Below, piece by piece: positions 1-64,000 of a stretch of DNA of 64,000 bases. Within the stretch, counting starts at the first letter, position 1, and every line of letters starts with the position of its first letter. The notes below the pieces were generated by a model, which searched no databases, was not told where the DNA came from, and worked only from the letters and a program-made list of their open reading frames with translations. The stretch is taken from assembly GCF_002953195.1 (NCBI RefSeq), contig NZ_CP026377.1:3968001-4032000 (forward strand), in the 5' to 3' direction. The position numbers were made by a program, and so were the translations under genes. Origin of the DNA: Mixta gaviniae. GTDB taxonomy: Bacteria; Pseudomonadota; Gammaproteobacteria; Enterobacterales; Enterobacteriaceae.

Positions 1-2330
1 GCGCCTTTGCCTTCGCCGCGGAACGCTTCGTTCGGCTCGAAATTGGCGTTTTTACGCATCTCGCGGCGGCGTTTGTTATGGGTGCCGGCGCCGCCTTTCT
101 TCGCCTTTTCGCGTTCGGTTTTGCCTTCGCCGCGCGGACGGCGCTGGCTGGAGATCAGCGCGAAATCGATCTTGCGCTCATCCATATGCACTGCCTCTAC
201 GCGCACTTCAACGGTATCGCCGAGGCGATAGGTGCGGCCACCCGATTCACCAATCAGGCGCTGGCCGACGGCGTCAAAGCGGTAGTAGTCATTGTCCAGC
301 GTCGAGACATGCACCAGGCCGTCGATAAACAGATCGTTGAGGCGTACAAAGAAGCCGAAGCCGGTAACGCTGGCGATCACGCCGGTAAAGGTATTGCCGA
401 CCTGGTCCTGCATAAAGTCGCACTTCAGCCAGTCCGCGACGTCGCGCGTCGCTTCATCAGCGCGGCGCTCGGTCATCGAGCAGTGCAGGCCCAGCTGCAG
501 CATCTGCTGCATATCATAGTGGAAGCCGCCGGTCGGCGTGCTGTTGCCTTCCAGCGTGCCCGCCTGCTGCGCCAGCAGATATTTGATCGCCCGGTGCAGC
601 AGCAGATCGGGATAGCGGCGGATCGGCGAGGTAAAGTGCGCATAGGAAGAGAGCGCCAGGCCGAAGTGGCCACGGTTTTCCGGATCGTAGACTGCCTGCT
701 TCATCGAACGCAGCAGCATGGTCTGCAGCATTTCGTGGTCGGGACGATCGGCGATGGTTTCCAGCAGCTCGGCGTAATCCAGCGGCTGCGGCTTGTTGCC
801 GCCCGGCAGCGACAGGCCCAGCTCGGCCAGCACGGAGCGGAAGCTCTTGATGCTGTCATCGCTGGGACGATCGTGGTCGCGGAACAGCGCCGGCTCCTGA
901 TGCTTCTCAACAAAGCGCGCCGAGGCGATGTTCGCCAGGATCATGCACTCTTCAATCAGCTTATGGGCGTCGTTGCGCACCGTGCGCTCTACGCGCTCAA
1001 TGCGGCGCTCGGCGTTAAAGATAAACTTCGCCTCTTCGGTTTCAAAGGAGATGCCGCCGCGCTGTTCGCGCGCCTTCTCCAGCACCTGATACATGCTGTG
1101 CAGCTCTTCCAGATCTTTCACCAGCGGCGCGTATTGTTCGCGCAGTTCCGGGTTACCCTGCAGAATCGCCCAGACTTTGTTGTAGGTCAGGCGCGCATGG
1201 GAATTCATTACCGCTTCATAGTGCTTGTAGCCGGTCAACTTACCGCTGGCGGAAACGGTCATTTCGCACACCATGCAGAGGCGATCAACCTGCGGATTCA
1301 GCGAGCAGAGCCCGTTGGACAGCACTTCAGGCAGCATCGGCACCACCTGCGACGGGAAGTAGACCGAGGTACCGCGGTTATGCGCTTCGTTATCCAGCGG
1401 CGTGCCGGGACGCACGTAATAGCTGACGTCGGCGATGGCAACCCACAGGCGCCAGCCGCCGCCACGTTTTTTCTGGCAGTAAACGGCGTCATCGAAGTCG
1501 CGCGCATCTTCACCGTCGATGGTGACCAGCGGCAGTTGACGCAGATCAACGCGCCCCTGCTTCGCCTCTTCCGGCACCTCTTCACGCAGCGTCGCGATCT
1601 GCGCTTCGAGTTCGGCTGGCCAAACGTGCGGAATTTCATGGGTACGCAGCGCCATATCGACCGCAAGGCCGGTGCCCATATCGTCACCCAGGACCTCAAT
1701 GATTTTGCCGATCGCCTTGGAGCGACGCGTTGAACGCTGCACCAGCTCCACCACCACCACGGAGCCCATATGCGCGCTCATCACCTCTTCCGGCGGGATC
1801 AGGATATCGAAGCTCAGGCGGCTGTCGTCCGGCACCACAAAGCCAACGCCGGCTTCGGTGAAGTAGCGGCCGACGATCTGGCTGTTACGCGGCTCCAGTA
1901 CGCGTACCACGCGCGCCTCGCGGCGGCCCTTGCGGTCGGCGCCCTGCGGCTGAGCCAGGATGATGTCGCCGTGCAGACAGAATTTCATCTGTTCGGCGGA
2001 GAGGTAGAAATCATCTTTTTGCCCTTCGACGCGCAGGAATCCGTAACCGTCGCGGTGGCCGATCACCTTGCCGCGCAGCAGGTCGAGACGCTCAGGCAGC
2101 ACGTAGCACTGGCGACGGGTAAACACCAGCTGTCCGTCGCGCTCCATGGCGCGCAGACGGCGACGCAGCGCTTCCAGCTGCTCTTCGCCTTCAATATGCA
2201 TTTCAGCCGCCAGCTCTTCACGGCTGGCCGGTTTTTCACGTTTTTCTAAATGCGCGAGGATGAACTCGCGGCTTGGAATGGGGTTTTCGTATTTTTCAGC
2301 TTCTCTTTCCTGAAAAGGATCTTTTGACAT
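1..2330 (-). CDS. rnr: Ribonuclease R, 3' end cut by window edge
   Basis: RNase R is a processive 3'-to-5' hydrolytic exoribonuclease of the RNB/RNase II family. It degrades structured RNA and takes part in rRNA quality control and trans-translation. Reading down from the ATG at 2330 ([17 protein letters not shown]) the frame stays open to the window edge, about 776 codons, so only the C-terminal tail is missing. Visible are the N-terminal helix-turn-helix-like region, cold-shock domains, the RNB catalytic block with its conserved Asp cluster ([13 protein letters not shown]), an S1 domain ([17 protein letters not shown]) and the start of the Lys/Arg-rich tail. It lies 16 bp downstream of nsrR on the same strand, the enterobacterial nsrR-rnr operon, so co-transcription is likely. 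Confidence 0.97.
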
Positions 2331-2346
2331 AGCGGTTCCTCCGTTG

Positions 2347-2793
2347 TCAGCAGCCGGCCAGCGTTGAAGCTTCAGGCTCCGGCAGCAAAATTTTATAAAG
2401 CGGATGGTTATCCTTTACCAGATCGGCCAACGTATAGTTATCCAGCTCGCGCAGGAACTGTTGCGTCGCCTCGTTCAGCGCCTGTCGCAAGCGGCAGGCG
2501 GGCGTAATGGCGCAGATATCGCAATTCACCAGCTGCAGCGGTTCCATTTCCCGTACAACCTGTCCGACAACAATTTCCGAGGCGGGTTTACCAAGGCGAA
2601 TGCCGCCGTTTTTACCGCGTACGGCGGCGACATAGCCCAGACGACTCAGCTGGTTGATGATTTTGACCATATGATTGCGCGACACGCCGTAGGTGTCGGT
2701 CACCTGCGTGATGTTCGTCATCTGTCCGGCCGGCAATGACGCCATGTAAATCAGGGCGCGTAGGCCGAAATCGGTAAAACTCGTCAGCTGCAC
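2347..2793 (-). CDS. nsrR: NsrR, nitric-oxide-sensing Rrf2-type repressor
   Basis: NsrR is an Rrf2-family repressor that uses an Fe-S cluster to sense nitric oxide and controls NO-detoxification genes. The 148-residue product begins [20 protein letters not shown] and carries the winged-helix DNA-binding region ([19 protein letters not shown]) and the RGKNGGIRL wing. The three cluster cysteines are present at about residues 91, 94 and 100, but spaced C-x2-C-x5-C. The E. coli protein, as I remember it, has C-x4-C-x5-C, so two residues are missing from the cluster loop. The C-terminus (about 7 residues longer than E. coli) is [10 protein letters not shown] and ends in an extra Cys. The gene is first in the nsrR-rnr unit. 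Confidence 0.95.
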
Positions 2794-2967
2794 AATAACC
2801 TCGGTGAATTTCTGGTGAATTTCATCCGCTTAGCATAATTATTATCTAATGATGATAAACCAGCCCATAAAATTGAGGGCATTTTTTTAAGCAAGCCGGA
2901 TTTCAGGAAAGCGGTAAGCAAAGTGGGCGGGAATAAAGAGCGGAGCGCCTGCTGTCACACAGAAGAC

Positions 2968-2992
2968 AAAGGCCGGACAGGGTCCGGCCTTT
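2968..2992 (-). terminator. Intrinsic terminator of purA
   Basis: An inverted repeat (AAAGGCCGGA / TCCGGCCTTT) starts 8 nt beyond the purA stop codon and is followed on the minus strand by TTTGTCTTCT. It separates purA from nsrR. Confidence 0.8.
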
Positions 2993-2999
2993 CGCGCAA

Positions 3000-4319
<1,320 letters not shown>

Positions 4320-4454
4320 TTAAAAATGGATTCTACCACCATGATTTTCCACTTTCAGCACTTTTAGCATACGATTGCGCAGTTTTTTGATCGCGATTTG
4401 GTCAGCGTCATATCGCCGTTTTCATGGCGTTTTGCGCCGCGCCTGGATATGGCA

Positions 4455-4655
4455 TTAGCTGCCGCCATGCACACTCAACATATAGTAAATCACCGCGCCG
4501 GCCACCACTAATCCACCGCCGAAACGGTGCAGCAGACGGTCCGGCAGCTGGGCCATCGCGACGATCATCCGGCGCCAGAGACGCGGCCACAGCATCGGCC
4601 CTAATCCTTCCAGCACCAATACCAACGCCAGCGCCATCCATATGGTTGTTTTCAT
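4455..4655 (-). CDS. yjeT: YjeT, small DUF2065 membrane protein
   Basis: This 66-residue protein matches the DUF2065/YjeT family, with two hydrophobic segments around WMALALVLVLEGLGPML and GGGLVVAGAVIYYML. Its function is unknown; the gene sits between hflC and purA in enterobacteria. An ATG 14 codons upstream (4697) is open, but the start at 4655 (MKTTIWMALALV) aligns with the E. coli protein. Confidence 0.9.
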   Translation of the reverse strand: MKTTIWMALALVLVLEGLGPMLWPRLWRRMIVAMAQLPDRLLHRFGGGLVVAGAVIYYMLSVHGGS

Positions 4656-4781
4656 TATTTCTCGATAGTAAACAGGAAGAAGCTGGCGATTATGCACACT
4701 GGCGGATAATCCGTAAATATGAGGCTGAAGGAAGCGGTGGGAAAAAGCGTGACCGAATATATCACGCCTTCAGCAGGAAAA

Positions 4782-5111
4782 TTAATCGACGATAAACAGC
4801 TTAGCGCCGCCCGGCGAAGAGGAGCGATGCGCTTCGGCGTTGTCCGCCACCTGATAACTCATGCCCGGCGTCAGAATAAAGGTGCGGCCATCCTCCAGTT
4901 CAGTATGCAGCTCTCCGTCGAGGCAGTAGAGAATATGCCCCTTATCACACCAGTGATCGGCCAGGTAGCCGGCGGAATACTCTACGATCCTGACGCGGAT
5001 ATCGTTAAAGCGTCGGGTACGCCACAGCGCGTATCCGCGCTCGCCCAGATGCTTTTCCGCTACGATTTTATGCCAGTCAGTGGTGCCGAAAGGAAGATTG
5101 TTGATGTGCAT
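4782..5111 (-). CDS. DHCW-motif cupin-fold protein
   Basis: This is a small single-domain cupin of about 109 residues. It contains ADHWCDKGHILYCLDGELH followed by a beta-barrel pattern with TPGMSYQVADNAEAHRS and ends KLFIVD. I recognise it as the 'DHCW motif cupin fold protein' family of unknown function; the His residues could bind metal. The start at 5111 (MHINNLPFGTTDW) is preferred because residues upstream of it in the open frame do not look protein-like. It stands alone between yjeT and the hflC terminator and is accessory relative to E. coli. Confidence 0.8.
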   Translation of the reverse strand: MHINNLPFGTTDWHKIVAEKHLGERGYALWRTRRFNDIRVRIVEYSAGYLADHWCDKGHILYCLDGELHTELEDGRTFILTPGMSYQVADNAEAHRSSSPGGAKLFIVD

Positions 5112-5212
5112 ACCAGCCTCTGTGTAAGGAAACAATGGATAACGGTTTTCTACAGCGTAAGGACAAAGCGTGCTTAGGCAGAGCGGACGCTCTGTGATGA
5201 CATGATGCAGAT

Positions 5213-5241
5213 AAAAAAAGAGCCGACGCAAGGTCGGCTCT
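5213..5241 (-). terminator. Intrinsic terminator of the hflK-hflC transcript
   Basis: A perfect 9-bp stem, AGAGCCGAC / GTCGGCTCT, with a 5-nt loop is followed on the minus strand by TTTTTTT. It lies 11 bp past the hflC stop. Confidence 0.92.
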
Positions 5242-5251
5242 GTTGGCAGGA

Positions 5252-6259
5252 TTAACGCGCCGGAGCGGCGGTAGGCGATTTCATGTAGCGGAAGAAATCG
5301 CTGTCCGGACTCAGCACCATCACATCCTGGTTATCGCTGAAGCTCTTCTCGTAGGCACGCAGGCTGCGGATAAAGGAGTAGAATCCCGGATCCTGGCTGA
5401 ACGCGTCAGCAAACAGCTTAGCGGCTTCGGCATCGCCTTCACCACGGGTGATCAGCCCCTGACGCTGCGCTTCCGCCAGCGTACGGGTTACCTGGTAATC
5501 GGCCTGAGCGCGCAGTTTTTCCGCCTCTTCCTGGCCCTGTGAACGCTGGCTACGCGCGACCGCTTCACGCTCGGCGCGCATACGGTTGTAGATAGCATCG
5601 GACACTTCAGTCGGCAGGTTGATCTGCTTGATGCGCACATCCACCACTTCGATACCCAGCGCCGCCATACTGTTCGGGTTGATTGACGGCTCGCTGCCTT
5701 TGGTTTCGCGCTCGACGCGCGCCGCGGCATGGGCGATGGCGTCATCCGCCGCCGGCGTTTGCACTTCGTCGTCGCGTCCGGCGCTGCCGGTGTTCAGCGC
5801 GTCGCGCACGTCGGTGGTCAAACGGCCGCGTGAATCAGTCACGATATCTTTTACGTCAAGACGGCCCATCTCAGAACGCAGACGGTCGCTGAACTTACGT
5901 TTCAGCAGCACTTCCGCCTGAGAGACATCGCCGCCGCCGGTCGCCAGGTAGTAACGGCTGAAGTCGCTGATGCGCCATTTGATATAAGAATCGACGATCA
6001 GATCCTTTTTCTCTTTGGTCACAAAGCGATCGGCCTGGTTATCCATAGTCTGAATGCGGGCGTCCAGCGATTTAACCGATTCCAGGAACGGGATCTTAAA
6101 ATGCAGGCCCGGCGCGAACACCAGCGGCTTGTTATCATCATCACGCAGAACTTTGCCGAAGCGCAGCACGATGCCGCGCTGGCCTTCCTGCACCACAAAC
6201 AATGACGCGTACAGCACCACCAGTACAACAATAATTAATACGATTAATGGCTTACGCAT
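5252..6259 (-). CDS. hflC: HflC, FtsH protease modulator
   Basis: HflC is a SPFH/prohibitin-family inner-membrane protein that forms the HflKC complex around the AAA protease FtsH and limits its access to membrane substrates. At 335 residues it is full length. It has one N-terminal membrane anchor (LIVLIIVVLVVLYASLFVV), the SPFH domain (VLRFGKVLRDD, VDSYIKWRISD) and a C-terminal coiled region rich in Glu, Ala and Arg (MRAEREAVARSQRSQGQEEA). It starts 3 bp after hflK, so the two are probably translated together. Confidence 0.97.
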   Translation of the reverse strand: MRKPLIVLIIVVLVVLYASLFVVQEGQRGIVLRFGKVLRDDDNKPLVFAPGLHFKIPFLESVKSLDARIQTMDNQADRFVTKEKKDLIVDSYIKWRISDFSRYYLATGGGDVSQAEVLLKRKFSDRLRSEMGRLDVKDIVTDSRGRLTTDVRDALNTGSAGRDDEVQTPAADDAIAHAAARVERETKGSEPSINPNSMAALGIEVVDVRIKQINLPTEVSDAIYNRMRAEREAVARSQRSQGQEEAEKLRAQADYQVTRTLAEAQRQGLITRGEGDAEAAKLFADAFSQDPGFYSFIRSLRAYEKSFSDNQDVMVLSPDSDFFRYMKSPTAAPAR

Positions 6260-6262
6260 CGT

Positions 6263-7504
6263 TTACTCTCTCCCTTCGCGCTGGGTGTCGTTGCGCAGTG
6301 CGTTGGCACGACGCTGATCCATGATGTCGTCCGGGCTGAACGACGAGCCGTTGCTGGCGCGATCGTTGCTGCCGGAGGTCGTCGGCAGACGCATCAGGCT
6401 GCTGCTCTCCTGGCCGCTACGGGTTGAGCTGGATGAACCCTGACCGCGCATTAGCTGATCCAGCGGCAGCACCATCAGATTATTGTTGCTGTTGCTGACC
6501 AGCACCTTACGGGTATGGCTCAGCACGCGCTCCATGGTTTCGATATAAAGACGCTCTTTCGTGATTTCCGGCGCGGCTTTATATTCCGGCAGGATTTTCG
6601 CGAAGCGCGCCACTTCACCCTGCGCCTCCAGCACGGTGCGCGCTTTATAGGCCCGCGCCTCTTCCAGAATACGCTGCGCCTGGCCGTTGGCGCGCGGCTG
6701 TACTTCATTGGCGTAAGCTTCCGCTTCACGCACGTACTGCTCGCGGTTTTCACGCGCGGCAATCGCGTCGTCAAACGCCGCTTTCACCTCTTCCGGCGGA
6801 CGCGCCGCCTGGAAGTTAACGTCCAGCACGGTAATGCCCATGTTGTACGGTCGAATGGTTTCGTCGATCTCGCGCTGCGTTTCGCTACGCACCACGGTAC
6901 GGCCTTCAGTCAGGATGCGATCCATGCTGGAACGGCCGATAACACCACGCAGCGCACTGTCGGTCGCCTGGCGCAGGCTGTCGTCCGCGCTGGTGACCGC
7001 AAACAGATAGCGTTCCGGATCGGTTACGCGATACTGCACGTTCATTTCAACGCGCACCACGTTTTCATCGGAAGTCAGCATCACGCCGGACGCGGCCAGT
7101 TCGCGCACCGCCTCGACGTTCACCGCCTGCACCTGATCGATAAAGGTCGGCTTCCAGTTCAGGCCCGGCTCAACCAGATGGCTGAACTGCCCAAAACGCG
7201 TCACGACGCCGCGCTCGGCCTCTTTAATGGTGTAGAAGCCGCTTGCCGCCCAGATAACCACAGCCGCGACGGCCACGATCCCTGCCAGCTTGCCGCCGTT
7301 GCCTGAGCCGCGTGAGTTATCGCCGCCCTTGCCGCCGCCGCCCAGACCGCCAAGCTTTTTGCTCAGCTTACGGAAGATATCATCGAGATCGGGAGGTCCC
7401 TGATCGCGTCCTCCTTTGTTTCCCCCAGAGTTGCCGCCTTGATTATTGCTGCTTCCCCACGGGTCGCGGTCTTGTCCGTTATTACCGGGCTGATTCCACG
7501 CCAT
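6263..7504 (-). CDS. hflK: HflK, FtsH protease modulator
   Basis: HflK is the partner of HflC in the periplasm-facing SPFH complex that regulates FtsH. The 413-residue protein has the typical Gly/Asn/Asp-rich cytosolic N-terminus (MAWNQPGNNGQDRDPWG), one membrane segment (LAGIVAVAAVVIWAASGFY), the SPFH domain (GVVTRFGQFSHLVEPGLNW) and an extended helical arm. The tail is rich in Ser, Asn and Arg. It lies downstream of hflX with a 68-bp gap. Confidence 0.97.
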   Translation of the reverse strand: MAWNQPGNNGQDRDPWGSSNNQGGNSGGNKGGRDQGPPDLDDIFRKLSKKLGGLGGGGKGGDNSRGSGNGGKLAGIVAVAAVVIWAASGFYTIKEAERGVVTRFGQFSHLVEPGLNWKPTFIDQVQAVNVEAVRELAASGVMLTSDENVVRVEMNVQYRVTDPERYLFAVTSADDSLRQATDSALRGVIGRSSMDRILTEGRTVVRSETQREIDETIRPYNMGITVLDVNFQAARPPEEVKAAFDDAIAARENREQYVREAEAYANEVQPRANGQAQRILEEARAYKARTVLEAQGEVARFAKILPEYKAAPEITKERLYIETMERVLSHTRKVLVSNSNNNLMVLPLDQLMRGQGSSSSTRSGQESSSLMRLPTTSGSNDRASNGSSFSPDDIMDQRRANALRNDTQREGRE

Positions 7505-7572
7505 GTTTATACTCCATTTATTGTGTGTGCGGTGTTATCCCAGGCCGGGATACGCGTTTCAGGCAACATCAG

Positions 7573-8853
7573 TCAAACAATATAATCCACCAGCGTCGGC
7601 TCCTGTTTGCACAGGCGACGCCAGTCAACAATCGGCAGGCGAATCATCAACCCTACGCTGCCATCTTCTTCATTCCATTCTTTTTCAATGGCCTGCAGCT
7701 GATAAAAGCGGCTGCGCAGACGCCCCGCTTCCGGCGGCAAACGCAGCTCGTACTGCGCGATTTCGCCGGACAGCCGTTCGGTCAACGCCTGGAACAGCAG
7801 CGGCAGGCCCGCTCCGCTTTGGGCAGAGAGCCAGACGCGTACCGGCAGATTTTCATCATTGCGATCGATACGCGGCGTAAAGCCGTCAAGTATGTCGATC
7901 TTGTTCATCACCTGCAGCGTCGGGATCTCGTCGGCTTCGATCTCTTCGAGAACAGTATCCACCGCCTCGATATTCTCATCCATGCGCACATCGGCAGCAT
8001 CGATCACATGCAGCAGCAGCGCCGCCTGGCGCGTCTCCTGCAGGGTCGCTTTAAAGGCGGCGACCAGATCGTGCGGCAGGTGGCGGATAAAGCCTACGGT
8101 ATCGGCCAGCACCACTTCGCCGACGTCGGCGACATCGATGCGTCGCAGCGTAGGATCGAGGGTGGCGAACAGCTGATCGGCAGCATAGACGTTAGCGGAG
8201 GTCACGCTATTAAACAGCGTCGATTTACCGGCGTTGGTGTAGCCCACCAGCGAGACCGTCGGCACATCCGCTTTCGCCCGCGCCTGGCGTCCCTGATCGC
8301 GCTGCTTTTCGACACGCTCAAGGCGCGACAAAATCTGGCTGATGCGATTACGCAACAACCGGCGGTCGGTTTCCAGCTGGGTTTCGCCCGGTCCGCGCAG
8401 GCCGATGCCCCCTTTCTGACGTTCAAGGTGGGTCCAGCCGCGCACCAGGCGCGTGGCGAGATGGCGTAGCTGAGCCAGCTCTACCTGTAATTTACCTTCG
8501 TGAGTACGGGCGCGCTGGGCAAAGATGTCCAGGATCAGACCGGTGCGATCGATCACACGACATTCGCACAGACGCTCGAGGTTACGTTCCTGAGCCGGCG
8601 ATAAGGCATGGTCAAAGATAACGACTGAAGCACCAGTGGCTTTCACCGCTTCAGCGATCTCGACAGCTTTACCTTCACCGACAAAATATTTGGGATGTGG
8701 CGCTTTGCGGCTACCGGTTATCACGCGCAGCGCTTCGACGCCTGAGGAAGAGACCAGCGTTTCGAATTCCTGCAGGTCTTCTGTCTCTTTGTCTTGCGAG
8801 AACCAGATGTGTACCAGTATGGCCTGCTCACCGGCATCATAACGGTCAAACAA
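7573..8853 (-). CDS. hflX: HflX, ribosome-splitting GTPase
   Basis: HflX is a translational GTPase that binds the 50S subunit and splits stalled or heat-damaged ribosomes. The 426-residue protein has the N-terminal HflX domain, a glycine-rich linker ([14 protein letters not shown]), the Walker A G1 motif [13 protein letters not shown]3 [10 protein letters not shown] and G4 NKID. It is downstream of hfq, separated by a strong hairpin, as in the hfq-hflX-hflK-hflC superoperon. Confidence 0.97.
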
Positions 8854-8877
8854 GCTTAAACCTCTCTAATAGATTGA

Positions 8878-8916
8878 CCAAAACGGGGATGGTCATTAAT
8901 GGTCTCCCCGTTTTGG
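8878..8916 (-). terminator. Hairpin terminator or attenuator between hfq and hflX
   Basis: Perfect 12-bp inverted repeat CCAAAACGGGGA / TCCCCGTTTTGG with a 15-nt loop, 18 bp after the hfq stop. The 3' arm ends in TTTTGG rather than a clean U-run, so partial read-through into hflX is plausible. Confidence 0.7.
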
Positions 8917-8933
8917 CAGTGCGATAACAGGGC

Positions 8934-9245
8934 TTACTCAGCGCTGTCACCGTCTTGCTGTTGCGGCTGCGATTGCGCTGCCTGATTATTGCCGCCGTGA
9001 TGATAGTTGCTACCGCCACCTGCGTTATTGCTATGGTGGGAGACTGCACGGGACGGGACGACGGTAGAGATAGCGTGCTTATACACCATCTGGCTGACCG
9101 TATTTTTCAACAAAATGACAAACTGATCGAAAGACTCAATCTGACCTTGCAGTTTGATACCATTCACCAAATAAATCGAAACCGGAACACGCTCGCGACG
9201 CAGTGCGTTCAGGAACGGGTCTTGTAAAGATTGCCCCTTAGCCAT
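8934..9245 (-). CDS. hfq: Hfq RNA chaperone
   Basis: Hfq is the Sm-like hexameric chaperone that anneals small RNAs to mRNAs. The 103-residue product begins [20 protein letters not shown] and contains the Sm1 motif ([20 protein letters not shown]) and the Sm2 motif ([13 protein letters not shown]). The disordered tail is rich in Asn, Gly, His and Gln ([19 protein letters not shown]) and ends in acidic residues, as in other enterobacteria. It lies downstream of miaA. Confidence 0.98.
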
Positions 9246-9347
9246 TCTATCTTTTCCTTATATGCTTGTTGTTTATTACTAAGAACCCTGCGGCTCTAAA
9301 AACTGCGTAAAAAAATTTGCGCACGATAACGGATCAATTGTACACAT

Positions 9348-10298
9348 TCACCCAAGGTTCGCACCAAGAACCTGTAATACCTTGTTAAGCGCCTGGTCCG
9401 GATGATCGCTGTCAAGCCAGTGAACATTCTGCCAGCCGCGTAGCCAGGTGATCTGGCGCTTGGCGAGTTGCCGGGTCGCGCAAATTCCCCGATAAACCAT
9501 TTCGTTGTAATCGATCTCGCCTTCAAGGTAAGACCACATCTGGCGATATCCCACACAACGAATGGAAGGCAAATCCGTATGCAAATCTCCCCTTGCAAAC
9601 AGCGCGCGCGCTTCGGCTTCAAAACCTGAAGCCAGCATCTGTTCAAAACGCAACGCAATACGCTGATGCAACAATTCACGGCTCGCCGGAGCGATAGCGA
9701 ACTGAATGACATCGTAAGGCAATGCCTCACCCGCGGTTTTCGTCAGTTCTGTTAAAGTTTTACCCGAAATAAAAAAAACTTCCAGTGCCCGCGAGAGTCT
9801 CTGGGGATCATTCGGATGAATACGAGCGCCAGCAATGGGATCAATTTCACATAATTGACGGTGCAGAGCTTCCCATCCCTGTTCACGCGCCGTTTGCTCT
9901 ATCCGTTCGCGCACCTCCGGATCGGCCGAGGGCAACGGCGACAATCCTTCCAGCAGCGCTTTGAAATAGAGCATGGTTCCACCAACAAGCAACGGAATTC
10001 GCCCTTTTGAGGTAATCTCCGCCATTTCCGCCAGCGCATCGCGACGGAAGTCGGCTGCCGAATAAGCTTCCGACGGATCGCGAATGTCCAGCAGGCGATG
10101 GGGTGCCTGCGCCAGCTCTTCCGCGGACGGCTTGGCGGTGCCAATATCCATACCGCGATAAATAAGGGCTGAATCAACGCTTATCAACTCTACCGGCAGC
10201 TTTTTACGCAGCGAAATCGCCAGCGCCGTTTTGCCGGAGGCTGTAGGCCCCATCAAAAAAATCGCCTTAGGCCGGCCCGCCATTTTGCTTTCACTCAT
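9348..10298 (-). CDS. miaA: tRNA dimethylallyltransferase
   Basis: MiaA transfers a dimethylallyl group to N6 of A37 in tRNAs that read UNN codons, the first step of ms2i6A formation. The 316-residue protein has the P-loop [11 protein letters not shown] near its N-terminus, the [18 protein letters not shown] substrate-binding block and [13 protein letters not shown] toward the C-terminus. Its start overlaps the mutL stop by 8 bp, indicating translational coupling, and hfq follows. Confidence 0.97.
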
Positions 10299-12234
10299 GC
10301 TTCAGGGCGTTTAATGCCTTTTCTGTGTCGATCGGTTGTAATAAACCCGGAGGTGGCGATTTCAACAGCGCCGGACAGAGCCGTTCGACATCCGCCAGCA
10401 GCGCTATCGCCTGTGAGTGATTCCAGTGCGTATGCTCTACCTCAGCCTGGCGCGCCAGCCATTGGGCCAGCAACGTCGGCGAAATTTCCTGCTGACGGGC
10501 GAGATAGCCTAACAGTTCTGGAATCAAGTTTTGTAAATTTTGTTGGCGCAATGGTAAAGGCACCGCGCGTAGCGTCACATGCTGCCCATCGCTTTGCAAA
10601 TCAATGCCCAACAGGCGCAGCAGCCCGGCATGTTGCTGCATCGCCTGCCGCTCCGCCTGCGCCAGCTTGAGTCTGACCGGGATCAGCAGCGGCTGAGGCT
10701 TTAGCCCCTCCTCGCCCGGCTCCAGCTGCGCCTGACGCAGCCAGCGCGACGCCACGGCTAAGGCGATCAGCGCCAGCCCGCCGCCGCGCTCCACCACCGC
10801 ATAGCTGTCGCGCAGTACCGTCAGGACCCGCCCCAGGCTTTGGCTATGGCCGCGTAGCGGCGTCTCGGCGACGGCCTCCTGCGTGCGTGGCGGCGCCTGC
10901 TTGTTCGGCGTCGGTGTTGGCGTTTGCAGCAGCTGCTGATAAAGCGCGCCCTCCCGTTTTTGATAGCCGGGCTGCTGCTGTGGCCAGCCTGCCGGCGCGG
11001 TCGCGCGGCTGCCTGCGCTGGCGCGCGGCGCAGCCTCTGACGGCTGACGCGGCGTGCCCTCTGACGGCTGGCGCGGCGCGCCCTCTGACGGCTGGCGTAT
11101 CGGCGGCTCAGCGGCGGCTGATGGCGCGACGGACGCCGGTGGCGGGCTGGAGAAATGATTGCCGCCCGCCGCCGGACGATTTTCCGGCTGCCAGCGCGGC
11201 GCCGCCTGCTCAGAGGAGAGCGGCAGGCTTTCCGCGCCGCTCTCCTGCAGCACGCTGATCACGCCCTGATAGATAAAATCATGCACCAGCCGCGACTGAT
11301 GGAAACGCACTTCATGCTTCGCCGGATGCACATTGACATCGACCTGATGCGGATCGATATGCAGGTAAAGCACATAGGCGGGCTGGTGATCGCCGCCCAG
11401 CTTCTCCTGATAAGCCTGGCGGATAGCGTGATTGATCAGCCTATCGCGCATCATACGGCCGTTGACGTAGCAATACTGTAAATCGCTGACCTGACGTGCG
11501 CCGGCGGGATCGGCCACCCAGCCGCGCAGCGCCAGATCGCCATGCTGCCATTCAATCTTCAGCGCATGTTCCATAAAGGTCGCGCCGCAGATGGCGCCCA
11601 GACGGCGTAGCTGCTGGCTCTCCTGCGCGGCGGCGCGGTACTGACGCACCAGCTTACCGTTATGGGTCAGAGAGATAGCGATATCGAAACGCGCCAGCGC
11701 GATACGCCGCACTACCTCATCGATATGGGCGAACTCGGTCTTTTCGGTTCGCAGGAACTTGCGACGCGCGGGCGTGTTGTAAAAGAGATCCAGCACCTCC
11801 AGCGTAGTGCCGGGCGGATGCGCGGCGGGCTTGACCGTCACCGTCATATCGCGCCCTTCCGCATAAGCCTGCCAGGCCTCCTGCTGCTCAGCGGTGCGCG
11901 AGGTCAGCGTCAGGCGCGATACGGAGCTGATGCTGGCCAGCGCCTCGCCGCGAAACCCGAGGCTGACGATCGCTTCCAGATCGTCCAGCGAGGTGATTTT
12001 ACTGGTAGCGTGGCGCGCCAGCGCCATCGCCAGCTCCGCTTTGTTGATACCGCAGCCGTTATCGCGAATGCGGATTAGCTTTGCGCCGCCCTTTTCAATA
12101 TCGATATCGATGCGCGTGGCGCCGGCATCGAGGCTGTTTTCCACCAGCTCCTTGACGACCGACGCCGGCCGCTCGACCACTTCACCGGCGGCGATCTGGT
12201 TGGCTAACTGTGGCGGCAGGATCTGAATCGGCAT
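10291..12234 (-). CDS. mutL: MutL, DNA mismatch repair protein
   Basis: MutL is the GHKL-type ATPase that links MutS mismatch recognition to MutH and UvrD. At 647 residues it is somewhat longer than the E. coli protein (615). The N-terminal ATPase motifs are present: [44 protein letters not shown]. The C-terminal dimerisation domain includes [17 protein letters not shown]. The extra length lies in the interdomain linker, which contains a tandem octapeptide repeat of the form RQPSEGAP. amiB is upstream, miaA overlaps downstream. Confidence 0.97.
11034..11105. repeat. 24-bp minisatellite x3 in the mutL linker
   Basis: Three consecutive 24-bp units, each beginning CCTCTGACGGCTG on the plus strand, lie head to tail at 11034, 11058 and 11082. 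The first two are nearly identical; the third diverges at its end. Because 24 is a multiple of three, copy changes would alter linker length by eight residues without breaking the frame. Confidence 0.9.
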
Positions 12235-12284
12235 GGCGCGCTATCCTCAATCTGGCGTGAAACAACGGGTCACTCTGCGTGGCG

Positions 12285-12311
12285 GCGGCGGGCCGCTAAC
12301 CGGCCCGCCGC
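12285..12311 (-). terminator. GC-rich hairpin after amiB
   Basis: An 11-bp inverted repeat (GCGGCGGGCCG / CGGCCCGCCGC) with a 5-nt loop sits between amiB and mutL. There is no U-tract on the minus strand, so it may be a weak terminator, a pause site or an mRNA-stabilising structure. Confidence 0.45.
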
Positions 12312-12313
12312 TG

Positions 12314-13972
12314 TCAGGAGGCGGGAATTTTTAACGTTTGTCCGAGCATTACATTGCTCGACTTCATATTATTGGCCTGCATGATAGCCTGCGCGCTGAC
12401 GCCGTAATGCACCGCAATGGCGGTCAGCGAATCGCCGCGCACCACTTTATGACGCAGCGGGCGGCGGCTGGAGGTGGCTGACGCGGTGGCCGCGCCGCCT
12501 GCCGGCACTTTCAGCCGCTGTCCCACCCAAACGCTCTGCTTTTTCAGCCGGTTCAGCTGCGTCAGCGTGGTCATGGAAACGCCATACTGCGCGGCGATGC
12601 CCGACAGCGTTTCGCCGCGCTTCACCACATGACGCTTCACCGGCCCGGTATAGGCCACCGGGGCGCTGGAACGGTTGGCTTCGACTTCAACCGCCGTTGC
12701 GGATGGCAACGGTCGGTTTTCCTGCTTTGGGACGGATTGCAACGGATGCGTCAGGAAGTAGCTGCGCAGGCCGCGATAAATCGACCCGGCAATCTTCTCC
12801 TGATACGCGCTGCTGCCCAGCAGCCGCTCCTCCGAAGGATTACTGATAAAGCCCGTTTCCACCAGCAGCGAAGGAATATCGGGCGAACGCAACACGCCCA
12901 GGCTGGCATGCTCCGGCCGCCGCTTGTGCAGCGAGCCGACCTGCTGCAGCTGCTGAATCACCTTAACCGCCACATCATAGCCGACACGCTGAGAGTGGCC
13001 GAACTGCAAATCCAGTACCGCCTGGCTCAGATAGGGATCCGCCTGGCTGTTGGCCAGCAGATCGCCCGCGCCTCCCAGCAGTTCCGACTGTTTCTCATGC
13101 TGCTCCAGCCAGTTTGCCATTTCGCTGTTGGCGCGGCGGTTGGACAGCACCCAGACTGACGCACCGCGCGCGCTGCGGTTCGGCGCGGCGTCGGCGTGGA
13201 TAGAGACCAGCACGTTAGCGTTCTGCTTACGCGCCACGTCAGAGCGTCCCATCACCGAAATAAAATAGTCACCGTCGCGCGTCAGCACGCCTTTAAACAT
13301 CGGATCATCGTTAAGCATCGCCTTCAGCTTGCGGGCGATGGCGATGGTGACATTTTTCTCTTTCAGGCCGTTCATGCCGATGGCACCCGGATCCTGGCCG
13401 CCGTGGCCGGCGTCAATGGCGACAATCACCGTATCGTTAGCGCTGCTGTTGCTCTGGCCCGGCGCGATACGGCTGTTGCTATTGGTTACCGTGGTGACTT
13501 TGTCGCCGTCAAAAGGGTTATGCGCCGGCGTGGTTGGCTGCGGACGGCTGCTCGCGGTGTTGACCGGCGTGCGCGACACGGCGCCCTGCCTGGCGGTAAT
13601 GGTAAACACCACTTTATAGCTATCGCCGTTGCGCTGCGTTACCGCGCGCGTTTTGCCGGACTGGGTCAGCTCCAATACCAGCCGGATGCTCTGGGCATCT
13701 TTCGGCTGGCTGGTACGAATGCGTTTCACCAGGTTATCGCCGCTGAAGTTCAGCGGCAGGCCCTGAATAACGCCGGACTGACGGATATCCAGCACCACGC
13801 GATCGGGGTTGCGCAGCGGGAAAAAGGCGTAGATGGGCTGACCGTTAAAGCTCAGCGTCACCGTCGCCTGGCTGTTGCCGTTCGACACCTGAATATCGGA
13901 CAAACTGGCCGCCGGCGAAGCCGAGGCGAACAGGCAGAGCAGCATCAACAGCATCACCTTGATGCGCGCCAT
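12314..13972 (-). CDS. amiB: AmiB, N-acetylmuramoyl-L-alanine amidase
   Basis: AmiB is a periplasmic zinc amidase that cleaves septal peptidoglycan during daughter-cell separation and is activated by EnvC. The 552-residue protein has a signal peptide ([18 protein letters not shown]), an AMIN domain, the Amidase_3 catalytic domain ([41 protein letters not shown]) and two C-terminal LysM domains ([18 protein letters not shown] and [18 protein letters not shown]). The E. coli protein is shorter (445). Its start codon shares one base with the tsaE stop, so the genes are coupled. Confidence 0.96.
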
Positions 13973-14448
13973 TATGCGGAGTCCTTCTTCTTCAGCGCCA
14001 GCGCGGCCAGCCGTTCGCCCAGCGGCGAATGCGCTTCCAGCTTCGCCTCGCGCGCCTGGCCGATATAGCTCAGGGTCAGCGACAGGTCGGGCTCAGGCAG
14101 CACGCCCGTTCCCTGCTGTGGCCACTCCACCAGGCAGACGGCGTCGCCGGCGAAATAGTCGCGGATCCCCATAAACTCCAGTTCTTCCGGATCGGCCAGC
14201 CGATAGAGGTCAAAATGATAAACGGGCCGCGCCAGCTGCTGATAAGGCTCTACCAGCGTGTAGGTCGGGCTTTTCACGTTGCCCTGATGCCCCAGCGCCT
14301 GCAGGAAGCCGCGGCTGAAGGTGGTTTTCCCCGCCCCTAAATCGCCGTAGAGATAGATGACCACCGCGCTGTCGCAGGCGCGGGCAAGTTGAGCGCCCAG
14401 AGCGAGGGTTGCCGCCTCGTCAGGCAATGCGATAACACAGGTATTCAT
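13972..14448 (-). CDS. tsaE: TsaE, t6A tRNA-modification ATPase
   Basis: TsaE works with TsaB and TsaD to make N6-threonylcarbamoyl-adenosine at A37 of ANN-decoding tRNAs. The 158-residue protein has the P-loop [19 protein letters not shown], the [12 protein letters not shown] motif, and [20 protein letters not shown]. It overlaps nnr by 4 bp and abuts amiB, the conserved nnr-tsaE-amiB order. Confidence 0.96.
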
Positions 14449-15968
14449 GCTTTATTGTTTAACATCTCAGGATTAACAAATCGAAACAGCGCGGAGAACA
14501 GATCGGTCGCCAGCATCCCGCGCGTGCCAAAGCGCGCCGCTACCGCATCCGCCGCCGCGCCATGTACCACACAGCCCGCACAGGCAGCATCATACAGCGT
14601 CAGCTTCTGGCCGCACAACGCGCCGATGATGCCTGACAGCACGTCGCCCATACCGCCCGACGCCATACCCGCATTACCGACGTCGGCAAAGGCCATTTCG
14701 CCGCTTTCGCTGGCGATCAGCGTACCGGCGCCTTTTAGCACCACTACGCCGCCATAGCGTTTCACCAGGCGCTTTGCTGCAAGTAAGCGATCACTCTCAA
14801 TTTCCGTCGTCGACACGTTCAATAGCCGTGCCGCTTCGCCGGGATGGGGCGTAATGATGCGATTCTGACGTTTATCGGGATTGAATGCCAGCAGGTTAAG
14901 CGCATCAGCATCCCACAGCATCGGTTTCTGAGAGTTTTCTACCCGCCGTAACGCGTTTTTGCCCCATTCCTGCTGTCCGAGGCCCGGCCCGATAACGATA
15001 ACATCGGCCCACTCCATTGCCTGCTGCAGCGCCTCGTCGGTTAGTTCGTCCACCATAATCTCCGGACGCGCGGCGAGGATCGGCACAATATTATCTTTGT
15101 GAGTAAGCGCTCGCACCAGACCTGCGCCGGCGCGCAGCGCCGCTTCCGCCGTCATGCGTATCGCGCCGGCGGTGCCGCGATCGCCACCCACCACCAGCAG
15201 GCGGCCCTGATCGCCCTTATGGGCGGTGGCGCGACGCGGCCGCAGCCAGCGGGTCAGCGCCTGAGCGTCATAACGCGCCATCGGTGCCTGCTGGCCATTA
15301 AGCCACGGCTCCAGGCCCAGCCCGTGATAGTGCAGCTGGCCGACATAGTCACGCGCTTTGCCGGTCACCTGCCCCGGCTTGATGGCAATCAGCGCCAGCG
15401 TGGCGGCCGCCTCGATAACTGCGCCGGGCGCGGTGCCGTTGGCGGCTACCAGCCCGGAAGGCATATCAATGGCGAAAACCGGCGCCGTATGCCGGTTCGC
15501 CTTCTCAATCAGCCGTGCGTAGCTTTCCGCCGGCGCACGGTTCAGGCCGGTGCCCAGCAGGGCATCGACAATAATATCCACCTGCTCCGGCCAGCTGGCC
15601 TGCGCGTCATGCACTTCGCCGCCTGCCGCCAGCCAGGCATCGCGCGCCGCCTGCGCCTCTTCCGGCAGCGGGCGCTCACTGTCGCACGCCAGCAGCGTAA
15701 CCTGAAATCCCGCCGCCTGCGCCAGCCGCGCCACGACGTAGCCGTCGCCGCCGTTATTGCCGTGGCCACACAGGATCAGCCAGTGCTGCGCCTGTGGCCA
15801 TTGCCTGCGCATCAGGTCGAAGGCGGCGCCGCCCGCGCGCAGCATCAGCTCATACAAGGTCATGCCTAAGCTGTCCGCGCCTTCGGTTTCCAGGCGATGC
15901 AGCGCCTGCGCAGGCCAGACAGAGTGTGGTAAACTGCGGGCGTTTTCCTTCTCGGTACTATCACTCAT
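14445..15968 (-). CDS. nnr: Nnr, bifunctional NAD(P)HX epimerase/dehydratase
   Basis: Nnr repairs damaged NAD(P)H hydrates: its N-terminal YjeF_N domain epimerises them and its C-terminal ribokinase-like domain dehydrates them with ADP. At 507 residues it is full length. Visible are [17 protein letters not shown] in the epimerase half, [19 protein letters not shown] at the domain entry, and the ADP site [15 protein letters not shown]. Its ATG (15968) overlaps the divergent queG ATG by two bases in the sequence CATG. Confidence 0.96.
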
Positions 15969-17106
15969 GTCACACCCTCTCGATCTTCAACAGCTTGCTC
16001 AGGATATAAAACAGTGGGGATTGTCGCTCGGCTTTCAGCAGGTCGGCATCTGCGATACCGATCTCAGCGCAGAAGAGCCGCGTCTGCAGGCCTGGCTGGA
16101 TAAGCAATATCATGGCGAAATGGAGTGGATGGCGCGGCATGGCATGATGCGCGCCCGCCCGCATGAACTGCTGCCTGGCACCCTGCGCGTAATTAGCGTG
16201 CGGATGAACTACCTGCCGGCGAAAGCCGCCTTTGCCAGCACGCTAAAAAATCCCCGTCTGGGTTACGTCAGCCGCTACGCTTTAGGTCGCGACTACCACA
16301 AAGTATTGCGCAATCGCCTGAAAAAGCTCGGCGATTTGATCCGCGAACGCTGCGAAACGGCGAATTTTCGCCCGTTTGTCGATTCCGCACCGCTGCTGGA
16401 GCGGCCGCTGGCGGCCAGGGCGGGACTTGGCTGGACTGGTAAGCACTCACTTATCCTCAACCGCGAAGCGGGCTCCTGGTTTTTTCTCGGTGAGCTGTTA
16501 ATCAACCTGCCACTGCCGGTCGATAAGCCACAGGAAGAACAGTGCGGCCGTTGCGTCGCCTGCATCACCACCTGCCCAACCGGCGCCATCGTCGAACCTT
16601 ACGTCGTGGATGCGCGCCGCTGCATCTCCTATCTGACCATTGAGCTGGAGGGGGCGATACCGGAAGCTTTTCGGCCGCTGATCGGCAACCGCATCTACGG
16701 CTGTGACGACTGCCAGCTGATCTGTCCATGGAACCGTTTCGGCCAGCTGACGGACGAAGACGATTTTTCGCCGCGCGCCGCCCTGCACGCCCCGCCGCTG
16801 ACGGAGCTGTTTCTCTGGGACGAAGCGAAGTTTCTGCGTATTACCGAGGGATCGGCTATTCGGCGTATCGGCCATTTGCGCTGGCTGCGCAACGTGGCGG
16901 TCGCACTGGGCAACGCCCCCTGGGATGAGGCACATATTGCCGTGCTGAGCCGTCGGCTGGGCGAGAACGCTATGCTGGATGAACATATCGAATGGGCGAT
17001 AGCGCAGCAGAAGAGACGACGGGCGGAAAATGCCATCGAGGTGCAGCGCCCTCAGCAAAAACGCCTGGTGCGCGCTGTGGAGAAAGGTTTACCGCGCGAC
17101 GCCTGA
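15967..17106 (+). CDS. queG: QueG, epoxyqueuosine reductase
   Basis: QueG is a cobalamin- and Fe-S-dependent enzyme that reduces epoxyqueuosine to queuosine in tRNA, the last step of queuosine synthesis. From the ATG at 15967 ([19 protein letters not shown]) it has 379 residues, as in E. coli. The two 4Fe-4S motifs are visible: CGRCVACITTCPTGAIV and CDDCQLICPWN. The frame is open further upstream (15757), but that would run through nnr, so 15967 is chosen. Confidence 0.96.
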   Translation: MSHPLDLQQLAQDIKQWGLSLGFQQVGICDTDLSAEEPRLQAWLDKQYHGEMEWMARHGMMRARPHELLPGTLRVISVRMNYLPAKAAFASTLKNPRLGYVSRYALGRDYHKVLRNRLKKLGDLIRERCETANFRPFVDSAPLLERPLAARAGLGWTGKHSLILNREAGSWFFLGELLINLPLPVDKPQEEQCGRCVACITTCPTGAIVEPYVVDARRCISYLTIELEGAIPEAFRPLIGNRIYGCDDCQLICPWNRFGQLTDEDDFSPRAALHAPPLTELFLWDEAKFLRITEGSAIRRIGHLRWLRNVAVALGNAPWDEAHIAVLSRRLGENAMLDEHIEWAIAQQKRRRAENAIEVQRPQQKRLVRAVEKGLPRDA

Positions 17107-17412
17107 GCTGCTTAGATAATCGCCTGCCCGCCGCCGCTGAACTTTTCCACACGCTGTGCATAAAAATAAAAAAGCGTTGTCATTCAACTGACACAAGAAG
17201 CGCAAGCGACAAAGATAACAAATTGAAATATCATCATAGTTATATATTTCAATACATTACACAAAGAATGTAAGCAAATAATATCCGGCAAGAGCAGTCA
17301 GCAAGAATCGCGACCTGTGGATAAGTCTGTTTAAACAGATTTGACTTAATGCGTATTGGGCGCATCAGGCGGGCGTTGCCGCTGTGGATAATTATGATGT
17401 GGTCATGAAATT
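17107..17412. other. Intergenic region, queG to tRNA-Gly cluster
   Basis: About 300 bp without a gene. The stretch 17160-17290 is clearly AT-rich compared with its surroundings. I see no convincing terminator or small ORF. It holds the 3' flank of the tRNA-Gly transcript, which runs on the minus strand. Confidence 0.6.
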
Positions 17413-17488
<76 letters not shown>

Positions 17489-17513
17489 AATGACGTAGGT
17501 AAATCGAAGAATT

Positions 17514-17589
<76 letters not shown>

Positions 17590-17617
17590 AGGGGTATTAC
17601 CGGTTACCGCAAAAATT

Positions 17618-17693
<76 letters not shown>

Positions 17694-17721
17694 AGGGCGT
17701 TACCGGGTACTGCATAAATTT

Positions 17722-17797
<76 letters not shown>

Positions 17798-17838
17798 AAT
17801 CGTAGCCGATTAAAATTCTTCATCGGTACGGGGAGCGC

Positions 17839-17866
17839 ATTATACGAGAAAACTTTTGCCCTGCAA
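17839..17866 (-). promoter_or_regulatory. Promoter of the tRNA-Gly array
   Basis: On the minus strand TTGCAG (-35) and a perfect TATAAT (-10) are 16 bp apart. A GC-rich discriminator (GCGCTCCCC) follows, the usual mark of stringently controlled stable-RNA promoters. Confidence 0.8.
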
Positions 17867-17952
17867 GCCCTTGAGGGCAAAAATTTGCGCTTTCGATGCA
17901 TTTGCTGATTTAAGCGGCGGAATGGCGTTTTTTTAGCCGATCCGCCCGTCAA

Positions 17953-18498
17953 CTACAGCTGCAAGAAGTGGCTGCGGTAGTAAGCCAGCTCCGCCACCGA
18001 CTCGCGGATATCATCCAGCGCCTGGTGGGTGCCCGCCTTTTTAAAGCCGGCAAGGATATCCGGCTTCCAGCGGCGCGCCAGCTCTTTTAACGTACTGACA
18101 TCCAGATAGCGATAGTGGAAATAGCTCTCCAGCTCCGGCATATATTTAAACAGGAAGCGGCGATCCTGGCCGATGCTGTTGCCGCAAATTGGCGAGGCGT
18201 TAGCGGGCACCCACTTTTTCAGAAATTCCAGCGTCGCCAGCTCGGCGGCACGGTCATCATACTGGCTGGCCTTCACGCGCTCTACCAGCCCGCTGTTGGT
18301 ATGGGTGCGTACGTTCCACTCATCCATCAGCGCCAGCTGCTCAGCGGACTGATGCACCGCCAGCACCGGGCCTTCCGCCAGAATATTCAGGTTGGCGTCC
18401 GTTACCAGCGTCGCAATTTCAATAATGCGATCGCGCTCCGGATCGAGGCCGGTCATTTCCAGATCGATCCAGATAAGATTGTTTTCATTTCCGCTCAT
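17953..18498 (-). CDS. orn: Oligoribonuclease
   Basis: Orn is a DEDDh 3'-5' exoribonuclease that destroys dinucleotides left by RNA and cyclic-di-GMP turnover and is essential in E. coli. The 181-residue product shows [20 protein letters not shown] (first D and E), [18 protein letters not shown] and the final [10 protein letters not shown] motif. It is divergent from rsgA, with about 150 bp between the starts. Confidence 0.97.
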
Positions 18499-18649
18499 GG
18501 TTTATCCCGCAGTTGGCTCGGTTGTCTTTCCGGCTGAATCGGCCAGGGCGCGCAAAGCCGGGTTGCGTCGCTCGCCGTATTTCAGCCCAGGGTGTATCAT
18601 AGACGTTTTGCCCGACGAGGCGAAACCGTCCGAATGCATGTGAGGAAGA

Positions 18650-19705
18650 GTGAGTAAAAATAAACTGTCTAAAGGCCAGCAGCGTCGCGTTAACGCTAAC
18701 CACGAACGTCGTCTCAAACAGCGTGCGGATAAGCCTGAACCGGATGACAGCCTGTTTGGCGAAGCGCAGTACGGCATCGTCATCAGCCGCTTCGGCATGC
18801 ATGCGGACGTAGAAGATAGTGGGGGTCAGGTTCACCGCTGCAATATCCGCCGCACCATCCGCTCGCTGGTGACCGGGGATCGCGTGCTGTGGCGGCCCGG
18901 CGTCGAAGGCGGAGCCACGGTAAAAGGCATCGTCGAAGCGGTGCATGAGCGCCATTCGGTGCTAACGCGCCCCGACTTCTACGACGGCGTAAAACCGGTG
19001 GCGGCGAATATCGATCAGATCATCATCGTCTCCGCCATCGTGCCGGAGCTATCGCTGAACATTATCGACCGCTACCTGGTGGCGAGCGAAACGTTGGGTA
19101 TCGAGCCGCTGCTGGTGCTAAACAAGACCGATCTGCTGGATGAGGCGGGCCGCGCCTTTGTTGACCAGCAAATGGCTATCTACCGCCATATCGGCTATCG
19201 CGTGCTGATGGTCTCCAGCTATGAAAAAGCGGGCCTGGCCGATCTGGAAGCGGCGCTAACCGACCGCATCAGCATTTTCGCCGGTCAGTCAGGGGTGGGC
19301 AAATCAAGCCTGCTCAATGCGCTGCTGGGCCTGGATCTGAGCGAACAAACTATCCTCACCAACGACGTTTCCGACGTCTCCGGTCTGGGCCAGCACACCA
19401 CCACCGCGGCGCGTCTTTACCACTTTCCGCACGGCGGTGACGTGATCGATTCGCCCGGCGTGCGCGAGTTCGGTCTCTGGCACCTGGAGCCGGAACAAGT
19501 CACCCAGGGATTTGTCGAATTCCGTGAATTTTTAGGTGGCTGCAAGTTCCGCGACTGCAAGCATGATAACGATCCCGGCTGCGCGATCCGCGAGGCGGTG
19601 GAGAATGGGCTGATCGCTGAAACGCGCTTCGAAAACTACCACCGCATTCTGGAGAGCATGGCGCAGGTAAAAACGCGTAAAAACTTTGGTAATGACGAAG
19701 ACTGA
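18650..19705 (+). CDS. rsgA: RsgA, 30S ribosome-maturation GTPase
   Basis: RsgA is a circularly permuted GTPase that checks late 30S subunit assembly. The 351-residue protein has an OB-fold N-terminus, the permuted G-motifs (NKTDLL for G4, then [16 protein letters not shown] for G1, [11 protein letters not shown] for G3) and a Cys/His zinc knuckle ([14 protein letters not shown]). The start is GTG (18650), with GAGGAAGA as ribosome-binding site; this gives [15 protein letters not shown] as in E. coli. Confidence 0.96.
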
Positions 19706-19809
19706 TAGCGCAAATATGGCATTATCGGCGCGTTAGCCTAAACCGGCTGGCGCTGCTACAATTCGCCCCCTTTTTCTTCAACGTCGTGTGATTAAGCCAG
19801 GAGGCTAAC

Positions 19810-20709
19810 GTGTTGGATTCTATTAAACTCGGCCTGAATCATCTGCTCCCTAAAAAGTGGCTCACCGAGGCGGCTGGCTGGGCCGCCGGCAAGCGCGCCG
19901 GCTGGCTGACCAAAGCAGTGATCGATATTTTTGTCTGGTTCTATCGCGTCGATATGTCCGAAGCGCAAAAATCGGATACCGCCAGCTACCGTACCTTTAA
20001 CGATTTCTTTGTGCGCCCGCTGCGCGACGAAGCGCGTCCTATCGACGCCGACCCGAACCTGCTGGTCCTGCCGGCGGATGGTGCCATCAGCCAGCTGGGC
20101 CATATCGAAGGCGACACCATTTTTCAGGCGAAAGGCCACTACTATTCGCTGGAAGCGCTGCTGGCGGGCGATCGTCAGATGGCGGCGCAGTTCCGCGACG
20201 GCGAGTTCGCTACCACCTACCTGGCGCCGCGCGACTACCATCGCGTGCATATGCCGTGCAACGGCATCCTGCGCGAAATGATTTACGTGCCGGGCGATCT
20301 CTACTCCGTTAACCCGCTGACCGCGCGCAACATCCCTAACCTGTTTGCCCGCAACGAGCGCGTTATCTGCTATTTCGATACCGAATTTGGTCCGATGGCG
20401 CAGATTCTGGTCGGCGCCACCATCGTCGGCAGCATCGAAACCGCCTGGTCCGGCACCGTTACGCCGCCGCGCGAAGGCGTCATTAAACGCTGGAGCTTCC
20501 CGGGCGCCGACGCCGAAGGCGCGGTGGTGCTGCTGAAAGGTCAGGAAATGGGCCGCTTCAAGCTGGGTTCGACCGTTATCAATCTGTTCGCGCCGGGCCG
20601 CATTAAGCTTGCGGAAAGCCTGGAAGCGGAAAGCAAAACCCGTCTCGGTCAGCCGATGGCTATGGCGCTGCAACGCACCGACGCGGAAACCGTTTTACAC
20701 CACGATTAA
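19810..20709 (+). CDS. psd: Phosphatidylserine decarboxylase proenzyme
   Basis: Psd decarboxylates phosphatidylserine to phosphatidylethanolamine in the inner membrane. The 299-residue proenzyme contains the conserved LGST tetrad ([14 protein letters not shown]) where self-cleavage makes the pyruvoyl group, and the catalytic [16 protein letters not shown] block. The start is GTG at 19810. It is shorter at the C-terminus than the E. coli protein, which has an extra acidic tail. mscM follows 9 bp later, an operon also seen in E. coli. Confidence 0.96.
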
Positions 20710-20718
20710 GATGTCACC

Positions 20719-23700
20719 GTGCGCCTGATCCTCTCTTTTATTCTCGTCTGTTTCTTTACCCTGCCCGCGTACGCCGCCAGCGCGCCTGACGCGGCGCAGG
20801 TGCGCCAGGAGCTGGAGCAGGCGAAATCCGCCAAATCCTCGCCGGCCCAGGCTGAACTGGTGCAAACGCTGGAATCCGCGCTGAGCTTTATCGACGCCCG
20901 CAACGAATCGCTGGAGCGGGCGAAGCAGTATCAGCAGGTGATCGATGATTTCCCTAAACTGGCGCGCGAGCTGCGCCAGCAGATCGCCAGCCTGAACGAC
21001 AGCCCGCGCACGCTGCACGGCGGCCTGACCAGCGCCGAGCTGGATCAGGAGATCCTGCAGGTCAGCAGCCAGCTGCTGGAAGAAGGACGCCAGGCGCAGC
21101 AGGAGCAGGATCGCGCCAGAGAGATCAGCGATTCTCTTGGCCAGCTGCCGCAGCAGCAAACCGAGGCGCGCCGCGCGCTAAGTGAAAGCGATCGCACGCT
21201 ACAGGGCCAGGCAGTCGCCTCCGGCGCGCTGGCCCAGGCGCAGATCTACGCCCGCCAGGCAGAATCGGCGGCGCTGAAGGCGCGGGTCGACGAGCTGGAG
21301 CTGGCGCAGCTATCGGCCAATAACCGGCAGGAGCTGGCGCGGATGCGCGCCGAGGTGCATCAGAAAAAAGCGGAGCAGCTGGACGACTATCTGCAGGCGC
21401 TGCGCAATCAGCTTAACGGCCTGCGCCAGCGTGAAGCGGAGCTGGCGCTGGCGCGCACTGAGCAGCTGGCGGAGAACAGCGGCGATCTGCCGCCGTCGAT
21501 CACCGAGCAGTTTCACGTTAACCGCGAGCTTTCTGCTGCGCTTAACCAGCAGGCGCAGCGTCTCGATCTTATCGCCTCGCAGCAGCGTCAGGCCACCAAT
21601 CAAACCATTCAGGTTCGCCAGGCGCTTGGCACGATCCGCGAGCAGTCGCAGTGGCTTGGCGCCTCTAATCTGCTCGGCGAGGCGTTGCGCGCGCAGGTGG
21701 CGCGCCTGCCGGAGATGCCGAAATCGCAGCAGCTGGACAGCGAAATGGGCCAGCTGCGCGTACATCGTCTGCACTATGAAGATCTGCTCAGCCGCCAGCA
21801 GCAGCTGCGCCAGCTGAAGCAGGAGAATGGCGCGCCGCTGACCAGCGAGCAGCGCCGCATCCTTGACGCACAGATCAAAACCCAGCGGGAGCTGCTTGGC
21901 TCGCTTATTTCCGGCTGCGATACTTTGATTCTTGAAGTGACCAAGCTGAAAGTGGCCAACAGCCAGCTGGAAGACGCGCTCGGCGAGATCAAAGAGGCCA
22001 CGCACCGCTATCTTTTCTGGACCGCCGACGTCAACCCGCTGAGCCTGAGCTATCCGCTGGATGTGGCGCGTGATCTGAACCGGCTGCTGTCGCTTGATAC
22101 GCTGGGCCAGATGGGCGGCGCGCTGATGATGATGGTCACCAGCCGCGACACGGTGCTGCCGATTCTGGGCGCGCTGCTGCTGGTCGGCTTCAGCATCAGC
22201 TCGCGCCGCCACTACAATGCGTTTCTGGCGCGCGCCGCCGGGCGCGTCGGCAAGGTGACGCAGGATCATTTCACCCTGACACTGCGTACCGTTTTCTGGT
22301 CGATTCTGGTCGCCCTGCCCCTGCCGGTGCTGTGGGGCGCGCTCGGTTTCGGCCTGCAGCACGCCTGGCCCTACCCGGTGGCGGTAGCGATCGGCGATGG
22401 CGTGACCGCCACGCTGCCGCTGCTCTGGGCGTTTATGATCAGCGCCGCCTTCGCCCGTCCCAACGGGCTCTTTGTGATTCACTTCCGCTGGCCGCAGCTG
22501 CGGGTGGCGCGCGCCATGCGCTACTATTCGCTCTCCATCGGCTTTATCGTGCCGCTGATTATGCTGCTGATTACCTTTGCCAATCTCGAGGATCGGCAGT
22601 TCTCCTCTACTCTGGGGCGTCTCTGCTTTATTCTGATCTGCGGCGCGCTGAGCCTGGTCACCGTCAGCCTGAAGCGCGCCGGCATCCCGCTCTATCTCGA
22701 TAACGAGGGCAGCGGCGACAACGTGATCAACCGCATCCTGTGGAATCTGCTGATCTGTATTCCGCTGGCGGCGGCGCTCGCCTCCTGTACCGGCTACCTG
22801 GCGACCGCGCAGGCGCTGCTGGCGCGTCTGGAGACGTCGGTCGCCATCTGGTTCCTGCTGCTGGTGATCTACCACATTATTCGCCGCTGGATGCTGATCC
22901 AGCGGCGGCGCATCGCCTTCGATCGTGCCCGTCAGCGGCGCGCCGATATGCTGGCGCACCGCGCGCGCGGCGAAGAGGAAACGACCGCGCAAACGGCAGA
23001 CGGCGTCGACGTCGATGAGCCGGTTATCGATCTTGACGCTATCAGCGCGCAGTCACTGCGGCTGGTGCGTTCTATCCTGACGCTGATTGCCCTGCTCTCG
23101 GTGATTGTGCTGTGGTCAGAGATCCACTCCGCCTTCGCCTTCCTGGAGAATATCAAGCTGTGGGACGCCAGCAGTACCGTACAGGGGGTGGAAAGCCTGC
23201 ATCCGATCACCCTCGGCTCGGTGTTGATCGCTATCCTGATTTTCATCATCACCACCCAGCTGGTGCGCAATATGCCCGCCCTGCTGGAGCTGGCGCTGCT
23301 GCAGCATCTCAGCCTGACGCCCGGCACCGGCTACGCCATCACCACGCTAACCAAATATCTGCTGCTGCTGATCGGTGGGCTGCTTGGCTTCTCGATGATC
23401 GGCATCGAATGGTCGAAACTGCAGTGGCTGGTGGCGGCACTCGGCGTGGGGCTGGGGTTCGGTTTGCAGGAGATCTTCGCCAACTTTATCTCCGGCCTGA
23501 TCATTCTGTTTGAGAAGCCGATCCGCATCGGCGATACGGTTACCATCCGCGATCTCACCGGCAGCATTACGCGCATCAACACGCGTGCTACCACCATCAC
23601 CGACTGGGACCGCAAAGAGATTATCGTGCCAAACAAGGCGTTCATCACCGAGCAGTTCGTTAACTGGTCGCTTTCCGATTCGGTAACGCGCGTGGTGCTG

Positions 23701-24045
23701 ACGGTGCCGGCGCCGGCCGGGGTCGACAGCGAGCAAGTGACAGCGCTGCTGCGGCACGCCTGCGAACGCTGCAGCTACGTGCTGGATACCCCGCCGCCTG
23801 AGGTGTTCCTGGTCGATCTGCAGCAGGGCATTCAGCTGTTCGAGCTGCGCATCCACGCAGCGGAGATGGGCCATCGCATGCCGCTACGGCATGAGCTGCA
23901 TCAGCTCATCCTGCAGGGCTTCCGCGAACAGCATATCGAAATGCCCTTCCCGCCGTTCCAGGTGCGTATGGAGACCGCCGCGAAGCGGACGCCCGCCAGC
24001 AACGGCGCGCCGACCACGCGCACCTTTAAGTCAGGCGGACTGTAG
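20719..24045 (+). CDS. mscM: MscM, miniconductance mechanosensitive channel
   Basis: MscM (YjeP) is a large MscS-family channel that releases solutes under hypo-osmotic shock. The 1108-residue product matches the E. coli length. It has a signal peptide (LILSFILVCFFTLPAYAAS), a long periplasmic coiled-coil region rich in Gln, Ala and Arg (about residues 20-430), many membrane segments (about 470-890) and the MscS pore and beta domain (GVGLGFGLQEIFANFISG, EKPIRIGDTVTI, IIVPNKAFITE). The start is GTG at 20719, since the nearby ATG at 20711 quickly hits a stop. Confidence 0.95.
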   Translation: MRLILSFILVCFFTLPAYAASAPDAAQVRQELEQAKSAKSSPAQAELVQTLESALSFIDARNESLERAKQYQQVIDDFPKLARELRQQIASLNDSPRTLHGGLTSAELDQEILQVSSQLLEEGRQAQQEQDRAREISDSLGQLPQQQTEARRALSESDRTLQGQAVASGALAQAQIYARQAESAALKARVDELELAQLSANNRQELARMRAEVHQKKAEQLDDYLQALRNQLNGLRQREAELALARTEQLAENSGDLPPSITEQFHVNRELSAALNQQAQRLDLIASQQRQATNQTIQVRQALGTIREQSQWLGASNLLGEALRAQVARLPEMPKSQQLDSEMGQLRVHRLHYEDLLSRQQQLRQLKQENGAPLTSEQRRILDAQIKTQRELLGSLISGCDTLILEVTKLKVANSQLEDALGEIKEATHRYLFWTADVNPLSLSYPLDVARDLNRLLSLDTLGQMGGALMMMVTSRDTVLPILGALLLVGFSISSRRHYNAFLARAAGRVGKVTQDHFTLTLRTVFWSILVALPLPVLWGALGFGLQHAWPYPVAVAIGDGVTATLPLLWAFMISAAFARPNGLFVIHFRWPQLRVARAMRYYSLSIGFIVPLIMLLITFANLEDRQFSSTLGRLCFILICGALSLVTVSLKRAGIPLYLDNEGSGDNVINRILWNLLICIPLAAALASCTGYLATAQALLARLETSVAIWFLLLVIYHIIRRWMLIQRRRIAFDRARQRRADMLAHRARGEEETTAQTADGVDVDEPVIDLDAISAQSLRLVRSILTLIALLSVIVLWSEIHSAFAFLENIKLWDASSTVQGVESLHPITLGSVLIAILIFIITTQLVRNMPALLELALLQHLSLTPGTGYAITTLTKYLLLLIGGLLGFSMIGIEWSKLQWLVAALGVGLGFGLQEIFANFISGLIILFEKPIRIGDTVTIRDLTGSITRINTRATTITDWDRKEIIVPNKAFITEQFVNWSLSDSVTRVVLTVPAPAGVDSEQVTALLRHACERCSYVLDTPPPEVFLVDLQQGIQLFELRIHAAEMGHRMPLRHELHQLILQGFREQHIEMPFPPFQVRMETAAKRTPASNGAPTTRTFKSGGL

Positions 24046-24058
24046 GGACGAAAACGAC

Positions 24059-24088
24059 AACGCGCTCCGGCGACAGACGGAGCGCGTT
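24059..24088. terminator. Bidirectional hairpin between mscM and epmA
   Basis: Perfect 11-bp inverted repeat AACGCGCTCCG / CGGAGCGCGTT with an 8-nt loop, between two convergent genes. U-richness is better on the minus strand (TTGTCGTTTTCG), so it may serve epmA best. Confidence 0.7.
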
Positions 24089-24102
24089 GAACAGCGAGCG
24101 TG

Positions 24103-24160
24103 GCGATCGACCGGGAAGGCGATCGCCGCGCTTTAGCAGCGATCGACCGGGAAGGCGATC
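24103..24160. repeat. 22-bp direct repeat copying the 3' end of epmA
   Basis: The 22 bases at 24139-24160 (coding the last epmA codons, before Cys-stop) recur exactly at 24103-24124, just outside the gene. It looks like a short tandem duplication of the gene end with a 36-bp period. Confidence 0.85.
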
Positions 24161-25110
24161 ACCTCGCTCAGGGCTTCCGCCTTCAGCGCCAGCATAACCA
24201 GACGATCCACCCCCAGCGCGACGCCGGAGCTGGCCGGCATGCCATGTTCCAGCGCGGCCAGCAGGTTGGTATCGATAGGCTGCTGCGGCAGTCCGCGCGC
24301 GGCGCGGCGGCGGTTATCCTGCTCAAAGCGTTGACGCTGCTCGCGCGCGTCGGTCAGCTCGCGGAAGCCGTTCGCCAGCTCAATGCCTTTAAAGTAAACC
24401 TCAAAGCGCTCCGCCACACGGTGATCTTCGGTGCTGATCTCCGCCAGCGCCGCCTGCGTCGCCGGGAAGTGGTAAATAAAGGCCGGCTTCTCCTGGCCGA
24501 TCTTCGGTTCCACGCCCAGCATAAACAGCAGCTGCAGCAGCGTATCGCGATCCTCTTCCCTGTTGGCCAGGTCGCCTACGCCCAGTTTCTCTGCCGCTTC
24601 GCGCAGCTGCGCTTTATCGGCGGAAAGCGGATCGACCTCCAGATGGCGGATAAAGGCCTGCTGATAAGAGAGCGATTCCGCCGGCTGGCACTCCAGCACC
24701 TGCTGCAGCAGATCGTCCACCTCATTCATCAGGCGGTACATATCGTAGTGCGGACGATACCACTCCAGCATGGTGAATTCCGGATTATGGTGACGCCCCG
24801 CCTCTTCATTACGGAAGCTACGGCCCATCTGATAGATCGGCCCGCTGCCCGCTGCCAGCAGACGTTTCATATGATATTCCGGGCTGGTCATCAACCACAG
24901 ATCCAAACCCTGCGAAGCGCCGGGGCCGACAAAGCGCGTCTGGAAGGTCACCAGATGAATATCGGTGACCGTAGCCTGACTCATCGCCGGGGTTTCCACC
25001 TCCAGTACGCCGCGATCGGCGAAGAAACGACGGATTTCCGCCAGAATTTTCGCACGTTTCAGCAGGTTAGAGATGGGTGCGCTCGGCTGCCAGCTTGCCG
25101 TTTCGCTCAT
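24133..25110 (-). CDS. epmA: EpmA, EF-P-(R)-beta-lysine ligase
   Basis: EpmA (GenX/PoxA/YjeA) is a class II lysyl-tRNA synthetase paralogue that attaches (R)-beta-lysine to EF-P Lys34 and lacks a tRNA-binding domain. The 325-residue product shows class II motif 2 ([20 protein letters not shown]) and motif 3 ([14 protein letters not shown]). Its target gene efp (33207-33773) and partner epmB (33815-34843) lie in this window. Confidence 0.97.
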
Positions 25111-25508
25111 GGGGTTTACTCCTCAGTCAAACAAGGGGATGCAGTCTACTCGTAACGCCGTTGGCAGACAAATCCGCGCGGATAAAACCGCCGTATTTTT
25201 CGCCTGCCTGCGCCGCGCACCGACGCCCCGGCCACGTTCACTGACCGCAGGCCGGCGACATACAGATTTTTAACGTTGTTTTATCAAGTTTTTCCCGGCG
25301 CTGCCGATGGAGCAAGACGCGTTGCGCGAAAACTGGCCGGAGAGTCAATCCCCGCCAAAGCGGCGCCGTAAGCCGCGCCGTTGCTGAAAAAGCGCGTCAG
25401 CCGCTAACGATAACGTAAAGCCCCACATCCCCAGGAGAGTGCGCTGGGATAAGTGATATTTGTAGATCCGTATAGTGATCTGCTTCAGACAAAGGGATAA
25501 GGACGATA
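25111..25508. other. Intergenic region upstream of the chemoreceptor gene
   Basis: About 400 bp with no supported gene. It separates epmA (minus) from the chemoreceptor (plus) and so should hold both promoters. I looked for a sigma-28 promoter for the chemoreceptor and found none that fits. Confidence 0.5.
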
Positions 25509-27062
25509 ATGTCAGTGAAGAATATGAAAGTCGGTTTTCGACTGGGCGCAGCATTCAGTTTAGTCATCCTGCTGCTGATTATTGTGAGCGCAACAGCAGT
25601 CATTAAAATCAATAACATTAATACCGCCGTAGAAAATATCGTTAACGATCGCTATATCAAAGTCAGGCTGGCGTTTGATGTGCGCGATGGCGTTAACAAC
25701 CAGATTAAATTTCTGCGCGGCATGGTGATCGATACGCCCCGTCCCGAAATGAATCAAAAGCGTTTTGGCCAGCTTGAGCAGGCGACGCAGCAAACCAACG
25801 AAGCGATTGAACAGATCGCCCGACTGCAAACTACCGCCGTCGGCCAGAAAAAAATCCTGGCGGTCAAAGAGGCGGCACAGGGCTTCGCCGCAGCGAGCCA
25901 GCAGCTGCTGACGCTGATCCGCGAGGGCAACGTCGACGCCGCCGCCGACTATGCGCTGCGTAAAATGACGCCGGCGCAAAACGCCTTCCTCGATATCGTG
26001 GTGAAATTTGCCGATTCCCAATCCTCCCAGCTGCAGGGTGAAGGCGCGCACGCGGTGGCGGACGCCACCACCGCCATCAATATCACGCTGATCTTCTCCG
26101 CGCTGGCGATTGTTGCGGCGCTGCTCCTCGGCTACTTCCTGACCCGCTCAATTGTGCAGCCGCTGCGCGCCGCCGTCAGCATTGCGGAAAACGTGGCGGC
26201 CGGCGATCTGCGTACGGTTATTAAGGCCGACTCATCGGATGAAACGGGCCAGCTGATGCAGGCGCTGAAGAAGATGAACGACAATTTGCTGCAAATCGTG
26301 ACCGAAGTGCGCGCCGGCACCGACCTGATCGCGACTGCCTCCAGCGAAATCTCCGCCGGCAATATCGACCTCTCCTCCCGTACCGAACAGCAGGCCAGCT
26401 CGCTGGAAGAGACAGCCTCAGCAATGGAGCAGATGACCTCCACCGTGAAGCAAAACGCCGATAACGCCCGTCAGGCTAATCAACTGGCGGCGCTGGCGTC
26501 AAACGTCGCGGTGCAGAGCGGCAATGCGGTGAAGCAGGTGGTCACGACCATGGAGGCCATCAGCAGCTCATCGCGCAAAATCGTCGATATCATCAGCGTG
26601 ATCGACGGCATCGCCTTCCAGACCAATATTCTGGCGCTGAACGCGGCGGTCGAGGCGGCGCGTGCCGGCGAGCAGGGCCGCGGCTTCGCGGTGGTGGCAT
26701 CTGAAGTGCGCAGCCTGGCCCAGCGCTCCGCTTCCGCCGCCAAAGAGATCGCGCAGCTGATCGAAGATTCGGTGAATAAAGTCGATGAAGGCGGCCGTCA
26801 GGTGGCTAACGCCGGCAGCACCATGAACGAGGTGCTGACCAGCGTGAAAAGCGTGACGGAAATTATGGGCGAGATCTCTATCGCCAGTAGCGAGCAAAGC
26901 ACCGGCATCGATGAGATCAATGCGGCGATCACCCAGATGGACCAGGTGACGCAGCAGAATGCCGCGCTGGTTAATCAGTCTGCGGCAGCGGCGCAGGCGA
27001 TGCAGGAGCAGGCCGCCCAGCTGGCTCAGGCGATGCGGGTATTTAAGGTCAACGCCGTCTGA
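25509..27062 (+). CDS. Methyl-accepting chemotaxis protein
   Basis: This is a transmembrane chemoreceptor of 517 residues. It has TM1 (FSLVILLLIIVSATAVIKI), a periplasmic four-helix-bundle ligand domain (about 35-190, resembling 4HB_MCP), TM2 (LIFSALAIVAALLLGYFLT), a HAMP domain, and the signalling tip (DGIAFQTNILALNAAVEAAR, EQGRGFAVVASEVRSLAQRS). The C-terminus ends KVNAV and lacks the NWETF-type CheR/CheB-docking pentapeptide, so adaptation may need help from other receptors. The ligand is unknown. ATG at 25509 with AAGGA upstream. Confidence 0.93.
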   Translation: MSVKNMKVGFRLGAAFSLVILLLIIVSATAVIKINNINTAVENIVNDRYIKVRLAFDVRDGVNNQIKFLRGMVIDTPRPEMNQKRFGQLEQATQQTNEAIEQIARLQTTAVGQKKILAVKEAAQGFAAASQQLLTLIREGNVDAAADYALRKMTPAQNAFLDIVVKFADSQSSQLQGEGAHAVADATTAINITLIFSALAIVAALLLGYFLTRSIVQPLRAAVSIAENVAAGDLRTVIKADSSDETGQLMQALKKMNDNLLQIVTEVRAGTDLIATASSEISAGNIDLSSRTEQQASSLEETASAMEQMTSTVKQNADNARQANQLAALASNVAVQSGNAVKQVVTTMEAISSSSRKIVDIISVIDGIAFQTNILALNAAVEAARAGEQGRGFAVVASEVRSLAQRSASAAKEIAQLIEDSVNKVDEGGRQVANAGSTMNEVLTSVKSVTEIMGEISIASSEQSTGIDEINAAITQMDQVTQQNAALVNQSAAAAQAMQEQAAQLAQAMRVFKVNAV

Positions 27063-27068
27063 TCCCCC

Positions 27069-27105
27069 TTCGCCTTCCGCTCCCGGTCGGGTGGCGGAAG
27101 GCGAA
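27069..27105 (+). terminator. Hairpin after the chemoreceptor gene
   Basis: A 12-bp inverted repeat (TTCGCCTTCCGC / GCGGAAGGCGAA) starts 6 bp past the stop. No U-run follows it, so termination strength is uncertain. Confidence 0.5.
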
Positions 27106-27146
27106 AACCGCGCCGGTAAATCGCCTTGCGGCTATCCGGTGAAAAC

Positions 27147-27188
27147 ATCGAACACATCAAAATCGGCCGACGCGCCCTGTCCTACACT
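27147..27188 (+). promoter_or_regulatory. Probable FNR-dependent frd promoter
   Basis: ATCGAACACATCAA at 27147-27160 resembles the FNR site of the E. coli frd promoter as I remember it (ATCGATCTCGTCAA). A -10-like TACACT lies at 27183-27188. If transcription starts about 7 nt after it, the site centre falls at -41.5, the usual position for an FNR class II activator. The left half is degenerate against TTGAT. Confidence 0.5.
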
Positions 27189-27231
27189 GGCTAACCCGAA
27201 AGAGTTACTTCGCGTTCGCAGGGAGGTATAA

Positions 27232-29022
27232 GTGCAAAGCGTACAGGCCGATTTAGTGATTGTCGGCGCCGGCGGCGCCGGTCTGCGGGCGGCTATCGCC
27301 GCCGCCGAAGCCCATCCAGCGTTATCTATCGCCCTTGTGTCAAAAGTCTATCCGATGCGCAGCCACACCGTGGCTGCCGAAGGCGGGGCCGCCGCCGTCA
27401 CCCAGCAGCATGACAGTTTCGACGCCCACTTTCACGATACCGTCGCCGGCGGCGACTGGCTGTGCGAGCAGGATGTGGTGGACTATTTCGTCCGTCACTG
27501 CCCCGAAGAGATGATCCGCATGGAGCAGTGGGGCTGCCCCTGGAGCCGCAGAGCGGACGGCAGCATCAACGTACGCCGCTTCGGCGGCATGAAAATAGAG
27601 CGCACCTGGTTCGCCGCCGATAAAACCGGCTTCCATATGCTGCATACCCTGTTTCAGACCTCGCTGAAGTATCCGCAGATACGTCGCTTCGACGAGCATT
27701 TCGTCCTCGATCTGCTGGTGGATGATGGACGCGTCGGCGGGCTGGTGGCGCTGAATATGATGGAGGGCACGCTGGTGACGCTGCGGGCGGGCGCGGTGGT
27801 GCTGGCGACCGGCGGCGCCGGACGTGTCTACCGCTACAACACCAACGGTAGCATCGTGACCGGCGACGGCATGGGCATGGCGCTGCGCCACGGCGTGCCG
27901 CTGCGCGATATGGAGTTCGTGCAGTATCACCCTACCGGCCTGCCCGGCTCCGGCATTTTAATGACCGAGGGCTGCCGCGGCGAAGGTGGCATCCTGGTGA
28001 ATAAGGATGGCTATCGCTATCTGCAGGATTACGGGCTTGGCCCGGAAACGCCACCCGGCGCGCCGAAAAACAAATATATGGAGCTGGGCCCGCGCGACAG
28101 GGTCTCGCAGGCGTTCTGGCATGAATGGCGCGCCGGACGCACCCTCGCCACGCCGCGCGGCGATGTGGTCCATCTCGATTTACGCCACCTCGGCGCGCAA
28201 AAGCTGCATGAGCGGCTGCCTTTTATCTGCGAACTGAGCAAGGCCTACGTCGGCGTCGATCCGGTCACCGATCCTATTCCGGTGCGCCCCACCGCCCACT
28301 ACACCATGGGCGGCATCGAAACCGACGCGCGCGGCGAAACGCGGATTCAGGGGCTGTTTGCCGCCGGGGAGTGTGCGTCCATCGGCCTGCACGGCGCTAA
28401 CCGTCTTGGATCGAACTCGCTGGCGGAGCTGGTAGTGTTCGGCCGCCTGGCGGGCGAACAGGCGGCCGCGCGCGCCCAGGCGAGCCGTCCCGACAACGCG
28501 CGCGCGCTGCAGGCGCAGGCGCAGGATGTCGAACGGCGTCTGCTGGCGCGCATCAACCAGCCGGGCGATGAGCGCTGGTCAACGCTGCGTGACGAGATGG
28601 GGCGCAGCATGGAGGAAGGTTGCGGCATCTACCGCACGCCGGCGCTGATGCAGCAGACCATCGACACGCTGGCGTCGCTGAAGCAGCGTTTCCAGCGCCT
28701 GCATATCCGCGACAGCAGCAGCGTTTTCAATACCGAGCTGCTTTATAGCCTCGAGCTGGAGCATAGCCTGAACGTGGCCGAATGCATGGCGCACGCCGCT
28801 TTGCACCGCAAAGAGTCGCGCGGCGCGCATCAGCGGCTGGATGAGGGCTGCCAACAGCGCGACGATGCGCACTATCTCCATCACACCCTGACCTTCTTCA
28901 CCCCCGACGGCGCGCCGCGCATCACGACGTCGCCGGTGAAGATCACGCGTCTGCCGCCGGCGCAGCGGCTCTACGGCGCGGAGGCGGAGGCCGCGCCCGC
29001 TCAGGAGGTTTCTCATGACTAA
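27232..29022 (+). CDS. frdA: Fumarate reductase flavoprotein subunit
   Basis: FrdA carries the covalent FAD and reduces fumarate to succinate in anaerobic respiration. The 596-residue product has the FAD motif ([19 protein letters not shown]), the flavin-linking His in [15 protein letters not shown], and the catalytic region ([38 protein letters not shown]). The GTG start at 27232 matches E. coli frdA, with GGGAGG upstream. It overlaps frdB by 8 bp. Confidence 0.97.
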
Positions 29023-29746
29023 CGCAACCCTTACCCTGACGCTGCAGCGCTATCACCCGGAGCGGGATAGCGCGCCGTATGATCAACAGTTCACGGTACC
29101 CTGGGATGAACAGACTTCGCTGCTGGACGCGCTGGGCTATATCAAAGATAACCTCGCGCACGATCTCGCCTGGCGCTGGTCGTGCCGTATGGCGATTTGC
29201 GGCTCCTGCGGCGTGATGGTTAACGATATCCCCAGGCTCGCCTGTAAGACCTTTCTGCGCGATTACCCCTATGGCCTGCGCGTCGCGCCGCTGGCTAACT
29301 TTCCGGTAGAGCGCGATCTGGTGGTCGATATGAGCCGCTTTATCGCAAGCCTGGAGGCGATCAAGCCCTGGATTATCGGCAATCCGCGCGTGCCGGCGCA
29401 GGGCGCCAATCCGCAGACGCCAACGCAGATGGCGCGCTATCACCAGTTTGCGGGCTGTATCAACTGCGGACTCTGCTATGCCGCCTGTCCGCAGTTCGGC
29501 CTGAACCCGGAATTTATCGGCCCGGCCGCCATCGCGCTGGCGCATCGCTACAATCTCGACAGCCGCGATCGCGGCAAGGCGGAAAGAATGTCGCTGCTGA
29601 ACGGCGATAACGGCGTCTGGCCCTGCACCTTTGTCGGCTTTTGTTCCGAGGTCTGCCCGAAGCATGTCGATCCCGCCGCGGCGATCCAGCAGGGCAAAGT
29701 GGCGAGCGCCAAAGACTATCTTCTCGCCCGGCTGAAACCGCGCTAA
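29015..29746 (+). CDS. frdB: Fumarate reductase iron-sulfur subunit
   Basis: FrdB carries electrons from menaquinol to FrdA through three Fe-S clusters. The 243-residue product shows the 2Fe-2S ligands ([13 protein letters not shown]), the 4Fe-4S set [12 protein letters not shown] and the 3Fe-4S set [13 protein letters not shown]. It is coupled to frdA by overlap, and frdC follows 7 bp downstream. Confidence 0.97.
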
Positions 29747-29753
29747 GGAGCTG

Positions 29754-30152
29754 ATGATGATAAGCAAACGCAAACCCTGGTCGCCGCCGGTAAGTGCTGG
29801 CTGGTGGCGCCATCTGGCTTTCTACCGTTTCTATATGCTGCGCGAGGGCACTGCGCTGCCGGCGCTCTGGTTCAGTCTGGAGCTGATTTTCGCGCTATAC
29901 GCGCTGAAAGGCGGCGCGGAACAGTGGGACGCCTTCGTCAGCTTTCTGCGCCATCCGCTGGCGCTGCTGCTGAACCTGATCGCGCTGGCGGCGGCGCTGC
30001 TGCACAGTAAAACCTGGTTTGAGCTGGCGCCGAAGGCCGCCATAGTGATAGTGAGAGGGAAAACGCTGCCGCCGCAGCCCATCATTATCGCCCTGTGGAT
30101 CGTAATGCTGCTGGTGACGCTCGGCGCGCTGTGGCTGGCGTTGGCAGCGTAA
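29754..30152 (+). CDS. frdC: Fumarate reductase membrane anchor C
   Basis: FrdC, with FrdD, anchors the enzyme in the inner membrane and helps bind menaquinol. The 132-residue product has the conserved PFYRF-like motif ([20 protein letters not shown]), three hydrophobic segments and [12 protein letters not shown]. Two adjacent ATGs are possible at the start (29754 and 29757). Confidence 0.95.
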
Positions 30153-30162
30153 GGAGGAGAAG

Positions 30163-30524
30163 ATGCAACAACCGCAACAACCGCAACGATCGGATGAGCC
30201 GCTATTCTGGGGGCTATTTGGCGCCGGGGGATGTGGGCAGCGTTGTTCTCACCGGTGGTGGTGCTGCTGGTCGGCGTGCTGCTGCCGCTGGGCTGGTGGC
30301 CCGCCGATGCCTTAAGCTATCAACGCATTTTTGATTTCGCCACGACATTAATCGGGCGCGGGGTGATTTTGCTGGCGATTGTTCTGCCGCTGTGGTGCGC
30401 GCTGCATCGTCTGCATCATGGCGCGCACGATCTGAAATGGGCCATTCCCGCCAGCAAATGGTGGTTTTACGGCGCCGCCGTTATCCTGACGGTTGTCGCT
30501 GCGGTGGGGGTCGTCACGCTGTAG
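30163..30524 (+). pseudogene. frdD: frdD with a one-base frameshift in a G run
   Basis: FrdD is the second membrane anchor of fumarate reductase. From ATG 30163 (AAGGAGGAG upstream) the frame gives [23 protein letters not shown] and then goes wrong after the five-G run at 30226-30230. The next frame continues exactly where homology requires: [20 protein letters not shown], ending [13 protein letters not shown] at 30524. One extra base in the G run would restore a 120-residue protein. The rest of both halves looks intact, so this is either a recent mutation, a phase-variable tract, or a base missed in a homopolymer. If real, the complex would lose its D anchor. Confidence 0.9.
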
Positions 30525-30525
30525 C

Positions 30526-31974
30526 TTAGCCTTTCAGCAACGAGAGCATCATCTGCGGCTGCTGGTTCGCCTGCACCAGCACCGCGTTGCTCGCCTGCTG
30601 CAGGATCTGCTGCTTCGTCAGGTTAGAGGCTTCCAGCGCGTAATCGGCATCCATAATACGGCTGCGCGCCGCCGTGGTGGCGATAGTCTGCTGCGAGAGC
30701 GAGGCCTTAGCCGACTCCAGGCTGTTAATGGTGCTGCCATATTCGCCCCGGTAGCCGCTGACGGTCTGCAGCGCCTTATCCAGCGCGCCCATCGCTTTTT
30801 CCGCTTCATCTTTTGGATTCAGTCGGCTTGCCGCCAGCCCCAACGACGCCGTGTCGGAGGGGGTCGGCTCAATGGTTTTGGTCTGCAGCGTATCGCCGAA
30901 GTTAGCGCTGGTCACCACCTGCATCGGGCTGCTCGCCTTAGCATCCACGGGCGTGTAGGTAGGCGTCGGCATGTTGTCCCAGGTCATCCGCGCGGCAAAC
31001 GAGCCGTTGCCTACCACCATCACGATCAAATCTTCGGTGGCTTTATTGATGACGATATGTTCCCGCGTATTGGCGCTGGAGACCGTGCCGTCGTTAAAGC
31101 CGCCGGTGGTGGCATCTTCGTAACGGTCGCCGTCGCCGCTGTAGGTGATCGCCATGCCGTTATAATTTTGCGTCGCGCTGCCGCTCAGGTTGTAGCTGCT
31201 GCCGCCCTGCACCAGCAGAGAGTCATCGTAGCTGGCGCCCGGCAGAAAACCGTTCTCCGGCGTAATCACTTTGCTGTCAGCCAGCGCCGCGCTGTTCACG
31301 CCTTTGCTGACCCAGGTGGAATCGGGATCGCTGCCCTGCAACGGGGTGCCGATCAGATGCTTGCCGTCGCGCGTGAAAACCTGAATGTCATCGTCATAGG
31401 AATAGGAATCGATGCGCATCGCAACGTTCGTCGCGCCGGCGGGCACATAGGCCAGCGATACAATGCCCGAGGTAAAGCTATAGTTGTTGCCCGGTACCGG
31501 AAACTTGCCGGTGGCGGGCGAAACGTTGCCCAGCTTTACCGGCAGATCGGTAACGCCGGACGCCAGCGGATATTTGCCGAAAATTTCGGTGGTGCTGGCG
31601 ATCTGATCGATCGTCTCGCTGATCTGCTGGAATTCATCCTGCAGGCTCTGTCGATCGCTATCTGATAAGGCGTCGTTCACCGAACGGATCGCCAGCTCCT
31701 TGCCGCGGATGAGCAGCCTGGAAATGGTATCCAGCCCGCCATCAGCGGTCTCCGACAGGCTGATGCCGTCATCCAGACCGCGCGCGATCACCGTGTCGGC
31801 GCCGATATTGGCGGTCATACGGTTAGAAATGGCCTGACCGGCGGCGTCATCTTTCGCGCTATTAATGCGCAAACCGGATGAGAGACGCGCAATGGTCTGG
31901 CTGAGCGATGGGGCGTCCTTTGCCTGATTTTTCAGCACGTTGGCTGATAACAGATTGGTATAAATGGTCGCCAT
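30526..31974 (-). CDS. Orphan flagellin
   Basis: This 482-residue flagellin has the conserved D0/D1 ends: N-terminal LSSGLRINSAKDDAAGQAIS and C-terminal RIMDADYALEASNLTKQQIL, ending VQANQQPQMMLSLLKG. The middle (about 140-380) is a variable surface domain rich in Gly, Ser and Asp (for example DDDIQVFTRDGKHLIGTPL); I see no HExxH protease motif. No flagellar genes are nearby: it lies tail to tail with frdD (2 bp apart) and divergent from blc. A near-perfect sigma-28 promoter precedes it, so it is probably expressed with the flagellar regulon as a second or alternative filament subunit. Confidence 0.93.
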   Translation of the reverse strand: MATIYTNLLSANVLKNQAKDAPSLSQTIARLSSGLRINSAKDDAAGQAISNRMTANIGADTVIARGLDDGISLSETADGGLDTISRLLIRGKELAIRSVNDALSDSDRQSLQDEFQQISETIDQIASTTEIFGKYPLASGVTDLPVKLGNVSPATGKFPVPGNNYSFTSGIVSLAYVPAGATNVAMRIDSYSYDDDIQVFTRDGKHLIGTPLQGSDPDSTWVSKGVNSAALADSKVITPENGFLPGASYDDSLLVQGGSSYNLSGSATQNYNGMAITYSGDGDRYEDATTGGFNDGTVSSANTREHIVINKATEDLIVMVVGNGSFAARMTWDNMPTPTYTPVDAKASSPMQVVTSANFGDTLQTKTIEPTPSDTASLGLAASRLNPKDEAEKAMGALDKALQTVSGYRGEYGSTINSLESAKASLSQQTIATTAARSRIMDADYALEASNLTKQQILQQASNAVLVQANQQPQMMLSLLKG

Positions 31975-32014
31975 GATAAGTGTTTCTTCATTGACTGGTG
32001 TCTGAGTAGGAAGG

Positions 32015-32041
32015 TTATCGGCGCAGCGCCCCTGCGCTTTA
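32015..32041 (-). promoter_or_regulatory. Sigma-28 (FliA) promoter of the orphan flagellin
   Basis: On the minus strand TAAAGCGC, an 11-nt spacer and a perfect GCCGATAA occur 41 bp upstream of the flagellin ATG. The class 3 flagellar consensus is TAAAGTTT-N11-GCCGATAA. Confidence 0.88.
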
Positions 32042-32132
32042 GCGCCTTTACAATCGCTGACGCCAGGCGCGCCAGGGCTTCGCGCGTTTGCACGTGCTGC
32101 CGCCTGCCGCTACGCACTCTGCTTTTCCCGGC

Positions 32133-32142
32133 CTATACTTAA
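32133..32142 (+). promoter_or_regulatory. Probable sigma-S -10 element for blc
   Basis: CTATACTTAA, preceded by C, matches the extended sigma-S -10 consensus (KCTATACTTAA) and lies about 28 bp upstream of the blc ATG. E. coli blc is known to be expressed under sigma-S in stationary phase. Confidence 0.6.
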
Positions 32143-32169
32143 GCTGTTAAAACCTATCAGGAAAGCATT

Positions 32170-32721
32170 ATGTCACTATGGAAAACCTTTATTGCCAGCG
32201 TGGGCGCCCTGCTCTCGGTGGCCTGCAGCACCACGCCGCCGAAGAATGTCACGGTGGTGGAAAATTTCGACGCCGATCGCTATCTCGGCCAGTGGTATGA
32301 AATCGCCCAGCTGAATCATCGTTTTGAACGCGGCCTCGATCATGTCACGGCCACTTACAGCAAGCGCGACGACGGCGGCCTGAAAGTGATTAATCGCGGC
32401 TATGACGTGCAGAAGCAGCGCTGGAAAGAGAGCATCGGCAAGGCCTACTTTACCGGCTCGCCGCAGCGCGCGGCGTTGAAGGTGTCGTTTTTTGGTCCTT
32501 TCTACGGCGGCTATAACGTTATCGCGCTCGACAGCGACTACCGCTATGCGCTGATCTGCGGGCCGAACCACGACTATCTCTGGATCCTGTCGCGTACGCC
32601 GCAGCTGGATGAGTCGGTTAAGCAGAAGCTGACGGAACAGGCACGTCAGGCCGGTTTCCCGGTCGATAAGCTGATTTGGGTGAAACAGGACGGCGCGACG
32701 CCGCAGCAGGCGGGCAACTAA
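32170..32721 (+). CDS. blc: Blc, outer-membrane lipocalin
   Basis: Blc is a lipocalin lipoprotein anchored in the outer membrane that binds lysophospholipids. The 183-residue product has a lipoprotein signal peptide with lipobox (SVACSTTPP), the lipocalin signature YLGQWYEIAQLNHRFERGL and the SFFGPFYGGYNVIALD block. In E. coli, sugE neighbours blc; here it is missing, and the flagellin lies on the other side. Confidence 0.95.
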   Translation: MSLWKTFIASVGALLSVACSTTPPKNVTVVENFDADRYLGQWYEIAQLNHRFERGLDHVTATYSKRDDGGLKVINRGYDVQKQRWKESIGKAYFTGSPQRAALKVSFFGPFYGGYNVIALDSDYRYALICGPNHDYLWILSRTPQLDESVKQKLTEQARQAGFPVDKLIWVKQDGATPQQAGN

Positions 32722-32740
32722 CGCGGAAAGGAAAGGATGT

Positions 32741-32770
32741 CGGTACGGAACGCAGGTTCCGCACCGTACC
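32741..32770. terminator. Hairpin between convergent blc and ecnB
   Basis: Inverted repeat CGGTACGGAAC / GTTCCGCACCG with one mismatch and a 4-nt loop, between two convergent stop codons. No strong U-run on either strand. Confidence 0.5.
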
Positions 32771-32772
32771 TG

Positions 32773-32907
32773 TTATTGCGCGCCGCGCTGAATCGCCTGA
32801 CCGCCCGCCTCAACATCCTCGCCTACGCCGCGCGTGGTGTTGCAGGCTGAGAGCAGAGTAGAAAGAATCAAAGCGGAAAAAATTGCGACAATACTTTTCT
32901 TTGACAT
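32773..32907 (-). CDS. ecnB: Entericidin B, small lipoprotein
   Basis: A 44-residue lipoprotein too short for usual ORF cut-offs: [20 protein letters not shown], then lipobox Cys 22, then [18 protein letters not shown]. It matches the entericidin family; in E. coli EcnB is the bacteriolytic partner of the EcnA antidote and is induced by sigma-S. The tail GGQAIQRGA is the usual EcnB signature. Confidence 0.93.
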
Positions 32908-33020
32908 AGCCATTTCCTTTTTGGTTGCAGTTGAAAGTACAGCAACTAAAGCATAGCCCTAAATTAACAGCTTGCTCGTTGGGGTGCCGGAAATGGCTTT
33001 CTTTCAGAAAGGAAGGTGAC

Positions 33021-33152
33021 TCAGTTTGCTGCGCGGGAGATAGCGCCGCCAAGGTGCGAAACATCTTCACCAAAGCCGCGGAAGGTATTGCAGGCGCTGA
33101 GAGCCGTCGTCATCAGCAGCGCGACAGCGATGAGTTTTACGATGCTCTTCAT
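33021..33152 (-). CDS. ecnA: Entericidin A, small lipoprotein
   Basis: A 43-residue lipoprotein: MKSIVKLIAVALLMTTALSA, lipobox Cys 21, then NTFRGFGEDVSHLGGAIS. It matches EcnA, which is described as antidote to EcnB. It lies between efp and ecnB on the same strand, the same efp-ecnA-ecnB order as E. coli. Confidence 0.92.
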   Translation of the reverse strand: MKSIVKLIAVALLMTTALSACNTFRGFGEDVSHLGGAISRAAN

Positions 33153-33206
33153 TCTTTCAGGGTTCTCAGTAAAAAAGCGCACCCAAAGGATGCGCCTGAT
33201 TGCTGC

Positions 33207-33773
33207 TTATTTTACGCGAGATACGTATTCGCCAGAGCGGGTGTCAACTTTGATCACTTCGCCAATCTGGACGAACAACGGCACTTTAACCACGGCGCCG
33301 GTAGAGAGCGTAGCCGGTTTGCCGCCGGTGCCCGCCGTATCGCCTTTCAGGCCCGGGTCGGTCTCAACGATTTCCAGCTCGACGAAGTTCGGCGGCGTTA
33401 CGGCGATCGGGCTACCGTTCCACAGCGTCACGATGCACTCGGCCTGATCCAGCAGCCATTTAGCGTTTTCGCCAACGGCTTTCGAATCCGCAGCCAGCTG
33501 CTCGAAGGTTTCATTGTTCATGAAGTGCCAGAACTCACCGTCGTTGTAGAGGTAAGTCAGGTTCATATCCACAACGTCTGCGCCTTCGGCGGAGTCGGTA
33601 GATTTAAAGGTTTTTTCAATCAGCTTGCCGGTCAGCAGACGACGCATCTTAACGCGTGCGAACGCCTGGCCTTTGCCCGGTTTTACAAACTCGCTGGCTT
33701 CGATGGCGTAAGGTTCGCCTTCGAACATGATTTTGAGACCGTTGCGAAAATCGTTGCTAGAATAAGTCGCCAT
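33207..33773 (-). CDS. efp: Translation elongation factor P
   Basis: EF-P rescues ribosomes stalled at polyproline stretches. The 188-residue product begins [20 protein letters not shown], and the beta-lysylated Lys34 lies in [10 protein letters not shown]. The three OB-like domains and the C-terminal GEYVSRVK are intact. It is divergent from epmB with about 41 bp between the starts. Confidence 0.98.
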
Positions 33774-33814
33774 AAAGGCCCTCTACAATTTAATACTGGT
33801 ACTTAGCCAAAAAA

Positions 33815-34843
33815 ATGGCACACATTGTAACCCTAAATACCCCATCCAGAGAAGATTGGTTGCAACAACTTGCAGACGTCATCACTGAACCCCATGAATT
33901 ATTGCAGTTTTTAGCGCTGGAACAGCATCCTGAGCTGGCCGCTGGCGAGCCTGCGCGCAAGCTTTTTGCCCTGCGTGTGCCGCGCGCCTTCGCCCGGCGC
34001 ATGAAAAAAGGCGATCCGCGCGATCCGCTGCTGCTGCAGGTGATCACCGATCGGCAGGAGTTTATCGACGCGCCAGGCTACAGCACCGATCCGCTGGATG
34101 AGCAGAGCAGCGTGGTGCCAGGCCTGCTGCATAAATATAAAAACCGGGCGCTGCTGCTGGTAAAGGGCGGCTGCGCGGTGAACTGCCGCTACTGCTTCCG
34201 CCGCCACTTCCCCTATCAGGATAACCAGGGCAACAAACGCAACTGGCAGCGGGCGCTGGACTATATCCGCGATCACAGCGAGCTGGATGAGATCATTTTT
34301 TCCGGCGGCGATCCGTTAATGGCGAAAGATCATGAGCTGGACTGGCTGATCGGCGAGCTGGAAGCGATCCCGCATTTAAAACGCCTGCGCATCCACAGTC
34401 GTCTGCCGGTCGTGATCCCGGCGCGCATTACCGAAGCGCTCTGTCAGCGCCTGGGCCACTCGCGGCTGCAGGTGTTGATGGTGACCCATATCAACCATGC
34501 GCAGGAGATTGACCAGGCACTGCGCCACGGCGTGACGATGCTAAAGCACGCCGGCGTGACGATGCTGAACCAGAGCGTGCTGCTGCGCGGCGTCAATGAT
34601 AATGCGCCCGCGCTGGCGGAACTCAGCAACGCGCTGTTTGACGCCGGCATCCTGCCCTACTATCTGCATGTACTGGATAAGGTGCAGGGCGCGGCGCACT
34701 TCTATGTTTCGGACGAGGAAGCGCGGGCGATTATGCGTCAGCTGCTGCCGCTGGTTTCCGGCTATATGGTGCCGAAGCTGGCGCGCGAAATCGGCGGTGA
34801 GCCCAGCAAAACGCCGCTCGATTTGCAGCTGCGGCAGTCGTGA
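33815..34843 (+). CDS. epmB: EpmB, lysine 2,3-aminomutase for EF-P
   Basis: EpmB (YjeK) is a radical SAM, PLP-dependent aminomutase that makes (R)-beta-lysine for EpmA. The 342-residue product has the radical SAM cluster motif KGGCAVNCRYCFRRHF (CxxxCxxC), the SGGDPLMAKD motif and the RIHSRLPVVIPARIT block. Family C-terminal length is normal. Confidence 0.97.
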   Translation: MAHIVTLNTPSREDWLQQLADVITEPHELLQFLALEQHPELAAGEPARKLFALRVPRAFARRMKKGDPRDPLLLQVITDRQEFIDAPGYSTDPLDEQSSVVPGLLHKYKNRALLLVKGGCAVNCRYCFRRHFPYQDNQGNKRNWQRALDYIRDHSELDEIIFSGGDPLMAKDHELDWLIGELEAIPHLKRLRIHSRLPVVIPARITEALCQRLGHSRLQVLMVTHINHAQEIDQALRHGVTMLKHAGVTMLNQSVLLRGVNDNAPALAELSNALFDAGILPYYLHVLDKVQGAAHFYVSDEEARAIMRQLLPLVSGYMVPKLAREIGGEPSKTPLDLQLRQS

Positions 34844-34845
34844 AG

Positions 34846-35057
34846 CGCGCTGCCGGCCGGATGCGGTATGGCTGTACCGCATTGCGGTCGTGTGCGGCAT
34901 GGTTGAATGTGGCTGCCACCAAAATATGGCATTGATGAATCCCCTGTGCCGCAAAAGGCGCCATTGCTAAACCGCGCTGCCGACCGGATGCGGTATGGCT
35001 ATACCGCATTGCGGCCATGTGCGGCATGGTTGAATGTGGCTGCCACCAAAATACGGC
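34846..35057. repeat. Pair of 85-bp direct repeats with internal hairpins
   Basis: Two copies, 34846-34930 and 34973-35057, with a 127-bp period and only a few differences. Each holds a hairpin ATGCGGTA / TACCGCAT (first copy at 34861-34882) followed by a GC-rich tail containing TGCGGCATGGTTGAATGTGG. They fill the gap between convergent epmB and the maturase gene. REP/BIME-like by architecture but not recognised by me. Confidence 0.9.
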
Positions 35058-35113
35058 GCTCCTGACCCTCACAGCCCGCGACATAAAGCGGGCGCCCCTT
35101 CCCGGCCCGCCGG

Positions 35114-36337
35114 TTAATAAAAGCGCTGCTTTATCGCCCTGCTAATCTTTTTTGCCGTCTGCTGCTGCGCCATCATTTGCAGCAGCGCACGGCATTTCGG
35201 CACGCTGTGCGCCAGATGAATCTGCACCCCCTGGCAAAAATAGTTATGCCGGGGAATATTGCTGGCGTCCGGCATAAAGCGGTGCCCGGGGCAACCGCCG
35301 TGACATAAAGGCCGCCAGGCGCAGCGGATGCAGCTGCTGTTTGCCGCCACCTGCTTTCGACGGGCGAAGTCGCGGTTTTTCTCGCCGTTGACCATCAGCG
35401 TAAGATCGTCATGATTAATATTGCCAAGCCGATGTTGCGGAAAGACGAAGTGATCGCAGGAATAGAGATCGCCGTTAGCCTCGATAACCAGGTTGCCACC
35501 GCAGGTTTCATTCAGGGTGCAGGCGGCATTCTGTCCCGCCATCTTCGCCAGCAGCTGTTCGAAATTCATAATAAACACCTGGCCTAAATCGTTCAGCAGC
35601 CATTCATCAAACAGCCGGTTCAGGAAATCGCCCCAGGCCTTCGCGCCGACCGACCAGTCGGCGACCCGACAGCTGCCGGAAAAATCGGGATGCATCAGCG
35701 TCAGTCCATACTTATCAGGCCCGCCTTTTCTCTCCACCAGCGGGATAAACTGCATGTAGCGGCTGCCAATACGCCGCAGAAAGCGATACACCTCCAGCGG
35801 CTCGTTAACGTTTTCAGCGCTGACCACCGTCAGAGAGTTCCAGGCGACATCGTGTCGCGTAAGCGCCCCGATGCCCGCCATTACCGCAGCGAAGCAGCTG
35901 TTGCCCGCCTGGTTTTTACGGTGGCGATCGTGATGCAGCTGGTTACCGTCAAGCGAGACGCCGACCAAAAAGGCATGGCGTTTAAAAAACGCCGCCCATT
36001 TGTCATCAATATTCACGCCGTTGGTCTGGAAATAGTTATTAATGCTTTTACCGTTGCGGTAACGCTGCTGCAGCGCAACTGCGCGCCGGTAGAAATCAAG
36101 CCCGACCAGCGTCGGCTCGCCGCCCTGCCACAAAAAATCGACAACGTTAGCGCGCTGCGCGGCGATGGTTTTTCTGATGTAATTTTCCAGCGTCGTGTCA
36201 TCCATGCGCCAGGCCTGTTTGCGCTCAGGATAAAGCTGCGCTTTCTCCAGATAGAAGCAGTAGTCGCAGGCGATATTACATAACGCGCCGCCCGGTTTCG
36301 CCATAAGCTGAAAATTGCTGACAGGATCGTCCTGCAT
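35114..36337 (-). CDS. Anaerobic sulfatase-maturase-like radical SAM/SPASM enzyme
   Basis: This protein of about 407 residues resembles the anSME family (AslB, YdeM), which converts an active-site Cys or Ser of sulfatases to formylglycine. It has the radical SAM motif CNIACDYCFYLEKA, the WQGGEPTL motif, and a Cys-rich SPASM region (CNETCGGN-like, CSYCDHF-like, CIRCAWRPLCHGGCPGHR). Start 36337 (MQDDPVSNFQLM) has GGGAG upstream; a longer open frame to 36403 looks unlikely. No sulfatase gene is nearby, so its substrate is unknown. Confidence 0.87.
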   Translation of the reverse strand: MQDDPVSNFQLMAKPGGALCNIACDYCFYLEKAQLYPERKQAWRMDDTTLENYIRKTIAAQRANVVDFLWQGGEPTLVGLDFYRRAVALQQRYRNGKSINNYFQTNGVNIDDKWAAFFKRHAFLVGVSLDGNQLHHDRHRKNQAGNSCFAAVMAGIGALTRHDVAWNSLTVVSAENVNEPLEVYRFLRRIGSRYMQFIPLVERKGGPDKYGLTLMHPDFSGSCRVADWSVGAKAWGDFLNRLFDEWLLNDLGQVFIMNFEQLLAKMAGQNAACTLNETCGGNLVIEANGDLYSCDHFVFPQHRLGNINHDDLTLMVNGEKNRDFARRKQVAANSSCIRCAWRPLCHGGCPGHRFMPDASNIPRHNYFCQGVQIHLAHSVPKCRALLQMMAQQQTAKKISRAIKQRFY

Positions 36338-36831
36338 ACTAGTTCTCCCTGTAATAAACGGTGATGTTCCCTTTACCTTTGGCGTTCTGCCCGCCGCCCG
36401 CATTATTTCGCCATGAGGCGATGGGGATATTAATCATCCTGTTAACGGCAGCCGAAAATATAATTAACGCCGGTTAAGCGCGCAGCGCTTTTATTTATCC
36501 TGCTACTGTGGTTTGCCTGACGCGCAATCAATCCGCAAGTCTGGCTGCGACCAAGGCGGCTATGTGGCATGGCGATATTCGCCGCTATCATGCCGGCGGT
36601 TATCGCTTTTTCCGCTCTAAGGGTATTACCGGCGAATTATCCCGACAAGCGGAAACCCTTTTCCGTCACGCTTTTGTGAGAAGCCTCTATTTTTAATAGC
36701 CGGCCACGCGGTTCAGTAAAAGATCAAAATAAGCAGAAGGAAATGTAATTAGCGGCGTCACTTTTTTATGCTGCGGGTTACATTATTATCCTGACGCCTG
36801 ATATTAATGGCGCCTGACCCTGCGGAATCGT
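36338..36831. other. Long intergenic region, maturase to response regulator
   Basis: About 490 bp between divergent genes, with lower GC content than its flanks (notably 36430-36490 and 36690-36790). A small hairpin AAGCGC-GCA-GCGCTT followed by TTATTT sits at 36476-36497. A 62-codon ORF at 36508-36696 has no protein-like features. Both flanking promoters must be here. Confidence 0.5.
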
Positions 36832-37452
36832 ATGCCTGCCATTCTCGTCGTCGACGATCACCCGGCTATCTGTTACGCCCTGAAAATTTATCTGGAGGCG
36901 GAGAAAGATCTCTGCGTGATGACGACCACTGACGGCGGCGCCGTTATGGCACTCATTCGTCAGCACCCTGTCGATCTGGTTATTCTGGATATCGCCCTGC
37001 TCCGGCTCGACGGGCTTGATCTGTTAGCGCGAATCAAACATTGCCGTCCGGCGACGCGTGTCCTGATGCTCTCTGGCCTGGCGGCGGACAAGTATGCGCG
37101 GCGCAGCCTGCTGGCGGGCGCTGACGGCTTTCTCAGTAAGCAGCATCTCCTTTCCGCTATCCGCGCCGCGGTGCGCCTGCTGCTGGAGGGCTACAGCTGC
37201 TTTCCCGCCGACTGCCTGCGTTCTGACTCCTCTCGCCCGGCGCGGCGCGGCAGCGCGCTGTTATCCCGCCTTTCCAACCGGGAGATAACCGTTCTGCGTT
37301 ATCTGGCGGAAGGAAAGACCAATAAACAGATCGGCGAACTACTGCAGTTAAGCAATAAAACCGTCAGTACCTATAAAGCGCGCCTGCTGGAAAAAAGCGG
37401 CGCCGCATCGCTGGCGGAGCTACTGCTGCAGCTGGAAGAGCCGCCTCCCTGA
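36832..37452 (+). CDS. NarL/FixJ-type response regulator (FimZ/BvgA-like)
   Basis: A 206-residue two-domain response regulator: receiver domain with acidic pocket VVDDH, phospho-acceptor Asp53 in VILDIALLRLDGLD and K in GFLSKQ, then a LuxR-type helix-turn-helix (LSNREITVLRYLAEGKTNKQ, KTVSTYKARLLEKSG). Its overall form resembles FimZ, EvgA and BvgA. No histidine kinase is adjacent. The nearby usher fragment suggests a former fimbrial locus, but this is inference. Confidence 0.88.
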   Translation: MPAILVVDDHPAICYALKIYLEAEKDLCVMTTTDGGAVMALIRQHPVDLVILDIALLRLDGLDLLARIKHCRPATRVLMLSGLAADKYARRSLLAGADGFLSKQHLLSAIRAAVRLLLEGYSCFPADCLRSDSSRPARRGSALLSRLSNREITVLRYLAEGKTNKQIGELLQLSNKTVSTYKARLLEKSGAASLAELLLQLEEPPP

Positions 37453-37620
37453 CGCGCACTACCGGGCCGCTTCATGCCAGTGACGGCGATGTCATCCCGT
37501 CCTACAAAAGATGAAGGACGCGCCTGTCTTGCTATCGCGCAAGCGCGCCTTTACCCTTACGCTGTTTGTGGTTATCTCCGCAAGCCGGCTCTCCCCTTCA
37601 ATTTCGTACAAGGAGTTACG

Positions 37621-38055
37621 ATGAAAAAGCTCGCCCTGCTGGCCGCCATGATGATGGCCGGCATCGTCAATACGGCCTACGCCGCCGCTCAGGATTGCGC
37701 GACAAAACGCGCCGCGATAGAAAAAGAGATCGCTATTGCTGAACATTACGGCAATAGCGCCAAGGTAAACGGCCTGAAGCATGCGCTGGCGGAAGTCAAA
37801 GCGCACTGCACCAGCGCCACCGTGATTGCCAGCGCGCAAAAAGAAGTGACTAAGCTGGAGAAAAAACTGGCGGAAAAACAGGAGGATATTCGCGAGCTAC
37901 AGGCCGATCTGCGCGAAGCGCAGGCCAAAGGCAAGCAGGATAAGGTCGCAAAATATCAGCGTAAACTGCAGGAGAAGCAGGCTGACCTGCAGAGCATCCG
38001 GCAGCAGCTCAACAAGGCGCGCGCCAGTCTGGCTACCCTGAAAAAATCAGCCTGA
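37621..38055 (+). CDS. DUF1090 (YqjC-like) periplasmic coiled-coil protein
   Basis: The 144-residue protein has a signal peptide (LALLAAMMMAGIVNTAYA), two cysteines in the mature part (QDCATKR, KAHCTSA) and a long helical region of Lys/Glu/Gln repeats. This matches the DUF1090/YqjC family of unknown function. Start 37621 is preceded by AAGGAG; the upstream open frame is not protein-like. It ends just before a strong terminator. Confidence 0.87.
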   Translation: MKKLALLAAMMMAGIVNTAYAAAQDCATKRAAIEKEIAIAEHYGNSAKVNGLKHALAEVKAHCTSATVIASAQKEVTKLEKKLAEKQEDIRELQADLREAQAKGKQDKVAKYQRKLQEKQADLQSIRQQLNKARASLATLKKSA

Positions 38056-38064
38056 TACGGCGAT

Positions 38065-38094
38065 AAACGGAAGCATACCGCTTCCGTTTTTTTG
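38065..38094 (+). terminator. Intrinsic terminator of the DUF1090 gene
   Basis: Perfect 10-bp stem AAACGGAAGC / GCTTCCGTTT with a 5-nt loop, followed by TTTT. It lies just before the usher start (38107), leaving no room for a separate promoter between them. Confidence 0.92.
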
Positions 38095-38106
38095 CCCGCG
38101 CCGGCG

Positions 38107-40218
38107 ATGAACCGTTTGCGATTTCTCTCTCTGCTGCCCGCTTTTTCGCTGCTGCAGGCGACCGCCGCGCAGCCGCTGTGGGTGCTGGTGAATAATCATT
38201 ATAAAGGGCGCCTCGCGCTGGAGATAACGGCGGAGCAGCCCTGCCTGACACGCGCTTTGCTGGCGGAATGGGGCGTTAAAACAACGCGCCTGCCCGCCAG
38301 CGGCTGGACCGCGCAGGGGTGTTTATCTGCCCGCATCGCGCAGCAACGCTTTCATTCCCGCTATCAACCTGATGCCGCGCTGCTGACGCTGACTATCGCC
38401 GCAGAGGATCTCTGGCCACGGCAAAACGATGTCGCCGCCAGCCGCTGGGATGAGGGCATCAACGCGCTGTTTACCAGCTGGCGCGCCAGCTATCGTTACG
38501 CACAAAGCGATAATCCTTACGCCGCCCGCGGCGCGCATATGGCGCTGGAGCTGGATAACGGCGTAAATGTCGGCCCCTGGCGCCTGCGCTATCAGAATAC
38601 CTTCTGGCGCGATGCCGCCGGCAGGCAGGGCGTGTTCACCCGCCAGGCGAGCCTGTATCGCAGCCTCCATGCGTGGCGCGCGCAGTGGCGCATCGGCGAC
38701 GGTGAAACTTCAGATACGCTGTTTGATGCCTTCCCCTTTCGCGGCATGATGCTCAAGACGGACGAAGCGATGCTGCCCGACCGCTGGCGCCCCTTTTCTC
38801 CCTGGGTAAGCGGCTATGCCAGAAGCCATGCCGACGTCACCATCAGCCAAAACGGTCTGACGCTTTACCGCCTGCGCGTACCGCCTGGCCCGTTTGTCAT
38901 TCGTGATTTTTATCCGCCCGCCAATGACGGCGCGCTGCTGTTGACCATCAGGGAGAGCGACGGTAGCGAGAGCTGGCGCTATCTTCCCTGGTCCGCGCTG
39001 CCGGCGCTGGCGCGGCGCAGTCACGTCAGTTATGAACTGGCCGCCGGACGCTACCGTCCCTGGCGCGGCAGCGATCTGCCCGCCCCCGCTTTTCTGCAGG
39101 CCAGCCGCACGCAGGGTATCTCCGCCGCGCTGACGCTCTACGGCGGCCTGCAGCGTGCGGATGGGTATGTCAGCTATCTCGCCGGTGCCGGGCTGAACCT
39201 CAACCCGCTGGGCGCGCTTTCCGTCGATGTCACTCAGGCGCGCTACCTTTCCGCATCGCGATCCCGCCGCGGCGAGGTCTGGCGCCTGCGCTACGCCAAA
39301 GCCTTTTTCACGCAGCAAACCAGCGTCAGCGTTCTGCTGCGCTACTTTCCCTCCCGCGGGCAGTACCGTTCGCTGGAGGAGAAGATTCTGCAGCCGGACG
39401 ACGACTGGCTGTTTGATGACAGTGAGAACCGCCGGCTGCTGCAGGCGATCTGGATTAACCGTTATCTCGCCGACGATCGCAGCCTGAGCCTGCATTACAC
39501 GCAGCAGAGCTGGCGCCAGACGCGCGGACAGCGGCGCGCTTTCTCGTTAAGCTACCAGGCGACGCGGGAGGCGTGGGATATCAGCCTGTGGCTGGGCCGC
39601 GCGCGCGAGCCCGCTGCCCGCAGTGAAACGACGCTGGGTATCACGCTGAGCCTGTCGCTGCCCGGCAGCGGCTCGCCCACCCTCCGCTACGATCATCATC
39701 TGGCCAGCCGCGCCTTTTCCAGCCAGGAAATCGGCCTGAGCGGCAGCGCGCTGGCGAATTACAGCCTGCGCTACGATGCGGCCGTTACCGCGGCGCGCCA
39801 TGGCGATCGCGGCTATCAGGCTTCGCTCAGCTACCAGCACAACGCGGGCGAGGCGCTGTTGCGCGTGGCAGCAGAAGGCGACACGCGTGACTACCAGATC
39901 GATGCCAGCGGTTCGCTGCTGCTGCATCAGGAGGGGCTAACGTTCGGGCAGGCGATGAGCGAGACGATGGCCCTGATTGTCGTGCCCGACTCGCCGGGCA
40001 TCGGCAACGAACAGCAGTTTGGTGTGACCACCAATGCGAAAGGCGAAGCGCTGGTGGGCTATCTGGTGCCGTGGCGCGTGAATCGCCTGACGCTCGACGG
40101 CTGGCAGCTGCCGGAGGGTACCACGCTGCCGATGACCGAACGCGAGGTGGTGCCGACGCAGGGCGCGATTGTTAAAGCGCTCTATTTAGCGGCGGAAAAG
40201 CAGCAGACGGCGCGGTAA
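38107..40218 (+). pseudogene. Truncated outer-membrane fimbrial usher
   Basis: The product (about 703 residues from MNRLRFLSLLPAFSLLQATA) is a chaperone-usher-pathway usher of the FimD/PapC family: recognisable are the NTD remnant (WVLVNNHYKGRLAL, CLTRALLAEWG), the barrel and plug region (ITISQ-like HADVTISQNGLTLYRLRVPPG, FVIRDFYPP) and the barrel-end motif VPTQGAIVKALYL. It lacks the first part of the chaperone-binding N-terminal domain and both C-terminal domains (ushers are usually about 830-870 residues). No chaperone or pilin gene is nearby. It follows a terminator directly. I judge it non-functional or specialised; the reading frame itself is uninterrupted. Confidence 0.75.
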
Positions 40219-40251
40219 ACGCGCTCAAAAAGGTACAGCAATAGGGGAAAT

Positions 40252-40424
40252 CGGTTTCAGGAAGAAGCGAATCGGCCGGTGTTGCGGCCTGGCAAAGTGG
40301 TTTCAGGCAGTGGCGAATGCGCCAGAGTGCGGCCTGACAAAGCGGTTTCAGTGAGTAGCAATAAGCCGGAATCACGGCCTGGTAAAGCGGTTTCAGGCAG
40401 CGGCGAATGCGCCGGAACAGCGCC
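40252..40424. repeat. Tandem 45-bp repeats, about 3.8 copies
   Basis: Units begin with YGGTTTCAG at 40252, 40298, 40343 and 40388 (46, 45, 45 bp, last partial). Each contains a variant of GGCAGYGGCGAATGCGCC and ends GCGGCCTGRYAAAG. As 45 is divisible by three, both strands remain open over the array, which makes spurious repeat ORFs. It lies right behind the usher gene. Confidence 0.9.
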
Positions 40425-40455
40425 ATGCATGATGGGCGATTCCGGCGAACGGTAT

Positions 40456-40803
40456 TCAGGGACACTTATAGACCTGGCCGGTCATCTTGCTGTCGAGCGG
40501 CGCGAAGCTTGACCAGATATTCTGTGTCGGGCTGGTGGCGCCATAAATCACGTTGCCGCCCATTTGCGCCGCGCGGTTGCGCAGATCGTTGGCCGCGCCG
40601 CGCAGAGAGCTGTTTTCGCCGCCGGCGCCGCTCAGCCAGTTGCTTTGGCTGCCGGTGATCTCGCCCAGTAACTGACAGGTTTCGGCCGGCTGCTGATCGG
40701 TAAAGGTGACGCGCTGCCCGGCCGCACTCAGATCTTTAGAGGTGCTACAACCTGCCAGCAGCAGCGCTGCCACAGAAAGCCCCAGCAAGACATTAATCCG
40801 CAT
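40456..40803 (-). CDS. yjeI: YjeI, DUF4156 lipoprotein
   Basis: The 115-residue product is a lipoprotein with lipobox LLAGCSTS and the YjeI/DUF4156 motifs (AAGQRVTFTDQQPAETCQLLG, RGAANDLRNRAAQMGGNVIY, GQVYKCP). The E. coli homologue also lies next to groEL. Function unknown. Confidence 0.92.
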   Translation of the reverse strand: MRINVLLGLSVAALLLAGCSTSKDLSAAGQRVTFTDQQPAETCQLLGEITGSQSNWLSGAGGENSSLRGAANDLRNRAAQMGGNVIYGATSPTQNIWSSFAPLDSKMTGQVYKCP

Positions 40804-40932
40804 GTTATTCCTCGTTTATTATCGTCAGTATCCGGCAGAAGCGTATCAGAAAAGGCTGCGTTTTCTTAAACATCCCTTGCCACAAAACGTTCAGTTTATA
40901 CCTGCGCGTTTACTTATACCTTTTTCAGCACC

Positions 40933-40970
40933 AAAAGAAAAACCCCCCGCCATCACTGACGAGGGGTTTT
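40933..40970 (-). terminator. Intrinsic terminator of groESL
   Basis: Stem AAAACCCC / GGGGTTTT (40939-40946 with 40963-40970), followed on the minus strand by TCTTTTGG, downstream of the groEL stop. Confidence 0.85.
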
Positions 40971-40993
40971 CAGACTTAGCAGTCAGGGGGCAA

Positions 40994-42652
<1,659 letters not shown>

Positions 42653-42684
42653 TTAAATTCGTATGTTCGATGGATTTCGCGTAA

Positions 42685-42978
42685 TCAGGCTTCAACGATT
42701 GCCAGAATGTCGCTTTCAGAGATAATCAGTACTTCTTCGTTGTCGATCTTCTCGGTTTTAGCGCCGTAACCTTCGCTGAAAATCACAACGTCGCCCACTT
42801 TCACATCCAGCGGCTTCACGCTGCCGTTTTCCAGGATGCGACCATTGCCCACAGCCAACACTTCACCGCGCGTAGATTTACCCGCTGCGGAGCCGGTCAG
42901 AACGATGCCGCCAGCAGATTTGGATTCAACTTCTTTACGCTTGACGATAACGCGATCGTGCAATGGACGAATTTTCAT
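42685..42978 (-). CDS. groES: GroES co-chaperonin, 10 kDa
   Basis: GroES caps GroEL. The 97-residue product starts [18 protein letters not shown] and has the mobile loop ([20 protein letters not shown]). The start at 42978 (GGAG upstream) is preferred to the ATG nine codons earlier (43005). First gene of the groESL operon. Confidence 0.98.
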
Positions 42979-43061
42979 TTGATAGCTCTCCTTTGAGAAG
43001 TCCAATCAGTCATTTTGGGATGAATGCCGGGCTTATGGGGCTTCCGGCCTCGTGGCTCAAG

Positions 43062-43090
43062 AGATAGGGACAGCGGCGATCGCTTTCAAG
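43062..43090 (-). promoter_or_regulatory. Sigma-32 heat-shock promoter of groESL
   Basis: On the minus strand CTTGAAA, 14 nt, then CCCTATCT, close to the sigma-32 consensus CTTGAAA-N13-15-CCCCATNT. It lies about 84 bp upstream of the groES start. Confidence 0.85.
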
Positions 43091-43152
43091 GGGCAAAAAT
43101 AAAAAAATTTTTTAGCCGCCGCCGATCGCCCCGATTCCCTTAACGGATTGAA

Positions 43153-43184
43153 GAAAAAAGGGTGATGGCGCCAGGCCATCACCC
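43153..43184 (-). terminator. Intrinsic terminator of fxsA
   Basis: A 10-bp stem GGGTGATGGC / GCCATCACCC followed on the minus strand by TTTTTTCTTC, 15 bp past the fxsA stop. Confidence 0.92.
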
Positions 43185-43198
43185 TGAGGTGAAAAAGA

Positions 43199-43660
43199 TC
43201 AGCGATCGTGACGATCGTCGTCGTGGCCGAGACGATCGTGTTCTTTACGTTCGTACTCGCCTTCCATGGTGTAGCCACTGTCAGGCCCGGCGCCCGGGCC
43301 GCGCCAGACGCGCAGGTGCGGCATCAGCTTCAGCGTCAGGTGCTTCTGCACCGGCGGCAACAGCAGCAGCAGGCCGAGCAGGTCGGTAAAGAAACCCGGC
43401 AACAGCAGCAGCACGCCGGCGATAATCAGCGACACGCTTTTGATCATTTCCGCCGCCGGGCTTTCGCCCTGCGCCAGCTTCTGCTGCATCAGCATAAAGT
43501 TCTTCACGCCCTGGTTTTTCACCAGCGACACGCCGATGCAGGAGGTGAAGATCACCAGCATCATCGTCAGCAGCACGCCCATCACGTGCGCCACCTGGAT
43601 AAACAGTGTGATCTCAATCCAGGCGAGTACAAACAGTATTAATAACGGTAACCAGCGCAC
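43199..43660 (-). CDS. fxsA: FxsA membrane protein
   Basis: FxsA is a small inner-membrane protein; in E. coli overproduction relieves phage T7 exclusion by F plasmids. The 153-residue product has hydrophobic segments (PLLILFVLAWIEITLFIQVA, MLVIFTSCIGVSLV, GVLLLLPGFFTDLLGLLLLL) and a charged His/Asp/Arg-rich tail (RLGHDDDRHDR). Divergent from aspA. Confidence 0.94.
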   Translation of the reverse strand: MRWLPLLILFVLAWIEITLFIQVAHVMGVLLTMMLVIFTSCIGVSLVKNQGVKNFMLMQQKLAQGESPAAEMIKSVSLIIAGVLLLLPGFFTDLLGLLLLLPPVQKHLTLKLMPHLRVWRGPGAGPDSGYTMEGEYERKEHDRLGHDDDRHDR

Positions 43661-44056
43661 CGTATTCTCCTTTAGTCGGGCCGCCGCGCCTGCTGCGCGA
43701 CGGCGATATTCGGTACCAGGCAGCCCGCGAACGCGCCCTTGGCGACGGCGCGTTCCTCGCCGCGTTACCCTCGGCGGCCTGAGTAGATTACAGAGATGGG
43801 TCCCCGCACGCTATTTTTCAACCATCGCGGCCGATTTTCCCCCTTTCTGCCTCTTTTGGGATTATGATCACATTGTGGAGTGAGTAACGCGCCGTTTTAT
43901 ATCCGAATTGCGATCTCCGGTCAGATATTTCCATCGCTTCAGCCTATGATCGGGCAGCCGGCTGAGGATGGTCAACAGTGCGGCGCTGGCTTTGTACAAC
44001 ACGATAAACACATCACCTGTAACGATGTAACCGGTAGCTCTAACAAGAAGGTTCCC
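43661..44056. other. aspA/fxsA divergent intergenic region
   Basis: About 400 bp without a gene of its own. The frame of aspA is open upstream to 43880 but lacks a protein-like sequence. I could not identify a convincing CRP or FNR site, though E. coli aspA is CRP-regulated. Confidence 0.5.
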
Positions 44057-45493
44057 ATGGCAAATAACATTCGTATCGAAGAAGACCTGTTAGGCATGCG
44101 CGAAGTTCCGGCGGATGCCTATTACGGCGTTCATACTCTGCGTGCGATTGAGAATTTCTGTATCAGCAGCCACAAAATCAGCGACATTCCTGAGTTTGTG
44201 CGCGGCATGGTAATGGTGAAGAAAGCAGCGGCGTTGGCCAACAAAGAGCTGCAAACCATTCCGCGCAACGTCGCCAACGCCATTATCCAGGCCTGCGACG
44301 AGGTGCTGAATAACGGCCGCTGCATGGATCAGTTCCCGGTTGATGTCTATCAGGGCGGCGCAGGCACTTCGGTGAACATGAACACCAACGAAGTGCTGGC
44401 CAATATCGGCCTTGAGCTGATGGGGCACCAGAAAGGGGAATACCAGTACCTGAACCCCAACGATCACGTCAATAAATGCCAGTCCACCAACGACGCCTAT
44501 CCGACCGGGTTCCGCATCGCGGTGTACGCCTCAATCCTGAAGCTGCTGGACGCCATTTCCCAACTCGGCGACGGCTTTGAGCGCAAGGCGGTCGAGTTCG
44601 AAACCATCCTGAAAATGGGCCGCACCCAGCTGCAGGATGCGGTGCCGATGACGCTCGGCCAGGAGTTTCACGCTTTCAATGTGCTGCTGAGCGAAGAGAT
44701 TAAAAATATCACCCGCACCGCCGAGCTGCTGCTGGAAGTAAACCTGGGCGCCACGGCGATCGGCACCCGGCTGAATACGCCGGACGGCTACCAGCAGCTG
44801 GCGGTGCAGAAACTGGCGGAAGTGAGCAACCTGCCGGTGACGCCGGCGGAAGATCTGATCGAAGCGACATCCGACTGCGGCGCCTACGTCATGGTGCATT
44901 CCGCGCTGAAACGTTTGGCGGTGAAGCTGTCGAAAATCTGTAACGACCTGCGCCTGCTCTCATCCGGCCCGCGCGCCGGCCTGAACGAAATCAACCTGCC
45001 GGAACTGCAGGCAGGCTCATCGATTATGCCGGCCAAGGTCAACCCGGTGGTGCCGGAGGTGGTCAACCAGGTCTGCTTTAAAGTGATCGGCAACGACATC
45101 ACCGTTACCATGGCCTCTGAAGCGGGCCAGCTGCAGTTAAACGTGATGGAGCCGGTGATCGGCCAGGCGATGTTCGAATCGATCCAGATCCTGACCAATG
45201 CCTGCTATAACCTGCTGGAGAAATGCGTCAACGGCATTACCGCCAATAAAGCGGTGTGTGAAGCCTATGTCTTTAACTCCATCGGCATTGTGACCTATCT
45301 CAACCCTTACATCGGACACCATAACGGTGATATCGTCGGCAAAATCTGTGCGGAGACCGGCAAGAGCGTGCGGGAAGTGGTGCTGGAGCGCGGCCTGCTA
45401 ACCGAAGCGGAGCTGGACGACATCTTCTCCGTTCCCAATCTGATGCGCCCGGCTTACAAAGCAAAACGTTATACCGATGAAAACGAAAACTAA
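44057..45493 (+). CDS. aspA: Aspartate ammonia-lyase
   Basis: AspA deaminates aspartate to fumarate and ammonia, supplying fumarate for anaerobic respiration by fumarate reductase. The 478-residue product (start [18 protein letters not shown]) matches E. coli length and has the superfamily signature [15 protein letters not shown] and the NDAYPTGFR region. dcuA follows after a terminator, the usual aspA-dcuA pair. Confidence 0.98.
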
Positions 45494-45513
45494 GCCAGAT
45501 CCTTAATTTCCTC

Positions 45514-45549
45514 AAGGCACGTCTGTTCTCCCGAACGACGTGCCTTTTT
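45514..45549 (+). terminator. Intrinsic terminator between aspA and dcuA
   Basis: A 10-bp stem AAGGCACGTC / GACGTGCCTT with a 13-nt loop, followed by TTT. dcuA may be expressed by read-through or by its own promoter. Confidence 0.85.
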
Positions 45550-45608
45550 CATTATGGCGAACTACAAATCATTAACTGCTTTTTAGCATTCTTTTAAGGA
45601 GTCAAAGT

Positions 45609-46910
45609 ATGGTGGGGATAGAGCTGATTATCGTCCTGCTGGCGATCTACCTGGGCGCCAGACTGGGCGGCATCGGCATCGGCTTTGCGGGCGGTCTGGG
45701 GGTGCTGGTGCTGACCCTGCTGTGTCAGATGAAGCCCGGCGTCATTCCTTTCGACGTGATTGAAATTATCATGGCGGTGATCGCCGCCATCGCCGCGATG
45801 CAGGTGGCAGGCGGCATGGATTATCTGGTGAGCCTGGCCGAACGGCTGCTGCGCAAACACCCCCGCTACGTCACTTTTCTGGCGCCGCTGGTCACCTACT
45901 GCATGACCCTGCTGGCCGGCACCGGCCATACTGCCTTTTCCACGCTGCCGGTGATCGCCGAAGTGGCGAAAGAGCAAGGGGTGCGGCCGTCGCGTCCGCT
46001 CTCTATTGCCGTGGTCGCCTCGCAAATCGCCATTACCGCCTCGCCTATCTCCGCGGCGGTGGTGTTTTTCGCCGGTATTCTTGAGCCGCGCGGCATCAGC
46101 TATCTGGCGCTGCTGGCGGTCGCCATCCCTTCCACTATGGCGGCGATTTTCGTCGCGGCGCTGGTGACTAACTTCCTTGGCAAAGAGCTGAAGGATGACC
46201 CGATCTACCAGGCACGCCTGGCGAAAGGCGAAGTGACGCTGCGCGGCTCCAGCGTGTTTGACGAGAAGCCCGGTGCGAAGCGCTCGGTGCTGCTGTTTCT
46301 GATTGGTATCCTGGCAGTCATGCTCTACGCCACGGCGATCAGCGACAACGTTGGACTGATCCAGAACCCGGTGCTGCCGCGCAACGAGGCGATTGTGGTG
46401 TTTATGCTGACCATCGCCACGCTGATCTGCCTGACCTGCAAAGTGGATACCAGCGAGATCCTGAGCGCCAGTACCTTTAAATCGGGTATGAGCGCCTGTA
46501 TCTGCGTGATGGGCGTCGCCTGGCTGGGCGACACCTTTGTGAAAGGCCATATCAATGATATTCAAACCCTGGCGGGCGAACTGCTGAACCACTATCCGTG
46601 GATGCTGGCGCTGGTGCTGTTTTTCGCCTCTACCCTGCTCTATTCGCAGGCGGCGACCGCCAAGGCGCTGATGCCGGCGGCGCTGATGCTGGGCGTTTCG
46701 CCGGTGACCGCCGTCGCCTCGTTCGCGGCGGTCTCCGCGCTGTTCGTGCTGCCGACCTATCCCACTCTACTGGCGGCGGTAGAGATGGACGATACCGGCT
46801 CGACGCGCATCGGTAAGTTCGTCTTCAACCACTCCTTCCTCATCCCCGGCACCCTGGCTATCGTACTGTCGGTAGCGTTTGGCTTCCTGTTCGGCAATTT
46901 AGTGCTGTAA
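45609..46910 (+). CDS. dcuA: DcuA, C4-dicarboxylate antiporter
   Basis: DcuA exchanges aspartate, fumarate or malate for succinate across the inner membrane in anaerobic conditions. The 433-residue product is hydrophobic throughout with about ten membrane segments (for example IELIIVLLAIYLGARLGGIG, PALLAGTGHTAF-like LLAGTGHTAFSTLPVIAEVA). RBS AAGGAG. Together with AspA and FrdABCD it forms a fumarate-respiration set in this window. Confidence 0.97.
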   Translation: MVGIELIIVLLAIYLGARLGGIGIGFAGGLGVLVLTLLCQMKPGVIPFDVIEIIMAVIAAIAAMQVAGGMDYLVSLAERLLRKHPRYVTFLAPLVTYCMTLLAGTGHTAFSTLPVIAEVAKEQGVRPSRPLSIAVVASQIAITASPISAAVVFFAGILEPRGISYLALLAVAIPSTMAAIFVAALVTNFLGKELKDDPIYQARLAKGEVTLRGSSVFDEKPGAKRSVLLFLIGILAVMLYATAISDNVGLIQNPVLPRNEAIVVFMLTIATLICLTCKVDTSEILSASTFKSGMSACICVMGVAWLGDTFVKGHINDIQTLAGELLNHYPWMLALVLFFASTLLYSQAATAKALMPAALMLGVSPVTAVASFAAVSALFVLPTYPTLLAAVEMDDTGSTRIGKFVFNHSFLIPGTLAIVLSVAFGFLFGNLVL

Positions 46911-47018
46911 AGGGGGCGGCTGACCCGGCGCAGGCCGGGTTACGCCTGCTTACCACCTGCCAAATCGATCCGTAGCGCCCCGTGCTATGATTGCGCTTTT
47001 CGACACAAGGAGCAGGCT

Positions 47019-47342
47019 ATGACTTTATCTACCGCCGTCATCGTTCTTTGCACCGCGCCCGACGCCCGCCAGGCTGAACGGCTGGCCGACAAGGCGCTTA
47101 GCGCGCGCCTCGCCGCCTGCGTCACCGTGCTGCCCGGCGCCACCTCATATTATGTCTGGCAGGGAAAGCGCGAAACGGCCAGCGAAGTGCAGATGCTGCT
47201 GAAAAGCGACGTGACCCACCAGCAGGCGCTGATCGATCTGCTGAAAGCGGAGCATCCTTACGACACCCCTGAACTGCTGGTACTGCCGGTACAACATGGA
47301 GAGAGTGATTACCTGTCATGGCTCAGCGCATCGCTTCGATAA
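47019..47342 (+). CDS. cutA: CutA, divalent-cation tolerance protein
   Basis: A trimeric ferredoxin-like protein linked to copper tolerance. The 107-residue product has the family motifs [25 protein letters not shown] and [13 protein letters not shown]. It overlaps dsbD by 25 bp, so the two are translationally linked. Confidence 0.95.
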
Positions 47343-49126
47343 TTTTTCTGCTGGTCAGCGCGCTTTTCAGCATTGCATCCCACGCGGGCCTGTTTGACGC
47401 CGGCCCGCGCTCGCAGTTTGTGCCGGTCGACCAGGCGTTCGCCTTCGACTTCAGCCAGCAGGGCAACCGGCTGACGCTGCGCTGGCAGGTCAGGCCAGGC
47501 TATTACCTCTATCGCCAGCAGATTAGCGTGACGGCGCAGCAGGCAACCCTCGCGCCGCTGCAGCTGCCGTCGGGCCAGCCGCACGAGGATGAGTTTTACG
47601 GCAAAAGCGAAATTTATCCGCAAGATCTGACGGTGCCGGTCACGGTTACGCAGGCGGGCGCGCAGGCAAGCCTGACGCTGCGCTATCAGGGCTGCGCGGC
47701 CGCAGGCTTCTGCTATCCGCCAGAGACGCGGGTCATTCCGCTGAGCGCGGTAGCGGCGACAGACGCGCCGGCCGCTGAGCCGGATAAACCCTCTTCTGCG
47801 ACGCAGTCGCAGAGCGCATCCGGCGCCGCAAACCGTGCCGCGGCGCCATTCTCTGCGGCGCAGCCGGCCGCTGAGCCGAACGCGGCCTCTTCTGCGACGC
47901 ACTCCGCCGCGCCGCTGCCCTTCTCGCCGCTCTGGGCGCTGCTGATCGGCATCGGCGTCGCCTTTACCCCCTGCGTATTGCCGATGTATCCGCTGATTTC
48001 CGGCATTATTCTCGGCGGCGAGCGACGGCTGTCGATGGGACGCCTGCTGGCGCTGTCGATGGTCTACGTGCAGGGCATGGCGCTGACCTACACGCTGCTG
48101 GGCGTGGTGGTGGCCGCCGCCGGGCTGCGCTTTCAGGCAGCGCTGCAGCACCCCTATGTGCTGATCGCCCTCTCCGCGCTGTTTGTGCTGCTGGCGTTAT
48201 CGATGTTCGGCCTGTTCAGCCTACAGCTGCCCGCCAGCCTGCAGACGCGCCTGACGCTCTGGAGCAACCGCCAGCAAGGCGGCTCGCTGCCGGGCGTCTT
48301 TCTGATGGGGGCGCTGGCGGGACTGATCTGCTCGCCCTGCACCACCGCGCCGCTGAGCGCCATCCTGCTCTACATCGCCCAGAGCGGCAACCTGCTGGCG
48401 GGTGCCGGCACGCTGTGGCTCTACGCCTTCGGCATGGGCCTGCCGCTGATCGCCGTCACGCTGTTCGGCAACCGCCTGCTGCCGAAAAGCGGCCCGTGGA
48501 TGCAGACCGTTAAAGAGGGCTTCGGCTTTGTGATTCTGGCGCTGCCGGTGTTTCTGCTGGAGCGCATCGTCGGCGATCTCTGGGGGCTGCGTCTCTGGAG
48601 CCTGCTGGCGGTGGGATTTTTCGCCTGGGCATTTATTACCAGCCTGCGTTCGCCGCGCGGCTGGATGCGAGTGGCGCAGGTACTGCTGCTGGCGGCGGCG
48701 CTGGTCAGCGCGCGCCCCTTACAGGATTGGGCCTTCGGCACGGAAGCGGTGCGCGCGCCGCATGCCGCGCTCGATTTCACGCCGGTGGACGATATCGCGC
48801 AGCTGGATGCGCAGCTGAAACAGGCACGGGGCAAAATCGTGATGCTCGATCTCTACGCCGACTGGTGCGTCGCCTGCAAAGAGTTCGGCAAGTACACCTT
48901 CAGCGATGCCGGTGTGCGCCAGGCGCTGTCGCAGATGGCACTGCTGCAGGCGGACGTTACGGCGAACAGCCCGCAGCAGAGCGCGCTGCTACAGCATTTA
49001 CAGGTGCTGGGTCTGCCCACCATCCTGTTTTTTGATGCGCAGGGCCAGGAGATCCCCGGCTCGCGCGTCACCGGCTATCTGGACGCCGCCGCTTTTCGCG
49101 CGCATTTGCAGAAACTGGCGCGGTAA
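47318..49126 (+). CDS. dsbD: DsbD, thiol:disulfide interchange protein
   Basis: DsbD passes electrons from cytoplasmic thioredoxin to periplasmic DsbC, DsbG and CcmG. The 602-residue protein has a signal peptide, the N-terminal alpha domain with its Cys pair ([14 protein letters not shown]), an eight-helix membrane domain ([22 protein letters not shown]) and a C-terminal thioredoxin-like gamma domain (DWCVACKEF). E. coli DsbD is 565 residues; the extra length is an Ala/Ser/Pro-rich linker (about 150-210) with two AAEP...SSAT repeats. Confidence 0.96.
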
Positions 49127-49201
49127 ACGACACTGGAGTCAGGTTCAATGAACGTGACTCCCGATTTACCGGTAGAGGAACGCTTACAGGAGGAGTCTCA
49201 C

Positions 49202-49780
49202 GTGCAACGTGAACAGGTACTCGACCACGCACTTAACGTGCTGGAACATAATGGCCTGGCGGGCACCGTCTCGCTGGAAGAGCTGGCCGCTGAGGTCGCT
49301 GTCCCCTATGCGCAGCTGCAACGCTTCTGGCCCACCCGCGACGCCCTGCTCTATGACGCGCTGCGCTATCACGGTCAGCAAATCGATAACTGGCGTCGCC
49401 AGCTGCTGCTGGATGATACGATGAACGCTGAGGAGAAACTGCTGGCGCGCTATAAGGTGCTGGAAGAGTCGGTAGGCAACGGACGTTTTCCCGGCTGCCT
49501 GTTTATCGCCGCCTGCAGCTTCTATCCGCAGCCGGATCACCCGGCGCACCAGCTGGCCGAGCAGCAGAAGCGCGCCTCCTGGCAATATACTCACGAGCTG
49601 TTAACCCTGCTGGAGACCGATAACCCGACGCTGGTGGCCGATCAGATGGAGCTGATTCTGGAAGGATGCCTGAGCAAACTGCTGGTGAAACGCAATCGAC
49701 AGGATATCGCCACCGCGCGCCGCCTGGCGGAAGATGTGCTGCGTATCGCTCTGTGTCGTCGAAATGGCGCATTAACCTAA
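49202..49780 (+). CDS. yjdC: YjdC, TetR/AcrR-type regulator
   Basis: A 192-residue regulator with an N-terminal TetR-type helix-turn-helix ([20 protein letters not shown]) and the YjdC C-terminal half ([34 protein letters not shown]). GTG at 49202 is chosen since CAGGAGGAG stands just upstream and the product then aligns with E. coli YjdC; an ATG at 49148 would add 18 residues. It follows dsbD, as in E. coli. Confidence 0.88.
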
Positions 49781-49889
49781 CAAATTTTCATCATCCTGCG
49801 CGAAAAGCAGGCGGTCAGCCGCAATCTGATAACTTTTTCTCAGAAAGCCGTTGACGCCTTGCGGCCTTTACGGTTTAATGCGCCCCGTT

Positions 49890-49965
49890 GCCCGGATAGC
49901 TCAGTCGGTAGAGCAGGGGATTGAAAATCCCCGTGTCGGTGGTTCGATTCCGCCTCCGGGCACCA
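49890..49965 (+). tRNA. tRNA-Phe (GAA), island insertion site
   Basis: A 76-nt cloverleaf: GCCCGGATAGCTCAGTCGG, anticodon GAA in GATTGAAAATC, T-arm GTTCGATTC and terminal CACCA. It marks the junction of chromosome and island: the integrase gene lies just beyond its 3' end, which presumably serves as attL core. Confidence 0.97.
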
Positions 49966-50079
49966 CTATTCGAAGCACGCTGGTCAGAGGTGAGAAAACT
50001 GACGGGCGTTTAACGGGAGTGGTACTTGTTGATGTTGATCCTCACATCAGCATACATCAAGAAGTTACCCTCTCGATTA

Positions 50080-50108
50080 GGGAGCCTGCTGACACAGGCT
50101 CCCTTTTC
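50080..50108 (+). terminator. Intrinsic terminator after tRNA-Phe, within the island
   Basis: A 9-bp stem GGGAGCCTG / CAGGCTCCC with a 6-nt loop, followed by TTTTCTC. It lies past the tRNA end, so the inserted element supplies a terminator to the tRNA transcript. Confidence 0.8.
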
Positions 50109-50146
50109 TCGATCACTGTGAATAATTACAATGACGTGACTGAATG

Positions 50147-51157
50147 TCAACCATTGTAAAACATCTCTTCAGCCTTATCGGTGTAAAGTGCCATTTCCTT
50201 TTCCAGCGCCTGGCTCACAATATCCATACTGATATCAACATATTCCATTGTTGTACTCACGTTGCGGTGCCCCAGCAATCCCTTAACCAGCTGCAGGTTT
50301 CGTTCAGGCGAGCTCATCAGTGTCGTGGCAAGGGTGTGCCTGAACCGGTGGGGAGAAACATCAAATCCGCACTCTTTTGACAGTCTACGAAAAAAAGAGC
50401 GTAACGGTTGCAGCGATGGTTTTTCCGAAAGAGACGCCCTTTCTGCAGGCGAAGAGACAAACCGCTCATAGTGAAAAAGCGCATCATTATTGCCGGCACC
50501 GCAGTCCCTTGCACGCTGAAGCAATGCTTCCAGTCTCGGTCGTAAATGACTGACAACGGGAACCCGCCATTCCCGGTACGTTTTACTGCCTTCCGCTCTT
50601 AATTCAATCCACCCATCGTCAAGAGACACATCTTTTAGACGTATATGGAGCAGTTGATTTTGCCGCATACCAGTGTAACGCAAGGTGTCCAGGACAGTCA
50701 GCCAGTACCATACTGGCCTCAGAGCGCATTTAGATTCGGTTCTGGGCTCAGAAGCAAATTGCTGCATAGTTAGCCAGATTTTTGTCATCTGGTTTTTTGT
50801 TAGCGTTTTTTTACGCTTCTTGTCCTGTTTGACCGATACGCCATTGAAGGGATTTTTACTTAAGTTCGTCAGTTGAGAAGTGATGGCAAAATTATACAGG
50901 GCACGCATATGGCTGACCTTATTGTTCCAGGTATGTGCAGAAAGGCACTGCTTCTTGAGCACATGCCTTCGCCACTCAAGCACATCGCGACTGGTTATGC
51001 CGTAAGGCGGACAGGCTTCCCCGATATGCTTCCTGAAACCACGAACAACCTTCTTATAACTCCACTCGGTATCTTCGCGCAGCGATTTACAGAAAAAGTA
51101 CTCATCCATAAGTTCCTGCCAGAGCCAGTCAGCACTATTTTCGTTCATTTTTTCCAT
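50147..51157 (-). CDS. Tyrosine-family site-specific integrase
   Basis: A 336-residue tyrosine recombinase with an N-terminal SAM-like arm (YFFCKSLREDTEWSYKKVVR) and the catalytic domain: first Arg in LRYTGMRQNQLLHIR, HRFRHTLATTLM (HxxR), then GLLGHRNVSTTMEYVDIS with the nucleophilic Tyr. It points toward tRNA-Phe and is 182 bp from it, the arrangement of an ICE or genomic-island integrase beside its attachment site. The start could be 51157 or M4. Confidence 0.95.
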   Translation of the reverse strand: MEKMNENSADWLWQELMDEYFFCKSLREDTEWSYKKVVRGFRKHIGEACPPYGITSRDVLEWRRHVLKKQCLSAHTWNNKVSHMRALYNFAITSQLTNLSKNPFNGVSVKQDKKRKKTLTKNQMTKIWLTMQQFASEPRTESKCALRPVWYWLTVLDTLRYTGMRQNQLLHIRLKDVSLDDGWIELRAEGSKTYREWRVPVVSHLRPRLEALLQRARDCGAGNNDALFHYERFVSSPAERASLSEKPSLQPLRSFFRRLSKECGFDVSPHRFRHTLATTLMSSPERNLQLVKGLLGHRNVSTTMEYVDISMDIVSQALEKEMALYTDKAEEMFYNG

Positions 51158-51205
51158 TCCTCTCTTAGTAACAGTAACGCACCAGATGTCAGACCGACGT
51201 TGTGG

Positions 51206-52849
51206 TCAGGGGAACAAAATGAACTGACTGTCCTGAGGGATGGTCTTTCTGTATACCCGCCTGCTTTTCACCAGGTAGCCTTTTACCCGTTTGAACCTCC
51301 CGGACTTGTCGGGTGTATCGTAAAGCTGAGCAAAATAAAATCTCCTGTTATCACGACGCTTATGCAGGTTAAGTCGCTCAAAAGAAGCCTGAATGCTTTC
51401 CCGTTGAATAGTCGAACCAGTGGCCTTAAGGTAGTCGAAAAAGATACCGGGGACGGGTAAAAAGACATAGCCGGCAATAACATGGATTTTGTCTGCTTTA
51501 CCATTAAAACTAATATCTCCCCGATTGAGTCCCTCCCGGAGCCAGTCAAAAAACTGTTCTCCTTCCGCTACGTCAGTACCGGAGACTGCTACGGGTACGG
51601 AATCTGATCTTTCATCACATTTGTTAACAATTGCAACCTGAGAATAGTCCGAGTTTCCTTTTGCAGACGGTTCCTTTTCATTTGCGGGGTCTTCTATCTT
51701 TTCAAGGGGTTCTGACGATTGCTGTTCCTCTGCAATCACAACGGACACGCCTGCCTGTACCTCACCTTCATTTTCTGAAGCTTTAGCATCTCCTGACATG
51801 TCGAAAAGAGAAAGGAGAGCATCAGCATCATCTTCAGAGGGCAGAGAGTCAGAGCCAGTACTTTTTTCGATTTCGCTTAAAACACTTTCTGCTTCGTTTT
51901 CTTCACGGCTTTTAACTGGTGAATCACTAAGCTGAGTGGGGTTATCAATACCTGTGGCAAGTGTAAAGATCTCAGGGGAAGATGGATCAGTTGCCCCGCT
52001 CAGAGCTGTTTGTTCAGATAACATATCTGTAGGTAAAACCGTAGCGCCCCCCTCATTTGAAAGGGCTGTATTTACTGGAATTTCACCTGCATAAGAACCT
52101 AAAATTTCCGCAGGTTTCCTCTCCATCAGAGGAGACTCTGTTTTCTCAGCTGCTTGTTTCATCAGGCTTCGGATCAACGGCATTGCCGGATGCTGGTTCC
52201 ATAAGGCCCCGGCAAGATTGCCCAGAGCTTCGGGATTTTCTGCCAGCCAGCCTGTCGCTTCCGCTGGCATAAGTTGTCCGGCTGCCAGCGCTGCAAAAGC
52301 TGAGGAGTTGTCAGCTTCCCGGAAGCGAAATCGATAAGGCGAGTCCGGAACGGTTATTCCCGGAAGCCAGCTTTTACCATCAAGCAGCTCCCCCTCCAGA
52401 GACGCCAGGAGCGGCAAATGCCAGAACAGTGCAGACCAGAAAATGACCGTATTCCACATCACGTTTTGCTCTGCCTGCTCTTCTGGCGCAGCTCCGGGTG
52501 GAAACATGTATCCTTTGGCCAGTCTGACCGCACAGGTTGTGAACTGCAGCGTAAGGTCCCCGAAGCCGTCTGACTGCGACCACCTTCCCTGCTGTGTTGC
52601 CGGCACATTCTGTACCCTGGCCAGTAAGCCATGCAGTGGCGTTATATAAAACCGGTGATAAACATCCGCCGGAAGTGAGCTGTTTTCCCATATTTGTTGC
52701 AGGCAGGTTTTTCTCAACGGGCTACAGCACAGCGTATCGACCGTACGCGGAGCGTGGTAGCCGGCAGGTGTGAAAGCGGATACATGACGTGCTGGTTCCG
52801 GTTCACCTTTTGAAAACAGAAACCTCAGAGTCCTGATTCTGTCGCGCAT
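51206..52849 (-). CDS. MobH-family (TraI_2) conjugative relaxase
   Basis: The product of 547 residues resembles the TraI_2 relaxases of ICEs in the MOB-H group. The N-terminal half contains LCCSPLRKTCLQQIWENS and VYHRFYITPLHGLLARVQN; the TraI_2_C part is seen at the end (FFDWLREGLNRGDISFNG, VFLPVPGIFFDYLKATG, RRVYRKTIPQDSQFILFP). Middle region (about 270-420) is acidic and low-complexity. Start 52849 has AGGAG upstream; an earlier ATG at 52888 is possible. Relaxase next to integrase supports a conjugative element. Confidence 0.85.
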   Translation of the reverse strand: MRDRIRTLRFLFSKGEPEPARHVSAFTPAGYHAPRTVDTLCCSPLRKTCLQQIWENSSLPADVYHRFYITPLHGLLARVQNVPATQQGRWSQSDGFGDLTLQFTTCAVRLAKGYMFPPGAAPEEQAEQNVMWNTVIFWSALFWHLPLLASLEGELLDGKSWLPGITVPDSPYRFRFREADNSSAFAALAAGQLMPAEATGWLAENPEALGNLAGALWNQHPAMPLIRSLMKQAAEKTESPLMERKPAEILGSYAGEIPVNTALSNEGGATVLPTDMLSEQTALSGATDPSSPEIFTLATGIDNPTQLSDSPVKSREENEAESVLSEIEKSTGSDSLPSEDDADALLSLFDMSGDAKASENEGEVQAGVSVVIAEEQQSSEPLEKIEDPANEKEPSAKGNSDYSQVAIVNKCDERSDSVPVAVSGTDVAEGEQFFDWLREGLNRGDISFNGKADKIHVIAGYVFLPVPGIFFDYLKATGSTIQRESIQASFERLNLHKRRDNRRFYFAQLYDTPDKSGRFKRVKGYLVKSRRVYRKTIPQDSQFILFP

Positions 52850-52915
52850 GATTTTCTCCTGGTATAGGGCTGCCCAGTGTTGTGACACTCCCCGCGCTTC
52901 ACCATAAAAAACCAG

Positions 52916-54423
52916 TTACTCATTCTCAGAAGTTTTTCCCGTTTCTTCGTGGCTGTCGGCACTCTCTCCATTTCCGGACGGTACGGTTTCGTACGTCGTC
53001 TCGCGGTTTTTCCCGCCTTCATCGCTCAGCCAGCGCATCAACTCGTTAAGCACGAGCGTTCTTCTGGCCCGGGTGACAGCCACGTACAGCAGGTTGGTCT
53101 CATCCTGCCGCTCATCCTGCGAAAGAAGCGGGTCGGTAATGTCGGTAAAATCCTCACTCAGCATCACCACCGGCCATTCGAGCCCCTTGCTGCGGTGTGC
53201 GGTTGAAACCGTGACCTGAGCCTCTTTTTCATGAGTGACGACCTGACGGCGCATAATGGCCAGCTTTTGAGGGAGCGGGAAAAAGTCATCGAGCAGGCGA
53301 ATAGCCTGGTTCATCTCCACGTCCTGCGTGGCTTTGGCTATCGAGCAGTACTCGTCAAAATCCCGGTAGTCCCGGCTGAAGCGCGGGGACTGCATCTTTT
53401 CAGGCATATCGGCGGAGAACCAGTACAGATCCTCAAGCTCTTCGGTCTTGTAGCCTTCAATCCCGCCGACCCAGAAGACCTTTTTCTCCATGAGACTTGC
53501 CGTTAAAGCACTCCCAATCACACCGGATACCGTCCGGCTCAGTACAGCAATGTGCTCAGTTCCCTCCGGAATTCGGGTCACCACACTGTCTTCCCCCCGT
53601 TGCCTGTTACCTGTTTATCTTCACCGGCACGGTCCAGCAGGATGTTGGCCATACGCGCGACCTCAGGGCCAAAACGAAAACTCGCCGTCAGCCACAATTT
53701 GTCTGCCTGCGCCAGCTGAGGGGCATTGAGCGCGTTATCCGCCCCGCGAAAGCGGTAAATCTGCTGGTAGCGGTCGCCGACCAGGATGACCCGGCAGGGC
53801 TGATTCAGTACAAACGCACTGGTCACCGGGTTAGCGTCCTGCGCCTCATCGAAAAGGATGGTATCCCAGCGTGTTGATAAATCAGGATGTGAAAGCTGGA
53901 AAAGTTTAAGGTAGGTGTCGTGCGTGACGGGAAAGGTTGAATCAGTACGGCTCATTTCATACCAGAGGATTTGGATTGCCCCCAGAATTTTACCGGCATC
54001 GAGACCGTGGCGATCATCCTCAGACGGCAGATGTATCAGCCCCGGCTCAGTATCTGCACTGCAGAGGAACATGTTCAGCCCGCTTAGCGCCAGCCGCGCC
54101 AGCGGCCAGTGGCGGGTATTGAGCTTGCGGGCCACATCCGTAATGCGCAGACTGGCTGTCAGCCGGTCACGGAAATGCCTGCCGAAACGGGCCCATGCCA
54201 GCTGATGCGACGTTTTACACTCTACGTTATAGGGGAATTTGCGTTCAGCCTCATCCCGCACAGCGCGATTATAGGCAAGGTAAAGCATCTTACTTTCCGG
54301 GTTGGCTTCAGCGTAGTTCACTAACGTGGAGGTTTTGCCTGTGCCTGCAAACGCATTTACCACAAGATGATTACCCTTCCATTCGATGATGGCGTTTTGT
54401 TCGGCTGTTGTTTTCCAGGTCAC
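52916..54423 (-). pseudogene. UvrD/Rep-like helicase, split by a one-base frameshift
   Basis: Two overlapping frames together make one superfamily 1 helicase of about 500 residues. The first (GTG start 54423) has Walker A AFAGTGKTSTLV and motif II FDEAQDANP and stops after GNGGKTVW. The second, starting around 53584, continues VVTRIPEGTEHIAVLSRT and holds VSTAHRSKGLEWPVVMLSED and VAVTRARRTL (motifs V and VI). The switch lies at a six-G run (minus strand, around 53595-53600); a seventh G gives GNGGEDSVVTR with an intact frame. Missing homopolymer base or genuine mutation. Confidence 0.85.
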
Positions 54424-54514
54424 TGTGTTCTCCCGCAGCAGCAGATGTGAAAAAAAACAGCCTGACAGCGGGAAGAGTTCACTACGATAAAAAACCAGAT
54501 ACCGTGCTTCAGAA

Positions 54515-54541
54515 ATAAAAAACGCTCCCGGGCGGGAGCGT
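54515..54541 (-). terminator. Intrinsic terminator after the methylase-like gene
   Basis: Stem ACGCTCCCG / CGGGAGCGT followed on the minus strand by TTTTTATTTC, 10 bp past the stop at 54552. The same stem recurs after pcoE at 62898-62917. Confidence 0.88.
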
Positions 54542-54551
54542 GTGGATGTGA

Positions 54552-55235
54552 TTATGCCGCCTGCAAGTACCGTGGATCCAGACGAACAGGCCAGCCGCCG
54601 AGATAGTGCCCGGGGGTATAGAGTATCCGGCGTCGTTCATTCGCCAGGGTATTACCTACCACCACTTCGCCGGCAATCCCGCACAGGGACAGCTGTATGT
54701 AAGCCATTCCGGCCGCAAGCGGATCGATATCTGTCGCGGATACCCACAGATACCGGTGCGGTGGCCACCCCGCCTTTTGCAGAACATCAGCAAATGCCAG
54801 CACCATGCAGCCGGCACCGCACGCAGGTTCACTCAGGGTGATGAAGGGTTTGTCACGGAACAACGCTTCAGTGTCGCCCAGCTGCATGGCCGCCATCATT
54901 CTGGCCACGTCCCAGGGCGTGAAAAACTGCCCCCTGTATTTGTCACCCAGCTCCAGCTGCATAAAGACGCGGCCAAGGAAGTCCCCGGGCGCTTCACCCA
55001 GCCCGTTAACAACGTGGGCCAGCAGCTGCGCCATGCGCGTGACGTCCTCCTTTTCGTATCCACCGACTATACGCAGATACTTTTGCTCCTGCGCTTCACT
55101 GAAGTGAAGCCGGTTTTCCAGCGCGATGACGCTGCAGCTGATGAAGTCTTCAAACACTTTAAACCGGTGATGATACCGGGCCGTCTGACTGAACAACTTA
55201 ACAAAGGCTTTTTCGTGGTTAATCATGCCAGGCAT
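54552..55235 (-). CDS. N-6 DNA methylase-like protein, no visible catalytic NPPY
   Basis: The 227-residue protein resembles the N-6 adenine methylase (HsdM-type) group common on plasmids and ICEs. Motif X/I are seen (GQFFTPWDVARMMAAMQLGD, LSEPACGAGCMVLAFADVL) and DIDPLAAGMAYIQLSL (motif II). The product ends soon after GNTLANE without an [ND]PP[FYW] catalytic motif. It may bind SAM without methylating, or act in a shortened family form. M1 or M4 could be the start. Preceded by pseudoknot element E7. Confidence 0.82.
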   Translation of the reverse strand: MPGMINHEKAFVKLFSQTARYHHRFKVFEDFISCSVIALENRLHFSEAQEQKYLRIVGGYEKEDVTRMAQLLAHVVNGLGEAPGDFLGRVFMQLELGDKYRGQFFTPWDVARMMAAMQLGDTEALFRDKPFITLSEPACGAGCMVLAFADVLQKAGWPPHRYLWVSATDIDPLAAGMAYIQLSLCGIAGEVVVGNTLANERRRILYTPGHYLGGWPVRLDPRYLQAA

Positions 55236-55296
55236 GCGTCTTCTCCATAAAAAAAGGGAACACGCACCCTGACCAGGGGACGTGTCCCCTGAGGGT
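55236..55296 (-). promoter_or_regulatory. Structured leader element E7 before the methylase-like gene
   Basis: Strand order a-b-a'-b' on the minus strand: a ACCCT (55292-55296) pairs with a' AGGGT (55266-55270); b GGGGACACG (55281-55289) pairs with b' CGTGTTCCC (55256-55264, one G-U). A U7 run and GGAG follow. b' plus its flank (TGCGT) also matches ACGCA at the start codon. A competing local hairpin CAGGGGA / TCCCCTG exists in the plus-strand sequence. Confidence 0.65.
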
Positions 55297-55343
55297 AAAA
55301 AGCCACGGCATTGCCGTGGCTGGGTTAACGGAGGAACAGGCTT

Positions 55344-56276
55344 TTACCCCCGGACCTCACGATAAGATGCTGCTTCCTGAGTCGATAACGCCGGCTCATC
55401 GCTGACGAGATAAAGCACCTGACCGGGCTGAGACGCGCCGGCCGCACCTTTGTGTCCGTCGACATGTTCGCCGCCGTCATAGCAGTCGTAACCGCTGAGC
55501 CCGCTCACGGGCTCGCTGTAGCTGTGACGCACCTCGCAGTCAAATACCGCAGAAATTTCCCCGACAACCTCACCTGACGGCGGAAGCCAGGGCGTATCCA
55601 TCTGCAGCGTAAGACTGTTTGGCGAATGCCGCTGCCAGTTGACATTGTGCCCGGCAGGCCACTCCATGCCGTACTGCCGGCAGTAGAGGCTGGTTGTGGT
55701 CGATACGCCTGACATCAGCCCTCCGGAACCGTTCAGCTCTGCTGCCAGCCGCGTAGGTATGACGGCCAGCATATCGCAGGGCTGGGAGCGTTCAGGATAC
55801 TGGCTGAGCCGCTCCCAGGCAGTTGCGGCATCAGACTCATCGCCGGCGCTGACCAGACCAAACCAGTCGGTGTATTGCCTGGCAATCAGCTCCGCCATAA
55901 CCTCACGTGCCGGGTCGGGAATATTCTCCCATTTCAGCGCGCCCAGACCTGACTGGTGATACAGCCGGTCAATGGCCCGGATGGTTTCCGCATCGAGGAT
56001 GGCATCCTTCAGCAGGAGCGCCAGCCAGCTTTCAAACGCCTGATTGGCCGCAGTGGAAAGCCCTGTGCCTGCACGGACCAGCCCCTGACAGGGCGGATAC
56101 GACGTTGTGCGCACCGGCTTGAGTATCCCCGCCGCGCCAGCCAGAAAAAGCTGTATGCTCTGCTGCACTGCGTGGCGGTGACGCGGTACGTCAGTTCCGT
56201 TTATCCACTGCAGCATGACATCAATGCAGACGGATTTACCGGTGATTTCCAGGCGGTTATGACACCATTCGGACAT
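55344..56276 (-). CDS. DUF1281/Api92-like plasmid protein
   Basis: A 310-residue protein, starting MSEWCHNRLEITGKSVCIDV at 56276 after GAGGAG. It resembles the DUF1281 (YubP, Api92-like) proteins on conjugative plasmids and ICEs: N-terminal WCHNRLEITG, central PPC-like SYPPCQGLVRAGTGLS and C-terminal WPAGHNVNWQRHSPNSL with ferredoxin-like fold features (SALFDCEVRHSYSEPVSG). Function unknown; possibly linked to DNA transfer or host takeover by context. Confidence 0.8.
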   Translation of the reverse strand: MSEWCHNRLEITGKSVCIDVMLQWINGTDVPRHRHAVQQSIQLFLAGAAGILKPVRTTSYPPCQGLVRAGTGLSTAANQAFESWLALLLKDAILDAETIRAIDRLYHQSGLGALKWENIPDPAREVMAELIARQYTDWFGLVSAGDESDAATAWERLSQYPERSQPCDMLAVIPTRLAAELNGSGGLMSGVSTTTSLYCRQYGMEWPAGHNVNWQRHSPNSLTLQMDTPWLPPSGEVVGEISAVFDCEVRHSYSEPVSGLSGYDCYDGGEHVDGHKGAAGASQPGQVLYLVSDEPALSTQEAASYREVRG

Positions 56277-56341
56277 AGTGAATACTCCTCTTTCATAAAA
56301 AAAAGAGGACACAGCCCCGTGAGGAGCGGTGTCCTCACGGG
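56277..56341 (-). promoter_or_regulatory. Structured leader element E5 before the DUF1281 gene
   Basis: Minus-strand order: a CCCGT (56337-56341), b GAGGACAC (56329-56336), a' ACGGG (56316-56320), b' GTGTCCTC (56305-56312), then U8. b' plus U's (TCCTCTTT) is fully complementary over 8 bp to AAAGAGGA, which is the Shine-Dalgarno region of the following gene. b and SD therefore compete for b'. Confidence 0.75.
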
Positions 56342-56381
56342 AGGGCGACAGTTACGGAATAACCGCCACCGGATAAGTTAA

Positions 56382-57368
56382 TTACGCCGCCACAGCCTGA
56401 CTTTCAGGCAGTGCCAGTAGATATTCCGACGCTTCCCGGGCATGCCGGCAGGCGCGGAACAGGGCCTTTTTGTCAGATTTCAGCACCTTCAGCCAGTGGT
56501 CCACATAGCTGTCGTGCTGAACCTCACCGAATACCCCGAGTTGGGCACACAAAAACGCACTGCCCATTTCGGCGATGAGCTCCTCAAAGGCATACACCGG
56601 GTCCCCGAACTTGCGGGATGAGGAGGTTATCCCCTCCCGGTTAAGTCGCTTCGCATGACCGGTACTGTGTACCAGTTCATGCAGCAGCGTGGACCAGCAG
56701 TCCGCCTCCGTAAAAAACTGCTCAGCCACCGGCATCACAATTTCATCCGTCAGCGGACGGTAATAAGCCCGGTTCTGAGGCAGCATCCGGTGTTTAACCC
56801 CTGTGGCGTTAAACATCCGGATCACCCTGTTCATCACGTCCGGGCTGAGTATGCCGTCCTCATCCACCGTCGGCGGTTGCTCAGGTGAAGCCGCAACCTC
56901 TGCCGGCAACCCCTCACACTGCTCAGCGTTGAACAGCTGCAGGGGTTTAAGCATCGGCACGGTTTCCATCAGCGGTTTACCGTCACTGTCATAAAGGCGG
57001 TTGCCTTCGCGATCCTCCGCCTGCTTCGTCCAGTCCTTATAAACCACCGCCAGGGTGGCTTTCTCACCCTTACGCACCTGCCCGCCAGCCTGCTGCGCCT
57101 GCCGGTAAGTCATCCAGCGGTTATTGCGAAAACCCTGCTCTTCCGCTGACATCCAGAGAAGCAGGACATTCACGCCGCTGTAGTGACGTCCGGTTGTGGC
57201 ATTTAGGGGCAGACCGGCCAGACCGATGCCGGCAGCCGCGCGCCACGGCTTACGCCAGGGCGCGACGCCGTTTTCCAGAGCGACAACAATGCGGTCGGTG
57301 ATCTGACGATAAAGGTCAGTATGTTTTGCCGGACGGCGGGCCGCCTTGTGTGAAGTCGTTTTTTTCAT
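56382..57368 (-). CDS. ArdC-like antirestriction protein
   Basis: A 328-residue protein with the N-terminal ssDNA-binding region typical of ArdC/TraC-type (DLYRQITDRIVVALENGVAP, WRKPW, GVNVLLLWMSAEEQGF, MTYRQAQQAGGQVRKGEK) and a C-terminal zincin-like domain with HELVHSTGHAKRL. ArdC proteins shield entering plasmid DNA from restriction. Ends ALPESQAVAA. Confidence 0.9.
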   Translation of the reverse strand: MKKTTSHKAARRPAKHTDLYRQITDRIVVALENGVAPWRKPWRAAAGIGLAGLPLNATTGRHYSGVNVLLLWMSAEEQGFRNNRWMTYRQAQQAGGQVRKGEKATLAVVYKDWTKQAEDREGNRLYDSDGKPLMETVPMLKPLQLFNAEQCEGLPAEVAASPEQPPTVDEDGILSPDVMNRVIRMFNATGVKHRMLPQNRAYYRPLTDEIVMPVAEQFFTEADCWSTLLHELVHSTGHAKRLNREGITSSSRKFGDPVYAFEELIAEMGSAFLCAQLGVFGEVQHDSYVDHWLKVLKSDKKALFRACRHAREASEYLLALPESQAVAA

Positions 57369-57434
57369 GAGATATACCTTTAATCAGAGGCATACCCCTG
57401 CGCCGGCGGGCGCAGAGATACGCCCGTCGACGGG
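57369..57434 (-). promoter_or_regulatory. Structured leader element E6 before ardC (weaker)
   Basis: b GGCGTATC (57417-57424) can pair with b' GGTATGCC (57389-57396) using two G-U pairs; a/a' pairing lies within CGTCGACGG (57425-57433) and CCGCCGGCG, with one mismatch. A local hairpin CTGCGC / GCGCAG also exists. No clear U-run and no good b'-SD pairing, so this copy is weaker. Confidence 0.4.
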
Positions 57435-57449
57435 AAATTCAGAAGTCAG

Positions 57450-57797
57450 TTACCATGCGGCATAAAACCACAGGTATTCATGTTCAAAGTCAAAATCACT
57501 GAGCAGGCTTTCCAGCCTGTCACGCAGGGTGAAAACGTACTGCAGCCGGCGCTGAAGAAGCTGATTATCCTCATTCCCCTCTGTAAATGTCGCAATCGCA
57601 CAGTCCAGCCTCTCTTTCAGTTGCTGAATATGCTCGCGTGACAGTTCCAGACAGGTCGCGTTTTCCACCTCACCGACATGCTTATCCACCCAGGTAATCA
57701 GTGAAAAATCGCGGCTCAGTTCATACACCGGATGATACGGTGCCGGTACTGCGACGATCTGCCTGTGCTGGCTGTAGAGAAAAATATCCAGTCCCAT
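57450..57797 (-). CDS. Unrecognised 115-residue island protein
   Basis: I do not recognise this protein. It begins MGLDIFLYSQHRQIVAVPAP, has a central helical stretch (LSREHIQQLKERLDCAIATF, QLLQRRLQYVFTLRDRLESL) and ends EHEYLWFYAAW. The MGLDIFLYS start with Tyr/His is typical of small conserved proteins on plasmids. RBS AAGGAGG. Preceded by leader element E8. Confidence 0.7.
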   Translation of the reverse strand: MGLDIFLYSQHRQIVAVPAPYHPVYELSRDFSLITWVDKHVGEVENATCLELSREHIQQLKERLDCAIATFTEGNEDNQLLQRRLQYVFTLRDRLESLLSDFDFEHEYLWFYAAW

Positions 57798-57858
57798 ACG
57801 GGCCTCCTTCGGTTCAGAAAGAGGCAGGAACCTTTCCGGCAGGAAAAGTCCCTGCCGG
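57798..57858 (-). promoter_or_regulatory. Structured leader element E8 before the 115-residue gene (partial)
   Basis: a CCGGCAGG (57851-57858) pairs over 8 bp with a' CCTGCCGG (57836-57843). b/b' pairing is imperfect. Downstream GCCTCTTT can pair with the Shine-Dalgarno region AAGGAGGC (one G-U). No U-run. It keeps the a/a' and SD-sequestering parts but has a weak b/b' stem. Confidence 0.45.
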
Positions 57859-57864
57859 GGTGAG

Positions 57865-58467
57865 TTAACGTCCGGTTATTCGCAGCGCCCCCTGCGGGGT
57901 CACCTGCGATAACCTGGCCTGCAGCCTGCCACAGGCGTTCAGAAAGGTTTGATGATCTTCAGGCTTCGCCCGCTTACAACTGATGAAGGCCGCCTGCTTT
58001 AGCAGACGCACGGCGTTTTCACGCCAGCGGCAGAGTTCATCAGGCCCGACACAGGCATTGAAGTGACAGACTGCACTCGCCAGAAGCTGATCGGCTTTCT
58101 GGCGGTACTGCGCGACTTTCACCCGGTCAGTCGCTGCGGTGAGCACCTGTATCTGTGTGTCGGTAATCAGGATCCTCAGGTCCGTCCTGCCGGACAGTAC
58201 AGAGGTGGCTACCGCGTCGCTTATCGACAGTGATTCAATGAAATCATCGCCGCCGGCAAGCAGGCGTGCCGTGTCGTACCAGTCCTCATTTTTCTGAGGG
58301 TGACACCCTGTGGCATACGCAATACGCGGCACCGGATCGTTGCCCTGCCAGGCACCGGTGGCCGGCATAAGATAAACACCCTCATCCTTTGCCAGGTGAA
58401 GCTGACCTCCCTGCATGCGGGCGGCCAGCAGGACGTTCGTCAGGTCTTTGTTGTCGAAAAAAAGCAT
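57865..58467 (-). CDS. DUF3085-like island protein
   Basis: The 200-residue product has the pattern LHLAKDEGVYLMPATGAWQ, YATGCHPQKNEDWYDTARLL and AGGDDFIESL, which resembles the DUF3085 family seen on plasmids and ICEs. The C-terminal half is helical with Cys residues (CHFNACVGPDELCRW, FISCKRAKPEDHQTF). Function unknown. SD AAAGGAGAG, with leader element E4 directly upstream. Confidence 0.7.
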   Translation of the reverse strand: MLFFDNKDLTNVLLAARMQGGQLHLAKDEGVYLMPATGAWQGNDPVPRIAYATGCHPQKNEDWYDTARLLAGGDDFIESLSISDAVATSVLSGRTDLRILITDTQIQVLTAATDRVKVAQYRQKADQLLASAVCHFNACVGPDELCRWRENAVRLLKQAAFISCKRAKPEDHQTFLNACGRLQARLSQVTPQGALRITGR

Positions 58468-58526
58468 GGGGCTCTCCTTTAAAAACGGGAGAGCCGCCCC
58501 GTCCGGAGTGATCTCTCCCGACGGGG
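58468..58526 (-). promoter_or_regulatory. Structured leader element E4 before the DUF3085-like gene
   Basis: The clearest copy. a CCCCGTC (58520-58526), b GGGAGAG (58513-58519), a' GACGGGG (58497-58503), b' CTCTCCC (58487-58493), then GTTTTT. All 7+7 pairs are Watson-Crick. GGCTCTCC (b' with its flank) is also fully complementary over 8 bp to GGAGAGCC, the Shine-Dalgarno region just before the ATG. Confidence 0.82.
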
Positions 58527-58542
58527 TTAAAGTCAGTACTGT

Positions 58543-59190
58543 TTACAGCGCGTCAGTTTTTTCCGCGACCCGCTTCAGTTCATACAGCTGAAATTCAGCC
58601 TCCGTAAACGCATTCCAGTCGTCGTTGCTCAGCACACGCTCACCACCGCAGAGCAGCTGCAGCAGCAGGGAATCAAACGCGTCACCACGCACCGGCGTTT
58701 TCAGTACCGGCTGAGGCGCGGTCAGCGTCGGCTGCTCAGGCAGGCCGAGATGTCGCTCAATCCAGCGTAACGGTAACGCCCAGCTGCGGCCTTCGTCAGA
58801 AGAATGTATCCGAAAGCTGCCCGGACACAGGTTATGCAGCAGGACCATCACAATGCGTGCAAAGAAATCGCAGGGCTGATGCTGAAAATCCAGCTCCTGG
58901 ATACTCAGCGTATTGCGGTTGCGCTCACGCTCAATCGTCATGTTGACCGGCCAGACACTGCCGCCTGTGTCGCCACAAAACGCCATGACATCAGCAACCG
59001 GAAAGAGGTCAGCCGCGCGATTAAGCGACGGCAGATACGTATTCCCCGGACGCAGACGCACCGGCAGTTGCCAGAAAGTTTCTGTGACGGCCAGAACGAA
59101 AGCATGCCAGTGTCGCAACGGAACCGTGCTGACGTGCTCGATGGTGTAGACAACCGACATGGAAGCCGGCGAAGAAAACAGGTTTTTCAT
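58543..59190 (-). CDS. Unrecognised 215-residue island protein
   Basis: I do not recognise this protein. It begins MKNLFSSPASMSVVYTIEHV, has a mixed alpha/beta composition (HWHAFVLAVTETFWQLPVRL, DVMAFCGDTGGSVWPVNMTI, CDFFARIVMVLLHNLCPGSF) and a helical end (LLLQLLCGGERVLSNDDWNA). No membrane segment or signal peptide is apparent. SD GCGGAGG, with element E2 upstream. A second ATG lies at residue 11. Confidence 0.7.
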   Translation of the reverse strand: MKNLFSSPASMSVVYTIEHVSTVPLRHWHAFVLAVTETFWQLPVRLRPGNTYLPSLNRAADLFPVADVMAFCGDTGGSVWPVNMTIERERNRNTLSIQELDFQHQPCDFFARIVMVLLHNLCPGSFRIHSSDEGRSWALPLRWIERHLGLPEQPTLTAPQPVLKTPVRGDAFDSLLLQLLCGGERVLSNDDWNAFTEAEFQLYELKRVAEKTDAL

Positions 59191-59257
59191 CGATAAATCC
59201 TCCGCGAATAAAAAAGGGGGGATTTATCCCCCGGACGGGAGTAAATCCCCGTCAGGG
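59191..59257 (-). promoter_or_regulatory. Structured leader element E2 before the 215-residue gene
   Basis: a CCTGAC (59251-59256), b GGGGATTTA (59242-59250), a' GTCCGG (59231-59236; one mismatch with a), b' TAAATCCCC (59218-59226), then U-rich TTTTTT after two C's. GATAAATCC (b' with its flank) is fully complementary over 9 bp to GGATTTATC, the Shine-Dalgarno region next to the start codon. Confidence 0.75.
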
Positions 59258-59274
59258 TGTGTTCTTTCTGCTGG

Positions 59275-59640
59275 TTACATCCGTTCGAGAGCCGCTATAG
59301 CCCGATCACACCGGGCATCCTGGATACCTTCATCCACGGCCTTCTCCCAGAAGGGCCGGTTAATTTCTTTTCCCAGCTCGTCCAGCGTGAAGAGCAAATT
59401 TTTAGACGTATCAGGCAAAGGCGGAATATCGCCTTCCCCGAGTAAAAAGACAAACCAGCCATAAGCTGTGCCGGTGCCAATGATGGAATCTTCCAGAAAC
59501 GTCAGTTCATTCGGTTCATCCCGGTCCGTATGAAGATCGAGACGCTGGAATGCCCTTATGCTCAGAAGTTCACTCTCAAGCAGGCAAAGCCAGCTGAGCG
59601 TGTCCAGTGGAGTTTTAAGCGTATAAACGTCTGTGTGCAT
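59275..59640 (-). CDS. Unrecognised 121-residue island protein
   Basis: I do not recognise it. From ATG 59640 (GAGGATAT upstream): MHTDVYTLKTPLDTLSWLCL, then ESELLSIRAFQRLDLHTDRD, a hydrophobic patch (AYGWFVFLLGEGDIPPLP) and helical C-terminus (WEKAVDEGIQDARCDRAIAA). The open frame starts at 59706, but that would include the structured leader element E3. Confidence 0.65.
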   Translation of the reverse strand: MHTDVYTLKTPLDTLSWLCLLESELLSIRAFQRLDLHTDRDEPNELTFLEDSIIGTGTAYGWFVFLLGEGDIPPLPDTSKNLLFTLDELGKEINRPFWEKAVDEGIQDARCDRAIAALERM

Positions 59641-59701
59641 GGGTATATCCTCAGGTAAATAACGGGATATTCCCTCCGACGGAGAGATATCCCCGTCAGG
59701 G
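59641..59701 (-). promoter_or_regulatory. Structured leader element E3 before the 121-residue gene
   Basis: a CCCTGAC (59695-59701) pairs with a' GTC-GG-AGGG (59672-59680; 7 bp with a 2-nt bulge); b GGGATAT (59687-59693) pairs with b' ATATCCC (59664-59670), then GTTATTT. ATATCC of b' is also complementary to GGATAT in the Shine-Dalgarno region. Confidence 0.65.
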
Positions 59702-59736
59702 TCCACAACATTTTTTGACCGGCGTTCATCAACCGA

Positions 59737-60110
59737 TCAGTTCAGTGCATATGAATCAGATTGCTCCTGATACACATATTCAGGATTAAAGCGCAGGCTT
59801 TTCAACGCAGCTACCGACAGTGGATCTACGGAATTTATGCCCGAAACGGCCACGCCATCCAGTATGTCGCCAGCCTCCACCCGGGGAGAATATCCGTAAT
59901 ACTGACACCATACACAGAGTTCGGGGTCAGCCGGATCACAATCACCGAGCGGTGCGACAAAAACCTGTTCGCCACAGGAGACGTTATCTCTGAGGATTTC
60001 GCCCGGATGAAAACACCACTTACGGGGCCATACTGAGCGGGACATACATCCCGTCGCGTCTCAGACATCGACAGAATACGGAAAGTGACATCGTGCAGTG
60101 CTTCAGTCAT
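59737..60110 (-). pseudogene. Small island gene with a probable one-base frameshift
   Basis: A strong Shine-Dalgarno (GGAGGG) and an ATG at 60110, overlapping the previous stop, open MTEALHDVTFRILSMSETRR DVCPAQYGP. In that frame the sequence then turns unlike a protein. The frame ending at 59737 continues well from the same point: RKWCFHPGEILRDNVSCGEQ, CDPADPELCVWCQYYGYSPR, ending VYQEQSDSYALN. The switch falls at a four-base C run (60024-60027); one more C joins them into about 125 residues. Alternatively the gene starts at 60045 (MSRSVWPRKWCF) and is intact but has a poor ribosome-binding site. Function unknown. Confidence 0.6.
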
Positions 60111-60471
60111 GAGAATGCCCTCCGGAAAGAAAACGGTAGCGCAGGTGTGCCAGATGCTGTGCCTGACGGCAAGCATGGCGGTATGCGTTTCGACGACCTG
60201 TTATTCCCTCAGGAAAGGAAACCGGCAGGCGGTGAAAAACATACTCGGCGCGGTGGCAACCTGTACGAACGGTAAGAAAGACGTTAACGCCCTGGTCTTT
60301 GACAGAAGTGATGTGCGCACGGACGGCATAATTGCCCGAACCGTTGACATACCAGCTGCTGTTGCGATGCAGATAAATGAAAGATTTCAATCTCCGGACA
60401 GCTGCGTCAGCAGACTGCTGAAGCTGAGTAAGGAGATGTTCAGGGAAAACCGCAAAAGAGATGACAGACAT
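60103..60471 (-). CDS. Unrecognised 122-residue island protein, first of the module
   Basis: I do not recognise it. Begins MSVISFAVFPEHLLTQLQQS, then FIYLHRNSSWYVNGSGNYAV, GVNVFLTVRTGCHRAEYVFH, and ends with Arg/His-rich LRYRFLSGGHSHD. It is the first gene after the presumed promoter and leader and overlaps the next start codon (60110) by 8 bp. Confidence 0.65.
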   Translation of the reverse strand: MSVISFAVFPEHLLTQLQQSADAAVRRLKSFIYLHRNSSWYVNGSGNYAVRAHITSVKDQGVNVFLTVRTGCHRAEYVFHRLPVSFPEGITGRRNAYRHACRQAQHLAHLRYRFLSGGHSHD

Positions 60472-60529
60472 GGTGTTTCTCCATAAAAAAAGGAAACACC
60501 TGCCCGACCGGGAAGTGTTTCCCGTCGGG
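60472..60529 (-). promoter_or_regulatory. Structured leader element E1 before the first island gene
   Basis: a CCCGAC (60524-60529), one nt, b GGAAACAC (60515-60522), 6 nt, a' GTCGGG (60503-60508), 3 nt, b' GTGTTTCC (60492-60499), then U7 and GGAG. GGTGTTT (b' with its flank) is also complementary over 7 bp to AAACACC directly before the start codon. H-type pseudoknot geometry is sterically plausible. Confidence 0.78.
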
Positions 60530-60624
60530 GAGTCAGAAAAAACAACATTCTGACTGTCTGATAAGTTGAAATGACCTCAATCACTGTTCAGCGATATCCG
60601 TTTCCAGAGGTTAAACGGATTTAC

Positions 60625-60724
60625 CACCCGAAGGTATCCTCTCTCAGGCTGCGAGGATTTTCCGGTCACCCGAAGGTGTTTCTCTCAGACCGGTGAAACG
60701 TTAGCTGCTAGTCACCCGAAGGCG
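60625..60724 (-). repeat. Three tandem UUCG mini-hairpins in the module leader
   Basis: On the minus strand CTGAGAG, 3-4 nt, then a hairpin of the form YRCC-UUCG-GGYG. Hairpins lie at 60625-60636, 60667-60678 and 60713-60724 (42 and 46 nt apart). The stems differ but pair (one G-U in two copies). They sit between the presumed promoter and element E1, in the untranslated leader. Confidence 0.75.
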
Positions 60725-60782
60725 CTCCTCTCAGACTGCCGGAGCATTAGCTGGTTGCATGTAGCAACAAGTAAGCCTGTCT

Positions 60783-60811
60783 ATTTTCAGAGCAAATAGT
60801 GAACATGTCAA
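60783..60811 (-). promoter_or_regulatory. Possible promoter of the island module
   Basis: On the minus strand a perfect TTGACA (60806-60811), a 17-nt spacer and GAAAAT (60783-60788, 4 of 6 of the -10 consensus). The transcript would start about 300 nt before the first gene and contain the UUCG hairpins and E1. Confidence 0.4.
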
Positions 60812-60913
60812 CTGACGAACTGGCACAATATTGTCATTAACTTTTTTTAATAACAGTCCCTAGCCTACGGCTAAGATTATTTATACATTTTCGCTGACTT
60901 ATATCCTAACTAA

Positions 60914-62589
<1,676 letters not shown>

Positions 62590-62891
62590 CCAACGCCATT
62601 CATGGCCATATCAATGATTTTCTGGTGCGTACCGGGTTGAGAAGCGGTGTAAGTGAACTGCAGTTGCCATGTTTTACGGCAGTGAGAGCAGAGATAGCGC
62701 TGATGTCCGGCAGTGCTTTTGCCGTTACGCACCACCCCGTCAGTAGCTGAACAGGAGGGACAGCTGATAGAAACAGAAGCCACTGGAGCACCTCAAAAAC
62801 ACCATCATACACTAAATCAGTAAGTTGGCAGCATCACCCGTTGGTCAGATGAATGCCATTCCCTTGACAGTTGAAAATTTATGAGAGAGTT

Positions 62892-62917
62892 AAAAAAACG
62901 CTCCCGGACGGGAGCGT
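62892..62917 (-). terminator. Intrinsic terminator after pcoE
   Basis: Stem ACGCTCCCG / CGGGAGCGT followed on the minus strand by TTTTTTAAC, about 50 bp past the pcoE stop. The stem is the same as that at 54522-54541. Confidence 0.88.
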
Positions 62918-62967
62918 AAGCCAGTGACTTCGGCGTCAAATGAGGGTCTAACAAGTGGAGCTGCGGG

Positions 62968-63402
62968 TTAATTCTGGGTGATCTGGCTGCGATGCTTTTC
63001 AGCCTGCTGCTGATGAATAACGGAAGATTGACCATTATTCGCCTTCTCATGCACAACAGCGGCTTTCTCATGCTCGTTCATTTCGGAAAATGATTTTGCT
63101 GTTTCGTTAGAAGCTGCTGGCTTGGATTTCATCATTTTTTTATGCATTTCAGCCATGTCCTGATGGGCAGCAGAATTGCCGTTTTGCATCATTTCATGGG
63201 ACATTGCGGCCTGATCGTGACCGCTCATATCCATCATTTTCATGCTCTCCCCCTGAACTGCACTTTTTTCAGCGGATGATTGCATCTGATGGGCAGGCGC
63301 CTGGGCATTATTTACCTGGTCATGCATGTTCATTGTCTCTGCAGCCCAGGCAGATGAAGCGACAGCCATCATGGCAATAAAGGATACAAGGATCTTTTTC
63401 AT
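62968..63402 (-). CDS. pcoE: PcoE, periplasmic copper-binding protein
   Basis: PcoE is a small Met/His-rich periplasmic protein that binds copper and is related to SilE. The 144-residue product starts MKKILVSFIAMMAVASSAWA (signal peptide) and has repeating HDQ/MxxM/HE motifs (NMHDQVNNAQAPAHQM, SHEMMQNGNSAAHQDMAEMH, MNEHEKAAVVHEKANNGQSS). Start 63402 is chosen over 63435. It follows pcoS on the same strand, as in pcoABCDRSE; it usually has its own promoter. Confidence 0.93.
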   Translation of the reverse strand: MKKILVSFIAMMAVASSAWAAETMNMHDQVNNAQAPAHQMQSSAEKSAVQGESMKMMDMSGHDQAAMSHEMMQNGNSAAHQDMAEMHKKMMKSKPAASNETAKSFSEMNEHEKAAVVHEKANNGQSSVIHQQQAEKHRSQITQN

Positions 63403-63617
63403 GGTTGGGTCTCCGGTGTTTTCATACCCGAACAATCAATGCTTATAACAGAGAAAGCATTTGATCTCAGGGCTGGTTGATCATCATGCTAGGAACCGGG
63501 CGATTGAATTATCACGCTGTCCTGATTTATGGCTGATTATAAAAAACCGCCTCTGTTTATCGCGTGACTGAACGATGACATTTTTGTCACCTTCCGGGTT
63601 TCTCCTGAATAACGGTA

Positions 63618-64000
63618 TTAATCCATTAACAGACGCACACTGAACACAATTTCCCGCCCCTGCTGTTCTGCTGACAGCTCGCCGCCGTGAGCATGAATGA
63701 TCGACCTTGTAATTGATAATCCCAGCCCCGCGCCTTCCGTGTTGTAGAACCTTGATGAGTCTGCGCGATAGAACCGGTCAAACAAACGTTCCAGATTAGC
63801 GGGAACCTGGCCGGATATCGTATTCGTAATCATCACGTTCACACAGTCACTGTCACGCTCAAGGTGTATCGCTGTACAGGTGTTATCGGGAGAATACTTG
63901 ATTGCATTGGAAAGCAGGTTACTGAAAGCACGTCGGAGCATATCGCTGTCTCCGGCAACAACGCCCTCTCCTTCAACCGTGATTGTCTTTCCTGTTTCGT
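63618..64000 (-). CDS. pcoS: PcoS sensor kinase, C-terminal part only
   Basis: Only the C-terminal kinase end is in the window: SNLLSNAIKYSPDN (N box), GAGLGLSITRSIIHAHGG (G2 box), ending VFSVRLLMD. It is the copper-responsive histidine kinase of the pcoRS pair. The frame is open to the window edge without a start codon; the rest of the pco operon presumably lies beyond. Confidence 0.88.
   Translation of the reverse strand, partial: ETGKTITVEGEGVVAGDSDMLRRAFSNLLSNAIKYSPDNTCTAIHLERDSDCVNVMITNTISGQVPANLERLFDRFYRADSSRFYNTEGAGLGLSITRSIIHAHGGELSAEQQGREIVFSVRLLMD

Follow-up and report, generated by a model that had tools for sequence, protein, structure and literature searches.

Leaders that copy their genes' Shine-Dalgarno regions in STAXI-headed operons: a probable co-transcriptional translation switch

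Introduction

The question raised by this locus is why eight genes, in one part of the 64,000-nucleotide stretch of Mixta gaviniae DNA analysed here (the window), should each be preceded by an element of its own sequence containing a strand, b', with two complementary partners: an upstream strand, b, and the Shine-Dalgarno (SD) region of that same gene. All eight are on the minus strand, within positions 55236-60529, and precede the genes G1 to G7 and G9. Below we refer to the a:a' hairpin as H1, to the b:b' pairing as H2 and to the pairing of b' with the SD region as H3. An earlier reading made from the sequence alone had described the elements as pseudoknot leaders of order a-b-a'-b' that imitate the SD. 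We propose, from modelled folds together with the comparisons described below, that they are probably co-transcriptional translation switches with a terminator-like intermediate.

Results

The genes with an element start at 55235 (G1), 56276 (G2), 57368 (G3), 57797 (G4), 58467 (G5), 59190 (G6), 59640 (G7) and 60471 (G9), all on the minus strand. Among the nine module genes Pfam domains are found in G1, G2 (DUF1281), G3 (ArdC-like) and G5 (DUF3085), while NCBIfam and PADLOC gave only weak matches, to methylases and type I methylases respectively, in G1. The parts of the leaders are as follows.

55280..55290, minus: G1 leader b (H1 hairpin 55266-55296)
55255..55265, minus: G1 leader b', then UUUUUU
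55236..55243, minus: G1 SD-side partner of b' (H3)
56329..56338, minus: G2 (DUF1281) leader b (H1 56315-56342)
56303..56312, minus: G2 leader b', then UUUUUU
56286..56294, minus: G2 SD-side partner of b', 9 pairs with 56301-56309, G-U allowed
57409..57425, minus: G3 (ArdC-like) leader b, extended (H1 57407-57426); orthologues compared
57388..57404, minus: G3 leader b', without a good U-run
57369..57379, minus: G3 SD-side partner of b'
57842..57856, minus: G4 leader b (H1 57838-57856)
57823..57837, minus: G4 leader b'
57802..57808, minus: G4 SD-side partner of b', 7 pairs, weak
58511..58520, minus: G5 (DUF3085) leader b (H1 58497-58526)
58486..58495, minus: G5 leader b', then UUUUU
58470..58477, minus: G5 SD-side partner of b', 8/8
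59242..59250, minus: G6 leader b (H1 59229-59257)
59217..59228, minus: G6 leader b' (b:b' part 59218-59226), then U-run
59192..59203, minus: G6 SD-side partner of b', 12 pairs, G-U allowed
59683..59693, minus: G7 leader b (H1 59676-59699)
59664..59674, minus: G7 leader b'
59641..59650, minus: G7 SD-side partner of b'
60513..60523, minus: G9 leader b (H1 60503-60529)
60491..60501, minus: G9 leader b', then UUUUUU
60472..60479, minus: G9 SD-side partner of b', 8/8

Each 75-nt leader was scored jointly for b:b', b':SD and a:a' and compared with 1000 dinucleotide shuffles, which seldom reach the real scores. The shuffles that do as well number 8 for G1, 2 for G2, 1 for G3, 17 for G4, 0 for G5, 6 for G6, 5 for G7 and 0 for G9; seven of the eight leaders are therefore better than shuffles at the 1% level and G4 at 2%. 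The elements are stronger than had been claimed, and those before G6 and G9, which had been called weak, are both good; the weakest of the eight is that of G4. With the last 22 nt kept constant the corresponding counts are 1, 1, 1, 20, 0, 5, 1 and 0. A ninth start, G8, which lies inside the coding part of G9, has no element (170 shuffles as good, or 199 with the constant end). When only the b:b' and b':SD part is considered there is a modest excess for G1, G2, G6 and G7 (35 to 69 shuffles per 1000) and none for G4 (188). A search for a known Rfam family, both at the gathering score and at E<=5, found none on the leaders.

The match to the SD is gene-specific. With b' chosen blind to the SD, the own b':SD pairing of the eight window leaders scores -8.46; permuted SDs give -5.59 on average (sd 0.66) and -8.06 in the best of 2000 permutations. 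The own SD lies within the best 10% for only 4/8 leaders. For these final figures the SD-blind choice was restricted to a range of places; a first version often took an arm of H1 as b', and own SDs were still better (-7.62 vs -5.46).

The triple complementarity is kept, with different sequences, in leaders of seven named plasmids and of many ICE loci, which are partly close relatives and in some of whose genomes the gene starts were set by a simple script. We compiled 79 leaders (the 8 of the window, 41/42 matches from the seven plasmids and 30 further matches; L003 hyp1 was excluded because its best pairing looked different), and a larger set of 157 by adding 87 more matches and removing duplicates. 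For unselected genes 1-4 of operons headed by STAXI RNA (84 non-redundant, SD-blind), own b':SD is -5.20 against a permuted -3.61 (sd 0.21); genes outside these operons have a small excess (-3.48 vs -2.91, sd 0.17), and the own-genome background of 123 SD-blind leaders gives -3.62 vs -3.78. No element precedes any of the 21 genes of the IncFII Klebsiella plasmid L010, and DUF3085 occurs in 1/273 other genomes of the class, in a stretch lacking the element.

Swapping SDs among orthologues worsens the fit in 6/7 families. Permutations as good as the own SD, per 5000, number 0 for ArdC, 0 for N6-MTase, 7 for G9, 8 for DUF3085, 65 for DUF1281 and 135 for G6, and the STY4534-type gene family fails (754); the test covers the largest clusters only, the first having been divided in two by hand and two long proteins left within the N6 group. 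In 16 ArdC leaders, identical columns of b' covary with b and with the SD. For H2, 91.1% of cells over all 16 orthologues are paired, with two-sided change in 6/10 pairs and a covariation of 0.389; for H3 the values are 87.5%, 6/7 pairs and 0.468. In both cases 0/500 shuffles are as high, although the number of H3 pair types has no excess over shuffles (449/500). At the level of sequence, the three-way complementarity is thus specific to each gene and upheld by changes on both sides, and b' matches and covaries with its own SD as the anti-SD strand of an SD-hiding translational switch would. The sequence-only reading was right that b reproduces the SD region of its own gene, with b' common to both, and that pairing is kept while sequences differ, which they do too strongly for all leaders to fit a single alignment; the covariation of b, b' and SD that it had proposed to look for is present in the ArdC leaders.

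The order a-b-a'-b' is also real, but the supposed gap of 5-10 nt after b usually contains the complement of the 5' half of b, so that a:a' reaches into b. H1 takes at least 40% of the bases of b in 124/157 leaders (in L006_ArdC, by eye, a long H1 stem extends into b), and H1 and H2 therefore compete. Their mean energies over the leaders are nearly equal, -15.2 kcal/mol for H1 and -14.5 for H2. At least 5 U in the 10 nt after b' are found in 95/157 leaders and in 7/8 window leaders (exactly 5 for G4, G5 and G7; G3 has 3).

We followed the 157 leaders, which had been selected by a score that includes the SD, in a length walk over the growing RNA, that is, by equilibrium sampling without kinetics. 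H1 is predicted at 0.89 before b' is out, H2 at 0.65 once the U-tract is out, and H1 at 0.80 with H3 at 0.83 once the start codon is out; in 83 background leaders H3 is 0.31. At the stage when the U-tract is out, H2 is above 0.5 in 103/157 leaders and in 5/8 of the window (not G5, G6 or G7); at the end of the walk H3 is above 0.5 in 135/157 and 7/8 (not G4). The predicted succession is incomplete in the window leaders, and the final predicted fold is H2 in the relatives L008_DUF1281, L039_15079, L045_11472 and L052_4277. Both the order of states and the hidden SD at the end are predictions of this model, in which the two readings offered earlier, a terminator-like b:b' with its U-run and a b' that hides the SD, are compatible, as consecutive states of the same RNA. 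An aptamer-like core was sought in 99 non-redundant leaders and no anchored position exceeds 1 bit; the best has 0.93 bits, and the better positions are SD-like, anti-SD-like or in the U-tract.

What is new here is that operons with these leaders begin with STAXI RNA (RF01728); the leaders are concentrated in such operons. In the window the covariance-model match to STAXI scores 113 bits against a gathering score of 40.5.

60617..60769, minus: STAXI RNA (RF01728), upstream of the module, 113 bits
60783..60811, minus: sigma70-like promoter match TTGACA-17-GAAAAT, ends 13 nt before STAXI

In 50/74 loci, against 63/1480 shuffles, the end of the best sigma70-like match falls 11-15 nt ahead of STAXI, in a count that took in all 77 STAXI places, and this promoter-like match suggests that STAXI lies in the first part of the nascent transcript. 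By a sequence score (stem <= -13), terminator-like sites precede 60/121 interior genes of STAXI operons, as against 25/97 other pairs of the same loci and 10/60 of the own genome. Many genes of these operons lack such a leader. The replication-protein (STY4534 family) and SSB genes at the start of the transfer operon have the element too, and the module of antirestriction and early-transfer genes envisaged earlier has to be widened beyond antirestriction, to these genes and to STAXI-headed operons. Records of Salmonella, Klebsiella, Citrobacter, Serratia and Pantoea contain ICE-like elements.

Two other candidates were rejected. Translational coupling to the upstream gene is not general, since the element is also found on first genes of operons (23/37) and the stop-to-H1 distance in the window is 8 to 47 nt (seven leaders). 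For RfaH/ops control there are 6 window matches with at most one mismatch, against 5.1 expected, among them the one exact match, at 25827, and one with a mismatch at 54531 on the other strand. The two NusG-family genes of this genome lie >170 kb from the last STAXI.

Discussion

In the switch that we favour, the lengthening RNA would fold first into H1, made of a:a' and part of b, next into H2, often with a U-run and terminator-like, and last into H1 together with H3, so that the SD would be open briefly and then locked. The SD copy is predicted to let a fresh message flip between readable and locked forms, and this would likely limit protein synthesis to the time of transcription. H2 would be a conditional terminator and also the state that keeps the SD free, and because of this double role each protein would come mainly from ribosomes loading on freshly made RNA. 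Such a short burst would suit genes needed at transfer, and polymerases leaking in from outside would either be stopped at H2 or yield locked mRNA.

More tentatively, STAXI and the leaders may form a two-part RNA control system in the ICEs of enterobacteria. Placed at the 5' end of every such transcript, STAXI would be an antiterminator RNA that equips the polymerase to pass terminators; the b:b' hairpin would stop an unequipped polymerase and keep its own SD open, after which the RNA would lock itself, and protein would come in a burst and only from transcription begun at the STAXI promoter. STAXI is a tandem pseudoknot motif of Enterobacteriaceae, found near antirestriction, SSB and integrase genes (PMC2864571, PMC12370729); Weinberg et al. 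weighed single-stranded DNA and favoured RNA because of UUCG loops (PMC2864571). The family was described in 2010, and the literature on STAXI examined gives no function.

An alternative is a classical regulated switch, in which a protein, small RNA or metabolite from the ICE or host binds, in every leader, to H1 or H2 and sets the SD open or locked. One signal for the whole module would be attractive, and with so little difference in energy between H1 and H2 a binder could favour one over the other. We regard this as rather unlikely, as the leaders offer neither a conserved core for a common ligand nor an Rfam family. An H-type pseudoknot, in which b:b' and a:a' coexist and free the SD, is improbable: the order of strands is kept, and the H1 loop may touch b' and start strand exchange, but the share of b taken by H1 speaks against the pseudoknot claimed at the outset as the general structure. 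(Pseudoknot control is described for repA of IncM plasmids in PMC8125031.) We give no more credence to the view that ordinary intrinsic terminators separate the genes and that their 3' arms resemble an anti-SD by chance. H2 with its U-run is terminator-like, and terminator arms are pyrimidine-rich as SDs are purine-rich; nevertheless, the own SD fits better than other SDs, and among orthologues the three strands b, b' and SD vary in concert. That the repeats act as folded single-stranded DNA in transfer is most improbable even for genes of a conjugative element, given their fixed place before start codons, the SD pairing and, for STAXI, where such DNA had been considered, the finding of its RNA, by PCR, in vesicles from an E. 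coli strain (PMC2864571, PMC12370729).

If the co-transcriptional switch is real, it would amount to a control module that can be used again and again, has no ligand site that we could recognise and gives every gene its own copy of its ribosome site. Since the scheme persists among orthologous genes whose sequences are quite different, simple strand swaps can test it. It would help to explain how ICE-like elements could silence their antirestriction and transfer genes outside a brief period. The association points to a role for STAXI, which would gain a function if the two-part reading holds.

Terminator/antiterminator attenuators and riboswitch expression platforms have competing hairpins, U-runs and SD hiding, features seen or predicted in these leaders too. 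The leaders differ in that no aptamer core was found in the non-redundant set, in that strand b' belongs to the terminator-like stem as well as to the SD lock, and in being repeated before many genes of one operon. They also differ from STAXI, which sits near the 5' end of the transcript, in being separate elements further downstream. The conAn system of pLS20, with the put and EAR RNAs, provides processive antitermination at conjugation operons (PMC8955417), and like STAXI it comes first in a long conjugation operon, with many internal terminators in the one case and terminator-like sites in the other; conAn is a protein plus an RNA part, in Bacillus, and STAXI is likened to it by position and company only. 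In the hok and AapA3 toxin mRNAs (PMC6733600), successive folds during transcription likewise decide access to the SD, although their transient hairpins keep translation off or steer the RNA to an inert form, whereas here they would leave the SD open. In the MS2 maturation gene leader (PMC6733600), translation is possible while a transient structure lasts and ends once the stable fold has formed. That leader serves one gene of an RNA genome, whereas the leaders here are a DNA-encoded family, one per gene, each carrying a copy of its own gene's SD and, in many cases, a U-run behind the transient hairpin.

Leaders in the window

Each leader is a short element directly before a gene start, with a strand b that copies the gene's own Shine-Dalgarno (SD) region and a strand b' complementary to both b and the SD. 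We refer to the a:a' hairpin as H1, to b:b' as H2 and to b':SD as H3. The leader-bearing module is part of an integrative conjugative element and lies near a PFGI-1-class relaxase gene (51206-52888; TIGR03760); the window spans positions 3,968,001-4,032,000 of the 4.53-Mb chromosome. At the DNA level, the best relatives are Citrobacter pRHBSTW-00903_3 (95.5% identity), Salmonella pSGI4 and a Klebsiella michiganensis plasmid, followed by Pantoea, Erwinia and Serratia plasmids. On the minus strand the module reads G9 (60471), G8, G7, G6, G5 (DUF3085), G4, G3 (ArdC-like), G2 (DUF1281) and G1 (N6-methylase-like). Features of this region are:

62968-63435, minus strand: SilE-like silver-binding protein (154 bits, below the curated cut-off of 200)
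61061-62041: IS5-family transposase gene, near the SilE-like gene
60811-60783: sigma70-like match TTGACA-17-GAAAAT, upstream of STAXI
60617-60769, minus strand: STAXI RNA (family RF01728), upstream of G9
60665-60753: 46-nt tandem repeat within STAXI, 1.9 copies, fitting the described tandem motif
60503-60529, minus strand: H1 hairpin of G9
59737-60110, minus strand: G8, broken by a frame change; its homologue in a relative's locus (L001) is an intact 124-residue frame
55297-55320, minus strand: perfect 8-bp hairpin plus U-run, lying between G2 and the switch of G1, found by eye

The last of these looks like a further terminator, so that G1 may need its own promoter or read-through.

Ungapped b:b', b':SD and a:a' duplexes were scored in the 75 nt upstream of each start codon. 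Eight leaders (G1-G7 and G9) score -31 to -47, and the stretch upstream of G8, within the G9 coding sequence, scores -21. Because the raw score is unspecific in the organism's own chromosome, where 5% of 261 genes reach -28, we relied on shuffle p-values and swap tests. The observed score is reached by few of 1000 dinucleotide shuffles (G1 8, G2 2, G3 1, G4 17, G5 0, G6 6, G7 5, G9 0) and by 170 for the G8 stretch. With b:b' and b':SD alone, G4 is ordinary (188 of 1000), and the excess is modest in G1, G2, G6 and G7 (35 to 69). When b' is picked blind to the SD, the eight leaders pair with their own SD at a mean energy better than in any of 2000 permutations, with the own SD within the best 10% in only four.

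Structure and predicted order of folds

An earlier proposal was a pseudoknot in which a:a' and b:b' form together. The complement of the 5' half of b is usually present in the stretch following b, so H1 is better described as one hairpin, as in G9, where it takes in part of b. In 124 of 157 leaders the H1 domain pairs 40% or more of b; H1 and H2 therefore compete, H1 and H3 are compatible, and the pseudoknot is not supported as a general structure.

Boltzmann sampling by exposed RNA length in the 157 leaders gives H1 a probability of 0.89 before b' emerges. H2 reaches 0.59 with b' exposed and 0.65 with the U-tract exposed, and with the start codon exposed H1 is at 0.80 and H3 at 0.83; in a background of 83 fair-scoring leaders H2 and H3 are each at 0.31. 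Among the window leaders, H2 exceeds 0.5 with the U-tract exposed in five of eight and H3 does so at the end in seven of eight. Positions 1-6 after b' carry U in 65-78% of 79 leaders (28% overall), and the U share at -26 to -15 is 48%, as against 25% in own-genome genes.

The most likely explanation is that the leader acts as a co-transcriptional switch in which the SD would be open early and locked later, with a terminator-like state between. The main rival is that a trans factor sets the open/locked balance in cells; no aptamer or protein motif was seen, and no anchored position exceeds 1 bit in 99 non-redundant leaders.

Gene specificity and covariation

For this comparison b' was taken from b:b' pairing and place alone. 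Under this rule the first four genes of STAXI operons (84 non-redundant, unselected) pair better with their own SD (-5.20) than with permuted SDs (-3.61, sd 0.21). Own-chromosome genes (n=123) show no preference for the own SD (-3.62 against -3.78). Genes outside STAXI operons (n=120) show a slight own-SD excess (-3.48 against -2.91, sd 0.17), which missed module genes may explain in part.

Three-strand covariation of b, b' and SD, which the sequence-only reading had proposed as a test, is borne out in the ArdC family. Cells are paired at 97.6% (H2) and 93.4% (H3) in 13 orthologues and at 91.1% and 87.5% in all 16 members, where two-sided changes occur in six of ten H2 pairs and six of seven H3 pairs. 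Covariation is 0.389 for H2 and 0.468 for H3, each equalled by none of 500 shuffles, and b' columns 49, 50 and 51 show two-sided changes both with b and with the SD. Further H3 pair types are no more numerous than in shuffles (449 of 500). Shifting the partner by 1-3 columns leaves 23-68% paired, a comparison biased in favour of the structure, which had been defined from two members. In swap tests within families, own SDs were set against SDs permuted 5000 times among non-redundant orthologues, and permutations as good as own numbered 0 for ArdC (11 of 16 members) and N6 (12 of 16), 7 for G9 (12 of 22), 8 for DUF3085 (8 of 13), 65 for DUF1281 (8 of 10) and 135 for G6 (6 of 8). The STY4534-type family (9 of 14) gives no support, at 754.

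Distribution of leaders and of STAXI

Counts drawn from the tables for seven named plasmids show a leader, judged by no more than 9 of 300 shuffles scoring equally well, before 42 of 53 module genes and before 4 of 67 further genes of those stretches; in an IncFII Klebsiella plasmid none of 21 genes has one. Across 19 STAXI stretches, 30 of the 103 genes in the first twelve operon positions reach p≤0.02, against 4 of 297 others. In 40 further stretches leaders precede 64 of 144 genes at positions 1-4 (operon-first genes alone, 23 of 37), 23 of 156 at 5-12 and none of 14 beyond, against 24 of 404 other genes, at least nine of which are module genes missed by the gap rule. The STY4534-type replication gene heading a long transfer operon also has a leader (L039 and its relatives L041, L044, L100, L106, L114, L116), as does the SSB gene of L039 (L039 positions 15610 and 15079); later genes of that operon mostly lack one.

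Outside the order, a search of 273 other genomes of the class found ArdC homologues in 14. Their stretches reach p≤0.02 in 4 of 56 genes, two of them convincing by eye (the ArdC gene of L142 and one gene in L146), and Rfam STAXI was not found there, although the contig of L157, a longer piece covering L146, starts just upstream of its first leader-bearing gene. L157, from another order of the class, has three clear switch leaders (116, 2420, 3233).

The window and the seven named plasmids all have STAXI ahead of the module, at a distance of 603 nt from the first annotated module gene in pSGI4. In the family 84 of 392 genomes match it (76 over the Rfam cut-off); the corresponding numbers are 6 of 295 for the order and 1 of 369 for the class, the one being this genome. 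Among 74 non-redundant loci out of 77 places (an earlier count took 67), 50 have their best sigma70-like match ending 11-15 nt upstream of STAXI, against 63 of 1480 shuffles; a score of at least 10 occurs in 22, against 19 of 1480. This promoter-like match makes it likely that STAXI forms the 5' end of its transcript. A second STAXI in this genome heads an operon whose STY4534-type replication gene and SSB gene each have a leader at p 0.01; the pilus and transfer genes downstream mostly do not.

EFASI RNA (RF02957) follows a second STAXI, before an integrase-domain gene where annotated (L002 16173-16321, L003 16638-16758, L005-L008, L038, L040, L042, L045).

Comparison with known systems

Full-text searches of open-licence PMC papers turned up no description of the leaders or of a STAXI function. 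STAXI is described as a tandem pseudoknot near antirestriction and DNA-handling genes (Weinberg et al., PMC2864571), and both its presence as an RNA in the vesicles of one E. coli strain and its company with EFASI and integrase are on record (PMC12370729).

Terminator-like sites precede 60 of 121 interior genes of STAXI operons, against 25 of 97 other pairs from those stretches and 10 of 60 pairs from the own genome. The pLS20 conjugation operon has the conAn antitermination system at its start and more than 20 terminators (PMC8955417). From this parallel, together with the wealth of terminator-like sites in STAXI operons, we infer a possible role for STAXI as an antiterminator RNA. The switch proposed for the leaders has a parallel in MS2, in which a transient structure permits translation until the stable fold forms (PMC6733600).
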